From assembly GCF_026247885.1 (NCBI RefSeq), contig NZ_CP110921.1, positions 868,001 through 932,000 of the forward strand: a stretch of 64,000 bases of DNA, read 5' to 3'. This DNA comes from Methylococcus mesophilus. GTDB lineage: Bacteria > Pseudomonadota > Gammaproteobacteria > Methylococcales > Methylococcaceae. The notes under the pieces are model-generated. The model searched no databases. It was given only the letters and a program-made list of their open reading frames with translations, and was not told the origin of the DNA. Below, in pieces: positions 1 through 64,000 of this stretch. Numbering within the stretch: position 1 is the first letter of the stretch; each line of letters starts with the position of its first letter. The translations under genes and the position numbers were made by a program.

Positions 1-717
1 CTTGAGAATCTCCCGGAACACCGCGGCGGTTACCGAACCTTCGTGCAGCATGAAACGGAACTCGCCCCGCGGACTCACGGCCGACAACAAGTTCAGCCCG
101 AAACGCCGGCCGGTCGCCTCAACCACGGGCGTCTGGCCTTTAGGCGCCCAGGGGGTGCCGGTGTGATAGTCCGACCGCATCCCCGATTCGTCGGCAAAGT
201 AGATCGTGGCCCCCGTGGCTTGCGCTTCGGCTCGAATGGCCGGGTAGGTGTCGATTCCCCACTGGCGGACCAGAGCGGCATCCTGTGGCCAGGCCTGATA
301 CAGCGGTTTCTGCGCCGTAAACCCCAGCAGCTTCATGATTCGGCTTACCGCCGCCAGCGAGAGCTGATTGCCGAACTGGCGCTGGATCAGCTCGGTGATC
401 AGCGACAGCGTCCACAGCCCAAACTCGAATTTGAACTGCAACGGCGTGTGGTCCTTCACCGCCTGCGCCAGCCAGCGCATCTCTTCGGCGCTGACTTTCG
501 GGGGGCGCCCCGGAATCGGTTTTGCCAGCAGGGCCTGCTGACCTCCGTTGGCAAAGTCGGCCAGCCAGCGGAACACGCTGCGGATATTGACCCCGTATGC
601 CGCCGCTACGCTCTGCACCGCTTGGCCTTCACGCACCGCTTTGATGGCCTGCTGGCGGATCACCTGCAGCGCATGGTGATCCAGTGATCGCCCGTCCGAG
701 TTCCGTTTGCATTTCAT
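1..717 (-). CDS. IS630-family transposase, N-terminal 239 residues (runs off the left edge)
   Basis: The minus strand is open from an ATG at 717 to the window edge. The product starts MKCKRNSDGRSLDHHAL and has an N-terminal helix-turn-helix region (VQSVAAAYGVNIRSVFRWL), a winged-helix linker (GRPPKVSAEEMRWL), then the first DDE aspartate in YFADESGMRSDYHTGTPWAP and the strand after it (LLSAVSPRGEFRF). This order is typical of IS630/Tc1-mariner transposases, which cut and paste at TA dinucleotides. The rest of the catalytic domain, including the last acidic residues, lies outside the window. No frameshift is seen in the visible part. Whether the element is intact cannot be judged. Confidence 0.85.
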   Translation of the reverse strand, partial: MKCKRNSDGRSLDHHALQVIRQQAIKAVREGQAVQSVAAAYGVNIRSVFRWLADFANGGQQALLAKPIPGRPPKVSAEEMRWLAQAVKDHTPLQFKFEFGLWTLSLITELIQRQFGNQLSLAAVSRIMKLLGFTAQKPLYQAWPQDAALVRQWGIDTYPAIRAEAQATGATIYFADESGMRSDYHTGTPWAPKGQTPVVEATGRRFGLNLLSAVSPRGEFRFMLHEGSVTAAVFREILK

Positions 718-1349
718 AATCCCATTATATCAAATATATTACATTACTTTGTTGAAGCTTAGTATGCGATATTTGCAGGCGGCGCATCGTTATCACTCCT
801 GGGCTCGGGATTCCGGTTAGGTTCGATCGACATTCTGGGGCAATATCTTAAACCGCGCCTCATGTGGTGAGGGACAGGGAGCTGGAGCCCTCTCCTTGCA
901 CGTAAGTCTTGCGAGGATGGGTGATATAGGATTGCGCGCTTTTTCTAACGCGGGGGGCAGATTCGGTACCGGTCGCAGTGCAATGATGTATACCATTGAG
1001 CCTGTCTCCCGATCGTTTCTTCTCGACCAATGAGATATAAAAATGACTACGACATCATGGGGTTAAACGGAAAATACCACCACAGAGGGAATCAAGAAGG
1101 CTTACCACCAGGCGATTGACGACATCTTTCTATGGTCCGGCCGGAGTTTTTTTGGACGCGTTTTGGGGTCAATCATTGTGTCTGAGAGAGGAGCGGAAAA
1201 TGCGTAAGAAATCTGACGTCCTTGGGAGTTGCGGCAGATTCGCTATACTATAGCCTTACGCTAAGCGACTATTTTTCGTACAACGTATTTGAGCCGGGCC
1301 CGTCAGGATAGTTGGACTTGGCTCTTTGCCGGACTTAACAGGGGGAGCA
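718..1349. other. Intergenic stretch of about 630 bases without a supported gene
   Basis: This lies between the IS630-type transposase start and the ice-binding-fold gene. The first part is A/T-rich and may contain the right end of the IS630 element, but no inverted repeat can be paired because the other end is outside the window. No open frame resembles a protein. Near 1222-1249 there is a promoter-like sequence serving the downstream operon. Confidence 0.5.
1222..1249 (+). promoter_or_regulatory. Possible sigma-70-type promoter for the exosortase operon
   Basis: TTGGGA at 1222-1227 (four of six matches to TTGACA) is followed after 16 bases by TATACT at 1244-1249 (five of six matches to TATAAT). 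Transcription would start near 1256, leaving a leader of about 95 nt before the ATG at 1350. The call rests on sequence pattern only. Confidence 0.35.
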
Positions 1350-3824
1350 ATGAACAAATTGAAATACAATGCCTTGGGTGTCTGGGCAAGCGTGGGATTC
1401 GCCATGCTTCTTGCATCGGTGCAAACCGGCGCAGCCGTGGCCGCGACGGCGCCCCCCCTGGGCGTGGCGCAAAGTTTCGCAGTCCTCGGCGGCTCGACGG
1501 TGACCAACACCGGCCCGACCGCCGTCACCGGCGATCTGGGGGTCAGCCCCGGTTCCGCAATCACCGGCTTTCCGCCGGGGAGCGTGACCGGAACCGTACA
1601 CGCGGCTGATGCGGTGGCGCTCACGGCACAAAACGACGTTACCACGGCGTACAACACGCTCGCGGGCGAGGGGGTTAATGTCGACTTGACGGGCGTAGAT
1701 TTGGGAGGGCTCACGCTGACTCCTGGCGTCTATCATTTTGCGACGTCGGCGCAGTTGACTGGGACGCTCACTCTCGACGCGCAGAACGACCCGGACGCGG
1801 TATTCGTTTTCCAAATGGGCAGCACGCTCACGACCGCCAGCAACTCCGCGGTTGTTTTGATCAATGGCGCTCAAAATTGCAACGTGTTCTGGCAAGTCGG
1901 TAGCTCGGCGACTCTCGGTACCACCACTGCGTTCGCGGGAAACATTCTCTCGCTAGCAAGTATTACACTGACCACTGGCGCAACCCTGTCTGGCAGAGCC
2001 TTGGCGCGCAATGGCGCCGTGACGATGGACACCAACACCGTTGCGGTCGCGAACTGCGCCGTCACGCCCCCCATCGCACCCACTCTAAGCAAATCGTTCA
2101 CTCCGGCCACCATCAACGCTGGCGGCGTTTCGACCCTCACTATTACGCTGAGCAATGCGGACGGCAGTGTTGCCGATCTGACAGCCCCGCTCACCGACAC
2201 CTTGGCAGGCGGCATGGTTGTCGCAGCGACTCCGAACGCCAGTACCACCTGTCCGGGTAGCGGCGCCGTGGCAGCCACGGCCGGCGGAACCACGGTGACC
2301 TTGCCGGCGTCGCGCTCGATTCCGGCTGCCAGTGGTACTACGGCCGGCACCTGTACGGTGACCGTGGATGTGACGGCGCCGCCGGGCGTCCATCTCAATA
2401 CGCTGCCGGCCAACGCCTTACAGACCAGCAATGGCAACAACGGCGCGGCGGCGACGGCGACGTTGTCCGTCAATGCCGCGGTGACACTCAGCAAGGCTTT
2501 TAGCCCCGCTACCATCAATGCGGGAGGCGTCTCGACGCTCACCATCACGCTGGGTAACGCGAACGGGAGTGTCGCCAACCTGACAGCCTCGCTTACCGAC
2601 ACCTTGACCGGCGGCGTAGTCGTAGCTCCTGCCCCGAACGCCAGCACCACCTGTCCGGGCAGCGGCGCCGTGGCAGCCTCGGCCGGCGGAACCACGGTGA
2701 CCTTGCCGGCGTCGCGCTCGATCCCAGCCAACGGCACCTGCACGGTGACCGTGGATGTCACGGCGCCGGCCGGAGCAAGTTACGTCAACACGCTTGCGAT
2801 CGGAGCATTGGCGACAGACAACGGCAGTAACACCGTCCCGGCCAATGCGACCTTGGTCGTCAACGCCACCCCGCCTGCGCCCTCGCTCGGCAAAGGTTTC
2901 CTACCGGCTTCGATCAGTGCGGGTGGTATCTCGACCCTCACCATCACGTTGATCAACCCCAGTACCAGCATCGCGACCTTAAGTGCTGCGCTTACGGACA
3001 ATTTACCGAGTGGCGTGGTCGTGGCTCCTACACCGAATGCCAGCACCACCTGCATCGGTGGGACGCTCGTCGGGCCGCCGGTATCGGGCGATACATCGGT
3101 AACTTTAGCGGCAGGCGCAAAAATCCCAGCCGCCATTGGCGCCACGGCCGGCACCTGCACGGTGACCGTAGATGTGACGGCGTCGGCTGGAGGGAGTTAC
3201 GTCAACACGCTTGGGGTCGGAGTATTGGTGACAGACCAAGGCAGCAATGCGGCACTGGTCAGCGCGATCTTGGCCGTGATTAACCCGATTGCGACGCCGC
3301 CGACGCTCAGCAAGGGCTTCATCCCGACCATAACCGTGGCAGGGGGGGTATCGACCCTTACGATTACCTTGAGCAACCCAAATAGCGAAGCCACCAACCT
3401 GACTGCCCCGCTGACCGACGTCTTGCCGAGTGGCGTCGTTATTGCCCCCACCCCTAATGCCAGCACTACCTGTCCGGGGAGCGGAGCAGTAGAAGCCACC
3501 CCCGGCGGTACCACGGTGATCTTGCCGGCAACTCGCTCGATCCCGGGCGGTGCTCCGGGTACTTGTACCGTGACAGTGAACGTGACGGCATCGGTCGGCA
3601 GTCACACTAACACACTGCCCGCGAATGCCTTGAAGACCACCAACGGCAACAATGGCACCCCGGCGACTGCGAACCTCCTCGTATTCGCCAAACCCACTCC
3701 GGGCCCCAACCCCAACCCCAATCCCACCGGCATTCCTACCCTGTCCGAGTGGGGGCTTTTTCTGCTGACGATCTTGCTGGGCACCGCAGTGTGGTGGCAA
3801 AGACGGTCCGGACGGTCCAGATAA
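1350..3824 (+). CDS. Secreted DUF3494 ice-binding-fold protein with DUF11-like repeats and IPTL-CTERM sorting signal
   Basis: The start is the ATG at 1350, preceded by GGGGGAG at 1341-1347; an upstream in-frame TTG at 1326 lacks this support. The 824-residue product has a signal peptide (about 1-34), a DUF3494 ice-binding-like domain (about 40-235), four repeats of about 130 residues resembling DUF11 (starting near 244, 377, 511 and 651), a Pro/Asn linker (GPNPNPNP) and a C-terminal IPTLSEWGLFLLTILLG signal with a basic tail (795-824). Each repeat carries a Cys pair (STTC and GTCTVTV), probably a disulfide. IPTL-CTERM tails are recognised by exosortase H, which is encoded immediately downstream. 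DUF3494 proteins include ice-binding proteins and adhesins, so surface adhesion is as likely as ice binding. Confidence 0.9.
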   Translation: MNKLKYNALGVWASVGFAMLLASVQTGAAVAATAPPLGVAQSFAVLGGSTVTNTGPTAVTGDLGVSPGSAITGFPPGSVTGTVHAADAVALTAQNDVTTAYNTLAGEGVNVDLTGVDLGGLTLTPGVYHFATSAQLTGTLTLDAQNDPDAVFVFQMGSTLTTASNSAVVLINGAQNCNVFWQVGSSATLGTTTAFAGNILSLASITLTTGATLSGRALARNGAVTMDTNTVAVANCAVTPPIAPTLSKSFTPATINAGGVSTLTITLSNADGSVADLTAPLTDTLAGGMVVAATPNASTTCPGSGAVAATAGGTTVTLPASRSIPAASGTTAGTCTVTVDVTAPPGVHLNTLPANALQTSNGNNGAAATATLSVNAAVTLSKAFSPATINAGGVSTLTITLGNANGSVANLTASLTDTLTGGVVVAPAPNASTTCPGSGAVAASAGGTTVTLPASRSIPANGTCTVTVDVTAPAGASYVNTLAIGALATDNGSNTVPANATLVVNATPPAPSLGKGFLPASISAGGISTLTITLINPSTSIATLSAALTDNLPSGVVVAPTPNASTTCIGGTLVGPPVSGDTSVTLAAGAKIPAAIGATAGTCTVTVDVTASAGGSYVNTLGVGVLVTDQGSNAALVSAILAVINPIATPPTLSKGFIPTITVAGGVSTLTITLSNPNSEATNLTAPLTDVLPSGVVIAPTPNASTTCPGSGAVEATPGGTTVILPATRSIPGGAPGTCTVTVNVTASVGSHTNTLPANALKTTNGNNGTPATANLLVFAKPTPGPNPNPNPTGIPTLSEWGLFLLTILLGTAVWWQRRSGRSR
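2071..3680 (+). repeat. Four tandem DUF11-like coding repeats of about 400 bp
   Basis: Four diverged copies start near 2080, 2480, 2880 and 3300 within the surface protein gene. Each encodes an LSK.F.PATINAGG-like opening, a STLTITL strand, a P.ASTTC motif and a GTCTVTV strand. Copies 1 and 2 share long nearly identical DNA runs, while 3 and 4 are more diverged, suggesting stepwise internal duplication. Recombination between copies could change repeat number. Confidence 0.85.
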
Positions 3825-3941
3825 GTCGGCGGTGGCTCGAGTGGGGAGTGATCGCATGTTCCGGAGGCAAACGGATGGTTCCGGTTTATCTAATGCAGTA
3901 TCTGGTGGGTGACTGGGTTGGCCGGGAGCAGGAGGGTGTTC

Positions 3942-4460
3942 ATGTGGCGCTATATCGTTATCTTCCTGCTTTTCTCGGCTGTCTTGTTCGCGAGCGAAAC
4001 CACTCGGCCTATTCAACACGCGGTTGTTGAGCCCTGGACCTATCTGCTGACTCGTATGAGTGGTTGGCTGATGAGGTTGGGGGATACAAATGTTGCAACC
4101 GACGGTCAGCTTATCGTGAATTTAGCGACGGGTTATGGCGTGACGATCGAGGCGGGCTGTAACGGTATCGAGGCGTCGATCGTGTTGATTGCAGCGATTC
4201 TGGCATTTCCGTCTCGGCCGATCCGTAAGCTTATGGGTATTGGGGTGGGGGTGCTAGCCGTACAGGGACTCAATCTGGTTCGTATTGTTAGTCTTTTTTA
4301 TCTCGGCGAATGGAATACGACCGCGTTCGAATGGGCGCACCTCTACATCTGGCAAAGCCTAATCATGCTCGATGTTCTAATCATTTTTCTGCTGTGGATG
4401 CGCTGGCAGTCACGAATATCTCAAGATTCTGTGATACCGCATGAAACGCCCCCTGCGTAG
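3942..4460 (+). CDS. xrtH: Exosortase H (IPTL-CTERM-specific sorting enzyme)
   Basis: An integral membrane cysteine transpeptidase that cleaves IPTL-CTERM proteins at the inner membrane. The ATG at 3942 has an ideal AGGAGG (3930-3935) six bases upstream, so it is preferred to the in-frame GTG at 3909. The product has 172 residues and several membrane segments. The family's catalytic residues are visible: Cys73 in EAGCNGIEA, Arg114 in GLNLVRIVSLFY and His133 in EWAHLYIW. Its likely substrate is encoded immediately upstream. The final 20 bases overlap the next gene. The identification rests on these motifs and on context. Confidence 0.9.
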   Translation: MWRYIVIFLLFSAVLFASETTRPIQHAVVEPWTYLLTRMSGWLMRLGDTNVATDGQLIVNLATGYGVTIEAGCNGIEASIVLIAAILAFPSRPIRKLMGIGVGVLAVQGLNLVRIVSLFYLGEWNTTAFEWAHLYIWQSLIMLDVLIIFLLWMRWQSRISQDSVIPHETPPA

Positions 4461-5103
4461 CTTGATCGTCTGGACGATGCTCTGGCTGCCAATTTGTCTG
4501 GCTGCCTGGTATTATTTTGCTGACATTCATACTTATCTGGCGCGCCTTGGCGTGGTTTATTTTTTTCAAGCATCTTTTCCGGATGCGAACGTCATGGTGC
4601 AGCAGAGCGGCTACGAGTTATTGTTTCTTGTCAATCACACTATTCCTGCCGACCTTGATGCGCAAAGCAGATTTCTAGGTGTAAAAGTCAAGCTCAATGC
4701 AATGGTTTATGGTGCTGGGTGGCCATTGTTTGTGGCGCTGATGTTGGGTACTCGTGATTGGGCTGAAAAAGAGTGGCAAGTCCCCCTGGGGCTGTTGTTA
4801 TTGCTGTTGTCTGAGATCGCTGGAATTTATTGCTTCGTGAGCTATGAGACCCTGAAGGGGCTGCTGGAGGCGGGTGTTGACACGAACGCTGTGCTAGGCT
4901 TTTCTTGGGGCGAACAGGTAGCCATCGCGATCCTGAAATACATTACTCGTATTGTTTTGCCGACATTGCTGCCGATCATGCTCTGGGTCGGTTTCAACCA
5001 AACCTTCATCTCCATGCATATCCTGGCAGGAGGAGCTGGAGCGTCCGGAACGACAACGGGGCGCTCGGGCATTCAAATTGCCGATCAGCACCGGGCCGGA
5101 TAA
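4441..5103 (+). CDS. Exosortase H-associated membrane protein
   Basis: A 220-residue protein overlapping the end of xrtH by 20 bases, which implies translational coupling. It starts MKRPLRSLIVWTMLWLPICLAAWYY with an N-terminal membrane segment, has an extracytoplasmic loop of about 60 residues, then at least three more hydrophobic segments (FVALMLGTRDW; LLLLLSEIAGIYCFVSY; ILKYITRIVLPTLLPIMLWV). A membrane protein of this size and topology regularly accompanies exosortase H; its molecular role is not known. The C-terminus is Gly/Ser-rich. Confidence 0.75.
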   Translation: MKRPLRSLIVWTMLWLPICLAAWYYFADIHTYLARLGVVYFFQASFPDANVMVQQSGYELLFLVNHTIPADLDAQSRFLGVKVKLNAMVYGAGWPLFVALMLGTRDWAEKEWQVPLGLLLLLLSEIAGIYCFVSYETLKGLLEAGVDTNAVLGFSWGEQVAIAILKYITRIVLPTLLPIMLWVGFNQTFISMHILAGGAGASGTTTGRSGIQIADQHRAG

Positions 5104-5316
5104 AGTCGATCTGCCATCGGCTCTGGGTTCGTGCAAGCGGTGGATCAGGCGCAGCGCCGTCTCAATCGAGTCCTGCCGTCCGTCGGAGGCGTCGGTCAGG
5201 AATGGGGAGAAGGGGAGCCGTAGTTAGAGTTAGGCAAACAGGCGATAAACGGTGGAAAGTCCTTCCGGCAATCCGAGCTTGAGTCCACTGGTAGCCTTCC
5301 AAAGGAAAGGTCACCG

Positions 5317-8007
5317 ATGAAAATCCATCAGCTATCGCCCGACGAGGTGCTCGATAGCCTGAAAAGTGGTCAGGACGGCTTGTCCCAGGCCGAGGCCCTC
5401 CGCCGCTTGAGCGAGTATGGCCTGAATCGGATCGATAAGGTGCGGGGCGAGCCCCTTGGGCTGGTCTTCATCAAGGAATTCATTCATTTCTTCGCACTGA
5501 TTCTATGGCTGGCAGCGGGATTGGCTTTTTTCGCCGAGTCCCGGCAACCTGGCGGCGGCATGGATACGCTGGGTTACGCCATCCTCGGCGTGATCGCCAT
5601 CAACGGTTTGTTTTCCTTCTGGCAGCAGTTCCGAGCCGAACGCGCCGTTGCCGCCCTGCAAAAACTCTTGCCCCCTTATGTCAAAGCGCTGCGGGACGGA
5701 AGGATCGAGCTGATTCTCGCTGCCGATCTGGTACCCGGCGATGTGATCGTGTTGCAGGAGGGGGATAACGTACCGGCAGACTGCCGCTTGCTCGAAGCCT
5801 TCTCGTTACGGGTCAACAATGCCACCGTCACTGGCGAGTCGATGCCTAAGGCACGGGATGCGGCGCCGTGCTCTGAAGAAGATCTGCTGCATGGCCGCAA
5901 TACCCTGTTGGCGGGCACCTCCATCGTGTCCGGCGACGGCAGGGCGGTAGTCTTCGCCACCGGCATGCACACCGAGTTTGGCAAGATTGCCCATCTGACA
6001 CAAACGGCGCGTGCGGCGACTTCGCCGATGCAACAGGAAATCGTCCGTCTCAGCCGCGTCGTCGCGCTTTTGGCTCTCTCGCTCGGCGTGGTGTTTTTCT
6101 TCATTGGCCAGAGCGTGGGCTTGTCGTTCTGGGAGAATTTCATTTTCGCTATCGGCATCATCGTCGCCAACGTGCCGGAGGGTTTGTTGCCCACGGTCAC
6201 GCTGTCTTTGGCCATGGCGACCCAGCGCATGGCAAAGCGCAATGCACTGATCCGTCACCTGCCGTCGGTCGAGGCCCTGGGATCGGCGACCGTGATCTGC
6301 ACCGACAAAACCGGCACGCTTACCGAGAACCGCATGGTGGCGAGTACACTTTATCTGAACGGCCAAATATTGACTCCGACAGAGGTCAAACGGCGGCACG
6401 AACTGGCGCGAGTTTATCGCCGTTTTTTCGAGGATGCGTTGCTTTGCCACAATCTGAAAGAGACCATCATTGCCGGGAAGCCGCAATTACTGGGCGATCC
6501 CATGGAAGTGGCCTTGGTGTGCATGGCGAAGACCTGTTTGGGAGAAAATATTTCCTATCCCAAAATCAACGAGGTGCCTTTCGATACCGACCGTAAGCGC
6601 CTTTCCACGCTGCACCAGACGCCCGGCGGGCTGGTGCTTTATTGCAAGGGTGCTCTGGAAATGCTGTTACCTTTGTGTAACCGCTTGCAAACGGGCGATG
6701 CAATTACGCCACTGACGCTGGAAGCCCAGCAGAATTTCACGCGGGCCCTGGAAGACATGGCGCGCGACGGCTTGCGCGTGCTGGCGTTCGCCTGGCGGGA
6801 GTTGGAAGACGACCATGACGGGGAGCGGTGCGAGCATGACCTGATCCTGTGTGGTCTGGTGGGTCTGGCAGACCCGCCCCGGCCCGAGGTTCGGGACGCC
6901 ATCGGCAAATGCCGGAAGGCGGGTATCAAGGTCATCATGGTGACCGGCGACCACCCGCACACCGCCCTGGCCATCGGCCGGCAGATCGGCCAGATCCAAT
7001 CAGAAACACCCGTGATCATCACCGGCGAGCAATTGCGAAAACTGTCAGAAATCCAGCTGCGGCTGGCGCTGGATGCACCCGACATCATTTTTGCTCGGGT
7101 GGGTGCGGACCAGAAAATGCGCATCGTGAGTGCTCTGAAAAAGAAGAAACACGTCGTGGCGGTGACCGGAGATGGCGTCAATGACGCGCCGGCGCTGAAA
7201 ATGGCGGACATCGGCATCGCCATGGGCGTGATCGGCACCGATGTGGCCAAAGAGGCCGCCGACATGATCCTGCTGGACGACAATTTCGCCAGTATTGTCG
7301 CCGCCATCGAGGAAGGCCGGGCGGTTTACGACAATATCCGCAAGTTCCTCACCTATATCCTCACCTCCAACATCCCTGAAGTCGTACCCTATCTAGCCTT
7401 CGCCCTGCTCAAGATACCGCTGCCTTTAACCATAATTCAGATTCTGGTGGTGGACCTGGGCACGGATATGTTGCCCGCTCTGGGGTTGGGCGCCGATCCC
7501 CCAGACCCCGGCATTATGTGCAAGCCACCCCGGGCTCGCCAGGAAAGGTTGCTCAACTGGCCTTTGCTGCTGCGGGCTTATCTATTTCTGGGGTTGCTGG
7601 AGGCCGCCGCCGCGATGGCGGCCTATTCTTTTGTCCTGCACGACGGTGGCTGGTCCTGGGGCGAGCGGCTGGAAAGCCACGATCCTCTTTATCTCCAAGC
7701 AACCACGGCCTGCCTGAGCGCCATCATCATGATGCAGGTCGTCAACGTATTTCTCTGCAAAATCCCGGGACGCAGCCTGTTCGGCGCGCATGTCTTCGCC
7801 AATCGATTGCTCCTTTGGGGCGTCGCCCTGGAAATCGTCGTGATACTGATCGTCGTCTATACCCCCTGGGGCCATTTAGTCTTTGGTACCGCACCTATCG
7901 CGCCGGCAGTTTGGTTGTTCATGCTGCCCTGTGCCTTGGGAATGCTGCTGATGGAGGAGGGGCGCAAGTGGGTGGCTGCCCGATGGCGTAAGAAAAGGGG
8001 GGGCTGA
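5317..8007 (+). CDS. P2-type cation-transporting P-type ATPase
   Basis: An 896-residue ATP-driven cation pump of the inner membrane, complete for the P2 class. In order: an N-terminal cation-ATPase domain (SPDEVLDSLKSGQDGLSQ), an actuator loop TGES at 172-175, an NVPEGLLPTVT membrane segment, the phosphorylation site DKTGTLTEN with Asp330, the nucleotide domain with KGALE, and the hinge GDGVNDAP (Asp619, Asp623), followed by C-terminal membrane helices. The NVPEGLL motif is like the Na+/K+-ATPase subgroup rather than classic bacterial Ca2+ pumps, but the ion cannot be read from sequence. It has an SD-like GGAAAGG upstream and its own 213-base leader; no obvious partner gene adjoins. Confidence 0.9.
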   Translation: MKIHQLSPDEVLDSLKSGQDGLSQAEALRRLSEYGLNRIDKVRGEPLGLVFIKEFIHFFALILWLAAGLAFFAESRQPGGGMDTLGYAILGVIAINGLFSFWQQFRAERAVAALQKLLPPYVKALRDGRIELILAADLVPGDVIVLQEGDNVPADCRLLEAFSLRVNNATVTGESMPKARDAAPCSEEDLLHGRNTLLAGTSIVSGDGRAVVFATGMHTEFGKIAHLTQTARAATSPMQQEIVRLSRVVALLALSLGVVFFFIGQSVGLSFWENFIFAIGIIVANVPEGLLPTVTLSLAMATQRMAKRNALIRHLPSVEALGSATVICTDKTGTLTENRMVASTLYLNGQILTPTEVKRRHELARVYRRFFEDALLCHNLKETIIAGKPQLLGDPMEVALVCMAKTCLGENISYPKINEVPFDTDRKRLSTLHQTPGGLVLYCKGALEMLLPLCNRLQTGDAITPLTLEAQQNFTRALEDMARDGLRVLAFAWRELEDDHDGERCEHDLILCGLVGLADPPRPEVRDAIGKCRKAGIKVIMVTGDHPHTALAIGRQIGQIQSETPVIITGEQLRKLSEIQLRLALDAPDIIFARVGADQKMRIVSALKKKKHVVAVTGDGVNDAPALKMADIGIAMGVIGTDVAKEAADMILLDDNFASIVAAIEEGRAVYDNIRKFLTYILTSNIPEVVPYLAFALLKIPLPLTIIQILVVDLGTDMLPALGLGADPPDPGIMCKPPRARQERLLNWPLLLRAYLFLGLLEAAAAMAAYSFVLHDGGWSWGERLESHDPLYLQATTACLSAIIMMQVVNVFLCKIPGRSLFGAHVFANRLLLWGVALEIVVILIVVYTPWGHLVFGTAPIAPAVWLFMLPCALGMLLMEEGRKWVAARWRKKRGG

Positions 8008-8065
8008 CCACGACCAGATTGCGGGACAATGTTGTTGAATTTAGAAATCCGCCCTTGGAATTGTC

Positions 8066-8090
8066 CGGCTCCCAAGCTCCGCTTGGAAAT
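8066..8090. repeat. Short palindromic repeat-like hairpin
   Basis: CCAAGC at 8072-8077 and GCTTGG at 8081-8086 pair around a TCC loop, with a GCTCC flank. The layout resembles dispersed intergenic palindromes common in proteobacterial and cyanobacterial genomes. There is no T-run, so a simple terminator is unlikely. Confidence 0.35.
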
Positions 8091-8250
8091 ACTGACTTCT
8101 TGATATCCGCGTATATTTCTCGTCTTGCCGGCCAGATATCCCTTGCCATGGAATGCCTGGAATATTGCTACGAGCGCGGCCAGTGACCGGAACTCACGGC
8201 CGGCGAAGCGAAAAATTCGTTGGGCAATCATACGAAAGGACGTCCACATC

Positions 8251-10704
8251 TTGTCTCGACGCCAAAGTGTTATCACGGGATTCGCCCTGGGCGTATTGCT
8301 GCTCGTCGGAGCTTATTCCGTATTACCCCTGCTGGTCGTCGGGTTTCTGGAGTCCCGATTGGCCGACTTCGGTTTTGCCCGCGCCCGCATCATCGGCGCG
8401 TACCCGTCATGGGAACGGTTGCGGTTGGATGAGTTGCGGCTGATCCGTCGATACGGAAATGACAAGCTTTCCATCCGGGCGTTCGGCGTCACGGTGAATT
8501 ACCGGCCCTTGGATCTGTTATCGGGTCGCATCGACGGTGTGCACCTCGCCAAGGTCGAAGTCGAGCGTGTCCCTGCCCCCGGTGACACGACTCCGGCTTC
8601 AACCCAGGTTGACACATTCCCTGCCATCGCAGCACCGGGCCAATGGTTGGCGGGACTGCCGGTGGAGGAACTGTCCGTCGATACGCTGGTCGTGAGGTGG
8701 CGATATCACGATGCAATCCACGACTTGTCCGCCACCGGCCTCCTAAAGGATGGCCTGGCGTTGGTCAAGGGAAAGATTCACCCCGGGGACGGCCGGGTAC
8801 TGGAGTTGTCGGCCCGCCTCACCGAAAACGGGGAGATGCATCTGGCTGTCTGGTTTCCGGGAAAACAGGTCTTTCCCGTCTTCCGTCTGGATAACCGCCT
8901 AAACCAATACAAGGACGGGGCGATGAAGATCGAAGGTTCGCTTCAGGCCCAGGTGGACACGCTGGCGGCGCTGCTCGGCTCGTGGTTTGGTTGGGAAGAC
9001 ATTCCTGGCAAGCTGGAAGGCACCCTGGATAGTCGCTGGCAAGGCGAGCTAACCACTTCTCCCGGTGTCTCGGGGGGGACACGCATCGACAGCGAGCATC
9101 ATCTGGAGTTGCAAGCCGCACGGCTGGGCAGCCCGCTGGAGCGGGCGCGGGTTCGCGTGGATGTGACCGGCTTGCTGACCGGAAACCGGCTGGCGTGGCG
9201 GATTGGAAACCGGTCAAGCCTGTCGGCGCGGCTGTCCGACCATGGCTCGGGAACACCCCTGGACATCGGTGTTCCGAAGGGAATGGCCGGTCAGGCCGAA
9301 TTCGGCACCGATGGATTGACCATCAGCTTGCTGCCGGGATTACCTGTTCACTTGTCGTCTCTGCAACGGGACGGATTTTCACTGGCCGAAACAGGGATTG
9401 AACTGACCGAGGCCGCGACACTCCGCGTTGAGACTCGGTTTGCCCGGTGGTCCTGGTCGCCCCTGAGTTTGGCGATGCCTGGACTTGCCCTGCACGGGCC
9501 CGACGGCGAAGCGCAAGCCGGGAGAGTCCTGCTCAAATTCGATCAACTCGGCGGGGACGTGGACGATTGGGAGGGCAAGGGGCGTGCGCGGATCGAGGGC
9601 ATCCAGCCTGTTTTTCGCGGCAAGTCTCTCCCCGTCGCTTCAATGGAGATACCCTTCCGTATGGACGGGAAACGTATTGATGCGGAAGCCCGATTGGTGA
9701 TGGGCAAGGGCAAGCTCGTCCTGAGCGGGCAAGCTCGCCATGAAGTGGCCAGTGGCCATGGGCAGGTTCGATTCGAGCTGATCCCGGTCGTGTTCGGCGA
9801 GTCCGGCGACAAGCTGAGCAGTCTGCTCGAGCCTTGGCGTTCCCCTCTCGAATTGCGGGCGGGGCGCATTGCCGCCGATGGCCGTCTCGGCTGGCGGCTG
9901 CTGGCCGCCGAAGGCTGGGTGCTTGAGGGAGAAATCAGGCTGCGCGGCGAAGGCCTTGCCGGTCGCTACGAAGCCACCGCCTTCAGGGAACTGAGCGCCG
10001 ATCTCGCCCTGTTCGAGCGCGATGGCCTGCGGACGAGCGAACCTGCGCGACTTCGGGTCGGCAGTCTCGACATGGGCTTCCCCGTCACCGACTTACGGGT
10101 GACGGCAGATATCGCCGTTCCTCCTGGCGAGGCGTACCCGGTGGGCAGCCTGCACGAATTTTCACTGGGCCTCTTGGGCGGCACGGCGCACGCGGAGGCC
10201 GTTCAATGGGACTTTGCCGTACCGGATCACCCCATCACGATTAGCCTTCAGGGACTGTCCCTCGGCGAAATCGTCGCGCTGGAAAGGCGAGACGAGTTGC
10301 AGGCCGAAGGGACTCTGGACGGCCGCCTACCCTTGAAAATCAGCAAAGCGGGAATCGCGATGCATGGGGGTGAACTGCACGCCCGTCCGCCCGGCGGGGT
10401 CATTCGCTATCGGCCCACCGCGGGAGGCCCGTTGATGGAGAGCAAGCATCCAAGCACGAACGTCCTGTTGCAAGCCTTGGCTAACCTGAATTACGAGGTA
10501 TTGAAGGTGAATGCCGATAGCACGCTGGACGGCGATCTGGCCCTGAAGGTGGCATTGCAGGGACGGAATCCGGATTGGCAATCCGGGCGTCCCATTCACC
10601 TCAATCTCAGGCTGGAGGAAAATATCCCGAAGCTTTTGCGGAGCCTGCGTCTCGCCGACGACATTAGTAAGCGGGTTCAGGATCATTTCCGCAACAAACC
10701 CTAG
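8251..10704 (+). CDS. ydbH: YdbH-family AsmA-like inter-membrane phospholipid transport protein
   Basis: The product is about 817 residues from the TTG at 8251. The frame is open back to 8125, but the residues before 8251 are not membrane-like. AAAGGA at 8235-8240 lies ten bases upstream of TTG. A single N-terminal membrane anchor (VITGFALGVLLLVGAYSVLPLLVV) is followed by a long beta-rich periplasmic region of the AsmA/TamB/YhdP type, ending in the YdbH-like C-terminus (NLRLEENIPKLLRSLRLADD). In E. coli, YdbH bridges the two membranes with YnbE and shares phospholipid supply of the outer membrane with TamB and YhdP. The ynbE and ydbL genes follow directly, which supports the identification strongly. 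Confidence 0.87.
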   Translation: MSRRQSVITGFALGVLLLVGAYSVLPLLVVGFLESRLADFGFARARIIGAYPSWERLRLDELRLIRRYGNDKLSIRAFGVTVNYRPLDLLSGRIDGVHLAKVEVERVPAPGDTTPASTQVDTFPAIAAPGQWLAGLPVEELSVDTLVVRWRYHDAIHDLSATGLLKDGLALVKGKIHPGDGRVLELSARLTENGEMHLAVWFPGKQVFPVFRLDNRLNQYKDGAMKIEGSLQAQVDTLAALLGSWFGWEDIPGKLEGTLDSRWQGELTTSPGVSGGTRIDSEHHLELQAARLGSPLERARVRVDVTGLLTGNRLAWRIGNRSSLSARLSDHGSGTPLDIGVPKGMAGQAEFGTDGLTISLLPGLPVHLSSLQRDGFSLAETGIELTEAATLRVETRFARWSWSPLSLAMPGLALHGPDGEAQAGRVLLKFDQLGGDVDDWEGKGRARIEGIQPVFRGKSLPVASMEIPFRMDGKRIDAEARLVMGKGKLVLSGQARHEVASGHGQVRFELIPVVFGESGDKLSSLLEPWRSPLELRAGRIAADGRLGWRLLAAEGWVLEGEIRLRGEGLAGRYEATAFRELSADLALFERDGLRTSEPARLRVGSLDMGFPVTDLRVTADIAVPPGEAYPVGSLHEFSLGLLGGTAHAEAVQWDFAVPDHPITISLQGLSLGEIVALERRDELQAEGTLDGRLPLKISKAGIAMHGGELHARPPGGVIRYRPTAGGPLMESKHPSTNVLLQALANLNYEVLKVNADSTLDGDLALKVALQGRNPDWQSGRPIHLNLRLEENIPKLLRSLRLADDISKRVQDHFRNKP

Positions 10705-10779
10705 GCTCACGTTGCCTGTCGATCGGCGCGGCTGCGATGCTATGCTTCAACCCATTGTCCACGATTTCGCAAGGGGAAA

Positions 10780-10980
10780 ATGATCATGCGAGGCTTCTTA
10801 GTCTGCTCCGTCCCACTCGGTTCGATGCTTCTGCTTGTGGCTTGCACGCCTCGCGTCGAGCTGGCAGCGTCCAAGGAACCTATTACGATCAATCTGAACG
10901 TCAAGATCGATCATGAGATCCGCATCAAGGTGGAAAAGGATTTGGAAGGCGTGTTGTCGAAAGAAAGCGGGCTGTTTTAA
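10780..10980 (+). CDS. ynbE: YnbE-family outer-membrane lipoprotein
   Basis: A 66-residue lipoprotein with lipobox LLVAC (Cys22 from the first ATG). The mature part is short (ELAASKEPITINLNVKIDHE) and matches the conserved YnbE core, which forms a beta-strand stack with the C-terminal end of YdbH. Two ATGs are possible: 10780 lies only three bases after AAGGGG, while 10786 lies nine after, so the second may be the true start. The gene lies between ydbH and ydbL, the E. coli order. Confidence 0.87.
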   Translation: MIMRGFLVCSVPLGSMLLLVACTPRVELAASKEPITINLNVKIDHEIRIKVEKDLEGVLSKESGLF

Positions 10981-10998
10981 TCCGAAGGAGGATGGGTC

Positions 10999-11355
10999 AT
11001 GGCTAAATTTTTCACCTTGCGTTACTTGGTAGCGTCTCTGTTCGGGTTAACCCTGGGGCTTGCCGGTTTGACGCAGGCAGTCTGGGCGATAGGTCTCGAT
11101 GCAGCAAAGGGGCAAGGACTGGTGGGCGAGCAACCCAACGGCTATCTCGAGGCGGTCAAAGCCGACGCAGCAGGGGAAGTACGGGCGCTGGTCGCCGACA
11201 TTAACGCGAAACGCAGACAAAAATATGAGGAAATCGCCGAAAAAAATCAGACCAGCTTGCAGGTCGTCGAGGCGCTGGCCGGCAAAACCGCCATCGAGAA
11301 AACCCCTCCTGGCCAGTATATAAAATCCCCTTCTGGCACGTGGATGATCAAATAG
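10999..11355 (+). CDS. ydbL: YdbL-family DUF1318 periplasmic protein
   Basis: 118 residues with a signal peptide (about 1-31, ending QAVWA) and a DUF1318 domain: GLDAAKGQGLVGEQPNGYL, then ALVADINAKRRQKYEEIAEKN. A strong AAGGAGGATGG Shine-Dalgarno sequence precedes the ATG. It is the last gene of the ydbH-ynbE-ydbL operon and starts 18 bases after ynbE. In E. coli YdbL is thought to modulate assembly of the YdbH-YnbE bridge; its biochemical activity is not settled. Confidence 0.9.
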   Translation: MAKFFTLRYLVASLFGLTLGLAGLTQAVWAIGLDAAKGQGLVGEQPNGYLEAVKADAAGEVRALVADINAKRRQKYEEIAEKNQTSLQVVEALAGKTAIEKTPPGQYIKSPSGTWMIK

Positions 11356-12065
11356 GTTAGTATTAAAAATATCTAACATTTCTATTAATAAATACCTGCC
11401 ATCTGGATATCTTTCATCCAAGGCGCCAAGATCAGAAATCGTGGTATTTCCTCGGCTGCGCCCCAATGCTGAAAGTTTGCGATGATCAGGAATTAAGCGC
11501 TCCATCGCCAATCACTGGAAGGCTCATTGGGAAAATGCTTTCCGGCTCATAATCTATCTGCGCACGCCTTGGAAAATACCTGTGATATGGATGTCGAACA
11601 TCCATTTTTGGTGGGTCTACGACCGTGAGCATTCATCCCATCCTCCTTTGGGAGAGGCGACTTTCTGATAAGGGGAGTAATCGCCTATCCGACTTTCAGC
11701 CGGGGCAGATATCATTGCCGTTTCGCCTCGACGCAGCCGATGAAACAGCCGCTCGTGGAAGGGACCGATGCCTCGCGCGATTGCTGGCGCCGCCTGGGCG
11801 CTTCTGCCATTCGCAAACCTTCCGGCAGGTCCTGCCAGGCTACCTGCTCTAGTGCACAGAGGCCAATCTGTCTGTATGTGCGGTACCGTACCGACTGTAG
11901 GCGACTTTGCGGTTTAGAGTACCGTCAAACATTACAGGGGGCCCAGGTTTCTCCAGAGCCATTAAACTATTGTTTCGATTTGTCTCAGTAGGCTGTGAGC
12001 CCTGAGGTGTGCAGAGGGCTATTCAGTCTGCTGGCGAGAGTGGCTATTTGACAGGAGATTTATCC
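11356..12065. other. Intergenic region of 710 bases with small palindromes and one conserved motif
   Basis: No convincing gene. An open frame at 11625-11852 (plus) has no recognisable composition or ribosome binding site. Short inverted repeats occur, for example GGATGT/ACATCC near 11590 and CATCC/TCTTTGGGAG near 11635-11655. The one notable element is the 21-bp motif at 11875-11895, described separately. Confidence 0.45.
11875..11895. promoter_or_regulatory. Candidate operator, copy 1 of a 21-bp near-palindromic motif
   Basis: TATGTGCGGTACCGTACC at 11875-11892 continues GAC. The core GTGCGGTACCGTAC is a near-perfect palindrome around GGTACC. A second copy with two differences lies at 17844-17864. 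This copy ends 170 bases before the BON lipoprotein start. Position and symmetry suggest a protein-binding site; the factor is unknown. Confidence 0.4.
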
Positions 12066-12380
12066 ATGAAACACCTCATTAGGTTTTTTTCAGCATTTTT
12101 TTTGACCCTGGTGTTAGTTGCAGCTGTGGGTTGCGCTTCAACGCAAACGCAAGAGGGAACGGGAGAATATGTCGACGACAGCGTCATAACCTCAAAGGTT
12201 AAAACAGCTATATTCAGCGAACCTTCCTTGAGCTCTGCGGAGATCAACGTTGAAACATTCAAGGGCGTGGTTCAATTAAGCGGCTTCGTGAACTCCCGCG
12301 CCGATATTAACAAAGCGGTTGCGGTGGCGCGTGGCGTCGGCGGCGTGAAATCGGTAAAAAACGATATGCGGCTTAAATAG
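12066..12380 (+). CDS. BON-domain lipoprotein
   Basis: 104 residues from the ATG at 12066, which has AGGAGA at 12053-12058. A lipoprotein signal ends at Cys23 (AAVGC). One BON domain follows (YVDDSVITSKVKTAIFSEPS to GVGGVKSVKNDMRLK), with the usual GVVQLSGFV strand. BON proteins such as OsmY and DolP bind phospholipid surfaces in the periplasm and support envelope integrity under stress. A single BON domain makes this shorter than OsmY or DolP. The gene stands alone, 99 bases before the MCE transporter genes. Confidence 0.88.
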   Translation: MKHLIRFFSAFFLTLVLVAAVGCASTQTQEGTGEYVDDSVITSKVKTAIFSEPSLSSAEINVETFKGVVQLSGFVNSRADINKAVAVARGVGGVKSVKNDMRLK

Positions 12381-12479
12381 GAAAGAACACCACTGGTTTT
12401 CAGTCAGCGGATTTTGTTCGCCGATCTTCAACCCATCCGCTGGGAGTTGGTGGCTATTGAGTTGGCTCGCGGAATATCT

Positions 12480-13610
12480 ATGAATCCCAGGCCAGTAGCA
12501 CCCGCGGCAATTACCCGGCGAGCCCCGGCTGAGTTCGAGTTATCGGGATGCTGGACAGCGCGCGGCATCAGCGCCATAGAATCCCAGCTTGAATCGCTGA
12601 CCCTTCCCTCCGTGACGGAGGCAAGAGTCGACGGCGCGCGTATCGATGCGCTGGATACAGCGGGGGCGTGGGTTCTGCAAAAGCTGCTGCTGCGGTTGCG
12701 CGAGCAAGACAGGGTCGCGACTCTGCGCGGCTTGCGTCCGGAATTCGCCAAGCTGCTGGAAGTCGTGGCGCACTATCTTGCCGACCCGGTCGACCAGCCC
12801 GCCGCTGTCCCGTCCCCGACGACGCTGGAGCGCGTCGGTCGAAGCGCCGGAGCCGTCTTTGAACAGGCCGTCGCGCTGCTCGCATTCGTGGGCGAAAGCG
12901 CGGCCGCGTTCGCCGGATGCGTAGCGCACCCGGCACGATTCAGATGGCGTCCCACCCTTTACAACTTGCGTAGCGCCGGATTCGACGCGCTGCCTATCGT
13001 CGGGCTGCTGTCGTTCCTGCTCGGGATCGTGGTCGCTTACCAAGGTGCCGACCAGCTCAGGCAGTATGGCGCCAACATTTTCGTGGCCGATCTGGTCGGC
13101 CTGTCGATGCTGCGCGAGTTCGCGCCCTTGATCACCGCCATCATCGTCGCCGGACGCTCGGGCTCTGCGTATGCCGCGCAGATAGGCACCATGGCCGTGA
13201 CGGAGGAGATCGACGCCATGCGCACCCTCGGCATCGCGCCCCTGGAACTCCTGGTCCTGCCCAAGATCGTCGCGCTGATGATCGCCCTGCCGCTCTTAAC
13301 CGTGTTCGCCGACACGCTCGGCGTGTTCGGTGGCATGCTCATGGCACGCGAGCAACTCGGCGTGGGTTATGGCGAATTCCTCGACCGTTTCGTCAAGACC
13401 GTCGGCGTCGCGGCCTATGGCGTCGGCATCGGCAAGGCGCCGGTGTTCGCCGCCATCATCGCCGTGGTCGGCTGCTTCCAGGGCTTCCAAACCAAGGGCG
13501 GGGCCGACAGCGTCGGCCGCCAGACCACGCGCAGCGTCGTGCAATCGATCTTCCTGGTGATCGTCGCCGACGCGCTGTTCTCCATCGCCTTCAGCGCCCT
13601 GGACCTCTGA
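12480..13610 (+). CDS. MlaE-family ABC transporter permease with N-terminal STAS domain
   Basis: 376 residues from the ATG at 12480, with GGA six bases upstream. An N-terminal STAS-like domain (about 1-105; FELSGCWTARGISAIESQL ... RVDGARIDALDTAGAW) is fused to an MlaE permease domain with about five membrane segments (GLLSFLLGIVVAYQGADQL; PLITAIIVAGRSGSAYAAQ; GTMAVTEEIDAMRTLGI). In E. coli the STAS protein MlaB is separate. It should form the membrane core of an MCE lipid transporter with the next two gene products. The ATPase gene starts one base after its stop. Confidence 0.9.
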   Translation: MNPRPVAPAAITRRAPAEFELSGCWTARGISAIESQLESLTLPSVTEARVDGARIDALDTAGAWVLQKLLLRLREQDRVATLRGLRPEFAKLLEVVAHYLADPVDQPAAVPSPTTLERVGRSAGAVFEQAVALLAFVGESAAAFAGCVAHPARFRWRPTLYNLRSAGFDALPIVGLLSFLLGIVVAYQGADQLRQYGANIFVADLVGLSMLREFAPLITAIIVAGRSGSAYAAQIGTMAVTEEIDAMRTLGIAPLELLVLPKIVALMIALPLLTVFADTLGVFGGMLMAREQLGVGYGEFLDRFVKTVGVAAYGVGIGKAPVFAAIIAVVGCFQGFQTKGGADSVGRQTTRSVVQSIFLVIVADALFSIAFSALDL

Positions 13611-13611
13611 A

Positions 13612-14448
13612 ATGCCCAGCAATACGCCCACGGACGCAACGGTCATCGAGATGGACAAGGTATCGACGCACTTCGGCGACCATGTGGTGCATTCCGACAT
13701 CGACCTGGAAGTGCGCCGCGCCGAAATCTTCGCGGTGATCGGTGGCAGTGGTTCCGGCAAATCGACGCTGCTGCGGGAAATGATCCTGCTACAACGTCCG
13801 GACTCCGGCTCCATCCGGGTGCTCGGCGTTGATCTTGGAAAAGTCGGCGACGACGACGTCCGAGCGCTGCGCCGGCGGTGGGGCGTGATGTTCCAGCATG
13901 GCGGCTTGTTCGGCTCGCTGACGGTCAAGGAAAACGTCGGCCTGCCCCTCCGCGAACACACAGGGCTGGCCGACGGGCTGATCGATGAGATCGCGGCCTG
14001 GAAGCTCGCCATGGTCGGCCTTGCGCCAGCGGTCGGCGCGCAGTATCCGTCCGAACTCAGCGGCGGCATGATGAAGCGCGCCTCCCTCGCCCGCGCACTG
14101 GCGCTCGATCCGGAACTGCTGTTTCTCGACGAACCCACCGCCGGGCTCGATCCGGAAGGCGCTAGCGGCGTCGATGAGCTGGTGCTCAAGCTGCGCGACC
14201 TGTTCGGCTTGACCCTCGTCATCATTACCCACGACCTTGACCTGTTGTGGCAGGTCGCCGACCGCGTCGCCGTCCTCGCCGAGGGCAAGGTGCAAAGCGT
14301 CGGTTCGATGTCCGAACTCTCGGCGATGGACCATCCCGCCATCCGACCATTCTTCGACGGTCCGCGCGGAAGGGCAGCATTGGAACAGAAAAATCAGCCG
14401 GCCAAGGCAAGCACAAGGCCACGGGGGCCATCATCGAAACCAAAGTGA
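13612..14448 (+). CDS. MlaF-like ABC transporter ATPase
   Basis: 278 residues with a complete ABC nucleotide-binding domain: Walker A GGSGSGKST (44-52), Q-loop FQHGGLF, signature LSGGMMKR (149-156), Walker B LLFLDEP (169-175) and switch His in VIITHDL. It powers lipid movement by the MlaE-like permease. It starts one base after the permease stop and overlaps the MCE gene by four bases (GTGA), indicating translational coupling. The C-terminal tail (about 250-278) is basic and Pro/Lys-rich. Confidence 0.92.
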   Translation: MPSNTPTDATVIEMDKVSTHFGDHVVHSDIDLEVRRAEIFAVIGGSGSGKSTLLREMILLQRPDSGSIRVLGVDLGKVGDDDVRALRRRWGVMFQHGGLFGSLTVKENVGLPLREHTGLADGLIDEIAAWKLAMVGLAPAVGAQYPSELSGGMMKRASLARALALDPELLFLDEPTAGLDPEGASGVDELVLKLRDLFGLTLVIITHDLDLLWQVADRVAVLAEGKVQSVGSMSELSAMDHPAIRPFFDGPRGRAALEQKNQPAKASTRPRGPSSKPK

Positions 14449-15383
14449 ACTATGCCCTCGTCGGCGCGTTTATCCTCATTCTGGGCGCCGGGATGATCGC
14501 CGGAGCGCTGTGGCTCGCCTCGGGCGGCGCCTTCCAAAAGCGCTACGACCCGTATCTGGCGGTCTCGGACGAATCGGTGGCCGGCCTCAACCTGAACGCG
14601 CCGGTCAAATACAACGGTGTCGACGTGGGCAAAGTGCGGGAAATCCGCCTTGACCCGGGCAACCCGGAACGGGTGAACCTGGTGTTCGCCATCGAGCGCG
14701 GCACACCCATCAAGGAGGACACCTTGGCGGTTCTGAAAACCCAGGGTCTGACCGGCATCGCCTATGTCGAACTTAGCGGCGGCACCCCGGGTTCGCCGCC
14801 ACTGCGCGCGGCTGCGGGAAGCGGATACCCGGTGATCCGCACCAAACCCTCGCTCAGCGCGCGGCTGGAGAATGTGCTCACCACCGCGCTTGCCAAGTTG
14901 GACAGCACCTCGAACAACCTCAACGCCTTGCTCAGCGGCGAGAACCGGGCAGCGTTCACCAGCGCGCTCGCCGATATCGCCACCGTGGCGCGCACTCTCG
15001 CGGCGCGCAAGGACACCCTGGACGCGGGCCTAGCCGATGCCGCCCGCACTTTCGGCAACACGGCGCGGATAACCGCGCAGGCCGGGCCCGTGATCGATCG
15101 CATCGGACGCGGCGCCGACGCGGTGGAGAACATGGGGAATACCGTCGCCCGCACAACCGCCGGTGCCGGCACGGTAGTCGCCTCGTTCGGCGCCGACCTA
15201 ACGCGATTCACCGGGGAAACGCTGCCCGAACTGGAACGCTTGTTCGGCGAACTCAACATCCTGTCGAGCTCCTTGCGACGCCTGAGCGAGCAAACCGAAC
15301 GCAATCCGGCCGGACTGTTGTTCGGCCATGCACCGGTCCCAGAAGGGCCGGGAGAACGGGAGACGGAACCATCAAAGCCTTGA
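14445..15383 (+). CDS. MlaD-like MCE-domain substrate-binding protein
   Basis: 312 residues from the GTG at 14445, which overlaps the ATPase stop (GTGA). The N-terminal membrane anchor (NYALVGAFILILGAGMIAG) is followed by one MCE domain (VAGLNLNAPVKYNGVDVGKV ... TGIAYVELSGG) and a long helical tail rich in Ala/Thr that would form the periplasmic lipid tunnel. Family members commonly begin ETKVNYALVG, and this frame has exactly that after an ATC at 14433, preceded by GGGGG at 14423-14427. The true start may therefore be a non-canonical ATC; GTG is the conservative choice. Confidence 0.88.
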   Translation: MNYALVGAFILILGAGMIAGALWLASGGAFQKRYDPYLAVSDESVAGLNLNAPVKYNGVDVGKVREIRLDPGNPERVNLVFAIERGTPIKEDTLAVLKTQGLTGIAYVELSGGTPGSPPLRAAAGSGYPVIRTKPSLSARLENVLTTALAKLDSTSNNLNALLSGENRAAFTSALADIATVARTLAARKDTLDAGLADAARTFGNTARITAQAGPVIDRIGRGADAVENMGNTVARTTAGAGTVVASFGADLTRFTGETLPELERLFGELNILSSSLRRLSEQTERNPAGLLFGHAPVPEGPGERETEPSKP

Positions 15384-16027
15384 CCAAAATAGCGATCGCT
15401 CGCTGGTGTCGGCGCTTTGCCGCCGGCTCAGCCCTGGTGGTGTCCTGCGCCTGCAGCCTCCTGTTTCCGGCGGCGACGCCGCACCCGGCCTTCTATTCGC
15501 TCGACAGCGCGCGGGGCATCGAGCCGGCGGAATCCCAGGCCGCCGCGGCACCGACCTTGAGCGTCAGTCCTCCGGTCGCGGCTGCCGGTTTTGACAGCAC
15601 GCGCATCATCTATGTGCGGGAGGCCCATAAACTTGAATATTTCGCTCACAGCGAATGGGTGGACCCGCCGGCGCGCATGCTCGCGCCGCTGCTGGTCGCG
15701 ACCCTCGAGCGCACCGGGGCATTCCGCGCCGCGAAACTGACACCCAGTGCCGCGGGTAGCGACCTGCGGCTAGATACCGAGATCATTCGGCTGCAACACG
15801 AGTTCGGAACCCAGCCCAGCCGCGTGCGTTTCACGCTCCGCGCTTATCTCGTCGACGACAAAACGCGCCGCGTGCTGGCTCGGCGCGAGTTCGAAGCCGT
15901 CGTTCCCGCTTCCAGCGAGGATCCCTACGGAGGAGTGGTGGCGGCCAATCAGGCGGTACAAACCGTGCTCCAAAACCTGTCCGCGTTCTGCGCCGAGGCG
16001 GCGCTCCGAGCTGGGATGAAAAGGTGA
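15380..16027 (+). CDS. PqiC/YmbA-like ABC-transport auxiliary lipoprotein
   Basis: 215 residues from a TTG at 15380 that overlaps the MCE gene stop (TTGA). The lipobox is VVSC (Cys23). The rest matches the membrane-integrity lipoprotein family that partners MCE systems (FYSLDSARG ... RIIYVREAHKLEYFAHSEWVDPPARML, then RLDTEIIRLQHEF). In E. coli, PqiC anchors the MCE tunnel at the outer membrane. An ATC at 15371 has GGGAGA seven bases upstream and would give a start (M)KALTKIAIARW, so the start is uncertain. It is the last gene of the four-gene operon. Confidence 0.85.
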   Translation: MTKIAIARWCRRFAAGSALVVSCACSLLFPAATPHPAFYSLDSARGIEPAESQAAAAPTLSVSPPVAAAGFDSTRIIYVREAHKLEYFAHSEWVDPPARMLAPLLVATLERTGAFRAAKLTPSAAGSDLRLDTEIIRLQHEFGTQPSRVRFTLRAYLVDDKTRRVLARREFEAVVPASSEDPYGGVVAANQAVQTVLQNLSAFCAEAALRAGMKR

Positions 16028-16302
16028 ATCACAGTTGCATTAGTTCGAATCACTCTGCTTTGACCTCCTTTCCCTCCATCAACCCGGTTTTAAACGACGG
16101 ATGGCATGCACTTTTTTAGGCTTAGCTGACACTGCCGACAGATACGGGTGGCAACTTGCGGAGCATCCTCAATATTATGGTTGACCGCGCATTCCGCAAT
16201 GCATAAAGGTGACTTGGTATTCCCGCCGGCACAGCCGTAGCGCTCACGTTCCAAGATCAGATGTAGATTCTACCTTCGGACGCGCGATCACATGGAGTCT
16301 AT

Positions 16303-17574
16303 ATGGTTCTGCTTGGCAGTCGAATGTCGATAGGATGGCTAAATTCAGCTCGTGAGAGCCCTTTGCATCTGAGAAGATCGGCTCATTGCCTTTCACTCGT
16401 CATCGCTGTAGCCCTATTAAACACTAGCTGCGAGCTCATTCCGATCCGGCTGGTTCCGGACCCAATGCCATGCGACCGAAGCCTGCCCCCTACTGCCATT
16501 CTCACGTATTTGAACCAACTGGTTCATCCGCTAATTGACAAGGGCGAAGTCTATGGAATGGCGGTAGGTATGTTGACGCCGGACGGTAAAACACAGGTTT
16601 TTGGCTTTGGCCGAACCGGAACAGGAAATGGTAGGCAGGTCTTAAATGGCAATACGATATTTCAAATCGGCTCCCTGTCAAAGCTTTTCATCTCCTCCCT
16701 GTTGGTTATGCTCGTGGCAGACGGAACGCTACATTATGAAGATACCCTTCGCAGTATTTTACCCTCCGAAGTCGAACTTAGCCCGGAAGCCGGCCGGATC
16801 ACTCTGCTCGAGTTGGCGACTCACACTTCAGGACTCCCGCGTGAACCCCATTCACTCACTCAGCTGGGCTACCTGATTAGATATGGTTTTACCGGTGAAA
16901 ATCTTTATGAATATCTCGATCGCAATACCGCTTACGAATACCTGCGCACATGGCGGCCCAGCGCCGGGACGGAGCGCCGCTATCGATACTCGAATTTAGG
17001 CGCCGGGTTGTTGGGACATTTGATTGAGGTCAAGACGGGCAAAGCATTGCCCGAACTGATGGCGACCCGGATCAGCCGTCCGCTCGGTTTACGCGATACC
17101 GTTTTTGAACTCAATCCCGAACAGCGCACTCGCTTGGCGACTGGTCATGCAGGTGAAGAGCCATTTTTCATGCTCCGCAATTCGGATGTCCCGGCCTGGG
17201 ATCTGGGCGAGTTTATGCGCGCCGCGGGTGGAATATACTCAACCGCCAATGACATGCTTATTTTCACTAAGGCTAGCCTGAAGCTCTTGGGAAGCTCACT
17301 GGATGAGGTGCTGGCATCAGCTCACCGCATTGGGTTCGACGGAGATGACGGATATTTGGCGGAGGGTTGGCTGATCGATTATCGTAAAAGCTACATTGGT
17401 ACTGTCGTTTACAAGCATGGCTTAATTGCAGGCTATACCTCATACGTTGGAATGCAGCCCGTACACAAAGTAGCTGTTGTCGCGCTGCAGAATAGCTTCA
17501 ACTGGAAGGATAGGGTTGGACACAACCTATTACTGTGCCTCGCCAGCAGATATGCTGCGGCTGGTAGTGAATGA
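16303..17574 (+). CDS. Serine hydrolase of the class C beta-lactamase family
   Basis: 423 residues with the penicillin-binding-protein-like fold: Ser-x-x-Lys in GSLSKLF (Ser124, Lys127), Tyr-x-Asn in RYSNLG (Tyr229, Asn231) and a His-Gly motif in YKHGLIAGY. A hydrophobic N-terminal segment (about 29-43, ending near Cys43) suggests export, perhaps as a lipoprotein, though its lipobox is imperfect. Members include beta-lactamases, esterases and D-amino-acid peptidases; the substrate cannot be read. GGAG lies six bases before the ATG. The gene is monocistronic. Confidence 0.85.
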   Translation: MVLLGSRMSIGWLNSARESPLHLRRSAHCLSLVIAVALLNTSCELIPIRLVPDPMPCDRSLPPTAILTYLNQLVHPLIDKGEVYGMAVGMLTPDGKTQVFGFGRTGTGNGRQVLNGNTIFQIGSLSKLFISSLLVMLVADGTLHYEDTLRSILPSEVELSPEAGRITLLELATHTSGLPREPHSLTQLGYLIRYGFTGENLYEYLDRNTAYEYLRTWRPSAGTERRYRYSNLGAGLLGHLIEVKTGKALPELMATRISRPLGLRDTVFELNPEQRTRLATGHAGEEPFFMLRNSDVPAWDLGEFMRAAGGIYSTANDMLIFTKASLKLLGSSLDEVLASAHRIGFDGDDGYLAEGWLIDYRKSYIGTVVYKHGLIAGYTSYVGMQPVHKVAVVALQNSFNWKDRVGHNLLLCLASRYAAAGSE

Positions 17575-18001
17575 TATTTCCATATTTTGGCGAGCCACCA
17601 AATTCGATTAAAGTAGCGTTGTGGTGACACAAATTCCACGCCAACAATCATCTGGTGACGTTAGCCGGTGATTTTTGAAAGGTCTACGGATGAAACCGAT
17701 TTGAGTCAACGGAAGCAAATCTAGTGATAGCTATTTCGGCCTTGCTGCCGGCCTTTGTAATCTAAAAACATCTTTGTGATCAGTTGGTTGTAAGGGGGCG
17801 CGGCTCTAATGCCTTGAATTCGGGGTACATCACGGGGAGATCTTATGTGCGATACCGTACGGACATAATCGTAAGCTTCAGTTAGATTTCTTGCAGACTT
17901 GAATATTAACGAACTCAAATAGTCGGCTTAAGATCAGCGGATTGGCGCTGGCACGAGGACGGGCGAGTGAGTTCTAACTGCTTCACCAGGAGGCGAAATC
18001 G
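17575..18001. other. Intergenic region of about 430 bases
   Basis: No supported gene. A minus-strand frame at 17721-17918 has no recognisable features. The stretch holds the second copy of the 21-bp motif (17844-17864) and ends in a strong AGGAGG Shine-Dalgarno sequence for the methyltransferase gene at 18002. Confidence 0.5.
17844..17864. promoter_or_regulatory. Candidate operator, copy 2 of a 21-bp near-palindromic motif
   Basis: TATGTGCGATACCGTACG at 17844-17861 continues GAC. It matches the copy at 11875-11895 at 19 of 21 positions and ends 137 bases before the CFA-synthase-like start. The flanking sequences of the two copies are unrelated, which argues for a selected site rather than a duplicated segment. 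Confidence 0.4.
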
Positions 18002-19213
18002 ATGAGCCAATCTACGGCAGATTTCGGGGCATGGGCCCAAGACGGACTCTATCGGTTGATTCAGAAGCAGGTATCGGGCGGTAAGGTCAAGATTCCTTTA
18101 GAAGTACGGTTAAGGGGAGGCCCGACTTATCGCTTTGGTGGAGACGAGCCAGCGGTGAAGGTTTTAGTGAAGGATCGCCAAGGTCTGGAAGCTTTGCGTC
18201 GGCTGGATGAACTGAGAATCTGTGAAGCGTATATGAACGGCAGCCTGGACGTCGTGGGGGATATGCTGGGGTTTGTCAGTCTCCGGCAAGCGTTGAGCGA
18301 CATTCATCCACTACACTATCTGTGGCGACGGATTGCGCCGTGGTTCGTCGGCCGGATATCAACGGACAGGCAGGCCATCGCCGCCCACTACGACTTTCCC
18401 AGCGAATTTTATCTCAAGTTCCTGGATCCGACCCGCTGTTATTCCCAGGCGGTGTTCGAGCGCGATGATGAAGCGCTGGAAACGGCGCAGCGCCGCAAGC
18501 TGGATTTTGCGATCGATGCCTGCCGCCTAAAGCGGGGAGATCGCGTGCTGGATGTCGGTGGCGGCTGGGGCAGTTTCACGGAACATGCGGGACGGCGCGG
18601 TATTCAGGTCACCTCACTGACGATTTCCGACCAATCGGAGAAATTTTTGGCGGACTTGATTTACCGGCGCCAACTCCCCTGCCGGGTACTGAACCAGGAC
18701 TTTTGGGAGCATGCTCCTCCCGAACCCTACGACGCTATGGTTATTCTCGGGGTGATGGAACATCTCCCCGATTATCCGGCTGTGCTGCGACAATTCCAAC
18801 ATTTGCTGAAGCCAGGTGGACGCGTCTATCTCGACGCCAGCGCTTTCCGGAAAAAATACGCCAAGCCCGCCTTTATCGCGCGTTATGTGTTTCCTGCTGA
18901 CCATGCCTACTTCTGCCTTCATGATTTCCTGACTGAAGCGGCAAAAACACCGATGGAGGTGTTGGCAGTACACAACGATCGCCACAGTTACTTCCTCACA
19001 TGCAAGGCCTGGGCCGAGAATCTTGAAGCGGCCAGGGAGGAAATCATCCGCCGCTGGGGTGCACCCCTCTATCGTCGCTTCCGACTCTATCTATGGGGTT
19101 CGGCCTATGCCTTCCTTAGCCATAATATGGAAGCGTTCCGAGTGGTCCTGGAACGGCCCCAGGAGACACTTGAGCCATCGGGTGGAACTCGGCAATGCTG
19201 CCCGGTTACTTGA
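18002..19213 (+). CDS. Cyclopropane-fatty-acyl-phospholipid synthase family methyltransferase
   Basis: 403 residues. An N-terminal lipid-binding-like region (about 1-115) is followed by a SAM-dependent methyltransferase domain with motif I VLDVGGGWGSF (182-192). Family hallmarks are present: AAHYDFPSEFYLKFLDP, CYSQAVF and MEHLPDYPAVL. The family transfers a methylene group from SAM to unsaturated phospholipid acyl chains or methylates related substrates. The strong AGGAGG precedes the ATG. It resembles the shorter paralogues of Cfa, so the exact product is uncertain. The candidate operator upstream may link its expression to the BON lipoprotein. Confidence 0.85.
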   Translation: MSQSTADFGAWAQDGLYRLIQKQVSGGKVKIPLEVRLRGGPTYRFGGDEPAVKVLVKDRQGLEALRRLDELRICEAYMNGSLDVVGDMLGFVSLRQALSDIHPLHYLWRRIAPWFVGRISTDRQAIAAHYDFPSEFYLKFLDPTRCYSQAVFERDDEALETAQRRKLDFAIDACRLKRGDRVLDVGGGWGSFTEHAGRRGIQVTSLTISDQSEKFLADLIYRRQLPCRVLNQDFWEHAPPEPYDAMVILGVMEHLPDYPAVLRQFQHLLKPGGRVYLDASAFRKKYAKPAFIARYVFPADHAYFCLHDFLTEAAKTPMEVLAVHNDRHSYFLTCKAWAENLEAAREEIIRRWGAPLYRRFRLYLWGSAYAFLSHNMEAFRVVLERPQETLEPSGGTRQCCPVT

Positions 19214-19374
19214 TTGGAGCCTGCAAAAATCTGGGAGTCGCCGGCAGTCAATTATGGCGAGAGCTGACATCGATCCGCCGCTGGGCCCGAGCAACAGATC
19301 GCGAGGTCACAACGCATCTCGTTAACCTCGAAACTTCCTGAGATATCAATCATTTTACGGAGTAGGAGGATGGT

Positions 19375-19920
19375 ATGAAAATGCTGAATTCCATTGTGGC
19401 CATGTCTTTTTTTTGTGCGGCATTCGCCGATAACTCTTTTGCGACTGATATCCAGGAAAAACAACAGGAACTTCAGAAGCAACAGCAGGCAGTCAAGGAG
19501 ACGCAGAAGGAACTCAAGCAAGAGCGCCAAAAAGAATTGGTTGATCGTGCCCAGGAGTCCAACGAGTCGATGCAACAGGTGAGCCGGGCCAGCAAGATCA
19601 TCGGTACCCAAGTGAAAAATCCCAACGGAGAAAACCTCGGCGACATCAAGGAACTGGTGCTCGATCCGGAGAGTGGACAAGTGGTCTATGCCGTCGTTTC
19701 CTTCGGTGGTGTATTCGGTATGGGGAACAAGCTCTTTGCCATTCCGTGGAATGCTCTAAATTGGACGCGTGATAAAAAGTATTACGTCCTCGATCTGGAT
19801 AAGGAGACCTTAAAGAAAGCCCCTGGATTTGACAAAAAACACTGGCCAGACAGTTCAAACAAATGGCAGAGACTGCGTGAAGAGCTTGAGCAATTTCCTT
19901 TCTACCGCCCTAAACCTTAA
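19375..19920 (+). CDS. Exported PRC-barrel domain protein
   Basis: 181 residues with a signal peptide (about 1-24), a Gln/Lys/Glu-rich coiled coil (DIQEKQQELQKQQQAVKETQ, about 25-70) and a PRC-barrel domain (KIIGTQVKNPNGENLGDIKE ... VYAVVSFGGVFGMGNKLFAIPW). PRC-barrels are small beta-barrels that bind protein or RNA partners; exported versions are common near stress genes, with unknown roles. GTAGGAGG lies upstream of the ATG. The neighbours (CsbD, DUF3309 remnant) suggest a stress or desiccation setting. Confidence 0.87.
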   Translation: MKMLNSIVAMSFFCAAFADNSFATDIQEKQQELQKQQQAVKETQKELKQERQKELVDRAQESNESMQQVSRASKIIGTQVKNPNGENLGDIKELVLDPESGQVVYAVVSFGGVFGMGNKLFAIPWNALNWTRDKKYYVLDLDKETLKKAPGFDKKHWPDSSNKWQRLREELEQFPFYRPKP

Positions 19921-20003
19921 CAGGGGGATCATCCGCAAATAGCTGTATTTGAAGTAACATCGAAATAACGTGGCTATAATCCTAAAACGATAGGAGAAGC
20001 GAG

Positions 20004-20204
20004 ATGAGCTGGAATCGAATAGAAGGTAATTGGAAGCAATTCAAGGGCAAAGTTAAAGAAACTTGGGGTGAATTGACCGACGATGAGCTCGAGCAGATCG
20101 CTGGAAAGCGCGATATCCTACTCGGCAAGATCCAAGAGAAATACGGGCTTGCGCAAGATGAAGCCGACAAGCGGATCAAGGACTTCGAAAAGGCTATCGA
20201 TTGA
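20004..20204 (+). CDS. CsbD-family stress protein
   Basis: 66 residues starting MSWNRIEGNWKQFKGKVKE and containing the CsbD signature (WGELTDDELEQIAGKRDILL). It is small, charged and helical, and has no signal peptide. CsbD-like proteins are induced by general stress in many bacteria; no biochemical role is established. AGGAGAAGCGAG precedes the ATG. A strong hairpin follows at 20231-20279. Confidence 0.93.
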   Translation: MSWNRIEGNWKQFKGKVKETWGELTDDELEQIAGKRDILLGKIQEKYGLAQDEADKRIKDFEKAID

Positions 20205-20230
20205 TCGCTTATTTCTTAGCTAGAAACTGA

Positions 20231-20279
20231 GTGGGGCTGTGCCGTTCGCAAACGGGCGGCACCTTCGCTTCAACCCCAC
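20231..20279 (+). terminator. Nested hairpin after csbD
   Basis: GTGGGG (20231-20236) pairs with CCCCAC (20274-20279), and inside it GTGCCG pairs with CGGCAC. There is no T-run after the stem, so it is either a weak factor-independent terminator, an mRNA-stabilising structure, or a small structured RNA. Confidence 0.4.
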
Positions 20280-20498
20280 AATAACTCATACGCACGAGCT
20301 TGGCCAAAAAGGCGTTTCCCCTGAATATGACGAATGTGGCTGTCGCACTAGGCTTGCACTGCCGTATGTTTGATTGCTCGGGATATCGTCGGCCTAGTGC
20401 GTCATGGTCTCATGTGAAAGGGTTGGGAATAAGCTACAACGCCGCATTGCTTTTAAGTTGTTTTGGGTTCGACTTTTTTCTTTTATGGGCGCGCCCAA

Positions 20499-20656
20499 AT
20501 TTCAATTGGCGCAATCTTGCTCGTAATTTTGATTCTGATGCTTTGGGAGTAGTCCCCGCCTGGCCACATAGCCGGGGGTGTGGTTATACGCCCAGAGGAG
20601 TAATCGGGCTGTTGCTGGTTATCGTACTGATCCTGTTTTAGATGGGCAGAATATAG
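20499..20656 (+). pseudogene. Decayed DUF3309 small membrane protein gene
   Basis: Reading across frames gives ISIGAILLVILILML, then LGVVPAWPHSRGCGYTPRG and VIGLLLVIVLILF, then MGRI, the full pattern of DUF3309 proteins (about 50 residues, two hydrophobic segments flanking P.WPHS..WGY). Three lesions are visible: the expected ATG reads ATT (20499), one T is missing from a T-run near 20541-20544 so the frame shifts, and a Leu codon near the end is TAG (20639-20641). DUF3309 genes often sit near CsbD and other stress genes, as here. With three separate lesions, loss of function is more likely than sequencing error. Confidence 0.72.
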
Positions 20657-20817
20657 TCGTGACGGCGGTATTGGAGATTTGGCGTAGGGTCCGCTCATTA
20701 CGCCCGGACCGGAAAACAGCAACGACATTAATGGCGGCAGAAGAGCCATATCGCAGTTATTTTCGGCTTTGTGTGTAAGCGTGTGTCCTGATCCCTCATA
20801 AGGCGATTGCCAATTAA

Positions 20818-21989
20818 GGAGCTTCTGAACAAACCCTGCTGGTAAGCTAATCCCTGCCCAGAACCCCTGAACGCGGAGCCCCCATGAAACAGACCACCTT
20901 CGCCTCCTTAGCCTTTGACCGGAAGAAGAAGCAGACCCGGCGCGAGAAGTTCCTGGCCGAGATGGAGCAGGCGGTGCCGTGGCCGGAACTGCTGGCGGTG
21001 ATCGAGCCGCATTACCCGAAAGCGGGTCGGCGCGGTCGTCAACCGTACCCGTTGGCGACGATGCTCAGGCTTTACTTCCTCCAGCAATGGTATGCCTTGT
21101 CCGACCCGGGCCTGGAAGATGCCCTGTACGAGATCGAATCGATGCGGCGTTTTGCGGGTCTGGAGTTGGCCGATGACGCGCTGCCGGATGAAACCACGAT
21201 CCTCAACTTCCGGCGCCTGCTGGAACGGCACGAGCTGACGGCGAAGCTGATGAACACGATCGCTGACGTGCTGGAAGCGCGAGGGCTGCTGCTCAAGGGG
21301 AGCACGATGGTGGATGCGACGATCATCCACGCCGCGCCATCGACGAAGAACAAGGCCAAAGCGCGCGACCCGGAGATGCATCAGACCAAGAAGGGCAATC
21401 AGTGGTTCTTCGGCATGAAGGTGCATGTGGGAGCGGATGTTCACACCGGTGTCGCCCACACGGTGTCGGTGACACCGGCCCACGCCTCGGACATCAGCCA
21501 GTTGCCGAACCTGCTGCGCGAGGACGACCGGCTGATCCTCGGCGATGCCGGCTACGTCAACGACACCTATAAGCGCGCGGCGCGGCAGGCCGGGGTCGTG
21601 TGGGGCGTGGCCCTGAAGGCCCGTCCGAAACGGCGGCTGGGGTCGGCGCAGAAACGCCGCAATCGAAAGACGTCCTCGCTGCGCAGCCGCGTCGAGCACC
21701 TCTTTCGGGTGATGAAGCGGCAGTTCGGCTACACCAAGACGCGCTACCGGGGCCTGGCCAAGAACGCCGCCCAGGTGTTTACCCTGATAGGGTTGACCAA
21801 TCTCTACCTGAAGCGGTACGCATTGATGACCTGACGGGCGAGGTACGCCCGGAATCCGCCCCGACGGGCGCATCCGGGCGGGAATCGCCAGGATAAGCAA
21901 GGGTTATCGGTACCCTTCACCCATTTTCAAAGCCTGATTATCAGCGGGATATGCTTTTGTCGGCCAAATCGGGTTTGTTCAGAGGTTCC
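20818..21989 (+). mobile_element. IS5-family insertion sequence, copy 1 (1,172 bp)
   Basis: The ends are inverted repeats: left GGAGCTTCTGAACAAACC, right (reversed) GGAACCTCTGAACAAACCC. It encodes one transposase. Flanking 4-mers are TTAA (20814-20817) and TTAG (21990-21993), so the target duplication is imperfect by one base or has mutated. A second copy lies at 50587-51759. The two differ at scattered positions, so neither is a very recent copy of the other. Confidence 0.88.
20884..21834 (+). CDS. IS5-family transposase (copy 1)
   Basis: 316 residues, intact. It has an N-terminal IS5 domain (VIEPHYPKAGRRGRQPYPLATM), first DDE Asp in GGTMVDATIIHA-like GSTMVDATIIHA, second Asp in LILGDAGYVND and the Glu in SRVEHLFRVMKRQFG with the Y-(2)-R-(3)-E arrangement. 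It catalyses cut-and-paste movement of the element. The long minus-strand open frame opposite (20908-21900) is a composition shadow. Confidence 0.95.
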   Translation: MKQTTFASLAFDRKKKQTRREKFLAEMEQAVPWPELLAVIEPHYPKAGRRGRQPYPLATMLRLYFLQQWYALSDPGLEDALYEIESMRRFAGLELADDALPDETTILNFRRLLERHELTAKLMNTIADVLEARGLLLKGSTMVDATIIHAAPSTKNKAKARDPEMHQTKKGNQWFFGMKVHVGADVHTGVAHTVSVTPAHASDISQLPNLLREDDRLILGDAGYVNDTYKRAARQAGVVWGVALKARPKRRLGSAQKRRNRKTSSLRSRVEHLFRVMKRQFGYTKTRYRGLAKNAAQVFTLIGLTNLYLKRYALMT

Positions 21990-22099
21990 TTAGGCAATCT
22001 TAACAGCCGGAATGGAACGGCGCCGCACCGACGAAGGAAAATTGGATTAAATCTTGTGTGATTATGTCCGAACCCAAATCGGATATCCGGGGTATTGAG

Positions 22100-22459
22100 C
22101 TACGCCTGCACCGCCCAATCGACAGAGTGCGCATGGCGATTCAAATCTTCCAGCATCAGCTCAGGATCATTCTCGGCCAAACAAGTCTCCGCGATTCCCG
22201 GTGCCAAGTGTACCAGGCGGGCGATTCGGCTGACTTGACTCAGATTCATGCCCTCCGCCGCCGCGATGTCGGACAGCGATTCGAACTTCCCCTCGTCCAA
22301 CAGCCGTTGCCAGTAATGCGCGAGGCCGAGTGCTCGGATGAGCGGCGTGTCCTGCTCGGCTCTGCGATTTTCCCCTTCCCGCTTGGCTTCTTTCCGGAAT
22401 GCGGCCGGCGCACCCAGCGGCGTGAGGACCTCGCGCTTTACACCACGCTTGACCGCTTA
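22100..22459 (-). pseudogene. Remnant of a helix-turn-helix protein
   Basis: The minus-strand frame is open from a TAA at about 22457 to the stop at 22100. It reads LIRALGLAHYWQRLLDEGKF, then ESLSDIAAAEGMNLSQVSRI and ARLVHLAPGI. The pattern (ARAxRWxxLL-E-G, IAAAE, SxVSRxLRLxxLAPxI) is familiar from small ParB-like helix-turn-helix proteins of phage and plasmid origin. There is no start codon of its own before the conserved part; the N-terminus appears to be in another frame beyond 22440. It is treated as a broken gene. Confidence 0.55.
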
Positions 22460-22655
22460 CCACCTCGCGCAGCGGCTGCCCAGCGGAGGTCGCACAGGCG
22501 TCCAGTATCGAAGCCGCTGCGGCGGGTCTGCGCTTCATACCGGACGGGAAGCTTGAACGCGGTCACGGTGACCGCGAGTCCGGCAGCGTGACGCACCCGC
22601 CATAGTCGATCGACTTGAACCACTGGCACTTCGCCAGCGCACCGCAGTGGGTTAG

Positions 22656-23336
<681 letters not shown>

Positions 23337-23698
23337 CCTGTCGGTGAGCCGCGCACATTCAGCGCTGCTTACCTATTTGGTCGAGTTCATCTTGCCACTC
23401 CGGCGGATCCAGAAGCGATTGGCTGGCTCACTGTCGCACTCCTGGCAAAAAGCATGAGCTCGAAGAGATGGATTGCGAGCCAGCGGCGCCGATTGCAAGT
23501 TCAGTTGCAAATAGTGTGAGCCTGCGGTCTCGACCGCATCAACAGCCCGATTCTACGCGAGAGCCTTGGGCGGGCCATCTCGAATTTTTCGGAAATCCAA
23601 GCACCTTGCTGACGTGCGATTCCGGAACACTTGGCGGACATCTTGCGGACATGACCCGTGTCCTGCGCCAAAATTCTCTTGTAAGCGCCTGATATAAC
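23337..23698. other. Intergenic stretch of about 360 bases
   Basis: No supported gene. The open frame at 23468-23692 has no ribosome binding site or recognisable sequence. It is probably decayed DNA between the accessory segment and the tRNA genes. Confidence 0.5.
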
Positions 23699-23774
23699 TG
23701 GCGTCCCCAGGGGGATTCGAACCCCCGTCGCCGCCGTGAAAGGGCGGTGTCCTGGGCCTCTAGACGATGGGGAC
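23699..23774 (-). tRNA. tRNA-Glu (anticodon TTC)
   Basis: 76 nt including an encoded CCA. The acceptor stem GTCCCC/GGGGAC, the anticodon loop CCCTTTCACGG with TTC, and the T-loop GGTTCGAATCC are all present. It follows tRNA-Ala on the same strand and lies downstream of gltX, the gene for the enzyme that charges it. Confidence 0.97.
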
Positions 23775-23797
23775 AGGACTGGCTTCTAACTTTGAGT

Positions 23798-23873
23798 TGG
23801 TGGAGCCAGGGAGGATCGAACTCCCGACCTCAACAATGCCATTGTTGCGCTCTCCCAGCTGAGCTATGGCCCC
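23798..23873 (-). tRNA. tRNA-Ala (anticodon GGC)
   Basis: 76 nt including an encoded CCA. The acceptor stem GGGGCCA/TGGCTCC (with wobble pairs), D-loop AGCTCAGCTGGGAGAGC, anticodon GGC and T-loop AGTTCGATCC are present. It lies 44 bases after the gltX stop and 23 bases before tRNA-Glu, so the three may share a transcript. Confidence 0.97.
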
Positions 23874-23917
23874 AACCGAAGTTGAGCAATCATTATAGAG
23901 ACGGATCGCCCAACTGT

Positions 23918-25324
23918 CTAGTCCTTTTTAGCTTGGATGTGCTGCAAAGCCCGGTCGATACGGCTGAGGGTGCGCAATTGACCGAGCAAGTACAGGGTCA
24001 CGTCCATTGGCGGCGATACGGCGGTGCCGGCCACGGCGACCCGCAACGGCTGGGCGACCTGGCCCAGCTTCAGGCCCAAATCTTCGGCCGTAAACACGAG
24101 CACGGCATGCAGCGGCTCTTTTTCCCAAGTCTCGACGCCAGCGAGCCGGCGCCGCAGTTCTTCCAGCACCGGCACGCTGGACGCGGTGAGATTTTTCTGG
24201 GCGGATTTCGGATCGTAGTCGTCGAAATCCATATAGAAGAACCGGCTGGACTGCGCCATCTCGACCAAGGTCTTGCTGCGCTCGCGCTGAGCCAGCACAA
24301 CCTCGACCGGGTCGGGGCCGTCGGTCGGATCGATATCCAGCCGCCCCAGATGCCACCGCAGATGGTGGGCGACATGGGCGGGATCGGAATGCATCAGGTA
24401 ATGATGGTTCAGCCAGAGCAGCTTGTCCGGGTTGAAGGTCGAAGCCGAGTGGTTGATATCGGTCGCTTCGAAATATTCGATCATCTCGTCGATCGAGAAA
24501 ATTTCCTGGTCGCCGTAGGACCAGCCCAGACGGACCAGATAGTTGAGCAAGGCTTCCGGCAGATAACCTTCATCGCGGTACTGCATCACGCTCACCGCGC
24601 CATGGCGCTTCGACAGGCGCGCGCCATCGGCGCCGAGGATCATCGGCACATGGCCGTAGTGCGGAAGTTCGGCACCCAAGGCTTTGAGGATGTTGATCTG
24701 GCGCGGGGTGTTGTTGACATGATCGTCGCCCCGAATGACATGGGACACTTTCATGTCCAGGTCGTCCACCACCACGGTGAAGTTGTAGGTCGGGGTGCCG
24801 TCCGAGCGTGCGATGATCAGATCGTCGAGTTCGCTGTTCCGGAACGCAATGCGCCCGCGCACCAGGTCGTCCCAGGCCACCTCCCCTTCGGCCGCATTGC
24901 GGAAGCGGATCACCGGGGACACGCCCGGCCTGGGCTCGGTGCGATGGCGGCAGCGGCCGTCGTAACGCGGCTTTTCCTTGCGCTCCATCTGCCCGGCCCT
25001 CAGTTCATCCAGCTCCTCCTTGGTGCAGTAGCAGCGGTAGGCATGGCCCTGCTCCAGCAGTTGTTCCATCACCTCGCCGTAGCGGTCGAAGCGGTGGGTC
25101 TGGTAGAACGGTCCCTCGTCGTATTCCAGCCCCAGCCAAGTCATGCCTTCGAGGATGGCGTTCACCGATTCGACCGTGGAACGCTCCAGGTCGGTGTCCT
25201 CGATGCGCAGGATGAAGGTGCCGCCGTGCTTGCGGGCGTACAGCCAGGAGAACAGCGCCGTTCTGGCGCCGCCGATGTGCAGATGGCCGGTCGGGCTGGG
25301 TGCGAAACGTGTGCGGTGGGTCAT
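23918..25324 (-). CDS. gltX: Glutamate--tRNA ligase
   Basis: 468 residues from the ATG at 25324 (MTHRTRFAPSPTGHLHIGG). The open frame extends upstream, but this ATG gives the standard N-terminus. Class I signatures are the HIGH-like HLHIGG (14-19) and a KMSKS-like ARLSKRHG (about 238). The enzyme attaches glutamate to tRNA-Glu in the cytoplasm. The cluster order is queE-queC-gltX-tRNA-Ala-tRNA-Glu. Length and domains are normal for bacterial GltX. Confidence 0.96.
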   Translation of the reverse strand: MTHRTRFAPSPTGHLHIGGARTALFSWLYARKHGGTFILRIEDTDLERSTVESVNAILEGMTWLGLEYDEGPFYQTHRFDRYGEVMEQLLEQGHAYRCYCTKEELDELRAGQMERKEKPRYDGRCRHRTEPRPGVSPVIRFRNAAEGEVAWDDLVRGRIAFRNSELDDLIIARSDGTPTYNFTVVVDDLDMKVSHVIRGDDHVNNTPRQINILKALGAELPHYGHVPMILGADGARLSKRHGAVSVMQYRDEGYLPEALLNYLVRLGWSYGDQEIFSIDEMIEYFEATDINHSASTFNPDKLLWLNHHYLMHSDPAHVAHHLRWHLGRLDIDPTDGPDPVEVVLAQRERSKTLVEMAQSSRFFYMDFDDYDPKSAQKNLTASSVPVLEELRRRLAGVETWEKEPLHAVLVFTAEDLGLKLGQVAQPLRVAVAGTAVSPPMDVTLYLLGQLRTLSRIDRALQHIQAKKD

Positions 25325-25397
25325 CCCTAGAACCTGATGGGTGAGCGGTGGATTGGAAAAGGGACCAATGATACCAGACCGGCCGCGCCGGCCCGCT

Positions 25398-26072
25398 TCA
25401 GGGGCGATAGCGGGTAGGATCGGCGATGCCGGCCTGCTCGAACCCTTGCCGGCGCAACCGGCAGGAATCGCAAACGCCGCAAGCCAGGCCTTCCGCATCG
25501 GCGGCATAGCAGGATACCGTCATGGCGTAGTCGATGCCGAGAGCCGTGCCGGTACGGACGATGTCGGCCTTGGAAAGATCGATCAGCGGGGTGTGAATCC
25601 GGAACCGTCCGCCTTCGACGCCGGCCTTGGTCGCCAGATTGGCGAGCTGCTCGAAGGCCCGGATGAATTCCGGCCGGCAGTCGGGATAGCCGGAATAGTC
25701 GACGGCGTTGACGCCGATGAAGATATCCGTCGATCCCAGCACTTCGGCCCAGCCGAGCGCAAAGGCGAGGAACACGGTATTGCGGGCGGGAACGTAAGTG
25801 ACCGGGATCCCGTTCTGCGGATGATCGGGTACGGCGATGTTGAGATCGGTCAGCGCCGATCCGCCGATCGCATCGAGGCCGATGTGGACGGTCTTGTGCT
25901 CGACCGCCCCCAAAGAGTGGGCGACGCGCCGTGCGGCCCGCAGTTCGGCGCTGTGCCGCTGGCCGTAATCGAAGCTCATGGCATGGCAGGCGAAACCCTC
26001 GCGCCGGGCGATCGCCAGCGTGGTGGCGGAATCGAGTCCGCCCGACAACAAGACTACGGCAGGTTTCATCAT
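25398..26072 (-). CDS. queC: 7-cyano-7-deazaguanine synthase
   Basis: 224 residues, converting 7-carboxy-7-deazaguanine to preQ0 with ATP and ammonia in queuosine synthesis. The PP-loop SGGLDS is at 10-15 and the zinc site Cys188/198/201/204 is in the C-terminal region ([17 protein letters not shown]). The tandem ATGATG start overlaps the queE stop, so translation is coupled. A longer in-frame extension upstream reads through queE and is not used. Confidence 0.95.
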
Positions 26073-26716
26073 CGCCCCGGACTGTCGCCCCAGAGCAGCT
26101 TGTGCAACTGGAGCTGGAATCGAACCGGCAGCCGGTCCCGCAGGATCCATTCGGCGAGCTGCGCCGGATCCAGCGAGCCGGCCACCGGAGAAAACAGGAT
26201 TTCGCAGCGCTCGGCGAGCCGGTATTGGTTCAGCTTCGCCACGGCCCAATCGTAATCCGCCTGGTCGGTGATGACGAACTTGAGCTGATCGCCCGCCCGA
26301 AGCGCATCGATGTTCCCGTAGAGGTTGCGGGAAACTTCACCGGAGCCAGGGGTCTTCAGGTCCACCACCCGCACCACGCGCGGATCCACCGCCGAGACGT
26401 CATGCGCGCCGCCGGTCTCCAGCGACACCTCGTAGCCTTGGTCGCACAACGCGGCAAGCAGCGGCAGGCAGGCCTTCTGGGCCAGCGGCTCACCGCCCGT
26501 CACCGTCACATGGCGCGCGCCGTAGCCGTCGACCCGTTCAACGACCTCAGCAATGCTCATGCGCTCTCCTCCGCTGAACGCATACGTGGTATCGCAGTAC
26601 ACGCAGCGGAGCGGGCAGCCGGTGAGACGGACGAACACGGTCGGCAGGCCGACCGTGCGGGTTTCGCCCTGGAGCGAGAAGAAGATTTCGGTGATGCGGA
26701 CGGGGGTTTCCGGCAC
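26069..26716 (-). CDS. queE: 7-carboxy-7-deazaguanine synthase
   Basis: 215 residues. A radical SAM enzyme that converts 6-carboxytetrahydropterin to 7-carboxy-7-deazaguanine. The iron-sulfur motif CX3CX2C is Cys34/38/41 in GCPLRCVYC, with the family motifs EIFFSLQGE and VTVTGGEPL. It lies five bases after cpoB and overlaps queC. Together the two form the middle of the queuosine precursor pathway; queD and queF are not in this window. Confidence 0.95.
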
Positions 26717-26721
26717 GGGCT

Positions 26722-27579
26722 TCAGCGCTTCTCCTGCTGCAATTTCTGAAGCCGCTTTTCGGCTTGCTTGGCCGCGCTGGACCCCGGATAGCGCTTGATG
26801 ACGTCGTTCAGCATCTGCTTCGCGCTGGCCGCCTGGCCGGTATCGGATTCGATGTAGGCCAGCTTCAGCGCCGCGTCCGAGACTTTGGCGCTTTGCGGGA
26901 AGCTCTTGATGAGCTTTTGAAAGGCATCCTTCGCGCTGGGGAAGTCGCGGTTGACGTAATAGGCCTCGCCCAGCCAGTACTGGCCGTTGTCGGCGTAGTC
27001 GCCGCTGGGATATCGGGCGGTGAAGCTCTTGAATTCCTTGATGGCTTCGGCGTATCTGCCATCCTTGAGCGTCCCGAAGGCCTTCTGATACGCCGCTTCC
27101 CTGGCGGCACCATCGGACGCGGGAGGAGGCGCGACCGGCCTGCTCGTGGGCGCGGGGGTCGGTGTCGCGGAGGCAGTTCGGGTGTCGCCGCCGCTCCCGG
27201 CATCATCCGCTACGGCATCCTGGGCATCTGCCGCGGCGCCATCAGGCGACGTCGCCGGCGGGACGCCGCCGCCCTGCCGAATCCGCTGGTCCAGGTCCGT
27301 GTACATGGCCTGCTGCTGGTTCTTCAGCGACTCCAGTTTATGGTTGACCTCTTCGAGCTGGCCGCGCGTTTTCGCCAACTCCCGCTGCAGGCGCTCGATC
27401 TGGCTGTTCAAGTCCATCAGCACCTGGCCGGAGAGCTTCTTTTCCAGCTTGGCGACGCGCTCGTCCAGGGTTTCCGCGCCGTAGCCGCCGGCGTCATAGC
27501 CGCCATAGCCCTGCTCCGCGCGAACCGGAACGGCCAGCGACAGGCCGTAAAGAATGAACAGAACAGGTATGGGCTTCAT
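26722..27579 (-). CDS. cpoB: Cell division coordinator CpoB (Tol-Pal system TPR protein)
   Basis: 285 residues from the ATG at 27579, four bases after pal. A signal peptide ends VPVRA; a coiled-coil trimerisation region (about 35-100; LDERVAKLEKKLSGQVLMDL) is followed by a low-complexity linker and three TPR repeats (YQKAFGTLKDGRYAEAIKEF; DNGQYWLGEAYYVNRDFPSA; LKLAYIESDTGQAASAKQML). In E. coli CpoB links peptidoglycan synthesis by PBP1B with Tol-driven outer-membrane constriction. Confidence 0.94.
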   Translation of the reverse strand: MKPIPVLFILYGLSLAVPVRAEQGYGGYDAGGYGAETLDERVAKLEKKLSGQVLMDLNSQIERLQRELAKTRGQLEEVNHKLESLKNQQQAMYTDLDQRIRQGGGVPPATSPDGAAADAQDAVADDAGSGGDTRTASATPTPAPTSRPVAPPPASDGAAREAAYQKAFGTLKDGRYAEAIKEFKSFTARYPSGDYADNGQYWLGEAYYVNRDFPSAKDAFQKLIKSFPQSAKVSDAALKLAYIESDTGQAASAKQMLNDVIKRYPGSSAAKQAEKRLQKLQQEKR

Positions 27580-27583
27580 CGGA

Positions 27584-28186
27584 TCAGTTTCCCGGATAGA
27601 CGATTTCGACACGGCGGTTACGCGACCAGGACGACTCTCCGCCTCCGGAATCCGCCGGCTTTTCTTCGCCGAAGCTTACGATCTGCATCTGGCCATCGCT
27701 GGCACCCTGGAAACGCATGGTGTTGGCGATCGAGCGCGCGCGCTGTTCGCCCAACGCGATGTTGTACTCGGGCGATCCGCGTTCGTCGCAATGCCCCTCC
27801 AGCGTCACTGTGACGTTGGGATGCGAGGCCAGATAAGCGGCATGAGCATTGACCACCGATACATACTCCGGAAGCACCTCACTGCTGTCGTAGCCGAAGT
27901 AGATCACGCGCTTGGAAAGCGGGCTGGAGGGATCGTTCAGCGCCGGATCACCCGCGCCGCCGCTGCCGTATGCACCGCTGCCGCCATAAGCGCCGCCGGT
28001 TCCGCCGTAAGCCTTGCCGGCCCCGCCGCCCGCGCCGTACTTGCCGATCTGGGGTCCGCCCGGACCGCCGCCCTCAAGCCCTACGCCGGCCGCGTCGTCC
28101 GGCTTCACCTCTTCCGTCTTGGAGCATCCCGCCATCAGCAGCGATGCCGCAACCATTGTCACCAAACCCATTCTAATGCGATTCAT
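27584..28186 (-). CDS. pal: Peptidoglycan-associated lipoprotein Pal
   Basis: 200 residues. Lipobox LMAGC (Cys21) and a C-terminal OmpA-like peptidoglycan-binding domain (VTLEGHCDERGSPEYNIALG, with RNRRVEIVY at the end). It anchors the outer membrane to peptidoglycan and binds TolB. Between the lipid anchor and the OmpA domain lies an unusually long Gly/Tyr/Ala-rich linker (about 38-85), absent from E. coli Pal. It lies in the tolQRAB-pal-cpoB operon. Confidence 0.95.
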   Translation of the reverse strand: MNRIRMGLVTMVAASLLMAGCSKTEEVKPDDAAGVGLEGGGPGGPQIGKYGAGGGAGKAYGGTGGAYGGSGAYGSGGAGDPALNDPSSPLSKRVIYFGYDSSEVLPEYVSVVNAHAAYLASHPNVTVTLEGHCDERGSPEYNIALGEQRARSIANTMRFQGASDGQMQIVSFGEEKPADSGGGESSWSRNRRVEIVYPGN

Positions 28187-28235
28187 ATTGCCTACCTTTC
28201 CAAAACTTCAAGATTTGTGGCCGATTACGGCGCCG

Positions 28236-29510
28236 TCAAGGCGACCACGCCGGCTCGCGCACGGCACCGCCTTCGATACGCAGGCTCTGACGGACCTTGC
28301 CGTCGATCGAAACCGCGGCCAGTTGCCCCCGACGCGCCGCATACAGAATCATGCTGCCATTCGGCGCGAATCCGGGCGACTCGTCCAGAGGGCCACTGGT
28401 CAGAACCCGGACCGCACGGCTGGCCAAGTCCATCACCGCGATCCGGTAGTCGCCGCCCTTGCCGTGCACCATGGCGAGGCTGCGCCCGTCCGGGGAGAAC
28501 ACGCCGCGGGCGTTGTAATCCCCGTCGTAGGTCAGCCGCTCGGCCGGTCCCCCGCTTGCCGACACTAGATACAACTGGGGCTTGCCGCCACGGTCGGAGG
28601 TGAATACGAGGGAGCGGCCGTCCCGGGACCAGTTCGGCTCGGTGTCGATCCCGCTGTAGTCGGTGATCTTGTTCAGCGCGCCCGATCCCAGGTTCATGAC
28701 GTAGATGTCCGGATTGCCGCCCTTCGACAGGGTCAGCGCCAGCCGCGATCCGTCCGGAGAGAACGCCGGCGCGCCGTTGATACCCGGAGCGTCCGACACC
28801 TTGCGGCGCTCGCCGGTCGCCAGCGTCTGGACGTAGATCGCCGAAGTCCGGCTTTCGAACGAAACGTAAGCGATCTTCGTGCCGTCAGGCGACCACGCCG
28901 GCGACATGATCGGCTCTTTCGAAGCGATGACGCTCTGCGGGTTGTAGCCGTCCGTATCAGCCACCTGCAGGTTGTAGCGGCGGTTGGCGCCTTCGCCCGA
29001 CACGGTGACGTAAGCGACGCGAGTGGCGAAGGCGCCGGGCTCGCCGGTGATCGCCTTATAGATGACGTCCGCGATCCGATGGGCCGCCTGGCGGGTTTCA
29101 GCCCGACCGAAGGGCAGCCTGTAGCTGATTACCAGCGTGCCGCGAATGACGTCGACGACGTGGAAATCGGCTTCATAGCCGCCACCTGCCGGCTGAACCT
29201 GCCCCACCACGACGAAATCCTGGCCCAATGCCTGCCATGCCGACTGTTGAATCTGGTCCGGTGCAGTCGGCCGCTCCCGCATCGCGCTTTCCGCCAGCGT
29301 CCTGAATCGCCCGCTGCGCTGCAGGTCGGCGGAAACGATCTGGCTGAGGGAGTCGCTTAAGCTCCCCTGGTCGGCGAAAGGAACGATGGCCACCGGAATC
29401 GCTCCTTCGACACCTTGGCTGATCTGAACCTGGAGTTCCGCCAGGACCGGCCCCGCAGCGAATAGCAACAGGAACGAAACCCAACGGGCGATCGCACGCG
29501 CCTTGTTCAT
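28236..29510 (-). CDS. tolB: Tol-Pal system protein TolB
   Basis: 424 residues. A signal peptide ending PVLA, an N-terminal alpha/beta domain (VAIVPFADQGSLSDSLSQIV) and a six-bladed beta-propeller with repeated SPDG.R.A motifs (AWSPDGTKIAYVS; AFSPDGSRLALTL; NWSRDGRSLVFTS; VFSPDGRSLAMVH). TolB is the periplasmic partner of Pal and TolA. The gene ends 50 bases before pal and starts 19 bases after the tolA stop. Confidence 0.96.
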   Translation of the reverse strand: MNKARAIARWVSFLLLFAAGPVLAELQVQISQGVEGAIPVAIVPFADQGSLSDSLSQIVSADLQRSGRFRTLAESAMRERPTAPDQIQQSAWQALGQDFVVVGQVQPAGGGYEADFHVVDVIRGTLVISYRLPFGRAETRQAAHRIADVIYKAITGEPGAFATRVAYVTVSGEGANRRYNLQVADTDGYNPQSVIASKEPIMSPAWSPDGTKIAYVSFESRTSAIYVQTLATGERRKVSDAPGINGAPAFSPDGSRLALTLSKGGNPDIYVMNLGSGALNKITDYSGIDTEPNWSRDGRSLVFTSDRGGKPQLYLVSASGGPAERLTYDGDYNARGVFSPDGRSLAMVHGKGGDYRIAVMDLASRAVRVLTSGPLDESPGFAPNGSMILYAARRGQLAAVSIDGKVRQSLRIEGGAVREPAWSP

Positions 29511-29529
29511 GCTTTGTACCTTGACTCGA

Positions 29530-31392
29530 CTAACCGGAAGGATCGAATTTGAACGTGAAAGACCTGAGTTCCGCGGCTACCTTGGGATCGGACGGCATGG
29601 GCAGGGGGGAGGCCTTTTTTACCGCGCTTTCCGCGGAACGATCGAAGGTGGCGTCGCCGCTGCTCTTGACCACTCGGGCTTCCACGACCGTTCCATCCCC
29701 AAGCGTTCGTACCTGGATTATACAGGACAGGCCAGCTCTGGCGGCAGGCGGCCTGAGCCACAGGCCTTCCACACGGGGCTTGATGTAACGGTTCGCCCAT
29801 TTGTTCGCTTCCCGCTCGATCAGTTCCCTGCGTTCGTTGTTTATCTGCTCATCGAGTTCGGCCTTGCGCCGGGCGTCTTCCGCCGCCTTTTTCCGCGCCT
29901 CCGCAGCCGCCATGGCTTTGGCTTCTTCTTCCATTTCCCTTCTGGCTTCGGCGACGGCCCGGGCCTTGGCCTCTTCCGCCGCCTTGCGCCTTGCCTCCGC
30001 TTCCGCCTGCTTGCGCGCTTCATCAGCGGCCTTCTTCTTGGCGGCGGCTTCCGCGGCCGCTTTGGCCCTTGCCTCCTCAGCGGCTTTCTGCTTCGCCTCG
30101 GCTTCGACCTTTTCACGCGCGGCTTCGGCGGCTTTCCGTTTCGCCTCGGCTTCCGCCACGGCCTTGGCCCTCGCTTCTTCCGCCACCTTCTTCTTTGCAG
30201 CGGCTTCCGCAGCCGCCTTGGCTCTGACTGCCTCGGCGGCCTTCTGCTTCGCTTCGGCTTCGACCTTGGCCTTCACTTCCTCCGCCGCCTCGCGCCGGGC
30301 ATCCGCTTCGGCCTTTTCCCTCGCCGCTTCCTCCGTCTTCCTCCTTGCCTCAGCCTGCGCGGCCGCCCTGGCCCTGGCTTCTTCGGCTGCCTTTTCCTTT
30401 GCTTCGGCTTCGGCCTTTTCACGCGCGGCATCCGCCGCCTTCCGTTTCGCCTCCGCTTCCGTCGCGGCCTTGGCCTTCGCTTCCTCGGCCGCCTTGCGCC
30501 GGGTCTCAGCCTCTGCCTTTTCTTTGGCTTCTTCCGCCGCCTTCTTCCTGGCCGCGGCTTCCTCGGCAGCCTTCTCCTTCGCTTCGGCTTCCGCCTTTTC
30601 ACGCGAGGCTTCGGCGGCGGCCTTGGCCTTTGCTTCCTCCGCTGCTTTGCGCTCGGCGGCGTCCCTCGCCTTTTCCTGCGCCTTCTTCTTGGCCGCCGTT
30701 TGCGCGGCCGCCTTGGCCCTGGCTTCTTCCGCAGCCCTCTCCTTCGCTTCGGCTTCGACCTTCTCACGCGCCGTTTCAGCGGCTTGGCGCTTCGCCTCGG
30801 CTCGCGCTTCCTCCGCAGCCTTCTCCCGTGCTTCGGCCTCCGCTTTCTCGCGAGCCTCAGCCGCTTTGCGGCGCACCTCCGCCTCGGCCTTTTCGCGGGT
30901 CTCCTCCGCCGCTCGTTCCTTCGCCGCCGCTTCCGCTTTCCTTCTCTGCTCGTCCTTCCGCGTCTGCTCAGCAAGCTTCTTGGCTTCCATCTGCCGCCGG
31001 CTCTCTTCCGCAGCCTTCTCAGCCTCGCGCCGTTCCACGTCGAGCCGCTTCTGTTCGACGATGCGTCGGCGCTCGGCCTCCCTGCGTTCGGCCTCGATTT
31101 GCTGAGCGCGCCGAGACTCTTCCGGATTCGGGGTTGAAGCAGGCTCGGACGGCTCAGCCACGGGTTCCGGCCCCGTTTCGACCGGTGGAGCCGCTTCGGC
31201 CTTCAACCGTTCCGCCTCGGCGGCGATGCGGGGATCATCGAGTACGACCGCCTCGATGACTTCGGGCTGGGGCGCTTCGGCCGATCGTTGCGAGGATTCG
31301 AACTTCAGCGCGAACAGGACCAGCAGAACGAGGTGGAACGCCAGCGCCAGCGCGAACGGCCCACGCAGACTGCGGAGACGGGAATCGGCCAT
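29530..31392 (-). CDS. tolA: Cell envelope integrity protein TolA with a very long helical domain
   Basis: 620 residues against about 420 in E. coli. One N-terminal membrane helix (ALALAFHLVLLVLFAL), a Pro-containing stretch, then about 400 residues of Ala/Lys/Glu-rich helix with repeating AEAKEKAAEEARAKAA-type units, and a C-terminal TolA domain III (CIIQVRTLGDGTVVEARVVK, SAVKKASPLPMP). It transmits TolQR proton-motive energy to Pal. The start is the ATG at 31392, overlapping the tolR stop by one base; an upstream TTG at 31395 is also in frame. The repeats produce long false open frames on the plus strand. Confidence 0.94.
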   Translation of the reverse strand: MADSRLRSLRGPFALALAFHLVLLVLFALKFESSQRSAEAPQPEVIEAVVLDDPRIAAEAERLKAEAAPPVETGPEPVAEPSEPASTPNPEESRRAQQIEAERREAERRRIVEQKRLDVERREAEKAAEESRRQMEAKKLAEQTRKDEQRRKAEAAAKERAAEETREKAEAEVRRKAAEAREKAEAEAREKAAEEARAEAKRQAAETAREKVEAEAKERAAEEARAKAAAQTAAKKKAQEKARDAAERKAAEEAKAKAAAEASREKAEAEAKEKAAEEAAARKKAAEEAKEKAEAETRRKAAEEAKAKAATEAEAKRKAADAAREKAEAEAKEKAAEEARARAAAQAEARRKTEEAAREKAEADARREAAEEVKAKVEAEAKQKAAEAVRAKAAAEAAAKKKVAEEARAKAVAEAEAKRKAAEAAREKVEAEAKQKAAEEARAKAAAEAAAKKKAADEARKQAEAEARRKAAEEAKARAVAEARREMEEEAKAMAAAEARKKAAEDARRKAELDEQINNERRELIEREANKWANRYIKPRVEGLWLRPPAARAGLSCIIQVRTLGDGTVVEARVVKSSGDATFDRSAESAVKKASPLPMPSDPKVAAELRSFTFKFDPSG

Positions 31393-31832
31393 CAATCTTC
31401 GACGGGATTCGTCATCAGTCCTACCTGCGGCACGCCGGAATTTTTGAGCGCGGCCATCACGGTGATCACCCGCCCGTAATCCACAGCCTGATCGCCCCGG
31501 ATCAGGACGGCGGTGCCTGGTTTTTCAGCCAGAGCGCGAGTCACTTTCTCGGTCAGAGTGGCCGGGTCGACCGGAACGTCTTCCTGATTGGTCGCATCCA
31601 GGTAGAGCTGGCCGTCCTTGTCGATGGTGACGATGATCGGCTTGTCCTGATTCGGGTCGATCGCCCTCGCCTCGGCCTTGGGCAGATCGACGTCGACGCC
31701 GGATTGGAGCATCGGCGCGGTCACCATGAAGATGATGAGCAGCACCAGCGAGACGTCGATGTAGGGTACGACGTTGATTTCGGCCATGGGACGGCGGCGG
31801 CTGCCGCGTCCGGCTCCGGTCGAGACGTTCAT
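31392..31832 (-). CDS. tolR: Tol-Pal system protein TolR
   Basis: 146 residues of the ExbD/TolR family. A basic cytoplasmic start, one membrane helix carrying the proton-relay Asp (PYIDVSLVLLIIFMV) and a periplasmic domain ending KNSGVPQVGLMTNPVED. With TolQ it forms the proton-driven motor of the Tol complex. It overlaps tolQ by four bases and tolA by one. Confidence 0.96.
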   Translation of the reverse strand: MNVSTGAGRGSRRRPMAEINVVPYIDVSLVLLIIFMVTAPMLQSGVDVDLPKAEARAIDPNQDKPIIVTIDKDGQLYLDATNQEDVPVDPATLTEKVTRALAEKPGTAVLIRGDQAVDYGRVITVMAALKNSGVPQVGLMTNPVED

Positions 31833-32506
31833 TTGGTGTGCGCCTGCCGGTGCAACAGGCTCAGGAATTCCTCGGTGAAGGACTCGTAGCGGTTCGCCAG
31901 CCGGGAAATGTTGGTCGAATACCGGTTGTACGCGATCACCGCCGGGATCGCCGCGAACAAACCCATGGCCGTGGCAACCAGCGCCTCCGAAATGCCAGGC
32001 GCCACCATCGCCAGAGTCGCCTGCTTGACCGAGCCCAACGAGCGGAACGAATTCATGATGCCCCAGACGGTACCGAACAGGCCGATGTACGGGCTGGTCG
32101 ATCCCACTGTGGCAAGGAACGGCAGCCTTTCGTCCAGCTTGTCCATCTCGCGGTTGAGCGCCACGCGCATCGCTCGCTGGGTGCCCTCCATCACCGCCTC
32201 CGGCATGATACCGCTCTGCTGCCGCAGGCGGCCGAACTCCTTGAAGCCGGCCAGAAAGATGAGTTCCATGCCGCCGCAGTCTTCGCTTTCCGTGGCCAGC
32301 TGGCGGTACAGGTCGGCCAGGTCGATGCCGGACCAGAAGCGGTCTTCGAAAGCCATGGAGGTCTGTTCGGCCCGCCGGATCTCACGGTACTTGCCGAAAA
32401 TGAACGTCCAGGAGATCACGGACGCCGCGATCAGAATGAACATGACGATCTGGACGACCGCGCTGGCTTCCTTGATCAGGGTAATAATCGACAGCTCAGA
32501 ATTCAT
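31829..32506 (-). CDS. tolQ: Tol-Pal system protein TolQ
   Basis: 225 residues from the ATG at 32506 (MNSELSIITLIKEASAVVQI). Three membrane segments of the ExbB/TolQ/MotA family, with the conserved GTVWGIMNSF and APGISEALVATAMGLFAAIP motifs. The frame is open further upstream, but those residues are not conserved in character. First gene of the tol operon here; its promoter must lie in 32507-32777, shared with the divergent GTPase gene. Confidence 0.95.
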   Translation of the reverse strand: MNSELSIITLIKEASAVVQIVMFILIAASVISWTFIFGKYREIRRAEQTSMAFEDRFWSGIDLADLYRQLATESEDCGGMELIFLAGFKEFGRLRQQSGIMPEAVMEGTQRAMRVALNREMDKLDERLPFLATVGSTSPYIGLFGTVWGIMNSFRSLGSVKQATLAMVAPGISEALVATAMGLFAAIPAVIAYNRYSTNISRLANRYESFTEEFLSLLHRQAHTK

Positions 32507-32777
32507 TTTTGCTCTGAGAGTTAAGGTAGGTGAACGGCTAAAATTGAGGGAACCGGCATGCGGCTCAAGAAGGTGGCCGGCAGGATTTCGCATTCCGGAT
32601 GCCGGCTAGTTTATGAAATACCGGCCGGGCCTATCAAGCGGCGGGAGCGCCGACACACCGGGCGGATTCGTTCACAAGGCTTAGATGCTAAAATGCGGCG
32701 GCCCGATATTCATGGATTCGTCACCCGGCCCGCCCGCCAGCCGCCTGCCACGAGGACCCTCTTTGGAAACCCATGCA

Positions 32778-35129
32778 ATGAAAGAGCCGGACTACAGCCT
32801 TTACGTCAAGGCGTTCACCCGATTGTTCGAAGCTTATGACGCCGCCGTCCCCTACCTCGGCCTCACCGACGACTTCAAGTACTACGTCAACCGCAAACGG
32901 ACCTGGCTGGAACGGCTGAAGTCGCCGGAGTTCCCGGTCGCATTCCTGGGGGCGTTCTCGGCCGGCAAGAGCACGATCATCAACGCGGTGCTCGGCAACG
33001 ACATCCTGCCGCAGGCCACCAAGTCCTTCACAGCCATCCCCACCCTCATCCGCAAAGGCAAGAGCGCCAAGGCCGTCATCCACTATCTGGACGAGAACGA
33101 GCGGGAAGAACTGAAGAACCTGTATGTCGAGGAGATTTCCAAGGAGCTCCGCAAGAGCTGCGACGCCTACCGGAGCCTGAGCCGGGGCGAGCTGCTGAGC
33201 CAGCTCGGCCGGGACATCGAGCAGCACAAGGGGCAGTTCGGGTCGTTCAATAAACAGAAGTTCTTCGACGAGTTGAAAGCCCTCGTCCACGGCTGGAGCA
33301 AGCTCAGCGGCGCGGAAAAGGAAATCGCCCTGGAGGAGTTGCCGAGCTACGTCACCGAAGACTACGAGGATGTGCTTTTCGTCAATCAAGCGGAAATCTT
33401 CCTCACCGACGTCAGTATTCCGGAAAACGTGGTGCTGGTGGACCTGCCAGGGCTGGGGGTGGTCAATCCGCGCCATCGCAAGGTGACCAAGTCCTACGTG
33501 GAAAACGACGCCAAGGCCTTCGTCATCGCCATGAAGGTGTTCCACCTGCTGGAGGGCGAGGAAATCGAGCTGCTGGCCGAGATCCACAGCCAGCGCAAAC
33601 GCGTGCTGCAGCGGGCGTTCTGGGTAATCAACCAGTGGGATGTTCTGAGCGCTCAGCAGAAGAAGGAAGAGCAGGTCAATTTCGGCCAGAAGATCGACCG
33701 CTACGGTTTCCACATCGCCAAGGACCGCGTGTTCCGGGTCTCGGCACTCAACTACCTGCTGCTGAAACTGATTCAGGACGGCCGCCTGGAACAGAGCGCC
33801 AGCCTCCGCGAACATGTGGATGCCCTCCAGAAGGCGCTCGGCAAAATCCCCGAACGCCACGAGGCCGAACGCCACCTCAAGTCGCTCGAAGAAGCCAAGA
33901 GTTTCGCGGCTTTCCGCAGCGGACTGTTCGATTACCTTGCGCATACTGCGCGCGCCGAATTCCTCGACGAAGCCCGCAGCGAGTACATGGATCTGGCGAA
34001 ACGGCTGCGCGAACACCTGGAACCCCTCCACCAGACTTACCTCAACACGAGCGACGACAGCATGAAAAACACCTTCATCGCCAGTGAGTTGTCGCGTCGT
34101 CAGGACGAAGTCCTGCGGCGCCTGCGTTCCACGGTCGAAGAGCACATCAAGGCGTTGCGGACCGAGGTGCTGCCCGAGTTCGTGTTCTGGCGCGACGAGG
34201 ACCAGGAACAACTGGGCCAGCAGATCACCCATGCGATCGACACCCTGGACCGCAAAGCGCTCAAGAACGAGCTGCTGAAGGGCCTGGACCTGCACAGCGT
34301 GGTCAGCCGCCTGCCGCACAAGATCGAGGAAAAGCTGCACATCCAGCACACCTTCCGCTGCCAGCTGCAGCAGTTGCTGGAAGAGCAGATGGTGCGCCGC
34401 CATCTGGCACAATTGCTCGAAGACATCACCGCCACCGAAGCCCTGCCGCCCGAGGTGCTGGCGGTACTGCAGGACCGGCTGAGCGGCCGCGACATGCTCA
34501 ACCGGCTGAAGGGAATGTGCGACGTATTCCTGTTCGAGTACGGCGAGGTGATCGACGATCTCGGCCGCGACATCATGGCGCAAGCCGCCGGCGATGCGGG
34601 CCGCAGAAGGGACGACATCCTGGAGCAGGTACAGAAGAATGCCGACCGCGCGCTGGATATCGCCAGAAACCTGCATCTGATCGGTCCCGGCGAGGGAGCG
34701 CAGCAAATGCTTGCTCTCGGTCTGGACAAGCTGCGCCGCATTCAGGACAGCCTGGCCGACGCGAAGAGCAGCGGAGGCGAAAGCGCGCCGGTGCAGCTCG
34801 CGGCCGCGACGATCCGGGGAGACGAGATCGACCGCGCCCTGGACTGCTACAAGGCCGGCCTGCTTGAATATACCCGCCGGCAGCAGGTACAGATCAACAA
34901 GTTCGCACGCCGGGGCATCAAGAACTATTTCGAGGAGCTGGAAGGCGAACTGCTGGGCTATTTCGACTCCATCAAGGGCGAAATCGCCAAGACCATCATG
35001 AAACAGCTCACCCGCGACCTCGACGCCGAACTCAAGGCTGAGCTGGATAAGCAGCGGACCGTCCGCGATGCCTACGCGATCGTGACGTCCGCCGTCGGAC
35101 CGGAGCGGCGTTCGGTCGAAGGCCCCTGA
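32778..35129 (+). CDS. Dynamin-like large GTPase
   Basis: 783 residues from the ATG at 32778 (GGAAA about ten bases upstream); in-frame ATGs at 32685 and 32712 would add a poorly structured N-terminus. The GTPase domain has a P-loop GAFSAGKST (58-66), switch I region SFTAIPT, G3 DLPG (222-225) and a G4 NQWD (285-288) instead of the usual N/TKxD. A long helical stalk-like region follows (about 330-783). There is no obvious membrane segment. Bacterial dynamin-like proteins remodel or protect membranes. It lies divergently from tolQ and 18 bases before a lipoprotein gene, suggesting an envelope role, which is inference. Confidence 0.82.
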   Translation: MKEPDYSLYVKAFTRLFEAYDAAVPYLGLTDDFKYYVNRKRTWLERLKSPEFPVAFLGAFSAGKSTIINAVLGNDILPQATKSFTAIPTLIRKGKSAKAVIHYLDENEREELKNLYVEEISKELRKSCDAYRSLSRGELLSQLGRDIEQHKGQFGSFNKQKFFDELKALVHGWSKLSGAEKEIALEELPSYVTEDYEDVLFVNQAEIFLTDVSIPENVVLVDLPGLGVVNPRHRKVTKSYVENDAKAFVIAMKVFHLLEGEEIELLAEIHSQRKRVLQRAFWVINQWDVLSAQQKKEEQVNFGQKIDRYGFHIAKDRVFRVSALNYLLLKLIQDGRLEQSASLREHVDALQKALGKIPERHEAERHLKSLEEAKSFAAFRSGLFDYLAHTARAEFLDEARSEYMDLAKRLREHLEPLHQTYLNTSDDSMKNTFIASELSRRQDEVLRRLRSTVEEHIKALRTEVLPEFVFWRDEDQEQLGQQITHAIDTLDRKALKNELLKGLDLHSVVSRLPHKIEEKLHIQHTFRCQLQQLLEEQMVRRHLAQLLEDITATEALPPEVLAVLQDRLSGRDMLNRLKGMCDVFLFEYGEVIDDLGRDIMAQAAGDAGRRRDDILEQVQKNADRALDIARNLHLIGPGEGAQQMLALGLDKLRRIQDSLADAKSSGGESAPVQLAAATIRGDEIDRALDCYKAGLLEYTRRQQVQINKFARRGIKNYFEELEGELLGYFDSIKGEIAKTIMKQLTRDLDAELKAELDKQRTVRDAYAIVTSAVGPERRSVEGP

Positions 35130-35146
35130 AAAGACTTCTCCACCGC

Positions 35147-35854
35147 ATGAGAAAGTGGGCCTGGGCCGGGGTGCTCGCGGCCGCCTGCGCCGGCTGCGGG
35201 ACCGAACGGGCCTGGATCTACCGGCCCGAAACGGCAGCGGCGCGCAGCCCCCTGCTCGTTCTGACGGTTGCGGTGCCGCCCTTCCAGGATCTCCGCACCA
35301 ACGCGAACACGGACGAACTGATGCATTACGCCATGCCGGTGTTCCCCTTCGGCTGGCAGAACCTCTCGCATCCGGAGTACGCGCAAAGGCACGCGAGCAC
35401 GGGGCCATGGCTGTGGAAACCGGACGAGGACTTGGCCCGCGCCGCCGTGGCGGAAATCGACCGGGCCAGGATATTCAGACAGGTGGCGTTCAGCCGGAAC
35501 GGCGGCGAAGCCGACCTCAGGCTCGAAGGCACAGTGAAATCGACCCAGTACCATTCGAAGACCTTCAGCTACGGGCTGTCGGTCTTCGGTCCGCTGTTCT
35601 GGATCCTGGGCGCACCATCGGACAGCTTCGACAACGAACTCGTGCTAGGCTTCAGGCTCGTCGAAAGCGGCAACGGCAAGGTCCTGTGGGAAAAGGAGTA
35701 TTCCCGCCAGATCGGCAAGACGAGCTGGATCTACAGCGTGCAGGACGATTTCCGCTATCCCGAACTCGCCAAGACCATCCTCAGGCAACTGGCGGATGAC
35801 CTCGCCGCCGTCGCGGCCCCCGGCCTGGCTGGATTGCCACAAGCAGGAAACTGA
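35147..35854 (+). CDS. Putative lipoprotein of unknown function, paired with the GTPase gene
   Basis: 235 residues with a short signal peptide and candidate lipidation Cys14 or Cys17 (VLAAACAGCG). The mature part has alternating strands (LLVLTVAVPPFQDLRT; LRLEGTVKSTQYHSKTFSYG; LVLGFRLVESGNGKVLWEKE), a pattern seen in periplasmic lipoproteins that bind other envelope components. I do not recognise the family. It starts 18 bases after the dynamin-like gene and ends 12 bases from the convergent ybgC, so the two plus-strand genes form a two-gene unit inserted in the tol region. Confidence 0.75.
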   Translation: MRKWAWAGVLAAACAGCGTERAWIYRPETAAARSPLLVLTVAVPPFQDLRTNANTDELMHYAMPVFPFGWQNLSHPEYAQRHASTGPWLWKPDEDLARAAVAEIDRARIFRQVAFSRNGGEADLRLEGTVKSTQYHSKTFSYGLSVFGPLFWILGAPSDSFDNELVLGFRLVESGNGKVLWEKEYSRQIGKTSWIYSVQDDFRYPELAKTILRQLADDLAAVAAPGLAGLPQAGN

Positions 35855-35866
35855 GCGCGCGGGTAC

Positions 35867-36274
35867 TCAGGCCACACCCCGCAGCCGCTTCAGCACGGCT
35901 TCAGGCAGGGCCTGGGGCCGAAATCCATTGGCGGAGAGAGAGACGATCTTGACGCGTCCGTCGCACAGAACGGCGTCACCCCGCGTCACCCGCTGAGCGA
36001 AACTGAAGCTCGCCGACCGCGCTTCCACCAGCGCCACGCCGACCCCGATCGCATCGTTGAAACGTGCCGGCTTCAAGTATTCGACCTGGACCGAGCGTAC
36101 GGCGAAGATCACTCCCAGCTCTTCGCGCAGACTGTCCTGCTCGAATCCCAACGCGCGCAGCCATTCGGTACGGGCGCGTTCCATGTATTTGAGGTAATTG
36201 GCGTAATAAACCACGCCTCCGGCATCGGTGTCCTCGTAGTAAACCCGCACCGGCCAGACAAATTCTTCACTCAT
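35867..36274 (-). CDS. ybgC: Acyl-CoA thioesterase YbgC
   Basis: 135 residues of the 4-hydroxybenzoyl-CoA thioesterase hotdog family, with the active-site motif [20 protein letters not shown]. In E. coli ybgC is the first gene of the tol-pal operon and its product acts on acyl-CoA/acyl-ACP in phospholipid metabolism. Here it follows ruvB, overlapping it by eight bases, and is cut off from tolQ by two plus-strand genes. Confidence 0.94.
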
Positions 36275-37301
36275 CGCCGAATATTTCCTCGTTGATATTC
36301 GTCCTCTGCGGCGGCTTCAGCCCGAAATGGAGATAGGCGTTGCGCGTGGCGACGCGGCCGCGAGGCGTCCGCATGATGAAGCCCTGCTGGATCAGATAGG
36401 GCTCCAACACGTCCTCGATGGTGCCGCGCTCCTCGCCGATCGCTGCGGCCAGATTGTCCAGGCCGACGGGGCCGCCTTCGAATTTTTCCATCATAGTAAG
36501 CAGCAGACGGCGGTCCGACTGATCGAAGCCGTTCGGGTCAACATCCAGCATTTCCAGCGCGCGACCGGCCACCTCTTCGGTGATCCGGCCATCGGCCATG
36601 ACCTGGGCGAAGTCGCGGACCCGCCGCAGCAGGCGGTTGGCGATACGCGGGGTGCCACGGGCACGGCGCGCCACTTCCAGCGCCCCTTCCGGGGTGATCT
36701 CGCTGCCCAGTATCCGGGCGGAACGGGCGACGATCCTGCCCAACTCTTCGACGGTGTAGAACTCCAGCCGGTGCACGATGCCGAAACGGTCGCGCAGGGG
36801 CGAGGTCAGGAGCCCGGCGCGGGTGGTGGCGCCGACCAGGGTGAACGGCGGCAGATCGAGCTTGATCGAACGGGCGGCGGGGCCTTCCCCGATCATGATA
36901 TCGATCTGATAATCCTCCATCGCTGGATACAGCACCTCTTCCACCACGGCGCCCAGACGATGAATCTCGTCGATGAACAGCACATCTCGGGGCTCGAGGT
37001 TGGTCAACAGCGCCGCCAGGTCGCCGGCCTTCTCCAGCACCGGCCCGGAGGTGTGGCGGACATTGACGCCCAGCTCGTTGGCGATGATGTTGGCCAGGGT
37101 GGTCTTGCCCAGGCCCGGCGGGCCGAAGATCAAGACGTGATCCAGCGCCTCGCCGCGCCCCAACGCTGCCTGGATGAAGATCGCCATCTGCTCGCGCATG
37201 GCGCGCTGGCCGACGTAATCCTCCAGACGCTTGGGCCGGATGGCGCGGTCGATCGCCTCCTCGTCCCACTGTCCCGCCGCACTCACCAGCCGCTGCGTCA
37301 T
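36267..37301 (-). CDS. ruvB: Holliday junction branch migration ATPase RuvB
   Basis: 344 residues: AAA+ Walker [10 protein letters not shown] (60-68), Walker B LFIDEIHR, sensor [10 protein letters not shown] and a C-terminal winged helix ([14 protein letters not shown]). The hexameric motor drives Holliday junction migration with RuvA. It lies 13 bases after ruvA and overlaps ybgC. Confidence 0.97.
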
Positions 37302-37314
37302 CGTTCGAGCTCCC

Positions 37315-37920
37315 TCAGCGCACCGCGGATTGCAGCGCCAGCCGGATCAGATCCTCCGCGCTGCGCCCTTCGACCGGCTGCTTGGCGACCAGCGTATTCG
37401 CTTCCTGGGGCTTGAAACCCAGCGCGATCAGGGCGCTCACGGCCTCGTCGGCAGGATCGGCGGCCGGCAAGGGCGCTGCGCCGCCGGCGAAGCTGGCAGG
37501 AGCCAGAGACGGGACGCCGATGTCCAGCCGGTCCCGGAGTTCGATGATCAGGCGCTCGGCGGTCTTCTTGCCGATGCCGGGGAGCCGCACCAGCCGCGCC
37601 GAATCCTGCCGCTCCACGCAGGCGCGAAAATCGTCGACCGAGATGCCGGAGAGGATGGCCAACGCCAGTTTGGCGCCGATGCCGCTGACCCGGATCAGGC
37701 TGCGGAACAGTCCCCGCTCGGCCTCCGTGCCGAAACCGAACAGGCTATGGGCGTCCTCGCGGATCTGAAGATGGGTATAGAGCCGTACTTCGGCGCCGAT
37801 CTCAGGCAGGCCATAGAATGTGGACATCGGCGCATCGACCTCGTAGCCCAGACCCTGCACGTCGATCAGCAGCGAAGGCGCGCGCTTGGCGACCAGGACG
37901 CCGCGGATGAAGCCGATCAT
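37315..37920 (-). CDS. ruvA: Holliday junction DNA helicase subunit RuvA
   Basis: 201 residues. An N-terminal OB fold ([20 protein letters not shown]), two helix-hairpin-helix motifs ([40 protein letters not shown]) and a C-terminal domain III that contacts RuvB. Its start overlaps the ruvC stop by four bases (ATGA). Confidence 0.97.
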
Positions 37921-38414
37921 CGTCGTGCCATCCGGCTCATGCGGCTCAGGGTCTGGCGGTGGTGCAGATGGCAGAACGCCACGCCCAGCGCGTCGCTGGC
38001 ATCCAGCGGCAAGGGGCCGGGCTGGCCCAGCAGGAAGCAGACCATGTGCTGTACCTGCGCCTTGTCGGCGCTGCCCTTGCCCACCAGAGCGAGCTTCACC
38101 TGGCGCGCGGCATACTCGTGCACCGGCAAGCCCCTTGAGACACCGGCACAGATCGCCGCGCCGCGGGCTTGGCCCAGCTTGAGCGCCGAATCCGCGTTCT
38201 TGTGCATGAACACCTGCTCCACCGCCATTTCCTCCGGCTGAAACTCCTCCACGATCCGGCTGATCCCCTCGAAGATCCGGCGCAGGCGCTCGGGAAAGTC
38301 GTTCGTTTCGGTACGGATGCAGCCCGCCGTCACCAGCACCGGCTTACCGGTCCAGTCCAGGATGCCATAGCCGGTCACCCGGGACCCGGGGTCGATGCCG
38401 AGCACCCGCGTCAT
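37917..38414 (-). CDS. ruvC: Crossover junction endodeoxyribonuclease RuvC
   Basis: 165 residues. The RNase H-like fold starts with RVLGIDPGSRVTGYG (catalytic Asp8), followed by acidic residues in EEMAVEQVFMHKNADSALKL and DASDALGVAFCHLHH. It resolves Holliday junctions after RuvAB migration. It lies nine bases after yebC in the order yebC-ruvC-ruvA-ruvB. Confidence 0.97.
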   Translation of the reverse strand: MTRVLGIDPGSRVTGYGILDWTGKPVLVTAGCIRTETNDFPERLRRIFEGISRIVEEFQPEEMAVEQVFMHKNADSALKLGQARGAAICAGVSRGLPVHEYAARQVKLALVGKGSADKAQVQHMVCFLLGQPGPLPLDASDALGVAFCHLHHRQTLSRMSRMARR

Positions 38415-38423
38415 CGCGTCCGC

Positions 38424-39170
38424 TCAGCCCAGCTCGGCAAGAATGTCCTCACTGATGTCCGCGTTGGAATAAACGTTCTGGACATCGTCCAGGTCCTCCA
38501 GGCGTTCGAGCAGGCGGATCATTTTCTCCGCGTCTTCCTTGTCCAGCCTGACGCTGGTGCTGGCGCGCATGGTGACTTCAGCCGATTCCGGCGTAAGCCC
38601 CGCGGACTGCAGCGCATCGCGCACCGCTTCGAACCGGTCGGGCGCCGCGAGCACATCCACCGAACCATCCTCGTTGACCACCACATCGTCGGCACCGGCA
38701 TCCAGCGCCGGCTCCATCACCCGGTCCTCGCCCAGATCGGCGCCGAAACTGACGACCCCGGCCTTGGCGAACAGATAGGCGACCGAGCCGTCGGTGCCGA
38801 GATTGCCACCGGCCTTGGAAAAAGCGTGGCGCACTTCGGCCACGGTGCGGTTGCGGTTGTCGGTCAGGCAGTCGACCAGCACGGCGATGCCGCCGGGACC
38901 GTACCCTTCGTAGCGGACCTCCTCGTAGCTATCGCCGTCCCCGGCACCCGAGCCCTTCTTGATGGCGCGCTCGATGGTGTCCTTCGACATGTTGGCGACC
39001 AGCGCCTTGTCCATGGCCGTGCGCAGGCGCGGATTATTGCCGGGATCGGGACCGCCGGTACGCGAGGACACGGTGATTTCGCGTATGAGCTTGGTGAACA
39101 ACTTGCCGCGCTTGGCATCCTGGGCCCCCTTGCGATGCTGGATATTGGCCCATTTGCTATGACCCGCCAT
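38424..39170 (-). CDS. yebC: YebC/PmpR family protein
   Basis: 248 residues from the ATG at 39170 ([20 protein letters not shown]), the invariant start of the family. The frame extends 16 residues upstream without conservation. YebC-type proteins bind nucleic acid and have been described both as transcription regulators and as ribosome-associated helpers at difficult peptide sequences. It is the first gene of the yebC-ruvCAB-ybgC operon, a widespread order. Confidence 0.96.
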
Positions 39171-39411
39171 AGTGCTTCTCAAGACCTCCGGACTGATTGA
39201 ACCGGCAAAGTCTAACATTGTGAGCCGGGGCGAATCGACCGGGCACCTCTCCTACCTCCGCGCGTTGTCGACGCAAGGAACGTCCGCAGGCCGCGGAAGG
39301 TACGGCAGCATCGGTGCCATCGACCAAGCCCGTCCGTGTCACGCCTCAAGTATCTAGCAGAGAGTCCGTTGGTATGGTAGCCCGCAGCCTGCGCCGATGT
39401 GGTCGAGGGCC

Positions 39412-39640
39412 TGTCTTGTTCGGCGGGAGCAAAGGAGCTGAATGGCAGGCGCTCGAACTTCACCGTCTTCCACAGGAGTTCGATCCGGTTCAATTCGGGG
39501 CTTTAAGGTGGCAGGAAGTCAAGCGGTGCCAGCGCCTTCGCGGTAGGGACGGAGGCGTTGTCCAGAATCACCACCCGGGGCTTCTGGAACCGTTCGATCA
39601 GCGTCAAGAGGAAGCCGAACGCCCCGAGGCCATTCACGCT
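39412..39640 (-). pseudogene. C-terminal remnant of an IS630-family transposase
   Basis: The minus strand reads PRVVILDNASVPTAKALAPL and DFLPP, then a TAA (39503-39505), then SPELNRIELLWKTVKFERLP. These are the second Asp and the Glu regions of an IS630 DDE domain, with the stop inserted exactly in the conserved P-x-SPELN stretch. The N-terminal half is missing. It is not the same sequence as the element at 1-717 as far as the two overlap. Confidence 0.8.
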
Positions 39641-39817
39641 CCGCCATCGCCTGCACGCACTCTCCGTCAGCCAACCGCAAGATCGCTTCCGAAATCGCTC
39701 GCCTGCAACGCGATCACTCCTACGCGTGGCATCGTCACGCCCCTTGCTGTGTCCAATCAGCCTTCAGTCTATCGCCAAGAGATTTGTCACGATCTGGTTA
39801 TCGGCGCATCTTGGAAT

Positions 39818-40282
39818 CTACGTTGGCTTGATGGGCTTCTCATTCGGGCGTCCGGCCTCTATCCCTCCGGCGCGGACTGCTGTTTGATACATTGCAATGA
39901 ATTCGTTTGCCCAGCGCTCTGCTCTCGGGGTGCAAGCAGCCAACGATGACTGCAATTCGGGGATTTCAAAGTATCGAGGCTCATGAAAATACGGGTTGGC
40001 CATGCCGCCAACATCCTTGGCGTCGTGGCTGAGATCTACCAGTCGACCATCAATCAAATTGTACTGATGTTGGTAATGCCCACGTATTGATCCGCCAAAG
40101 ACAGACTGCATAAATAACGAGCCATACCTGCACGAACCAGATAAGTCATTGGGCATCGCGATGCCCCGCTCCGATGCAAATGCTATCCACTGCTTGAAGA
40201 AACACGATTTCGCGGAGGCAAAGCCGTCGTAACAGTAGCCCAGGCGACCGGTACGGTTCGATGTCCAATCAGTAAAGTTCAT
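39818..40282 (-). CDS. Uncharacterised protein with a possible Cys-His-Asp site
   Basis: 154 residues from the ATG at 40282, with AAGGA seven to eight bases upstream. I do not recognise the family. There is a Cys in GSCRYGSLFMQ, then GHYQHQYNLIDGRLVDLSHD, where a His-containing strand and a following Asp are spaced as in papain-like and transglutaminase-like folds; that reading is inference. There is no signal peptide or membrane segment. An IS407-type element ends 23 bases upstream of the start and probably replaces its promoter. The Trp/Tyr/His-rich composition and a good ribosome binding site argue that it is a real gene. Confidence 0.6.
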   Translation of the reverse strand: MNFTDWTSNRTGRLGYCYDGFASAKSCFFKQWIAFASERGIAMPNDLSGSCRYGSLFMQSVFGGSIRGHYQHQYNLIDGRLVDLSHDAKDVGGMANPYFHEPRYFEIPELQSSLAACTPRAERWANEFIAMYQTAVRAGGIEAGRPNEKPIKPT

Positions 40283-40321
40283 GCTTGATCCTTGTCTAGG
40301 GTAGTTGACCTGCTCCCCGAT

Positions 40322-41350
40322 TTAGTCCGAAACGGACATAGAGTCTGCGGTTAAAAATGTGTCTGCAAACTGATCTGGCGTCAGGTAAGCCAACGAACTG
40401 TGGGGGCGTTGCTCATTGTATTCCCGACGCCACTCCTCAATGACTTGGCGAGCATGGCGCATCGAGACGAACCAATGCTCGTTCAGGCATTCATCCCGGA
40501 ATTTGCCGTTGAAGCTTTCGATGTAGGCGTTCTGCTGTGGCTTACCTGGCTGGATGAAGCTCAAGCACAGTCCTTGGCTATCGGCCCATTCATCCAAAGC
40601 CTTGCCGGCAAACTCGGGGCCGTTGTCGACGGTGACTGATTTGGGCAATCCGCGGATCTCTGCCAGCCGTTGCAGCACACCGACTACACGTCTGCCAGGC
40701 AGCGAAGTATCGACTTCGATGGCCAAGCACTGCTTCGTGAAGTCATCGACGATATTCAGGCACCGCAGCCGCCGACCATCGGCCAAACCGTCCGAAACAT
40801 AGTCCATAGACCAACTCTCGTTAGGCGCCGATGGCGCGACCTTGATTTGGCGCTCCACGCCGGCAATGCGCTTCCGCTTTCGTTTGCGGACCATCAGGCC
40901 GGCCTCGTGATACACGCGATAGGTGCGCTTTCGGTTGATTTCCCAACCCTCTCGGCAAAGTAGCACGTGCAGCCGGCGATACCCATAGCGCCGCTTCTGC
41001 GCTGCCAATTCGCACAGTCGTTCCTTGAGCTCCTGGTCTGCTGGCCGCTTAGCTTCGTAGCGATACAGCGACCGAGAAATACCGATCAGCCCACAAGCCC
41101 GCGTGACGCCCATCTGGTGCTTTGTCATCAGATGGGAGACCGCCACCCTCTTGGCTTGTGGGCTTACCACTTTCGGCCTACAACCTCTTTCAACGCAGCA
41201 TTGTCCAGCATCGCCTCCGCCAGCAGGCGCTTGAGCCGGGCATTCTCGGTCTCCAGTGCCTTGAGCCGCTGCGCATCCGACACTGTCAGGCCGCCGTATT
41301 TCGCTTTCCAGTTGTAGTACGTCGCCTCGCTGAGCCCGTGCTTGCGGCAC
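40322..41350 (-). CDS. IS407-type transposase orfB (catalytic part)
   Basis: An open frame of 342 codons, of which the part from about 41165 downward is the conserved OrfB (KRVAVSHLMTKHQMGVTRAC); the upstream part overlaps orfA. DDE residues lie in WSMDYVSDGL, TVDNGPEF and NAYIESFNGKFRDECL. The active transposase is expected to be an OrfAB fusion made by a -1 frameshift near the end of orfA, as in other IS3 elements. It is intact. Confidence 0.9.
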   Translation of the reverse strand: MPQARAQRGDVLQLESEIRRPDSVGCAAAQGTGDRECPAQAPAGGGDAGQCCVERGCRPKVVSPQAKRVAVSHLMTKHQMGVTRACGLIGISRSLYRYEAKRPADQELKERLCELAAQKRRYGYRRLHVLLCREGWEINRKRTYRVYHEAGLMVRKRKRKRIAGVERQIKVAPSAPNESWSMDYVSDGLADGRRLRCLNIVDDFTKQCLAIEVDTSLPGRRVVGVLQRLAEIRGLPKSVTVDNGPEFAGKALDEWADSQGLCLSFIQPGKPQQNAYIESFNGKFRDECLNEHWFVSMRHARQVIEEWRREYNEQRPHSSLAYLTPDQFADTFLTADSMSVSD

Positions 41351-41427
41351 AGCTCCGCTACTTTTAGGCCGGCTTCGGCTTCCTTCAGGATGCCAATGAT
41401 CTGTTCTTCGGTGAAACGCTTCTTCAT
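41164..41427 (-). CDS. IS407-type transposase orfA (DNA-binding part)
   Basis: 87 residues starting MKKRFTEEQIIGILKEAEAG with a helix-turn-helix (VAELCRKHGLSEATYYNWK) and a leucine zipper-like end (LKALETENARLKRLLAEAML). It supplies end recognition to the OrfAB transposase and on its own often acts as a regulator. Confidence 0.93.
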   Translation of the reverse strand: MKKRFTEEQIIGILKEAEAGLKVAELCRKHGLSEATYYNWKAKYGGLTVSDAQRLKALETENARLKRLLAEAMLDNAALKEVVGRKW

Positions 41428-41526
41428 GCTGCCTCCTATCGAGGCAGACTCTACATCACGACCGGACTAATCTCGGGGAGCAGGTCATAGTAACTTTGAT
41501 CTTGCCCCCGAATTTCGGACATCCGT

Positions 41527-42372
41527 TTAAGGGACACGGGATAGCTCGAACTCTTCCGGGCTGAGATAGCCCAAGGTCGAGTGGAGCCGGTTTCGATTGT
41601 AGTAAACCTCGATGTAGTCGAACACGTGCGCCTTGGCCTCTTCACGTGTAGCGAAGTGCTCCCCATGGATCGCCTCGACCTTCAGACTGTGGTTCCAGCT
41701 TTCCATCGCCGCGTTGTCGTAGCAGTTACCCTTGGCGCTTATGCTGGCGATCAGGCCGTGCGCGTCGAGTAGGGCGCGATGTTCACGTGAGCAGTACTGG
41801 CTGCCGCGGTCGGTGTGCACGATCACGCCGCGCGGCCGTTGCCGGCGGAACTGTGCCATGCGTAAGGCATCGCAGACCAGCGTGGCCGTCATACGTTCAG
41901 ACATCGACCAGCCCACCACCTTGCGCGAGAACAAGTCCAGCACGGCTGCCAGGTACAACCGGCCTTCGCCAGTGTCGATACAGGTGATGTCGCCCACCCA
42001 CACTTGATCGGACCGCCCGGCCGTGAAGTCCTGTTGCAGCAGGTCTTCTGCTACCGGCAGCGTGTGCTTGGAGTTCGTCGTCGCCTTGAACTGACGCGCC
42101 GCCTTTGCGCGCAAGCCCTGGCGCCGCAGGCTTTCTGCCACCTGCCGACGCCCCGCTCCAAGCCGCTTGGACAACCGTGGCGCGCCTGCACGGCTGCGTT
42201 CAGCCGCGAAGACGGCCTTGACCTTGATATCCAGCTCCGCTCGCCGTTGCACCCGCGCCGATGGCTTGCGGCCCCGCCACGCGTAGTACCCGCTCGGCGA
42301 TACCTTCAGCAGCCTGCACATCAGGCGCACCGCAAATTCATCCTCATGCGCCTTCATCGTCGCGTACTTCAC
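41527..42372 (-). CDS. IS3-family transposase orfB
   Basis: 281 residues with an HTH_21-type N-terminus (EFAVRLMCRLLKVSPSGYYA) and an rve integrase domain: DQVWVGDITCIDT, IVHTDRGSQYCS, and the Glu in CYDNAAMESWNHSLKVE. The frame is intact and overlaps orfA by four bases. Confidence 0.93.
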   Translation of the reverse strand: MKYATMKAHEDEFAVRLMCRLLKVSPSGYYAWRGRKPSARVQRRAELDIKVKAVFAAERSRAGAPRLSKRLGAGRRQVAESLRRQGLRAKAARQFKATTNSKHTLPVAEDLLQQDFTAGRSDQVWVGDITCIDTGEGRLYLAAVLDLFSRKVVGWSMSERMTATLVCDALRMAQFRRQRPRGVIVHTDRGSQYCSREHRALLDAHGLIASISAKGNCYDNAAMESWNHSLKVEAIHGEHFATREEAKAHVFDYIEVYYNRNRLHSTLGYLSPEEFELSRVP

Positions 42373-42674
42373 TTCGGCTGTTTCGCGAAGTACGCCGCCG
42401 CCTTTTTTAGGAAAGCGTTCTCCTCCTCCAATCGCGCCACCTCACGCTTGAGCCGTGCGTGCTCGGACTCTATCAGCCGGCGCGCCTCCGCGTCCTGGCC
42501 TTGCTGTTGGGCCTTGCCACGCCATGCGTAGATCTGCGCCGGCTGCAGGCCCAGATCGCGCGCCGCCACCGACACGCCGTCCTTCACGGCCCGAAGCAAT
42601 GCCTGTTGCTTGAACTCCGCGCTGTACCGCGTGCGCTCCGTCTTCGCCTCTGCCTTCTTCGTCATCTCTCTCAT
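42369..42674 (-). CDS. IS3-family transposase orfA
   Basis: 101 residues with an HTH region (YSAEFKQQALLRAVKDGVSV, ARDLGLQPAQIYAWR) and a terminal coiled coil (LIESEHARLKREVARLEEEN). Start codons at 42674 and 42665 are both possible. It pairs with the orfB above. Confidence 0.92.
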   Translation of the reverse strand: MREMTKKAEAKTERTRYSAEFKQQALLRAVKDGVSVAARDLGLQPAQIYAWRGKAQQQGQDAEARRLIESEHARLKREVARLEEENAFLKKAAAYFAKQPK

Positions 42675-43008
42675 CTCGGATTCCGATATTAAATCGCTTA
42701 TCCGGGTGTCCGAGAAACAGGAGCAGGATCAAATCGCCAGGAGCGACTTTGGACCGCGGTAGCGGCTCCCGGCGGGACGAACCCCGGGGAAGGGGTGAGC
42801 AATTCACCGACCGTCGGTTTGGCAGCCGGTCCCTGGAGCCTTCCGGTCAACACGAGTCCGATCAGCTCTGCCAGGCCTTAGGCATCGAATATCGCCTCAT
42901 TCCCCCCGGAAGCCCTCCCGCCTTTGCTCGGCATTATCGTTCGATGCCCTGGCTATTTGTCCAGGACCTGACGATGGCTTCGTCCTGTGGTATCAGGGTC
43001 ATATGGCA

Positions 43009-43470
43009 TCAGTTCCCGCTCTCCGCGCGATATCGGCTCAACAGCCGATCCAGTTGGTTGGCGAAGGCTTGCCGTTCGGCTTGGGATAAGGAGGCTGGGC
43101 CACCGGTATTGACGCCGCTGCTGCGCAACTCCTCCATAAAATTCCGCATCGCCAGCCGTTGGCGGATGTTTTCGTTAGAATACAGCTCCCCGCGGGGATT
43201 CAAGGCATGGGCGCCTTTTTCGACCACTGCCGCCGCCAGTGGAATATCTGCGGTAATCACCAAGTCGCCTGGGTCCACCAGGGCGGCTATCTTTTCGTCT
43301 GCCACATCGAAGCCTGAGGCTACCCGGATGGCCCGGATAAATCGCGACGGCGGAGTGAACACATTTTGATTGGCCACTAGCGTCACCATGATCTGCGCAC
43401 GCTCGGCGGCGCGGAACAGGATGTCTTTGATGAGTTTGGGGCAGGCGTCAGCATCGACCCATATTTGCAT
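43009..43470 (-). CDS. yaiI: YaiI/YqxD family DUF188 protein
   Basis: 153 residues starting [20 protein letters not shown], with the conserved DADACP motif and an acidic cluster ([19 protein letters not shown]) of a PIN-like nuclease fold. The function is not established in any organism. It is full length. It stands alone after the IS patch. Confidence 0.93.
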
Positions 43471-43615
43471 TTAAGTTGCCTTTTTGTAGAAAACTCGGAA
43501 ACTCATCGGTGATTTATGCCGTTAGGTCTTCCGACCGAGTGGCTAAACGCGCGAGCCCGACCCGGTCGGACGCTCGCAGTCCGTGGCGCTCTCAAGCATG
43601 AGCGCACGGTTGAAT

Positions 43616-43870
43616 TCAAGCAGCGAACCCGCAATATTCGACGACTGCGGAAGGGGCTGGAACAGGTTCTCCGTCTACTTTGAGACCGTCCAGGTGAAAA
43701 AGGATAGCCTCACGGATGTTCTGGCCGGCTTCCTGAAGAGTGGCGCCGATAGCGCGCGGGGTCTCTTCGGCCGGTGAGGAGGTATCCCTGCATTCCAGGA
43801 TGCCCCTCAAACCGGCATAAAGTGACGCTGCTGTCACCTTCTTGGCAACTTGACAGGAACACAGTTCCAT
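43616..43870 (-). CDS. HicB-like antitoxin fragment
   Basis: 84 residues. The C-terminal half (GATLQEAGQNIREAILFHLD, then GLKVDGEPVPAPSAVVEY) has the HicB pattern IREAIxFHLxGLxxDGxxxPxP. The N-terminal half does not show the usual HicB strand pair ending DLPGC, so the gene may be frameshifted or truncated. No HicA toxin gene is adjacent. It is convergent with nothing and lies head to head with the ATP-grasp gene. Confidence 0.5.
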   Translation of the reverse strand: MELCSCQVAKKVTAASLYAGLRGILECRDTSSPAEETPRAIGATLQEAGQNIREAILFHLDGLKVDGEPVPAPSAVVEYCGFAA

Positions 43871-43999
43871 CTTACCAAAATGATGCGATGGAACTTCAAC
43901 AAATCGTCCATTTTGGTGCGTGGTCGCGGTCAGTTCTGTTTAGAGCAACGAAACGGCGCTCACCCTACGGTGTGGCCTACACCTTGCTTTTTTCTGGAC

Positions 44000-45427
44000 A
44001 TGACTCCCAAAGACGCTCAACCCTTCTACAACGAAATGTACGACGACCATGGAACGGTCCGTGACATCTACCTTGCGTACAAGCAGTGGCTCAATGGCCT
44101 TGGAGCAGGCGCGCTGGAGCGCAAACGCGCCGAAGCTGAGCTGCTCTTCCGTCGAATGGGTATTACATTTACCGTCTACGGGGAAGCCGATGGCGCCGAG
44201 CGTCTGATTCCGTTTGATATCGTGCCGCGTATTTTCGGCGCCGAGGAGTGGCGCCGTCTTGAGTTGGGTCTAAAACAACGTGTACGAGCGCTGAACGCTT
44301 TCCTTAACGACATCTATCACACCCAAGAAATTCTCAAGGCAGGAATCATCGACGCAAAGCAGGTTCTTGGCAATGCAATGTACCGCCCAGAGATGCAAGG
44401 AGTAGATCTGCCTAACCAAGTCTATGCGCAAATCGCCGGCATTGATTTGGTACGGGTGGATAAGAATGACTTTTATGTACTGGAAGACAACCTGCGAACG
44501 CCTTCCGGGGTTTCATACATGCTGGAAAACCGCAGGACCATGATGCGGCTATTTCCCGAGCTCTTCGCGCTGCACACAGTCGAACCGGTCGAGCATTATC
44601 CGCAGATGCTGTTGGATACTTTACGTGAGTCCGCCCCAGCCTATGTTGACAATCCAGCGATCGTAGTACTTACACCGGGAGCCTATAACAGCGCCTACTT
44701 TGAGCACGCCTTCCTCGCCAGCCAGATGGGAGTGGAATTAGTTGAAGGACAGGATCTCTTCGTCGACCAAAGTAAGGTCTATATGCACACGACAGAGGGG
44801 CCCCAACAAGTACATGTGATCTACCGGCGGGTCGACGACGATTTTCTTGACCCGCTGGCCTTTCGGGCGGATTCTATGCTGGGCGTGCCGGGGTTGTTCG
44901 AGGCCTATCGAAGTGGCCATGTCGCGTTAGCTACCGGAGTAGGGACCGGCGTGGCAGACGACAAATCGACTTATTCGTTCGTCCCTGAAATGATCCGATT
45001 CTATCTCGGAGAGTCGCCGCTTCTGTCAAATGTCCCTACTTGGCGATTGAGCGAAACTGACGATCTCAAATACGTGTTGGGACACCTGCCCGAACTGGTA
45101 GTGAAGGAAGTACAGGGTTCCGGTGGCTATGGCATGCTTATCGGCCCTACCAGCAGCAAAGCCGAGATCGAAGCTTATCGAGAGCGCATTCTGGCCCGTC
45201 CCGAACACTTTATTGCCCAGCCAACGCTAGCGCTGTCCGCTTGTCCAACTCTGGTAGAGGCAGGCGTTGCTCCCCGGCACGTGGATCTGCGCCCATTCGT
45301 TTTATCCGGCAAGGAGATCAGGCTGGTTCCGGGTGGGCTCACTCGGGTTGCGCTAAAGGAAGGGTCCTTAGTCGTCAACTCCTCGCAAGGAGGCGGTACT
45401 AAGGATACCTGGATAACAGGGGTCTAA
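44000..45427 (+). CDS. Circularly permuted ATP-grasp protein (DUF404/DUF407 type) of the Anbu cluster
   Basis: 475 residues from the ATG at 44000 (MTPKDAQPFYNEMYDDHGTV). The frame is open to 43850, but the extension is not conserved in character. It has the permuted ATP-grasp core: FDIVPRIF, GIDLVRVDKNDFYVLEDNLR with TPSGVSYML, and at the end VVKEVQGSGGYGMLIGP and RPFVLSGKEIRLVPGGLTRV. Such enzymes are expected to form peptide-like bonds with ATP; the substrate is unknown. First gene of a set that regularly includes alpha-E, transglutaminase and Anbu genes. It ends three bases before the alpha-E gene. Confidence 0.9.
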   Translation: MTPKDAQPFYNEMYDDHGTVRDIYLAYKQWLNGLGAGALERKRAEAELLFRRMGITFTVYGEADGAERLIPFDIVPRIFGAEEWRRLELGLKQRVRALNAFLNDIYHTQEILKAGIIDAKQVLGNAMYRPEMQGVDLPNQVYAQIAGIDLVRVDKNDFYVLEDNLRTPSGVSYMLENRRTMMRLFPELFALHTVEPVEHYPQMLLDTLRESAPAYVDNPAIVVLTPGAYNSAYFEHAFLASQMGVELVEGQDLFVDQSKVYMHTTEGPQQVHVIYRRVDDDFLDPLAFRADSMLGVPGLFEAYRSGHVALATGVGTGVADDKSTYSFVPEMIRFYLGESPLLSNVPTWRLSETDDLKYVLGHLPELVVKEVQGSGGYGMLIGPTSSKAEIEAYRERILARPEHFIAQPTLALSACPTLVEAGVAPRHVDLRPFVLSGKEIRLVPGGLTRVALKEGSLVVNSSQGGGTKDTWITGV

Positions 45428-45430
45428 ATC

Positions 45431-46408
45431 ATGCTTTCCCGAACCGCCGAAAACCTCTTTTGGATGGCACGCCATATCGAACGAGCTGAGAACACCGCTC
45501 GTATCCTGGATGTGGCGAAACTTTCGTCCCTGGTGCCGTTGGACATGGACGGGAGCGAGGCCTATCTATGGTATGCGCCCCTGAACATTACAGGCTGCGC
45601 TGCCAGTTACGAGGTCCAGTACGGGCTTGCCCGGTCTGACGCCGTCACGCGCTACATGGCACTTGACCCGGACAATCCATCGAGCATTTATTGCTGCCTA
45701 CGCCAGGCCCGTGAAAACGCGCGCTCCGTGCGTGGCGCCATCACCGCGGAGATGTGGGAGGTAATCAACGCTACCTGGTTAGAAGTAGGCCGACTCTCCA
45801 AGGGGATGCGCGAAGAGCAATATGGAGATTTCTTCGAGTGGGTCAAAGAACGTTCGCATTTGTTCCGCGGCGTAACGCTCGGTACCATCATTAAGGATAT
45901 TGCCCTCAATTTCATCCGCCTCGGTACCTTTCTTGAGCGAGCAGACAATACAGCGAGGATCCTCGATGTAAAGTACCATATCCTTCTGCCCGGTGTGGCA
46001 GATGTCCGAGGAGCGGCCGATTACTACCAATGGGGAGCCTTGTTAAAGTCTGTCAGTGCGTTTGAAGCTTACCGGAAGATTTACCGAAACGTCATCGCGC
46101 CACTGCGGGTAGCCGAGCTTTTCATTCTGCGTGACGACATGCCGCGCTCTCTCCATGCCTGCCTAAATGAGGTCGAAACCGCGTTGATTCAGATCAACGG
46201 ACTTTCCGGTCGCGAAGCCCGTCGGCTCGCAGGCGAAATCCATGCTGATCTGCATTTCGGTCGAATAGAGGATGTGTTTACACGCGGTTTACATGAATAT
46301 TTGACGGATTTCCTTAGGCGTACGGACTTGCTCGGACAGGAGATCCGCAATTCTTACATGTCCCGACAAAGCCCAGGGGCGATGGACAAACTACGCCACG
46401 TCGCTTGA
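45431..46408 (+). CDS. Alpha-E domain protein (DUF403)
   Basis: 325 residues, nearly all helical, starting MLSRTAENLFWMARHIERAE, the hallmark of the family, with FLERADNTARILDVKYHI in the second half. It has no known activity and is found almost always next to the permuted ATP-grasp gene. It begins three bases after that gene and ends 21 bases before the Anbu gene. Confidence 0.94.
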   Translation: MLSRTAENLFWMARHIERAENTARILDVAKLSSLVPLDMDGSEAYLWYAPLNITGCAASYEVQYGLARSDAVTRYMALDPDNPSSIYCCLRQARENARSVRGAITAEMWEVINATWLEVGRLSKGMREEQYGDFFEWVKERSHLFRGVTLGTIIKDIALNFIRLGTFLERADNTARILDVKYHILLPGVADVRGAADYYQWGALLKSVSAFEAYRKIYRNVIAPLRVAELFILRDDMPRSLHACLNEVETALIQINGLSGREARRLAGEIHADLHFGRIEDVFTRGLHEYLTDFLRRTDLLGQEIRNSYMSRQSPGAMDKLRHVA

Positions 46409-46429
46409 TACCCCGATTTCACGACCACC

Positions 46430-47188
46430 ATGACTTACTGTTTAGCTCTTAAACTGAACGCCGGGATGGTGTTTGCCTCGGATTCCCGTACCAACGCCGG
46501 CGTCGACCACATTGCCATGTTTAAGAAGATGCGGACCTTTATCAATCGCGGTGACCGCACCATCGTAATCCTAAGCTCCGGCAATTTATCGATCACGCAG
46601 AACGCCATCAACCTGTTGGAGCAACAGGGGCGGCATCCTGAAAATCGGAATATCTGGAATGTGGAATCGATGTTCGACGTCGCGCAGCTTTTGGGGGAAT
46701 GCTTGCGGTCAGTGCGCCAGCACGATGGCGCCTTTCTGGCACAGAGCAACGTCGACGCCAGTGCCAATTTCATTGTCGGAGGCCAGATTCGCGGCGAACC
46801 TATGCGTTTGTGCTTGGTTTACGCCGAGGGCAACTTTATCGAGGCCGGCGAGGAAACACCATTTTTCCAGATTGGAGAAACGAAGTACGGTAAGCCGATT
46901 CTCGACCGGGTCATCAAGCCCGACACGCCACTGGACGAGGCGATTAAGTGTGTCTTGGTGTCGTTCGACTCGACCATGCGCAGTAATTTGTCGGTCGGCT
47001 TACCCATCGATCTTGCATGCTACAGCGAGTCACATTTCGATTTGAATTTGGTGCAGCACATCACCGACGACGACCCGTATTTTTCGCAGATAAGTCGGCG
47101 CTGGAGCGAAGGACTGCGCGGCGTATTCGCATCGCTTCCCAGTCCAGACTGGCTGAGCGAACCGCTACCGCGCGACTTTCCCCTTTAA
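46430..47188 (+). CDS. Anbu, proteasome-like Ntn hydrolase
   Basis: 252 residues starting MTYCLALKLNAGMVFASDSR. After Met removal Thr2 would be the N-terminal nucleophile of the proteasome/HslV fold; the SDSRTN and GDRTIVILSSGN segments match the family. Anbu (ancestral beta-subunit) forms open-ring or helical assemblies in other bacteria and is linked genetically to ATP-grasp, alpha-E and transglutaminase genes, as here. No ATPase unfoldase accompanies it. The substrate and true activity are not established. Confidence 0.92.
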   Translation: MTYCLALKLNAGMVFASDSRTNAGVDHIAMFKKMRTFINRGDRTIVILSSGNLSITQNAINLLEQQGRHPENRNIWNVESMFDVAQLLGECLRSVRQHDGAFLAQSNVDASANFIVGGQIRGEPMRLCLVYAEGNFIEAGEETPFFQIGETKYGKPILDRVIKPDTPLDEAIKCVLVSFDSTMRSNLSVGLPIDLACYSESHFDLNLVQHITDDDPYFSQISRRWSEGLRGVFASLPSPDWLSEPLPRDFPL

Positions 47189-47298
47189 TTCATCTCGTAC
47201 GTTCGCTAGCTAGACCGGGAAGACGTCTTGACAATAACGGAAGACAAAGATTTATCCGCATTTCTTGCCCCGGTAATCGAGCACCACCAAGGACCGTC

Positions 47299-50200
47299 AT
47301 GACCATCCGTGTTGCCTTACATCATCAATCCCGTTATCGCTTCGACCGGCCGGTAGTAGCTGCGCCGCATGAAATACGCCTACGACCTGCTGCCCATACC
47401 CGAACCCCCATTTCGGGCTACTCGCTACGAATTAAGCCAAAGCAGCACTTCTTACATTGGCAGCAGGATGCCTATGGCAACTTCGTGGCGCGCCTCACCT
47501 TTCCGCAACCTACTCGCGAGATAGAGATAACCGTTGAACTGGTAGCGGACATGACGGTCATCAATCCATTCGACTTTTTCGTCGAAGAATGGGCAGAGCA
47601 CTATCCCTTTGCTTACCCGGAACTGTTGACTTCAGAGCTGGCGCCTTTTCTAGAGGCCGATGCCGCTGGACCGTTGACCCAAGCGTGGCTCAATGAATTC
47701 CGACGAACAATTCCTTCCAAGATTACCACCACTAACCTTCTGGTAATGCTGAATACAAATGTTCAGCAAGCGGTCTCGTACTTAATTCGACTGGAGCCGG
47801 GCGTCCAGACCTGTGAAGAAACCTTGTCCAAACGGTCCGGCTCTTGTCGCGACAGCGCGTGGCTGCTCGTACAGCTGCTCCGACATCTCGGTATCGCTGC
47901 ACGGTTCGTTTCCGGCTACCTCATCCAACTTGAGCCAGACGAGAAGCCGCTGGATGGACCGCCCGGACCAGAAGCAGATTTCACTGATCTCCATGCTTGG
48001 TGCGAAGCCTATATCCCCGGCGCCGGCTGGATTGGCGTTGACGCAACCTCGGGCTTGCTGGCCGGGGAAGGTCACATCCCACTGGCAGTCTCGGCGTTGC
48101 CGACATCCGCAGCGCCAGTAATCGGAATGACCAGCGTTTGCGAGGCTCGACTGGACGTATCCATGTCAGTTACCCGCATCCATGAGGATCCACGCGTAAC
48201 CAAGCCCTATACGGACATACAATGGGAGGAAATCCGCGCGCTGGGGAAACAAGTCGACCAGGAACTGGAAGCTGGCGATGTCCGTCTTACTCAAGGTGGA
48301 GAGCCGACTTTCGTGTCCGTCGATGATATGGACGCCGCGGAGTGGAATATCACCGCCTTAGGTGAAAATAAATGGCTTCTTGCAAATGATCTGGTCCGTC
48401 GTCTACAGCATCGTTTTGCCACCGGTAGCGTACTCCACGTCGGCCAGGGCAAATGGTATCCGGGAGAACCGTTGCCACGTTGGGCGCTGAATGTATTCTG
48501 GCGAAGCGACGGGGTTCCAGTCTGGCGGAATGCTGCGTTACTGGTGCAGGACCCCAAAGCCACACAGAACGAAACTACCGCTGAAACCTTCGGACAGTTG
48601 ATAGCCAAAAAATTAGGTCTAAATCCCGGATACTTGATGCCCGCCTATGAGGATCCTTGGTTGGCTTTGGATCAGGAAAGCCGCCTTCCCGCAAATATCG
48701 ATCCGCTACAGTCCGATCTCGATGACATAGAGGTTCGCTCAATTTTGGCGAGGCAGTTGCGGAAGGGTTTGGCTTCTGTCGTAGGGTTTATTCTCCCCCT
48801 CAAGGCGCTAGACCGGCCGAGTTCGCCCTGTTGGAAATCGAGCCGCTGGCCGCTCAAGCACGAGCGCCTGTACCTACAGCCCGGCGACTCGCCTATGGGA
48901 CTCCGGTTACCTCTGGCTAGTTTGCCTTGGGTTGCTCCCGAAGAATTCGAGTTGGAGTTGCCGCCCGACCCGTTCGAGCCCCGTAGCGACTTGCCTGAAT
49001 ACGCTGTCGCCGCGGCCGTTGGCGCAATGGAAGACATTGATGAATCACCGACAGCTCGGGAAGTCATTCATACCGCACTGGCACTGCAGGTGCGTGACGG
49101 CCTGTTACATGTGTTCTTGCCACCGACGACCCGGTTGGAACATTGGATGGCATTGCTCGCCGCTGTCGAGTCCTGCGCCGAGGAACTAAAGCAAAATATC
49201 CGTCTGGAGGGTTATGCTCCACCGCGAGATCCGCGTCTGCAATTACTCTCAGTGACGCCTGATCCCGGGGTTATCGAGGTCAACATCCATCCTTCAGCCG
49301 ACTGGGAAACACTGGAGCAACGGACCCGGGAACTTTACGAAGAGGCTCGGTTAGCGCGCCTGACGACTGAAAAGTTCATGCTCGACGGCCGCCATACGGG
49401 CACGGGAGGGGGTAATCACGTCACGTTGGGTGGAACCCGGCCAGCGGACAGTCCGTTTCTGCGGAGGCCGGATCTGCTCCAAAGCTTGATAATCTATTGG
49501 CAGCAGCATCCTGCGCTTTCCTATCTCTTCTCGGGGCAGTTCATCGGACCGACCAGTCAAGCACCGCGGGTGGATGAAGCGCGTGACGACAATCTTTACG
49601 AACTTGAAATTGCCTTCCAGCAACTGGCAACCCAACTAACCCCGGGGGAGGAAAGCTCCAGACCGTGGCTGATCGACCGGTTGCTGCGCAATTTGCTTAT
49701 CGACATGACCGGTAACACCCATCGTGCGGAGTTCTGCATCGATAAGCTGTATTCGCCGGATACCGCTGCAGGGCGCTTAGGTCTAGTCGAGCTCCGCGCT
49801 TTCGAAATGCCGCCGCACTACCGAATGAGCCTGGTCCAGGCTCTGTTGCTGCGGGCGCTCGTGGCTCGGTTCTGGCGTAAACCTTATCACGGCAAAATGG
49901 TTTACTGGGACACTGCTCTGCACGACCGGTTCATGTTACCTCACATGATCGAAACCGACCTTCGCGATATCATCCGCGACCTAAGGCAGTCGGGTTATAA
50001 CTTCGACTATGCCTGGTTCGCGCCTTTCCTTGAATTTCGCTTTCCGCACTACGGCACAGTCGTCTACGATGGTGTACAACTCGAGCTACGACAGGCAATC
50101 GAACCCTGGCATGTCCTTGGCGAGGAAGTCAGCGCGGGCGGCACGGCGCGTTATGTAGATTCCTCCGTGGAACGTCTGCAGGTCAAAGTCAGGGGCATGA

Positions 50201-50586
50201 CAGGCGGCCGCCATAGGGTTCTGTGTAACGGCCGGGCATTACCCTTGCATGCAACCGGGGTACCAGGTGAATTCGTCGCCGGGTTACGCTTTAAAGCGTG
50301 GGCGCCGCCTTCTGCACTGCATCCCGCCATCGGTATTCAGGCACCCCTGGTGATCGATCTATACGACGGATGGAACGGCCGTGCTATAGGTGGATGCACG
50401 TATCACGTCAGTCATCCTGGGGGCCGCAACTATGACAGTTTCCCGGTCAATGCCAATGAGGCCGAGGCACGCCGCCGCGCCCGCTTCTGGGATCACGGTC
50501 ACACCCCAGGGCCGATGCGCGTGCGCGACGAACCGACCAACCCCCGCTTCCCGATGACTTTGGACCTTCGCTGGGAAAACCCTTAA
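47299..50586 (+). CDS. Transglutaminase-like protein with DUF2126 domain
   Basis: 1,095 residues from the ATG at 47299, with AAGGA five bases upstream; the longer open frame begins inside the Anbu gene and is not used. An N-terminal transglutaminase domain has Cys183 ([11 protein letters not shown]), His232 ([10 protein letters not shown]) and Asp248 (GVDATSG), followed by the large DUF2126 domain (about 340-1095; [26 protein letters not shown]). It is probably a cysteine peptidase or amide-forming enzyme acting with ATP-grasp, alpha-E and Anbu. Its TAA stop is formed by the TTAA target of the IS5 insertion that follows. Confidence 0.93.
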
Positions 50587-51759
50587 GGAACTTCTGAACA
50601 AATCCAGCGGGTGTAAGCTATTCCTGCCCAGAAGCCCTGAACGCGGAGCCCCCATGAAACAGACCACCTTCGCCTCCTTAGCCTTTGACCGGAAGAAGAA
50701 GCAGACCCGGCGCGAGAAGTTCCTGGCCGAGATGGAGCAGGCGGTGCCGTGGCCGGAACTGCTGGCGGTGATCGAACCGCATTACCCGAAAGCGGGTCGG
50801 CGCGGTCGTCAACCGTACCCGTTGGCGACGATGCTCAGGCTTTACTTCCTCCAGCAATGGTATGCCTTGTCCGACCCGGGCCTGGAAGATGCCCTGTACG
50901 AGATCGAATCGATGCGGCGTTCTGCGGGTCTGGAGTTGGCCGATGACGCGCTGCCGGATGAAACCACGCTCCTCAACTTCCGGCGCCTGCTGGAGCGTCA
51001 CGAGCTGACGGCGAAGTTGATGAACGCCATCAATGACGTGCTGGAAGCGCGAGGGCTGCTGCTCAAGGGCGGCACGATGGTGGATGCGACGATCATCCAC
51101 GCCGCGCCATCGACGAAGAACAAAGCCAAGACCCGCGATCCCGAGATGCATCAGACCAAGAAGGGCAATCAGTGGTTCTTCGGCATGAAGGTGCATGTGG
51201 GAGCGGATGTTCACACCGGTGTCGCCCACACGGTCTCGGTCACACCGGCCCACGCCTCGGACATCAGCCAGTTGCCGAACCTGCTGCGCGAGGACGACCG
51301 GCTGATCCTCGGCGATGCCGGCTACGTCAACGACACCTATAAGCGCGCGGCGCGGCAGGCCGGGGTCGTGTGGGGCGTGGCCCTGAAGGCCCGTCCGAAA
51401 CGGCGGCTGGGGTCGGCACAGAAACGCTGCAATCGAAAGCTGTCCTCGCTGCGCAGCCGCGTCGAGCACCTCTTTCGGGTGATGAAGCGGCAGTTCGGCT
51501 ACACCAAGACGCGCTACCGGGGCCTGGCCAAGAACGCCGCCCAGGTGTTTACCCTGATAGGGTTGACCAATCTCTACCTGAAGCGGTACGCATTGATGAC
51601 CTGACGGGCGAGGTGCGTCCGGAATCCGCCCCGACGGGCGCATCCGGGCGGGAATCGCCACGGTAAGTAAGGAATTTCGGTACCCTTCACCCATTTTCAA
51701 AGCCTGATTATCAGCAGGATGTGCTTTTGTCGCCCAAATCGGGTTTGTTCAGAGGTTCC
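50587..51759 (+). mobile_element. IS5-family insertion sequence, copy 2 (1,173 bp)
   Basis: Inverted repeats GGAACTTCTGAACAAATCC (left) and GGAACCTCTGAACAAACCC (right, reversed), with a perfect target duplication TTAA (50583-50586 and 51760-51763). It is inserted between the DUF2126 stop codon and the next gene. Relative to copy 1 it has scattered substitutions. Confidence 0.93.
50654..51604 (+). CDS. IS5-family transposase (copy 2)
   Basis: 316 residues, intact, differing from copy 1 at about ten positions (for example Ser for Phe in MRRSAGLEL and Leu for Ile in DETTLLNF). The DDE residues are unchanged. It is transcribed in the same direction as the Anbu cluster, so read-through into the following gene is possible. 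Confidence 0.95.
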   Translation: MKQTTFASLAFDRKKKQTRREKFLAEMEQAVPWPELLAVIEPHYPKAGRRGRQPYPLATMLRLYFLQQWYALSDPGLEDALYEIESMRRSAGLELADDALPDETTLLNFRRLLERHELTAKLMNAINDVLEARGLLLKGGTMVDATIIHAAPSTKNKAKTRDPEMHQTKKGNQWFFGMKVHVGADVHTGVAHTVSVTPAHASDISQLPNLLREDDRLILGDAGYVNDTYKRAARQAGVVWGVALKARPKRRLGSAQKRCNRKLSSLRSRVEHLFRVMKRQFGYTKTRYRGLAKNAAQVFTLIGLTNLYLKRYALMT

Positions 51760-51775
51760 TTAACGAGGACGATGC

Positions 51776-53038
51776 ATGCTGTGCTCCACTACTCAGCTAC
51801 GCCATGGCGACAAGATCAATTCAGAATTCTTCGAGGAATATCTGATCCGATTGTTGGAAGAAAGGGACCGCTCCGGGCTTACCGAGCTGATTGGCGGCAT
51901 CGAGGCGATGTTAATCAGCGTCGAGCCAGGAAATTCGGTCGAGTATATTGCTGAGCTGGCGCTGATGACGCCCTACAATTATTTGGTGACGCTCGACAGC
52001 GAAAAACATATGACGCACGTGTTGCGTATCGATATGCATTCGCCGGACATCCTTCTACGAGAACCCAAGACAGCGGATTATATGGACATATTCCGCGGCC
52101 TGAATGACCTCTATCCTGTTGGCGCCAAGCGTCCGCATAGCCGTTACCTGGGCGAAATTCTATCGTGTGCCGACCGACACCAGGTTGTGGCCTTGCAGCA
52201 GCAACGGGAATTTCGGTTTTTTCAGGTCGGACAGCTCGCGGAGCTGGATCTTCCATTGAATGTTAGCCTATCTAAGCCATCTCCCTATACGCAGAACGTG
52301 TTGGGTTACATGGAGCGCAAAGCCAACGAAATACGCGTTTACCATCACGGCGATTGCATCATTCTCGCTGCTGCCCAGCGCGCTAACGACCGCGGCAAGG
52401 AAATGCAGGAGCGCTTAGGGATAAAGGACCTCCTCTGCCCCGTTGATCACCTTGCAACTCGGGTTTACAGCCAAAATCGGGAACCGGCAATCCTAGAATA
52501 TCTAGCATTGTCGAGCTACTACTACTGGGGTAGCTACAATATCAAGGACCAAAATTCGTCCACCAACGTCACCAAGAATATTCGGGGGGTATCCGAATCA
52601 GTGAGTCCAGCCAAAGTATTTACTGCCGCCAACCATCCATACTGTCTCAATCACATAGATAAATTACCCAGTCCAACGGAGACATTTGTGCGCAACTACG
52701 GACCGCGCCTGCACCACATCGCTGTGGAGGTGAAGGATGGCCAGCAGGATGGAAAGGAGTATATCGATATTGTTGTCGATGCCATCTCAGGACAGGGTAA
52801 GGGCTTCCTGCTGGAAACTATCGGCTCGCGTAGCGCGGGTTTAAAGCAAATTTTCTCATCAGCGTCGGATTTTTCTTCCTTGATCATTGAATACGTCCAG
52901 CGCTTCGGCGATTTTCAGGGATTCTTTACCAAGGATAATGTCGCCAAATTAACCTACGCTGCAGGCCAGGAAGAGGGCGTGAGGGAGAGTCTTATTCAAG
53001 AGGCAGAATGCGGAAACCGCGCCATCCGTGGCCTGTAG
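51776..53038 (+). CDS. VOC-superfamily protein resembling 4-hydroxyphenylpyruvate dioxygenase
   Basis: 420 residues with GAGG seven bases before the ATG. The C-terminal half follows the pattern of 4-hydroxyphenylpyruvate dioxygenase: CPVDHLATRV (His225), LPSPTETFVRNYGPRLHHIA (His314) and SSLIIEYVQRFGDFQGFF (Glu372), matching the 2-His-1-Glu iron site and the RxGxFQGF ending. The N-terminal half (about 1-200) is not recognised. Spacing between the second His and the Glu (58 residues) is shorter than in the dioxygenase, so the substrate is likely different. Before the IS5 insertion it would have started 12 bases after the DUF2126 stop, as a fifth gene of the Anbu cluster. Confidence 0.7.
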   Translation: MLCSTTQLRHGDKINSEFFEEYLIRLLEERDRSGLTELIGGIEAMLISVEPGNSVEYIAELALMTPYNYLVTLDSEKHMTHVLRIDMHSPDILLREPKTADYMDIFRGLNDLYPVGAKRPHSRYLGEILSCADRHQVVALQQQREFRFFQVGQLAELDLPLNVSLSKPSPYTQNVLGYMERKANEIRVYHHGDCIILAAAQRANDRGKEMQERLGIKDLLCPVDHLATRVYSQNREPAILEYLALSSYYYWGSYNIKDQNSSTNVTKNIRGVSESVSPAKVFTAANHPYCLNHIDKLPSPTETFVRNYGPRLHHIAVEVKDGQQDGKEYIDIVVDAISGQGKGFLLETIGSRSAGLKQIFSSASDFSSLIIEYVQRFGDFQGFFTKDNVAKLTYAAGQEEGVRESLIQEAECGNRAIRGL

Positions 53039-53319
53039 ATGGGCACAAAAAGCCAGAGAATTTGCTCTTGCTTGGTGTTTGGTGGAGAGAGGGGACTCGG
53101 CTCACATCCGCAGGTTTCTACGAGGCTACAGGGAGTCTTCGGCGGAACCCTTACAAGACCACCGTACTCAAATCTCCAAGCTCAAAGCCAGCATAGCCAT
53201 CTCAATCAACGACCGGGATTCGATATTCGAGGCGTCCAGCAGCAGCGGTTTGTCGTGTCGCTGACACGACAATTCCGACACGCTCGTTCTCTCGGTCATA
53301 AGCACTCGAACGCTCCACC

Positions 53320-53460
53320 GCCGGGAGCTCGGAGGTGGAGCGCAGCTTTGGCTGGCTGGAGAAGTGTCGCCGATTGTGGAAGAACTGCGAGCGCAAGCTC
53401 ATTGCCAGCTTGCAGTTCATCCCCTTGGCGTATCTCGTCCTGCTCATCAGAAGATCGTGA
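53320..53460 (+). pseudogene. C-terminal remnant of an IS5-family transposase
   Basis: One frame reads SSEVERSFGWLEKCRRLWKN, then CERKLIASLQFIPLAYLVLL and IRRS followed by a stop. This is the final Glu region (VERxFxWLxxCRRL) and C-terminus of transposases of the IS5 family, of a type different from the two complete IS5 copies here. Nothing of the N-terminal two thirds is found upstream. Confidence 0.7.
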
Positions 53461-53510
53461 ACAGGCTCTAAGAACCCGTGCGATTCAGCGCTGAATCGAC
53501 GGACCTTGCC

Positions 53511-53571
53511 TGTGCCAATTCGTCTGCGAATCAATACCAAACTCCGCGCGGCCTTACACCGGCGGCCCGCG
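53511..53571 (+). repeat. Imperfect direct repeat, left copy
   Basis: About 60 bases, starting TGTGCCAATTCG and ending GCCTTACACCGGCGGCCCGC. It aligns with 57144-57203 at about 79 percent by hand count. It lies just outside the left end of IS407 copy 2. Confidence 0.6.
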
Positions 53572-53593
53572 TCGGGTTGACCTGCTCCCCGAT

Positions 53594-54622
53594 TTAGTCC
53601 GAAACGGACATAGAGTCTGCGGTTAAAAATGTGTCTGCAAACTGATCTGGCGTCAGGTAAGCCAACGAACTGTGGGGGCGTTGCTCATTGTATTCCCGAC
53701 GCCACTCCTCAATGACTTGGCGAGCATGGCGCATCGAGACGAACCAATGCTCGTTCAGGCATTCATCCCGGAATTTGCCGTTGAAGCTTTCGATGTAGGC
53801 GTTCTGCTGTGGCTTACCTGGCTGGATGAAGCTCAAGCACAGTCCTTGGCTATCGGCCCATTCATCCAAAGCCTTGCCGGCAAACTCGGGGCCGTTGTCG
53901 ACGGTGACTGATTTGGGCAATCCGCGGATCTCTGCCAGCCGTTGCAGCACACCGACTACACGTCTGCCAGGCAGCGAAGTATCGACTTCGATGGCCAAGC
54001 ACTGCTTCGTGAAGTCATCGACGATATTCAGGCACCGCAGCCGCCGACCATCGGCCAAACCGTCCGAAACATAGTCCATAGACCAACTCTCGTTAGGCGC
54101 CGATGGCGCGACCTTGATTTGGCGCTCCACGCCGGCAATGCGCTTCCGCTTTCGTTTGCGGACCATCAGGCCGGCCTCGTGATACACGCGATAGGTGCGC
54201 TTTCGGTTGATTTCCCAACCCTCTCGGCAAAGTAGCACGTGCAGCCGGCGATACCCATAGCGCCGCTTCTGCGCTGCCAATTCGCACAGTCGTTCCTTGA
54301 GCTCCTGGTCTACTGGCCGCTTAGCTTCGTAGCGATACAGCGACCGAGAAATACCGATCAGCCCACAAGCCCGCGTGACGCCCATCTGGTGCTTTGTCAT
54401 CAGATGGGAGACCGCCACCCTCTTGGCTTGTGGGCTTACCACTTTCGGCCTACAACCTCTTTCAACGCAGCATTGTCCAGCATCGCCTCCGCCAGCAGGC
54501 GCTTGAGCCGGGCATTCTCGGTCTCCAGTGCCTTGAGCCGCTGCGCATCCGACACTGTCAGGCCGCCGTATTTCGCTTTCCAGTTGTAGTACGTCGCCTC
54601 GCTGAGCCCGTGCTTGCGGCAC
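53594..54622 (-). CDS. IS407-type transposase orfB (copy 2)
   Basis: 342 codons, as in copy 1 and intact. The catalytic motifs WSMDYVSDGL, TVDNGPEF and NAYIESFNGKFRDECL are unchanged. It is expected to be expressed as OrfAB by frameshifting. Confidence 0.9.
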   Translation of the reverse strand: MPQARAQRGDVLQLESEIRRPDSVGCAAAQGTGDRECPAQAPAGGGDAGQCCVERGCRPKVVSPQAKRVAVSHLMTKHQMGVTRACGLIGISRSLYRYEAKRPVDQELKERLCELAAQKRRYGYRRLHVLLCREGWEINRKRTYRVYHEAGLMVRKRKRKRIAGVERQIKVAPSAPNESWSMDYVSDGLADGRRLRCLNIVDDFTKQCLAIEVDTSLPGRRVVGVLQRLAEIRGLPKSVTVDNGPEFAGKALDEWADSQGLCLSFIQPGKPQQNAYIESFNGKFRDECLNEHWFVSMRHARQVIEEWRREYNEQRPHSSLAYLTPDQFADTFLTADSMSVSD

Positions 54623-54699
54623 AGCTCCGCTACTTTTAGGCCGGCTTCGGCTTCCTTCAGGATGCCAATGATCTGTTCTTCGGTGAAACGCTTCTTCAT
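54436..54699 (-). CDS. IS407-type transposase orfA (copy 2)
   Basis: 87 residues, identical to orfA of copy 1 in the translated sequence. It provides the DNA-binding part of the transposase. Confidence 0.93.
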   Translation of the reverse strand: MKKRFTEEQIIGILKEAEAGLKVAELCRKHGLSEATYYNWKAKYGGLTVSDAQRLKALETENARLKRLLAEAMLDNAALKEVVGRKW

Positions 54700-54759
54700 G
54701 CTGCCTCCTATCGAGGCAGACTCTACATCACGACCGGACTAATCTCGGGGAGCAGGTCA

Positions 54760-55192
54760 TCGTAGCGATACAGCGACCGAGAAATACCGATCAGCCCACA
54801 AGCCCGCGTGACGCCCATCTGGTGCTTTGTCATCAGATGGGAGACCGCCACCCTCTTGGCTTGTGGGCTTACCACTTTCGGCCTACAACCTCTTTCAACG
54901 CAGCATTGTCCAGCATCGCCTCCGCCAGCAGGCGCTTGAGCCGGGCATTCTCGGTCTCCAGTGCCTTGAGCCGCTGCGCATCCGACACTGTCAGGCCGCC
55001 GTATTTCGCTTTCCAGTTGTAGTACGTCGCCTCGCTGAGCCCGTGCTTGCGGCACAGCTCCGCTACTTTTAGGCCGGCTTCGGCTTCCTTCAGGATGCCA
55101 ATGATCTGTTCTTCGGTGAAACGCTTCTTCATGCTGCCTCCTATCGAGGCAGACTCTACATCACGACCGGACTAATCTCGGGGAGCAGGTCA
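54760..55192 (-). mobile_element. IS407-type element, partial copy 3
   Basis: 433 bases with the true right end (CTCGGGGAGCAGGTCA at 55177-55192) but no left end. It begins abruptly inside orfB at a CGTAGCGATACAGCG stretch that directly follows copy 2. It keeps a whole orfA and only the first part of orfB, which stops after GISRSLYRYD through the joint sequence. Confidence 0.92.
54869..55132 (-). CDS. IS407-type transposase orfA (partial copy 3)
   Basis: A complete 87-residue orfA identical to the other two copies. Without orfB it cannot transpose, but the protein could bind the element's ends and modulate the other copies. Confidence 0.9.
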   Translation of the reverse strand: MKKRFTEEQIIGILKEAEAGLKVAELCRKHGLSEATYYNWKAKYGGLTVSDAQRLKALETENARLKRLLAEAMLDNAALKEVVGRKW

Positions 55193-57086
55193 ATGGGCCC
55201 CAAATACAAATGCCAATTTCGATCAGCGAATGGGGGTGCTGACTCACGTTGTAAATCATGTTCCTGGAATCGCGTGGGCCTTACTGTCAAAGCTCCTGCC
55301 AGAATACGGGGACATTTCACATCCAACCGTAAAACCAAAGTTCCGCGAATGTGAAAACGCTAAAATAGAGGTCCTGACATATGGCATCGTATGGGAGAGT
55401 GAGGCCGTAATTATTGACCTTGCACTAAAGCATGCTGGGACGGATGCGGATCGGTGGGGAGCCCTTATCCACAGGATAAGTAGATTCCAGCCAGCGCCCT
55501 TTGAAAAGGCACTCATCGTGTTGGATTCGCTCTTTGGTAAGCTGTCGGCAGAGGAGCGGTTCGGCATCTGGGACGCATTACGGCAGGAAGCAAATCGCCA
55601 TCATACCTTCTCGGACGCAGAGTGGGGATTAAGTGAGGGGAGGCTTGCTCGATTGAATGAGGTCGTCAGCAAGTATCAACCCAACGCCCCGCTTTTGGCG
55701 AACATATGGCTGTTCGACGAGTGGCTACCTCACATTCCGAACAAAAGCACCAAAATCGAGGATCCGACGGTCGCGATCGACCATGCACGGCGGGAGGCGA
55801 TCTTAGCAGTTTACAGGTCTATGGGTGTTCGTGGACTAATGGAACTGGCAAAGAAGGCGAAGTTTCCACAGCTTGCGGTTGCCAGCTGGCGCAGCCTAGA
55901 TCTGTCGCTTGACGATTTTCGCGAGCTTTTGCGCCTCTCACTGGACGGTGGAGAAAGCACCGCCGCCGTTAGATCATTAGTAATTCGTAATGGCGCAGCC
56001 AGATTCGGAACAATGTGGATCGATGTGCTCCGTGCAATCTCCGCCGACATGAATCTTGTGCCAGAACGCAAGGCCGAACTCCTAGTCGCACTGGAAGATT
56101 CCAAAGAGACTTGGGATATCGTGCACGGCTTCGGTGAGGTTGTCGAGGAGGTGTATTGGAAACAGAAGCGTTCGTTCCCCTTTGACGGAACGACAGAAGA
56201 CCTCGAGTTTGCAATGGAGACATACCTTTCTTGGGATAGACCGTTTGCAGCAATCGAGGCATCAATTCGTCGACTTGGTGACGTCCCGTCGGAGAGTCTT
56301 ATGCGTTTGCTCACCGCTGCTATACCAGAAATTAATGCCTCAAAAGATGACAGGGGAACGGTATCCGTCTACTACATCGAAGAGATCTTTGACGAGCTTG
56401 AAAAGCGGTGTGACGTGGCTGCAGAAGATCTCGCAAGAATGGAGTTGGCGTACGTGCCTTTCCTCGGCCATCGGCAGAAAACTCTCACATTACATCGTCT
56501 AATGGTTCAGGACGCAAGAATCTATATGCGGATGATATGTGCGGTATATGAACCCGCCGGCGGTGAGGGTGAACGCAGAGAGTTGTCAGATGGCGAAATG
56601 CGACTTGCCAAGGCCGCGTATGAAGTGCTGCATGAACTGCGGGTTCTACCGGGCCAGAGCGACGAGAATATAGACTTCGGGGCTCTGAGTAACTGGTGCT
56701 TTGGAGTTCGCGAGCTCGCTGAGGAGATGGACCGTAAGGCTGTCGTGGATTTCAAAATCGGGACCTTACTTGCCCATTCCCCGCCGAGCTCAGTCGACCA
56801 AGTCTGGCCACACGAAGCAGTCCGAGCAGTTATTGAGCAACTGGCCTCTGACAAGGTTGAGCGAGGATTGATGACTGAGCGATATAACATGCGAGGCGTG
56901 TACACCAAGGCTTTCGCGGAAGGCGGTGACCAAGAGCGCGCATTGGCGCAACAAGCGCGACAGTGGGCCAATGCTATTCCGGATTCTCCCCGGACTGCCG
57001 CGATGCTCATTCGAATCGCAGAAGGATGGGATCGGGAAGCGAACGATGAAGATGTTCGGGCAAAGAAGGAGGCTCTCCGTCACTAG
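55193..57086 (+). pseudogene. Large helical protein gene, 5' end lost to an IS407-type element
   Basis: From the IS junction the frame is open for about 630 codons; the first internal ATG is at 55230. Conserved-looking sequence precedes that ATG (WAPNTNANFDQR) and continues into GIAWALLSKLLPEYGDISHP and TVKPKFRE, so the gene has lost its start. The rest is helical with Trp-rich repeats (WLFDEWLPHIP; VASWRSLDLSLDD) and no catalytic motif. From memory, the W-P-T, AW.LL..LLP and HPT..P..R pattern occurs in the C-terminal part of very large bacterial proteins carrying NTPase or Sir2-like N-termini, often in defence islands; this was not checked. The in-frame remainder could still be translated from 55230. 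Confidence 0.65.
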
Positions 57087-57143
57087 CTCAAATTGACGTC
57101 TCGTTACGGCGGTACGCCTTGGTTCTGGGATGATAGTGATGTT

Positions 57144-57203
57144 TGTGCCAAATTGCGCGCGAAACAATGCCAAATTGCGCGTAGCCTTACACGGAGGCCC
57201 GCG
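57144..57203 (+). repeat. Imperfect direct repeat, right copy
   Basis: It matches 53511-53571 at about 79 percent. Inside it, TGCCAAATTGCGCG occurs twice (about 57147 and 57168). It ends GCCTTACACGGAGGCCCGC. It lies between the truncated gene and tRNA-Lys. Confidence 0.6.
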
Positions 57204-57235
57204 CTTGGTGGTTACGAATCGGCTACGCTCAGAAA

Positions 57236-57267
57236 CAAAAAAGGGTTAAGCTTTCGCCTAACCCTTT
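57236..57267 (-). terminator. Rho-independent terminator of tRNA-Lys
   Basis: On the minus strand AAAGGGTTA (57267 to 57259) pairs with TAACCCTTT (57248 to 57240) around a ten-base loop and is followed by a T-run. It sits nine bases after the tRNA 3' end. Confidence 0.85.
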
Positions 57268-57275
57268 GATATTTT

Positions 57276-57351
57276 TGGTGGGCCGTATTGGATTCGAACC
57301 AATGACCACTGCATTAAAAGTGCAATGCTCTACCGACTGAGCTAACGGCCC
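57276..57351 (-). tRNA. tRNA-Lys (anticodon TTT)
   Basis: 76 nt with an encoded CCA. The acceptor stem GGGCCGT/ACGGCCC, D-loop AGCTCAGTCGGTAGAGC, anticodon TTT in ACTTTTAAT and T-loop GGTTCGAATCC are present. Its 3' end faces the IS and truncated-gene region. It has its own terminator. Confidence 0.97.
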
Positions 57352-57481
57352 AGAGCTTCGCATTATAAGGTTGATGCCCTTATGAAGCAAGTCGACCGCA
57401 TGCACGCCGCGAGTCTTCGCATTGACCAGGCGTGTTTGGCGGCGGACAATTATTTTTCGTCTCCGCTTCGATTTCTGCATA

Positions 57482-58243
57482 ATGCGATTTTTTCTGCGTT
57501 GCTCCCTGCTGGCTATGACGCTCACTCTCCTCGGGTGCGTCTGGCTCCGGCTGCTTGAAGTCAAAAACCAGCTCGACGATTTCGACGATCATTTCAAGGT
57601 GGTCTCGACCGACCACTTCCTGCTTGAATTCCTGCACCCGGTCCTTTACGCCGACGATTTTCGCGAGTTGACGCGGATGGAGCCAACCCGTATCGAAGCC
57701 TTGCCCAAGGGCAGCCGCTGGCACGTGCTGTTCGAGAAAATCGACATGAGCGGCAAGCCGGATCCCGGCCACCAGGATCTGGAATTTGTGCTCAGTTTCA
57801 ACTCGAAATCGCGGCTGGAGGTCTGGGACTTTCCGCCACCTTTCCTGGCCGCGGCGCCTCCGCAGTTTCTTGAAGCCTCCTTAAAGTCGCTGGGCAAAGG
57901 GGAAATTTTCCAGGATCAGCGCCAACTCAAGGTCGATCCGAAGGACCTGCCGCATATCGATGCGGGATTTCCCAACCAGGCTCGCGTAAAGGAAGGCTTG
58001 GGGCAGCCGGCATTGGAGCTGGACCATGAGGACGGTCGGCTTTGGGTTTACCGCTACCGGCTCAACACCCCCCATATCGAGGACGACGAAGGAAACCGGC
58101 GCATCGCGCTGGTCAGGTTCTGGTTCGACCCGGCCAGCAAGACTTTACGGAAATTTTCCGGAAAATTCATCGGACTCAAACTGTCCATCGATTACCGTAA
58201 TTTTCTGCCGGCCAAACAAGCCGCCCGCACTGACGACAACTGA
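57482..58243 (+). CDS. Putative lipoprotein of unknown function
   Basis: 253 residues from the ATG at 57482 (MRFFLRCSLLAMTLTLLGCV), with lipobox TLLGC (Cys19). The frame is open to 57422, but the extension is basic and unlike a signal sequence. The mature protein alternates strands (LEFVLSFNSKSRLEVWDF; GRLWVYRYRLNTPHIEDDEG; IALVRFWFDPASKTLRKF). I do not recognise the family. There is no clear Shine-Dalgarno sequence. It ends 27 bases before mtaB. Confidence 0.75.
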   Translation: MRFFLRCSLLAMTLTLLGCVWLRLLEVKNQLDDFDDHFKVVSTDHFLLEFLHPVLYADDFRELTRMEPTRIEALPKGSRWHVLFEKIDMSGKPDPGHQDLEFVLSFNSKSRLEVWDFPPPFLAAAPPQFLEASLKSLGKGEIFQDQRQLKVDPKDLPHIDAGFPNQARVKEGLGQPALELDHEDGRLWVYRYRLNTPHIEDDEGNRRIALVRFWFDPASKTLRKFSGKFIGLKLSIDYRNFLPAKQAARTDDN

Positions 58244-58270
58244 GCGGCGGTTCCACAACGTCCATTCATC

Positions 58271-59572
58271 ATGCGAATCAATCTTCAAAGCCTAGGCTGC
58301 CGTCTGAACGAGGCGGAGTTGGAAAGCTGGGCCCGGGAATTTCAAGCCGGTGGCCACCGCCTCGTCGACGAAGCGTGCGATGCTGACATCATCGTGCTGA
58401 ATTCCTGCGCCGTAACCGCGGAAGCCGTGCGCAAATCGAGACAGACGATACGGCGCAGTCAGCGCCAGAGCCCCCGCGCGCGCCTCGTGCTCAGTGGATG
58501 CTACGCCACTCTGCATCGTGAAGAAGCAGCGGCGCTCGGCGTCGACCTCGTCGTCGGCAACGCTGACAAATCGCGTCTGGTTGATATCGCCGCGCGGGAA
58601 CTCGCGCTCGAAGCCATGCCGGAATTTTCCACCGAACCCGGCGAGGCGGCATTGTTCGCTCTGGGCCGGCAGCGCGCGTTCGTCAAAGTGCAGGATGGCT
58701 GCCGTTACCGCTGCACGTTCTGCATCGTCACCGTGGCACGGGGCGACGAACGCAGCCGCCCGCCCGCGGAAGTCATCCGGGAGATCCGGCAGTTGCAGGC
58801 GGAAGGCGTACAGGAGGTGGTGCTGACGGGCGTGCATCTCGGCGGCTACGGCAGCGAGCTTGGGCTGCCGCTGGATGCATTGATCCGTTCGATCCTGCAG
58901 GAGACCGGGATTGCGCGCCTGCGGCTGGGTTCGCTGGAACCCTGGGACCTGCCTCCGGGCTTTTTCGAACTGTTCGAAAACCCCCGTTTCATGCCGCATT
59001 TGCACCTGCCGCTCCAGAGCGGCAGCGACGCCGTGCTCAAGCGCATGGCGCGGCGCTGCAAGTCGGAAGAATTTGCCCGATTGGTGGCCCAAGCCCGGCG
59101 GCAAGTCCCGGACATCAACATCACCACCGACATCATCGTCGGATTTCCGGGCGAAACCGACCACGAATGGGAGGAAAGCCTGCAGTTCGTCGAAACCATG
59201 GGCTTCGGAGACATCCACGTCTTTACCTATTCCGTCCGCGAGGGCACGAAAGCCGCGGCAATGGACGGACAGATTCCTGCCGAGGTCAAGAAGGAGCGCA
59301 GCCGGGCGCTGCATACCCTGGCCCAGGCACAAAAGCAGGCGGTGCTGGGTCGATTTGCCGGGAGGGAAATGCCGGTGCTGTGGGAAAACCGGAGGGACGG
59401 CGCCGATCGCGGCTACACGCCGAACTATCTCCGCGTCGCCATGCAGACCCCGGAAACCGGGCTGTCCAACCGGATTACGCCGGTCCGCCTCTCGAAAGTG
59501 GACGCCTCCGGCGAATTTCTCTGGTGCGCGCCGCCTACTCTTCCGCCGGCAGCTCCAGCAGATACAGGGTAG
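58271..59572 (+). CDS. mtaB: tRNA threonylcarbamoyladenosine methylthiotransferase-like protein MtaB
   Basis: 433 residues. A radical SAM methylthiotransferase with an N-terminal UPF0004 domain (Cys10, Cys46, Cys77 for one iron-sulfur cluster), a radical SAM domain with CX3CX2C (Cys144/148/151 in VQDGCRYRCTFC) and a C-terminal TRAM-like part. MtaB-type enzymes convert t6A37 to ms2t6A37 in tRNA; the LGCRLN N-terminus points to MtaB rather than MiaB or RimO. Its 3' end overlaps the convergent cysZ gene by 38 bases. Confidence 0.9.
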   Translation: MRINLQSLGCRLNEAELESWAREFQAGGHRLVDEACDADIIVLNSCAVTAEAVRKSRQTIRRSQRQSPRARLVLSGCYATLHREEAAALGVDLVVGNADKSRLVDIAARELALEAMPEFSTEPGEAALFALGRQRAFVKVQDGCRYRCTFCIVTVARGDERSRPPAEVIREIRQLQAEGVQEVVLTGVHLGGYGSELGLPLDALIRSILQETGIARLRLGSLEPWDLPPGFFELFENPRFMPHLHLPLQSGSDAVLKRMARRCKSEEFARLVAQARRQVPDINITTDIIVGFPGETDHEWEESLQFVETMGFGDIHVFTYSVREGTKAAAMDGQIPAEVKKERSRALHTLAQAQKQAVLGRFAGREMPVLWENRRDGADRGYTPNYLRVAMQTPETGLSNRITPVRLSKVDASGEFLWCAPPTLPPAAPADTG

Positions 59573-60296
59573 CGCCGATGACCGCCGCAGGCGCGGCGAG
59601 AACGTTCAGGAGAGGGATCGTCTGTGCCAGCAGAACCGTCCCGCCGAATGTCCCAGCACCGAGCCGGAACCGGCCCAGCAGTTCCCGCTGGCGGTCGAAG
59701 TCGCAGCCGCGCGCTTCCAGCGGATAGGCGGTGTATTCCAGCGCCATGAACCAGGCATTGAAGACCATCCATAACACCGGGGCAGCGAGGTTGACGACCG
59801 GAATCAGGAACAGAATGGCCAGAGGCACGATACGCAGCCCCAAATAGGCCAGGCGCCGGAACTCGCTCCTCAGGGCCGACCACATGCCAGCCTCGCCCGG
59901 CGCACCTGCTGGCCGGATCCGGCGCCCCGTCGCCAGTTCCGCCGTGCGTTCAGCCAGGGCGCCATAGAAGGGCGAGCCGATGATGTTGGCCAGCACCGAG
60001 AAGGTGAAATACATCACCGTGAAGAAACCGACGGCGAATACGGGCCACAGCAGCCAGCGCAGGAAATCCAGCCATCCCGGCATCATCCAGCTAAGGAAAG
60101 CGGAGAAATAGCGAATCCCGAGCCACAGTCCCAGACTGTAGAGAATCAAATTGACCGCCAGGGGAATCCAAACATAGCGCCGGATACCGGGCTTAGCCAG
60201 CCAAGTCAAGCCGGTGAGCAGGCAGCGGAACGCCATCCCGGGCGAATTCAAGCGGCGGAAATCGGCCGCCGCGACCTGTGACATGGGATTGCTCAT
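59535..60296 (-). CDS. cysZ: CysZ-like sulfate transport membrane protein
   Basis: 253 residues from the ATG at 60296 (MSNPMSQVAAADFRRLNSPG); an ATG at 60284 is a possible alternative. It has about four membrane segments (YVWIPLAVNLILYSLGLWLG; LLWPVFAVGFFTVMYFTFSV; IVPLAILFLIPVVNLAAPVL; LAQTIPLLNVLAAPAAVIGA) and the conserved ANIIGSPFYGALAE. The family is linked to sulfate uptake. The open frame upstream to 60371 is not used. Confidence 0.85.
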   Translation of the reverse strand: MSNPMSQVAAADFRRLNSPGMAFRCLLTGLTWLAKPGIRRYVWIPLAVNLILYSLGLWLGIRYFSAFLSWMMPGWLDFLRWLLWPVFAVGFFTVMYFTFSVLANIIGSPFYGALAERTAELATGRRIRPAGAPGEAGMWSALRSEFRRLAYLGLRIVPLAILFLIPVVNLAAPVLWMVFNAWFMALEYTAYPLEARGCDFDRQRELLGRFRLGAGTFGGTVLLAQTIPLLNVLAAPAAVIGATLYLLELPAEE

Positions 60297-60333
60297 GAGG
60301 AAATCAGGGTAAAAAAACCGGGGACTGAGAATA

Positions 60334-61716
60334 TCACGAAGGCTGTTGCACATCGCCGGCCGGCTCCCCACCCGCCTTGAACATCGACGGATTCATCCCG
60401 TGCCGGCTCAAAAGCCGGTAAAACTCGGTACGGTTGCGCTTGGCCAAGCGGGCAGCCTGAGTCACGTTACCCCGGGTCATCTGCAACAGGCGGATGAGAT
60501 AGTTGAGTTCGAACTGATCCCGGGCCTCCTGCAGCGAGGGAAAAGCTGACGGCGCCTCCCGCAAGGCGCGCTGCACCAGGGTCACGGGAATCAGCGGCGT
60601 GGTCGACAGCGCAACGCACTGCTCCACCACGTTGCGCAGTTGCCGGACGTTGCCGGGCCATTGGAAATTCACCAGCGCCTCCATCGCTTCCGGAGAGAAT
60701 CCCTTGACCTGATCGCCGTACGAGCTCACCAGATCCCGCAGGAAATGCATCGCCAGCAAGGGAATGTCCTCAGGACGCTTGACCAGCGGCGGCAACAGCA
60801 GGGTCACCACGTTGAGGCGGTAATACAGGTCCTCGCGGAAGTTCCCTTCCGCCATAGCCTGCTCAAGGTCGACATGAGTAGCGGAGATCACGCGCACATC
60901 GACCGGCTCATCCAGGGTCGCCCCGACCGGGCGTACCTTCATCTCCTGAAGGGCGCGCAGCAGCTTCACCTGGAACGACCTCGGCATGTCGCCGACTTCA
61001 TCCAGGAACAGAGTGCCGCCGTCGGCAGCCTTGAACAGGCCCTGGTGATCTCGCGTCGCGCCGGTGAACGCACCCTTGCGGTAGCCGAACAGCTCGGACT
61101 CGAGCAGATTTTCCGGGATGGCGCTGCAGTTGACGGCAACGAACGGCGCCTTGGCGCGAGGGCTCAGGTCGTGAATTGCCCGCGCCAGGAGTTCCTTGCC
61201 GGTGCCGCTCTCACCGCCGATGAACACGCTGGCGCGGTTCTGGGCCACCCGCTGCGCCTGTCCCAAGACGTCTTCCATCAGGGGACTCTGAGTGACGATC
61301 CGCCCGCGCCATTCCTCCTTGTCGGGAACGACGGCCGTGGTTCCGTTGATGCGGATCGCTTCGGAGATGTGCTCGATCAACTCGTTCTTGTCCACCGGCT
61401 TGGTGACGAACCCGAATACCCCCCGACGGGTCGCAGCGACGGCGTCGTTGATGGTGCCATGCGCCGTCATGATGATCACGGGCAGAGTGGGATGGCGTTC
61501 GCTCAAGGCGTCGAACAATGCCATCCCGTCCATTCCATCCATCCTGAGATCGGTCACGACGACGTGGGGCCGGAACACAGCCACCTGGGACAGCGCCGAT
61601 TGGCCGTTCGCCGCTTTGGCCACATCGAACCCCGCCGCCGTCAGGCGCAACCCGATCAGACGCAACAGGTCCGGGTCGTCGTCCACCAGCAACACTCGCT
61701 TGCGCGTTTCACTCAT
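60334..61716 (-). CDS. glrR: Sigma-54-dependent response regulator GlrR (QseF)
   Basis: 460 residues from the ATG at 61716. A receiver domain with phosphoacceptor Asp56 (VVVTDLRMDGMDG), an AAA+ domain with Walker A GESGTGKE (168-175) and the sigma-54-contacting GAFTGA (215-220), and a C-terminal Fis-type helix-turn-helix (VTQAARLAKRNRTEFYRLL). In enterobacteria GlrK-GlrR responds to envelope stress and activates glmY small RNA. The neighbours qseG and glrK are in the same order as in E. coli. Confidence 0.93.
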   Translation of the reverse strand: MSETRKRVLLVDDDPDLLRLIGLRLTAAGFDVAKAANGQSALSQVAVFRPHVVVTDLRMDGMDGMALFDALSERHPTLPVIIMTAHGTINDAVAATRRGVFGFVTKPVDKNELIEHISEAIRINGTTAVVPDKEEWRGRIVTQSPLMEDVLGQAQRVAQNRASVFIGGESGTGKELLARAIHDLSPRAKAPFVAVNCSAIPENLLESELFGYRKGAFTGATRDHQGLFKAADGGTLFLDEVGDMPRSFQVKLLRALQEMKVRPVGATLDEPVDVRVISATHVDLEQAMAEGNFREDLYYRLNVVTLLLPPLVKRPEDIPLLAMHFLRDLVSSYGDQVKGFSPEAMEALVNFQWPGNVRQLRNVVEQCVALSTTPLIPVTLVQRALREAPSAFPSLQEARDQFELNYLIRLLQMTRGNVTQAARLAKRNRTEFYRLLSRHGMNPSMFKAGGEPAGDVQQPS

Positions 61717-61735
61717 CGTTTGAATATCCCGATTA

Positions 61736-62305
61736 CTATAGTTTCTGCTCAATCGACTTGAGCGTGTTCAATTTGCTGCGCAATTCCTCGACTTCACTTT
61801 CCAGGTTCTGGATCTTGCTGTCCTTGGCCTTTGCGTCTTTGCGCACCTTGTGCTTGCCGCTCTGCGCCTCCTTGATCTGCTTGTCCAGCTCGGCCTTTTC
61901 GGCCGCTTCCTTCTGAGACCTGGACACCAGCTCACCCAGGTAGGCCAGCCAGCCGCGTACGCGCGTGTCTTCGATTTCATTGGTCACCACCCTGATGTTA
62001 CCCAGCGTCACCGAAGCGTCGCCGCACCCCGTCGTAACCATCTGCGCCAGCAGCAGGTGAAGCCGGTATCCCATGCGCGGATTGGATGCCTGCATGCGGT
62101 CGACCTGCTGGCATTCCGGCAGACGCTCGGCCGGCGTCATCCTGGCAAGGTCTTCACTGTAGCGGACCAGCGCGTCCAGATTCGTCGCCGCATAGTCGCG
62201 GGGAGGAGCCGCAACCGGCTGCTCCGGAGGCTTGGCGGGTTGCCACAACTGGCACCCCGCCAACAGGCCTGCAAGCAAAATAAGCAATACATGTGCCTTA
62301 AACAT
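61736..62305 (-). CDS. qseG: QseG-like lipoprotein between glrK and glrR
   Basis: 189 residues from the ATG at 62305. Lipobox LLAGC (Cys18), a helical middle region with Cys residues in LPECQQVDRM and TTGCGD, and a C-terminal coiled coil (IQNLESEVEELRSKLNTLKS). In E. coli QseG is the outer-membrane lipoprotein that restrains the kinase. The gene overlaps the glrK stop by eight bases. Sequence identity to E. coli QseG looks low, so the name rests mainly on position and topology. Confidence 0.75.
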   Translation of the reverse strand: MFKAHVLLILLAGLLAGCQLWQPAKPPEQPVAAPPRDYAATNLDALVRYSEDLARMTPAERLPECQQVDRMQASNPRMGYRLHLLLAQMVTTGCGDASVTLGNIRVVTNEIEDTRVRGWLAYLGELVSRSQKEAAEKAELDKQIKEAQSGKHKVRKDAKAKDSKIQNLESEVEELRSKLNTLKSIEQKL

Positions 62306-63851
62306 TGGCTGTTTCTCCTTGTCGAGGAAGCGATATTCGCACACGCAACCGCGGCGACGATTCGTCACACCAGGGGATTCTGACCCTGACCAGGGTACCC
62401 TTGCCGGTCGGCGCATCCAGCAACTCGACGCTGCCATGGTGGCTCATGACGCATTCACGGACGATGGCCAGACCGAGCCCCGTGCCCGGGATGCCCAGTT
62501 CCCGGCCCTTGCTGCCCTGGAAGAAAGGCTCGAACACCTGGTGCCGCTCTTCCGGCGCTATCCCCGGCCCCTCGTCGCCGACTTCGAGTTCCATGTAGTG
62601 GTCCAGGGCACAGAGCCGCAGTGAAATCAGGCCGCCGGTCGGGGAATATTTGACCGCGTTGGACAGAAGGTTGTCGACCACAGTGCGGAGTTGTTCGCGG
62701 TTGCCTTCGATTTCGATCTTCGCCAGATGCGAATCGACCCGGAGTTCGTTCGCCCGCAGACGCAACTGATACTCCTCCAGGACCTCGACCACCAGCGCAT
62801 GCATGTCCACCGGTTCGCGCCGGAGCGCAGCCGGGTCGGCGTTGGCTTGGCTGAAATTGATCAGCGCGGTGATCAGCCGCTCGAGCCGCTGGGTGTTGCT
62901 GACCAGTATCTGGGTGATTTCCTTCTGCTCCGGATTCAGCTCGCCCACCACTTCATCGGCCAGCAGCCCCGTGCCTTCGTGGATGGTCGCGAGCGGCGTC
63001 TTGACTTCGTGCGACACGTGGCGCATGAACTGCTGCTTGGCCTCCTCCAGCGCATTCAGCCGGCCTCTGAGCCATTCCAGGCGCTCGCCCAGGAACGTCA
63101 GGTCGGACGGCCCGGTAACGCTGACCGGCTGGCGGTAATCGCCGCTCCCCAACTGGCGGATCGCCGACTCCAGCTGGCGGATCGGACGGGTGATGAGGAC
63201 CGTGAACAGGACGACGAGGCAGGCGGCCCCGGGAACCAACACCGCCGACCGCACCAGGATGCGGTCCTGGACGTTCTTGGAATGCCCGTCGAGCAGCGCG
63301 ACATCCTTGTCGATCAGCACCGTATAGGCCTGCGACAAAGCCCTGGCCCTCATCCCCAGCGCCTGGAACACATCGTCAAATTTCGCCAGCGCCGCCAAGG
63401 AACCCTGCGAGTTACGCCGCTGCGCCGCCCCTTGCGCTTTCGCCTTGCGGCTTTCGTAAACCTCGACCACGCTCTGATAGGCGGACGCCTCGTCCGATCC
63501 GAACTGGTCGAGCTGGGCGGTCAACGGCTCGTCTTCAGTCCGGACCCGCAAGTCCAGCACGATGTCCTGCACTTGCTCATGCATCGCCTTGAAGGCACTG
63601 CGCATATCCGCGTCATCGAATACCAGAAGCTGCTTTCCCTTGCGCTCCAGATCGCTTAGCCGCTCCATCAGCAGGAAGCTTTTCTGGCTGAGCTGGGCGA
63701 CGGAATAGACGGTTTTTCGGGACTGCGCGGCAAGATCGTCGACGGCGCTGACGGTCGAGCCGATGGCAACCAGCAATGGCAGAGCCGCCAGCACGAAGCC
63801 GCCGAGTACCAGTTTGCTAACCGACAGCGAAGGGAAACGGAATTTGTACAA
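62298..63851 (-). CDS. glrK: Sensor histidine kinase GlrK (QseE)
   Basis: 517 residues. Two membrane segments (about 12-34 and 203-221) flank a helical periplasmic domain. HAMP follows, then the phosphoacceptor His281 in MRHVSHEVKTPLATI, and a HATPase domain with DNLLSNAVKYSP, GDEGPGIAPEE and GTGLGLAIVRE. The start is a TTG at 63851 with AGGA nine bases upstream; no ATG is available nearby that keeps the first membrane segment. First gene of glrK-qseG-glrR. Confidence 0.92.
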   Translation of the reverse strand: MYKFRFPSLSVSKLVLGGFVLAALPLLVAIGSTVSAVDDLAAQSRKTVYSVAQLSQKSFLLMERLSDLERKGKQLLVFDDADMRSAFKAMHEQVQDIVLDLRVRTEDEPLTAQLDQFGSDEASAYQSVVEVYESRKAKAQGAAQRRNSQGSLAALAKFDDVFQALGMRARALSQAYTVLIDKDVALLDGHSKNVQDRILVRSAVLVPGAACLVVLFTVLITRPIRQLESAIRQLGSGDYRQPVSVTGPSDLTFLGERLEWLRGRLNALEEAKQQFMRHVSHEVKTPLATIHEGTGLLADEVVGELNPEQKEITQILVSNTQRLERLITALINFSQANADPAALRREPVDMHALVVEVLEEYQLRLRANELRVDSHLAKIEIEGNREQLRTVVDNLLSNAVKYSPTGGLISLRLCALDHYMELEVGDEGPGIAPEERHQVFEPFFQGSKGRELGIPGTGLGLAIVRECVMSHHGSVELLDAPTGKGTLVRVRIPWCDESSPRLRVRISLPRQGETANV

Positions 63852-63878
63852 CGTAAAGATTCCTGCTGCTAGGGCCGC

Positions 63879-64000
63879 TCAAAACGCGTATTTTCGCACC
63901 GCATCGGCCAGCAGAGGTGCGAGACACATTCGGTTGGTGGGGTGGCTGATGCTGTCGGTCGAGACTATCTCCCCGACGCCGGCCTGCTTGAGCCGGTTCC
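63879..64000 (-). CDS. Ribose-phosphate pyrophosphokinase, C-terminal 40 residues (runs off the right edge)
   Basis: The minus strand enters the window open and reads NRLKQAGVGEIVSTDSISHP, then TNRMCLAPLLADAVRKYAF and a stop. The TDSI.HPTNR...APLLA pattern is the conserved C-terminus of PRPP synthetase-type proteins. It makes PRPP from ribose-5-phosphate and ATP if the rest is intact. It ends 27 bases before the glrK start, so the genes may be co-transcribed. Confidence 0.75.
   Translation of the reverse strand, partial: NRLKQAGVGEIVSTDSISHPTNRMCLAPLLADAVRKYAF

What the first reader, a model, noticed from the sequence alone, without database searches (positions are those of the whole stretch)
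44000..53038. Anbu cluster with a fifth gene for a dioxygenase-like metal-site protein
The ATP-grasp, alpha-E, Anbu and transglutaminase/DUF2126 set is a known association around the proteasome homologue Anbu, whose function is unsolved. Here the next gene on the same strand encodes a 420-residue protein with the His-His-Glu site of 4-hydroxyphenylpyruvate dioxygenase-like VOC proteins. A metal enzyme would suggest that the system makes or processes a modified peptide or aromatic product rather than simply degrading protein. The cluster membership is inferred from gene spacing in a reconstructed ancestral order.
Basis: partly seen in the sequence, partly recalled or inferred. Interest (0 to 1): 0.75.

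Follow-up and report, generated by a model that had tools for sequence, protein, structure and literature searches.

The report
Oxygenase-fold fifth gene of Anbu operons
Next to the genes for Anbu, a proteasome relative whose job is unknown, some bacteria carry a fifth gene for a protein folded like an iron-dependent oxygenase, which gives a new handle on what the Anbu system does.

The parts
43973..43988 (+). sigma-54-like promoter (TGGCCTACACCTTGCT) ahead of the cluster
   Evidence: home-made score 12.5 of 15.1 (sequence shown); 43 of 45 related clusters score 12 or more within 200 bp. No good NtrC-like site in the window itself.
44000..45427 (+). circularly permuted ATP-grasp ligase; open frame from 43850, likely start 44000 or 44036
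   Evidence: CP_ATPgrasp_2 E 4.6e-164; start codons listed
45431..46408 (+). Alpha-E protein
   Evidence: PF04168 E 1.6e-97
46430..47188 (+). Anbu, with the Thr, Asp and Lys candidate catalytic residues
   Evidence: solved chains E 9.1e-88 to 9.7e-71; N-terminus printed, residues placed by eye; residue list from PMC6376114
47299..50586 (+). transglutaminase + DUF2126 (putative amidoligase) protein
   Evidence: Bact_transglu_N, Transglut_core, DUF2126; start ATG 47299
50587..51759 (+). IS5-family insertion element between the fourth and fifth gene; not part of the system
   Evidence: transposase NF033581 E 5.8e-98; TTAA duplication and terminal repeats
51776..53038 (+). HPPD/HMS-fold protein of the VOC superfamily; candidate metal site H225, H313/H314, E372; last ~13 residues from a repeat

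Best explanation
The gene is a fifth component of one lineage of Anbu operons. SHOWN by sequence and model: linkage to ATP-grasp, alpha-E, Anbu and transglutaminase/DUF2126 genes; an HPPD/HMS-type two-domain fold; an invariant His-His-Glu set on the strands where VOC oxygenases hold iron; a conserved sigma-54-type promoter ahead of the cluster. INFERRED: under nitrogen limitation NtrC and sigma-54 switch the operon on. The ATP-grasp/alpha-E pair and DUF2126 make amide bonds, and the transglutaminase domain and Anbu exchange or cut them. The fifth protein binds Fe(II) and O2 and, like HPPD, HMS and HglS, decarboxylates and hydroxylates a 2-oxo acid. That yields a hydroxy-acid unit which the ligases join, or it disposes of the carbon skeleton that the system releases. 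The invariant Arg229 would hold a second carboxylate, which favours a 2-oxo dicarboxylic acid over an aromatic one.
Against: No activity, metal or substrate is known. In the nearest relative, G001, the gene is intact (407 aa) and under purifying selection, but only a frame-shifted remnant of DUF2126 stands before it. The one Anbu (46% identical) and one alpha-E found there lie on another contig and resemble the second cluster of the window's genome, not this one. So it can persist without its own DUF2126 neighbour (the genome is 87% complete in 210 contigs). Profile comparison with HPPD is weak: P 0.024 with 10 HPPDs, 1 of 150 shuffles as good; whole protein against 40 HPPDs P 0.11, 18 of 120 shuffles as good; C-terminal part, cut after seeing the first result, P 0.0078 with score 25.6 and 0 of 60 shuffles, while the unrelated Anbu alignment reached 23.1 over 29 columns. 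HGLS and short DUF1338 comparisons are not significant (P 0.4; 12 of 150 shuffles as good; 27 and 4 of 60). The five AlphaFold models differ (pLDDT 78 to 54), residues 286-311 just before H313 are under 50, and metal-site distances were not measured. Only 7 of 212 alpha-E genomes of the phylum sample carry the gene, so the core system works without it. L118, L130 and L132 show no cluster gene with about 10 kb on both sides, nor do 6 of 20 unnamed regions. The window lacks a good NtrC-like site. In PMC7801951 the Anbu gene PP_2685 itself is listed at 1.12 in the first strain column, unlike its three neighbours at 11 to 15.
Confidence: 0.5

Rival explanations
1. Carbon-skeleton disposal: the protein is a plain catabolic 2-oxo-acid oxygenase. 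Anbu and the transglutaminase release amino acids or ammonia for nitrogen recovery, and the enzyme burns the leftover 2-oxo acid; no product is synthesised.
For: Published nitrogen-limitation control of Anbu operons (PMC7801951, PMC5491218; passages); HglS is catabolic (PMC7286885) and so is HPPD (recall); sigma-54 sites here.
Against: The cluster carries two kinds of putative amide-forming enzyme; in print its ATP-grasp releases phosphate from ATP and no peptidase activity of Anbu was found (PMC6376114, passages).
Confidence: 0.25
2. The HPPD-fold protein is a non-oxygenase VOC protein (isomerase, epimerase or hydrolase using another metal) or a metal-dependent binding protein in the same system.
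For: VOC folds serve many reactions (recall); the weak matches include methylmalonyl-CoA epimerase and YecM.
Confidence: 0.15
3. The gene is a passenger kept near the cluster by shared descent and a shared promoter, with an unrelated job.
For: G001 keeps the gene intact behind a mere remnant of DUF2126; some genomes carry it away from the cluster (6 of 20 unnamed regions; L118, L130, L132).
Against: Many different gene orders, on both strands, still keep it beside the cluster; the next commonest neighbour family is in 12 loci against 60 to 63; every one of the 32 genomes and 35 other than G032 that has the gene also has an Anbu match somewhere.
Confidence: 0.1

Closest known systems
Anbu operon (ATP-grasp, alpha-E, transglutaminase, Anbu), as in PMC6376114 and PMC5666114
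   Same: The same four families; candidate Thr/Asp/Lys of Anbu; a sigma-54-type promoter, in line with the NtrC control published for Pseudomonas putida and Burkholderia cenocepacia.
   Different: A fifth, HPPD-fold gene. A word search finds 'dioxygenase' 0 times in PMC5666114 and 'oxygenase', 'dioxygenase' and 'fifth gene' 0 times in PMC6376114.
4-hydroxyphenylpyruvate dioxygenase (HPPD) and hydroxymandelate synthase (HMS)
   Different: 12 to 17% identity in those rows; far below the TIGR01263 cut-off; Arg instead of Asn four after the first His.
HglS / DUF1338 (D-2-hydroxyglutarate synthase)
   Same: First His followed by Arg at +4 in 10 of 10 long and 10 of 10 short members and in all 60 of this family; in HglS, Arg74 binds the distal carboxylate (PMC7286885, section read).
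   Different: No PF07063 match; profile comparisons not significant; 89 instead of 156 residues between the two His.

Membership tests
Anbu operon | ATP-grasp, alpha-E, transglutaminase and Anbu genes side by side | tested here: met
Anbu operon | Anbu with N-terminal Thr, Asp17, Lys32/33 | tested here: met
   N-terminus printed, residues placed by eye; list from PMC6376114
Anbu operon | response to nitrogen limitation | not testable with these tools
   sigma-54-type and NtrC-like sites only
VOC superfamily, HPPD/HMS architecture | two tandem domains of paired beta-alpha-beta-beta-beta units | tested here: met
VOC superfamily, HPPD/HMS architecture | 2-His-1-Glu metal site | tested here: inconclusive
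   residues invariant and on the expected strands; geometry not measured
HPPD (TIGR01263 equivalog) | score over the curated cut-off of 277 bits | tested here: not met
   7 of 60 members match, best E 0.0086; 12.4 bits in L130
HGLS / DUF1338 (PF07063) | match to PF07063 | tested here: not met
   not among the 6 families listed at E up to 5 for 60 members
HGLS / DUF1338 (PF07063) | substrate-binding Arg four residues after the first metal His | tested here: met
   60 of 60; at motif level only, the alignment is not significant
HGLS / DUF1338 (PF07063) | same overall fold as solved DUF1338 proteins | tested here: inconclusive
   not among the 50 rows shown
two-substrate alpha-keto-acid oxygenases | Fe(II)- and O2-dependent decarboxylation of a 2-oxo acid | not testable with these tools
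   needs an assay

The most novel reading that the evidence does not exclude
Anbu operons of methylotrophs and iron or sulfur oxidisers contain an unrecognised Fe(II)/O2 alpha-keto-acid oxygenase family that makes a hydroxy acid (perhaps from a 2-oxo dicarboxylic acid) for a nitrogen-limitation peptide or metabolite built by the ATP-grasp/alpha-E/DUF2126 enzymes and trimmed by Anbu, so that Anbu is a processing enzyme of a biosynthetic route rather than a protein-degrading machine.
Probability: 0.33. Interest if true: 0.85.

Novelty: new variant of a known kind. Interest (0 to 1): 0.7.

Why it matters
What Anbu does is unknown: in print it forms a split ring, showed no peptidase activity on standard substrates, and sits in an operon with enzymes of amide chemistry (PMC8665760, PMC6376114, PMC5666114; passages). 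A fifth enzyme that should use iron, oxygen and a 2-oxo acid narrows the chemistry and gives simple read-outs (O2 uptake, CO2, 18O label). Its presence in named methylotroph strains makes a deletion test feasible.

Tried and rejected
Chance neighbour: rejected by the linkage counts. False reconstruction of the gene order: rejected by loci with the intact order. Decaying gene behind the IS: dN/dS 0.071 against G001 speaks against it, although change after the IS jump alone cannot be separated out. RiPP-type system with its own precursor gene: among small frames (20-95 aa) near the clusters, the 12 widest-shared groups printed were an rpoZ-like frame (my reading) and short groups within one taxon that look like frames overlapping other genes; no precursor-like group across taxa (groups beyond 12 not seen). 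Phage or plasmid origin: no relative in viral contigs or plasmids. Known defence system: no PADLOC match for the five proteins. HPPD by sequence alone: not robust, so I lean on the model. DUF1338 relation by profile: not significant (the best A2-profile match to 10 short DUF1338 proteins had E 0.0092). The PDB by sequence: no match with A2; the matches (DnaA, YbgF, a cyclase/phosphodiesterase) were dropped as chance. Solved DUF1338 entries are not among the 50 rows. Literature: no row listed joins an oxygenase, VOC or HPPD-like gene with Anbu, but lists were capped: 30 of 1,056 papers; 20 of 226; 15 of 18; 7 of 7; 10 of 323; 10 of 19. Iyer et al. 2009 (PMC3268129) is not held and Valas and Bourne 2008 was not read; either may mention one.

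For this I lowered the main confidence from 0.55 to 0.5 and the novel case from 0.35 to 0.33, and raised the passenger rival from 0.05 to 0.1.

Weak spots of the counts: the 80 named loci are the best of 280 stretches, so close relatives weigh most. Of the 33 genomes with a match I read wider regions of 20, chosen to include linked and unlinked cases. One search left out ATP-grasp frames over 1,900 bp, 6 frames without the anchor motif and those with under 200 bp upstream. The sigma-54 and NtrC consensus and weights are my own, from recall; the cut-offs were chosen. Sigma-54-like sites (12.8 to 13.3) also precede ATP-grasp in the 3 clusters without the gene that I checked, so they are not special to carriers. 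The alpha-E control used 40 proteins against 60. Distance-matrix likeness of the gene with its partners (Pearson 0.64 to 0.83) was not used, for lack of a control.
Full report
WHAT IS THERE. The window lies in a 4.34 Mb single-contig genome, probably Methylococcus: its closest carrier is the same 94% identical gene on a 7,354-base contig titled Methylococcus sp.. On the + strand stand ATP-grasp, alpha-E, Anbu and transglutaminase/DUF2126 genes; the third is Anbu by comparison with solved chains. An IS5-family element with a TTAA duplication follows, then the 420-codon gene at 51776. The order without an insert is seen elsewhere: by my count, 16 of 80 named loci have ATPgrasp-alphaE-Anbu-DUF2126-gene in a row on one strand, for example L062 and L047 with 16 and 22 bp between the last two (L047 is an unnamed relative, outside the 80). 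The nearest relative, G001/L054, has the junction without an insert, but only the last 50 or so codons of DUF2126, frame-shifted, remain there, while its copy of the fifth gene is intact and under purifying selection against the window's (dN/dS 0.071 over 406 codons). The last 43 bases of the window's frame match two other places of the genome, one of them 43 bp from the tmRNA gene, so the C-terminal tail is foreign.

IS THE FIFTH GENE PART OF THE CLUSTER? A search of 101 genomes, own included, finds it in 33 (G013 partial, G032 in two broken pieces). Of these, 31 have alpha-E and 32 have Anbu; of the 68 others 29 and 28 (the Fisher values ignore descent). The exceptions are G030, 78% complete, which lacks only alpha-E, and G032, which lacks both. 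In a phylum-wide sample 7 of 398 genomes carry it, all 7 among the 212 with alpha-E. So the gene is a rare addition to a common system. A scan of a species-level genome collection found 280 encoding stretches and kept 80: Methylococcales, Methylophilaceae, Gallionella and Sideroxydans relatives, Sulfuriferula, Halothiobacillus, one Zetaproteobacterium and others by their titles. Of these 80, 67 have a cluster gene within 5 kb and 51 have one within 300 bp on the same strand (short transglutaminase frames counted, and eight Methylophilus-type loci lie beside a divergent set with a larger ATP-grasp). Of the 13 without, L118, L130 and L132 have about 10 kb on both sides and L069 has 4.5 and 10 kb; the other nine have under 1.5 kb on one side. 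Thirty different order strings were printed, one of them the gene alone and some differing only through contig ends. They include ATPgrasp-alphaE-Anbu-DUF2126-X, ATPgrasp-alphaE-TG-X-Anbu, ATPgrasp-alphaE-Anbu-X and X-DUF2126 beside a divergent ATPgrasp set; ATPgrasp-alphaE-X-DUF2126 is seen in unnamed relatives. Clustering the genes of the 80 loci, the widely shared families besides X are DUF2126/transglutaminase (63 loci), ATP-grasp with alpha-E (60) and Anbu (44); the next is in 12. Staying together through so many rearrangements argues for a shared function. Against this stand G001 (above) and 6 of the 20 unnamed regions that I read, which show the gene alone within 19 kb; for one of these, G075, ATP-grasp and alpha-E lie on another contig.

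WHAT IS THE PROTEIN? By sequence it is isolated: no significant match in Pfam, NCBIfam, PHROGs, PADLOC or the PDB. Below significance, VOC models lead in NCBIfam: 4HPPD and a VOC family model in 7 members each, HpaD and methylmalonyl-CoA epimerase in one each, 4 of the 8 families seen over 60 members. Of the members I looked at one by one, these matches sit at residues 299-342, 305-325 and 353-393, around the second His and the Glu. Pfam gives Glyoxalase_4 in 13 and YecM in 7 of 60, beside four families that are not VOC. Forty alpha-E proteins as control give no VOC model. Profile-profile comparison with 10 HPPDs lines up H225, H314 and E372 with the segments IDHLTHNV, IQHIAL and FFEIIQRKGN, which I know as the places of HPPD's iron ligands (recall), but at P 0.024, with 1 of 150 shuffles as good. 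With 40 HPPDs the best local match moved to the other domain and was no better than many shuffles (18 of 120). With the C-terminal part alone, a cut made after the first result, P was 0.0078 with 0 of 60 shuffles as good, but an unrelated Anbu alignment came near in score (23.1 against 25.6, over 29 columns against 135). The sequence evidence alone is therefore suggestive only.

WHICH CHEMISTRY? H225, R229, K280, H313, H314, Q358 and E372 are invariant in 60 of 60. In HglS the metal is held by His70, His226 and Glu294, and Arg74 binds the distal carboxylate of 2-oxoadipate; R74A is inactive (PMC7286885, section read). His70/Arg74 has the same spacing as H225/R229. The H-x3-R motif is in 10 of 10 long and 10 of 10 short DUF1338 proteins and in 0 of 40 HPPDs. 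The best HGLS profile alignment places these two residues together, but it is not significant. This is a lead that the substrate is a 2-oxo acid with a second carboxylate, not an aromatic one.

WHEN IS IT ON? The ATP-grasp gene has a sigma-54-type -24/-12 site within 200 bp in 43 of 45 clusters (score 12 or more), against 1.8% of local shuffles and 47 of 637 other genes in the same loci. NtrC-like palindromes at score 9.5 or more occur in 22 of 45 against 1.9% of shuffles. The loci are related and the scores are mine. The window has a site of 12.5 but no good NtrC-like site. The three clusters without the gene that I checked also carry sigma-54-like sites. This fits print: the P. putida operon PP_2685-2688 is called induced under nitrogen limitation and put under NtrB/NtrC, although PP_2685, the Anbu gene, shows 1.12 in the first column of that paper's table (PMC7801951, passages); the transglutaminase cluster I35_5080-83 of B. 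cenocepacia is sigma-54- and NtrC-dependent (PMC5491218, passages). Alpha-E and ATP-grasp domains also correlate with urea genes in marine metagenomes (PMC3597751, passages).

HOW IT MAY WORK. Most likely the protein is an Fe(II)/O2 alpha-keto-acid oxygenase that feeds or clears a 2-oxo acid for an amide-making and amide-cutting system active under nitrogen limitation. Fold, linkage and invariant residues are shown; metal, O2, substrate and role are inferred. Whether the system builds a product or recovers nitrogen cannot be told here.

KNOWN OR NEW? The four-gene operon and its possible role in peptide synthesis or tagging are known (PMC5666114, PMC6376114, passages). No listing or passage that I saw names an oxygenase in it (capped lists), but Iyer et al. 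2009 and Valas and Bourne 2008 were not read. The HPPD-fold family has no fitting model in the libraries searched. I rate it a new variant of a known kind.

Noticed in passing
window 52996-53170: The last 43 bp of the fifth gene match, at 84-91%, two other genome places, one 43 bp from the tmRNA gene (L003); the bases after it look by eye like a decayed tmRNA-side fragment, though Rfam finds none there. It may be the scar of an element that once used ssrA as its site.
   Followed up: partly
G000:C1:1307600-1311100 (L191): The same genome holds a second Anbu cluster (Anbu divergent from ATP-grasp and alpha-E) without the oxygenase gene; four genus mates (G002-G005) have one Anbu and one alpha-E each and no oxygenase gene.
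   Followed up: partly
L054 (G001), 5690-7046: The sister Methylococcus keeps the fifth gene intact behind a frame-shifted DUF2126 remnant; its only Anbu and alpha-E found resemble the second cluster. Does the enzyme work with that cluster there?
   Followed up: partly
L057, L061, L064, L085, L047: Two different Anbu genes in one cluster, one before ATP-grasp and one after alpha-E; could two Anbu types form mixed particles?
   Followed up: no
window 40322-42674, 50587-51759, 53594-55055: The cluster is ringed by insertion elements: by eye, two near-identical integrase-type copies at 40322 and 53594, a truncated copy at 54723, and another pair of transposase frames at 41527-42674.
   Followed up: no
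L095, L097, L092, L133 and others: A second, larger ATP-grasp protein (about 850 aa), in most of them with a short transglutaminase and a full DUF2126 protein, lies on the opposite strand beside the oxygenase gene or cluster.
   Followed up: no
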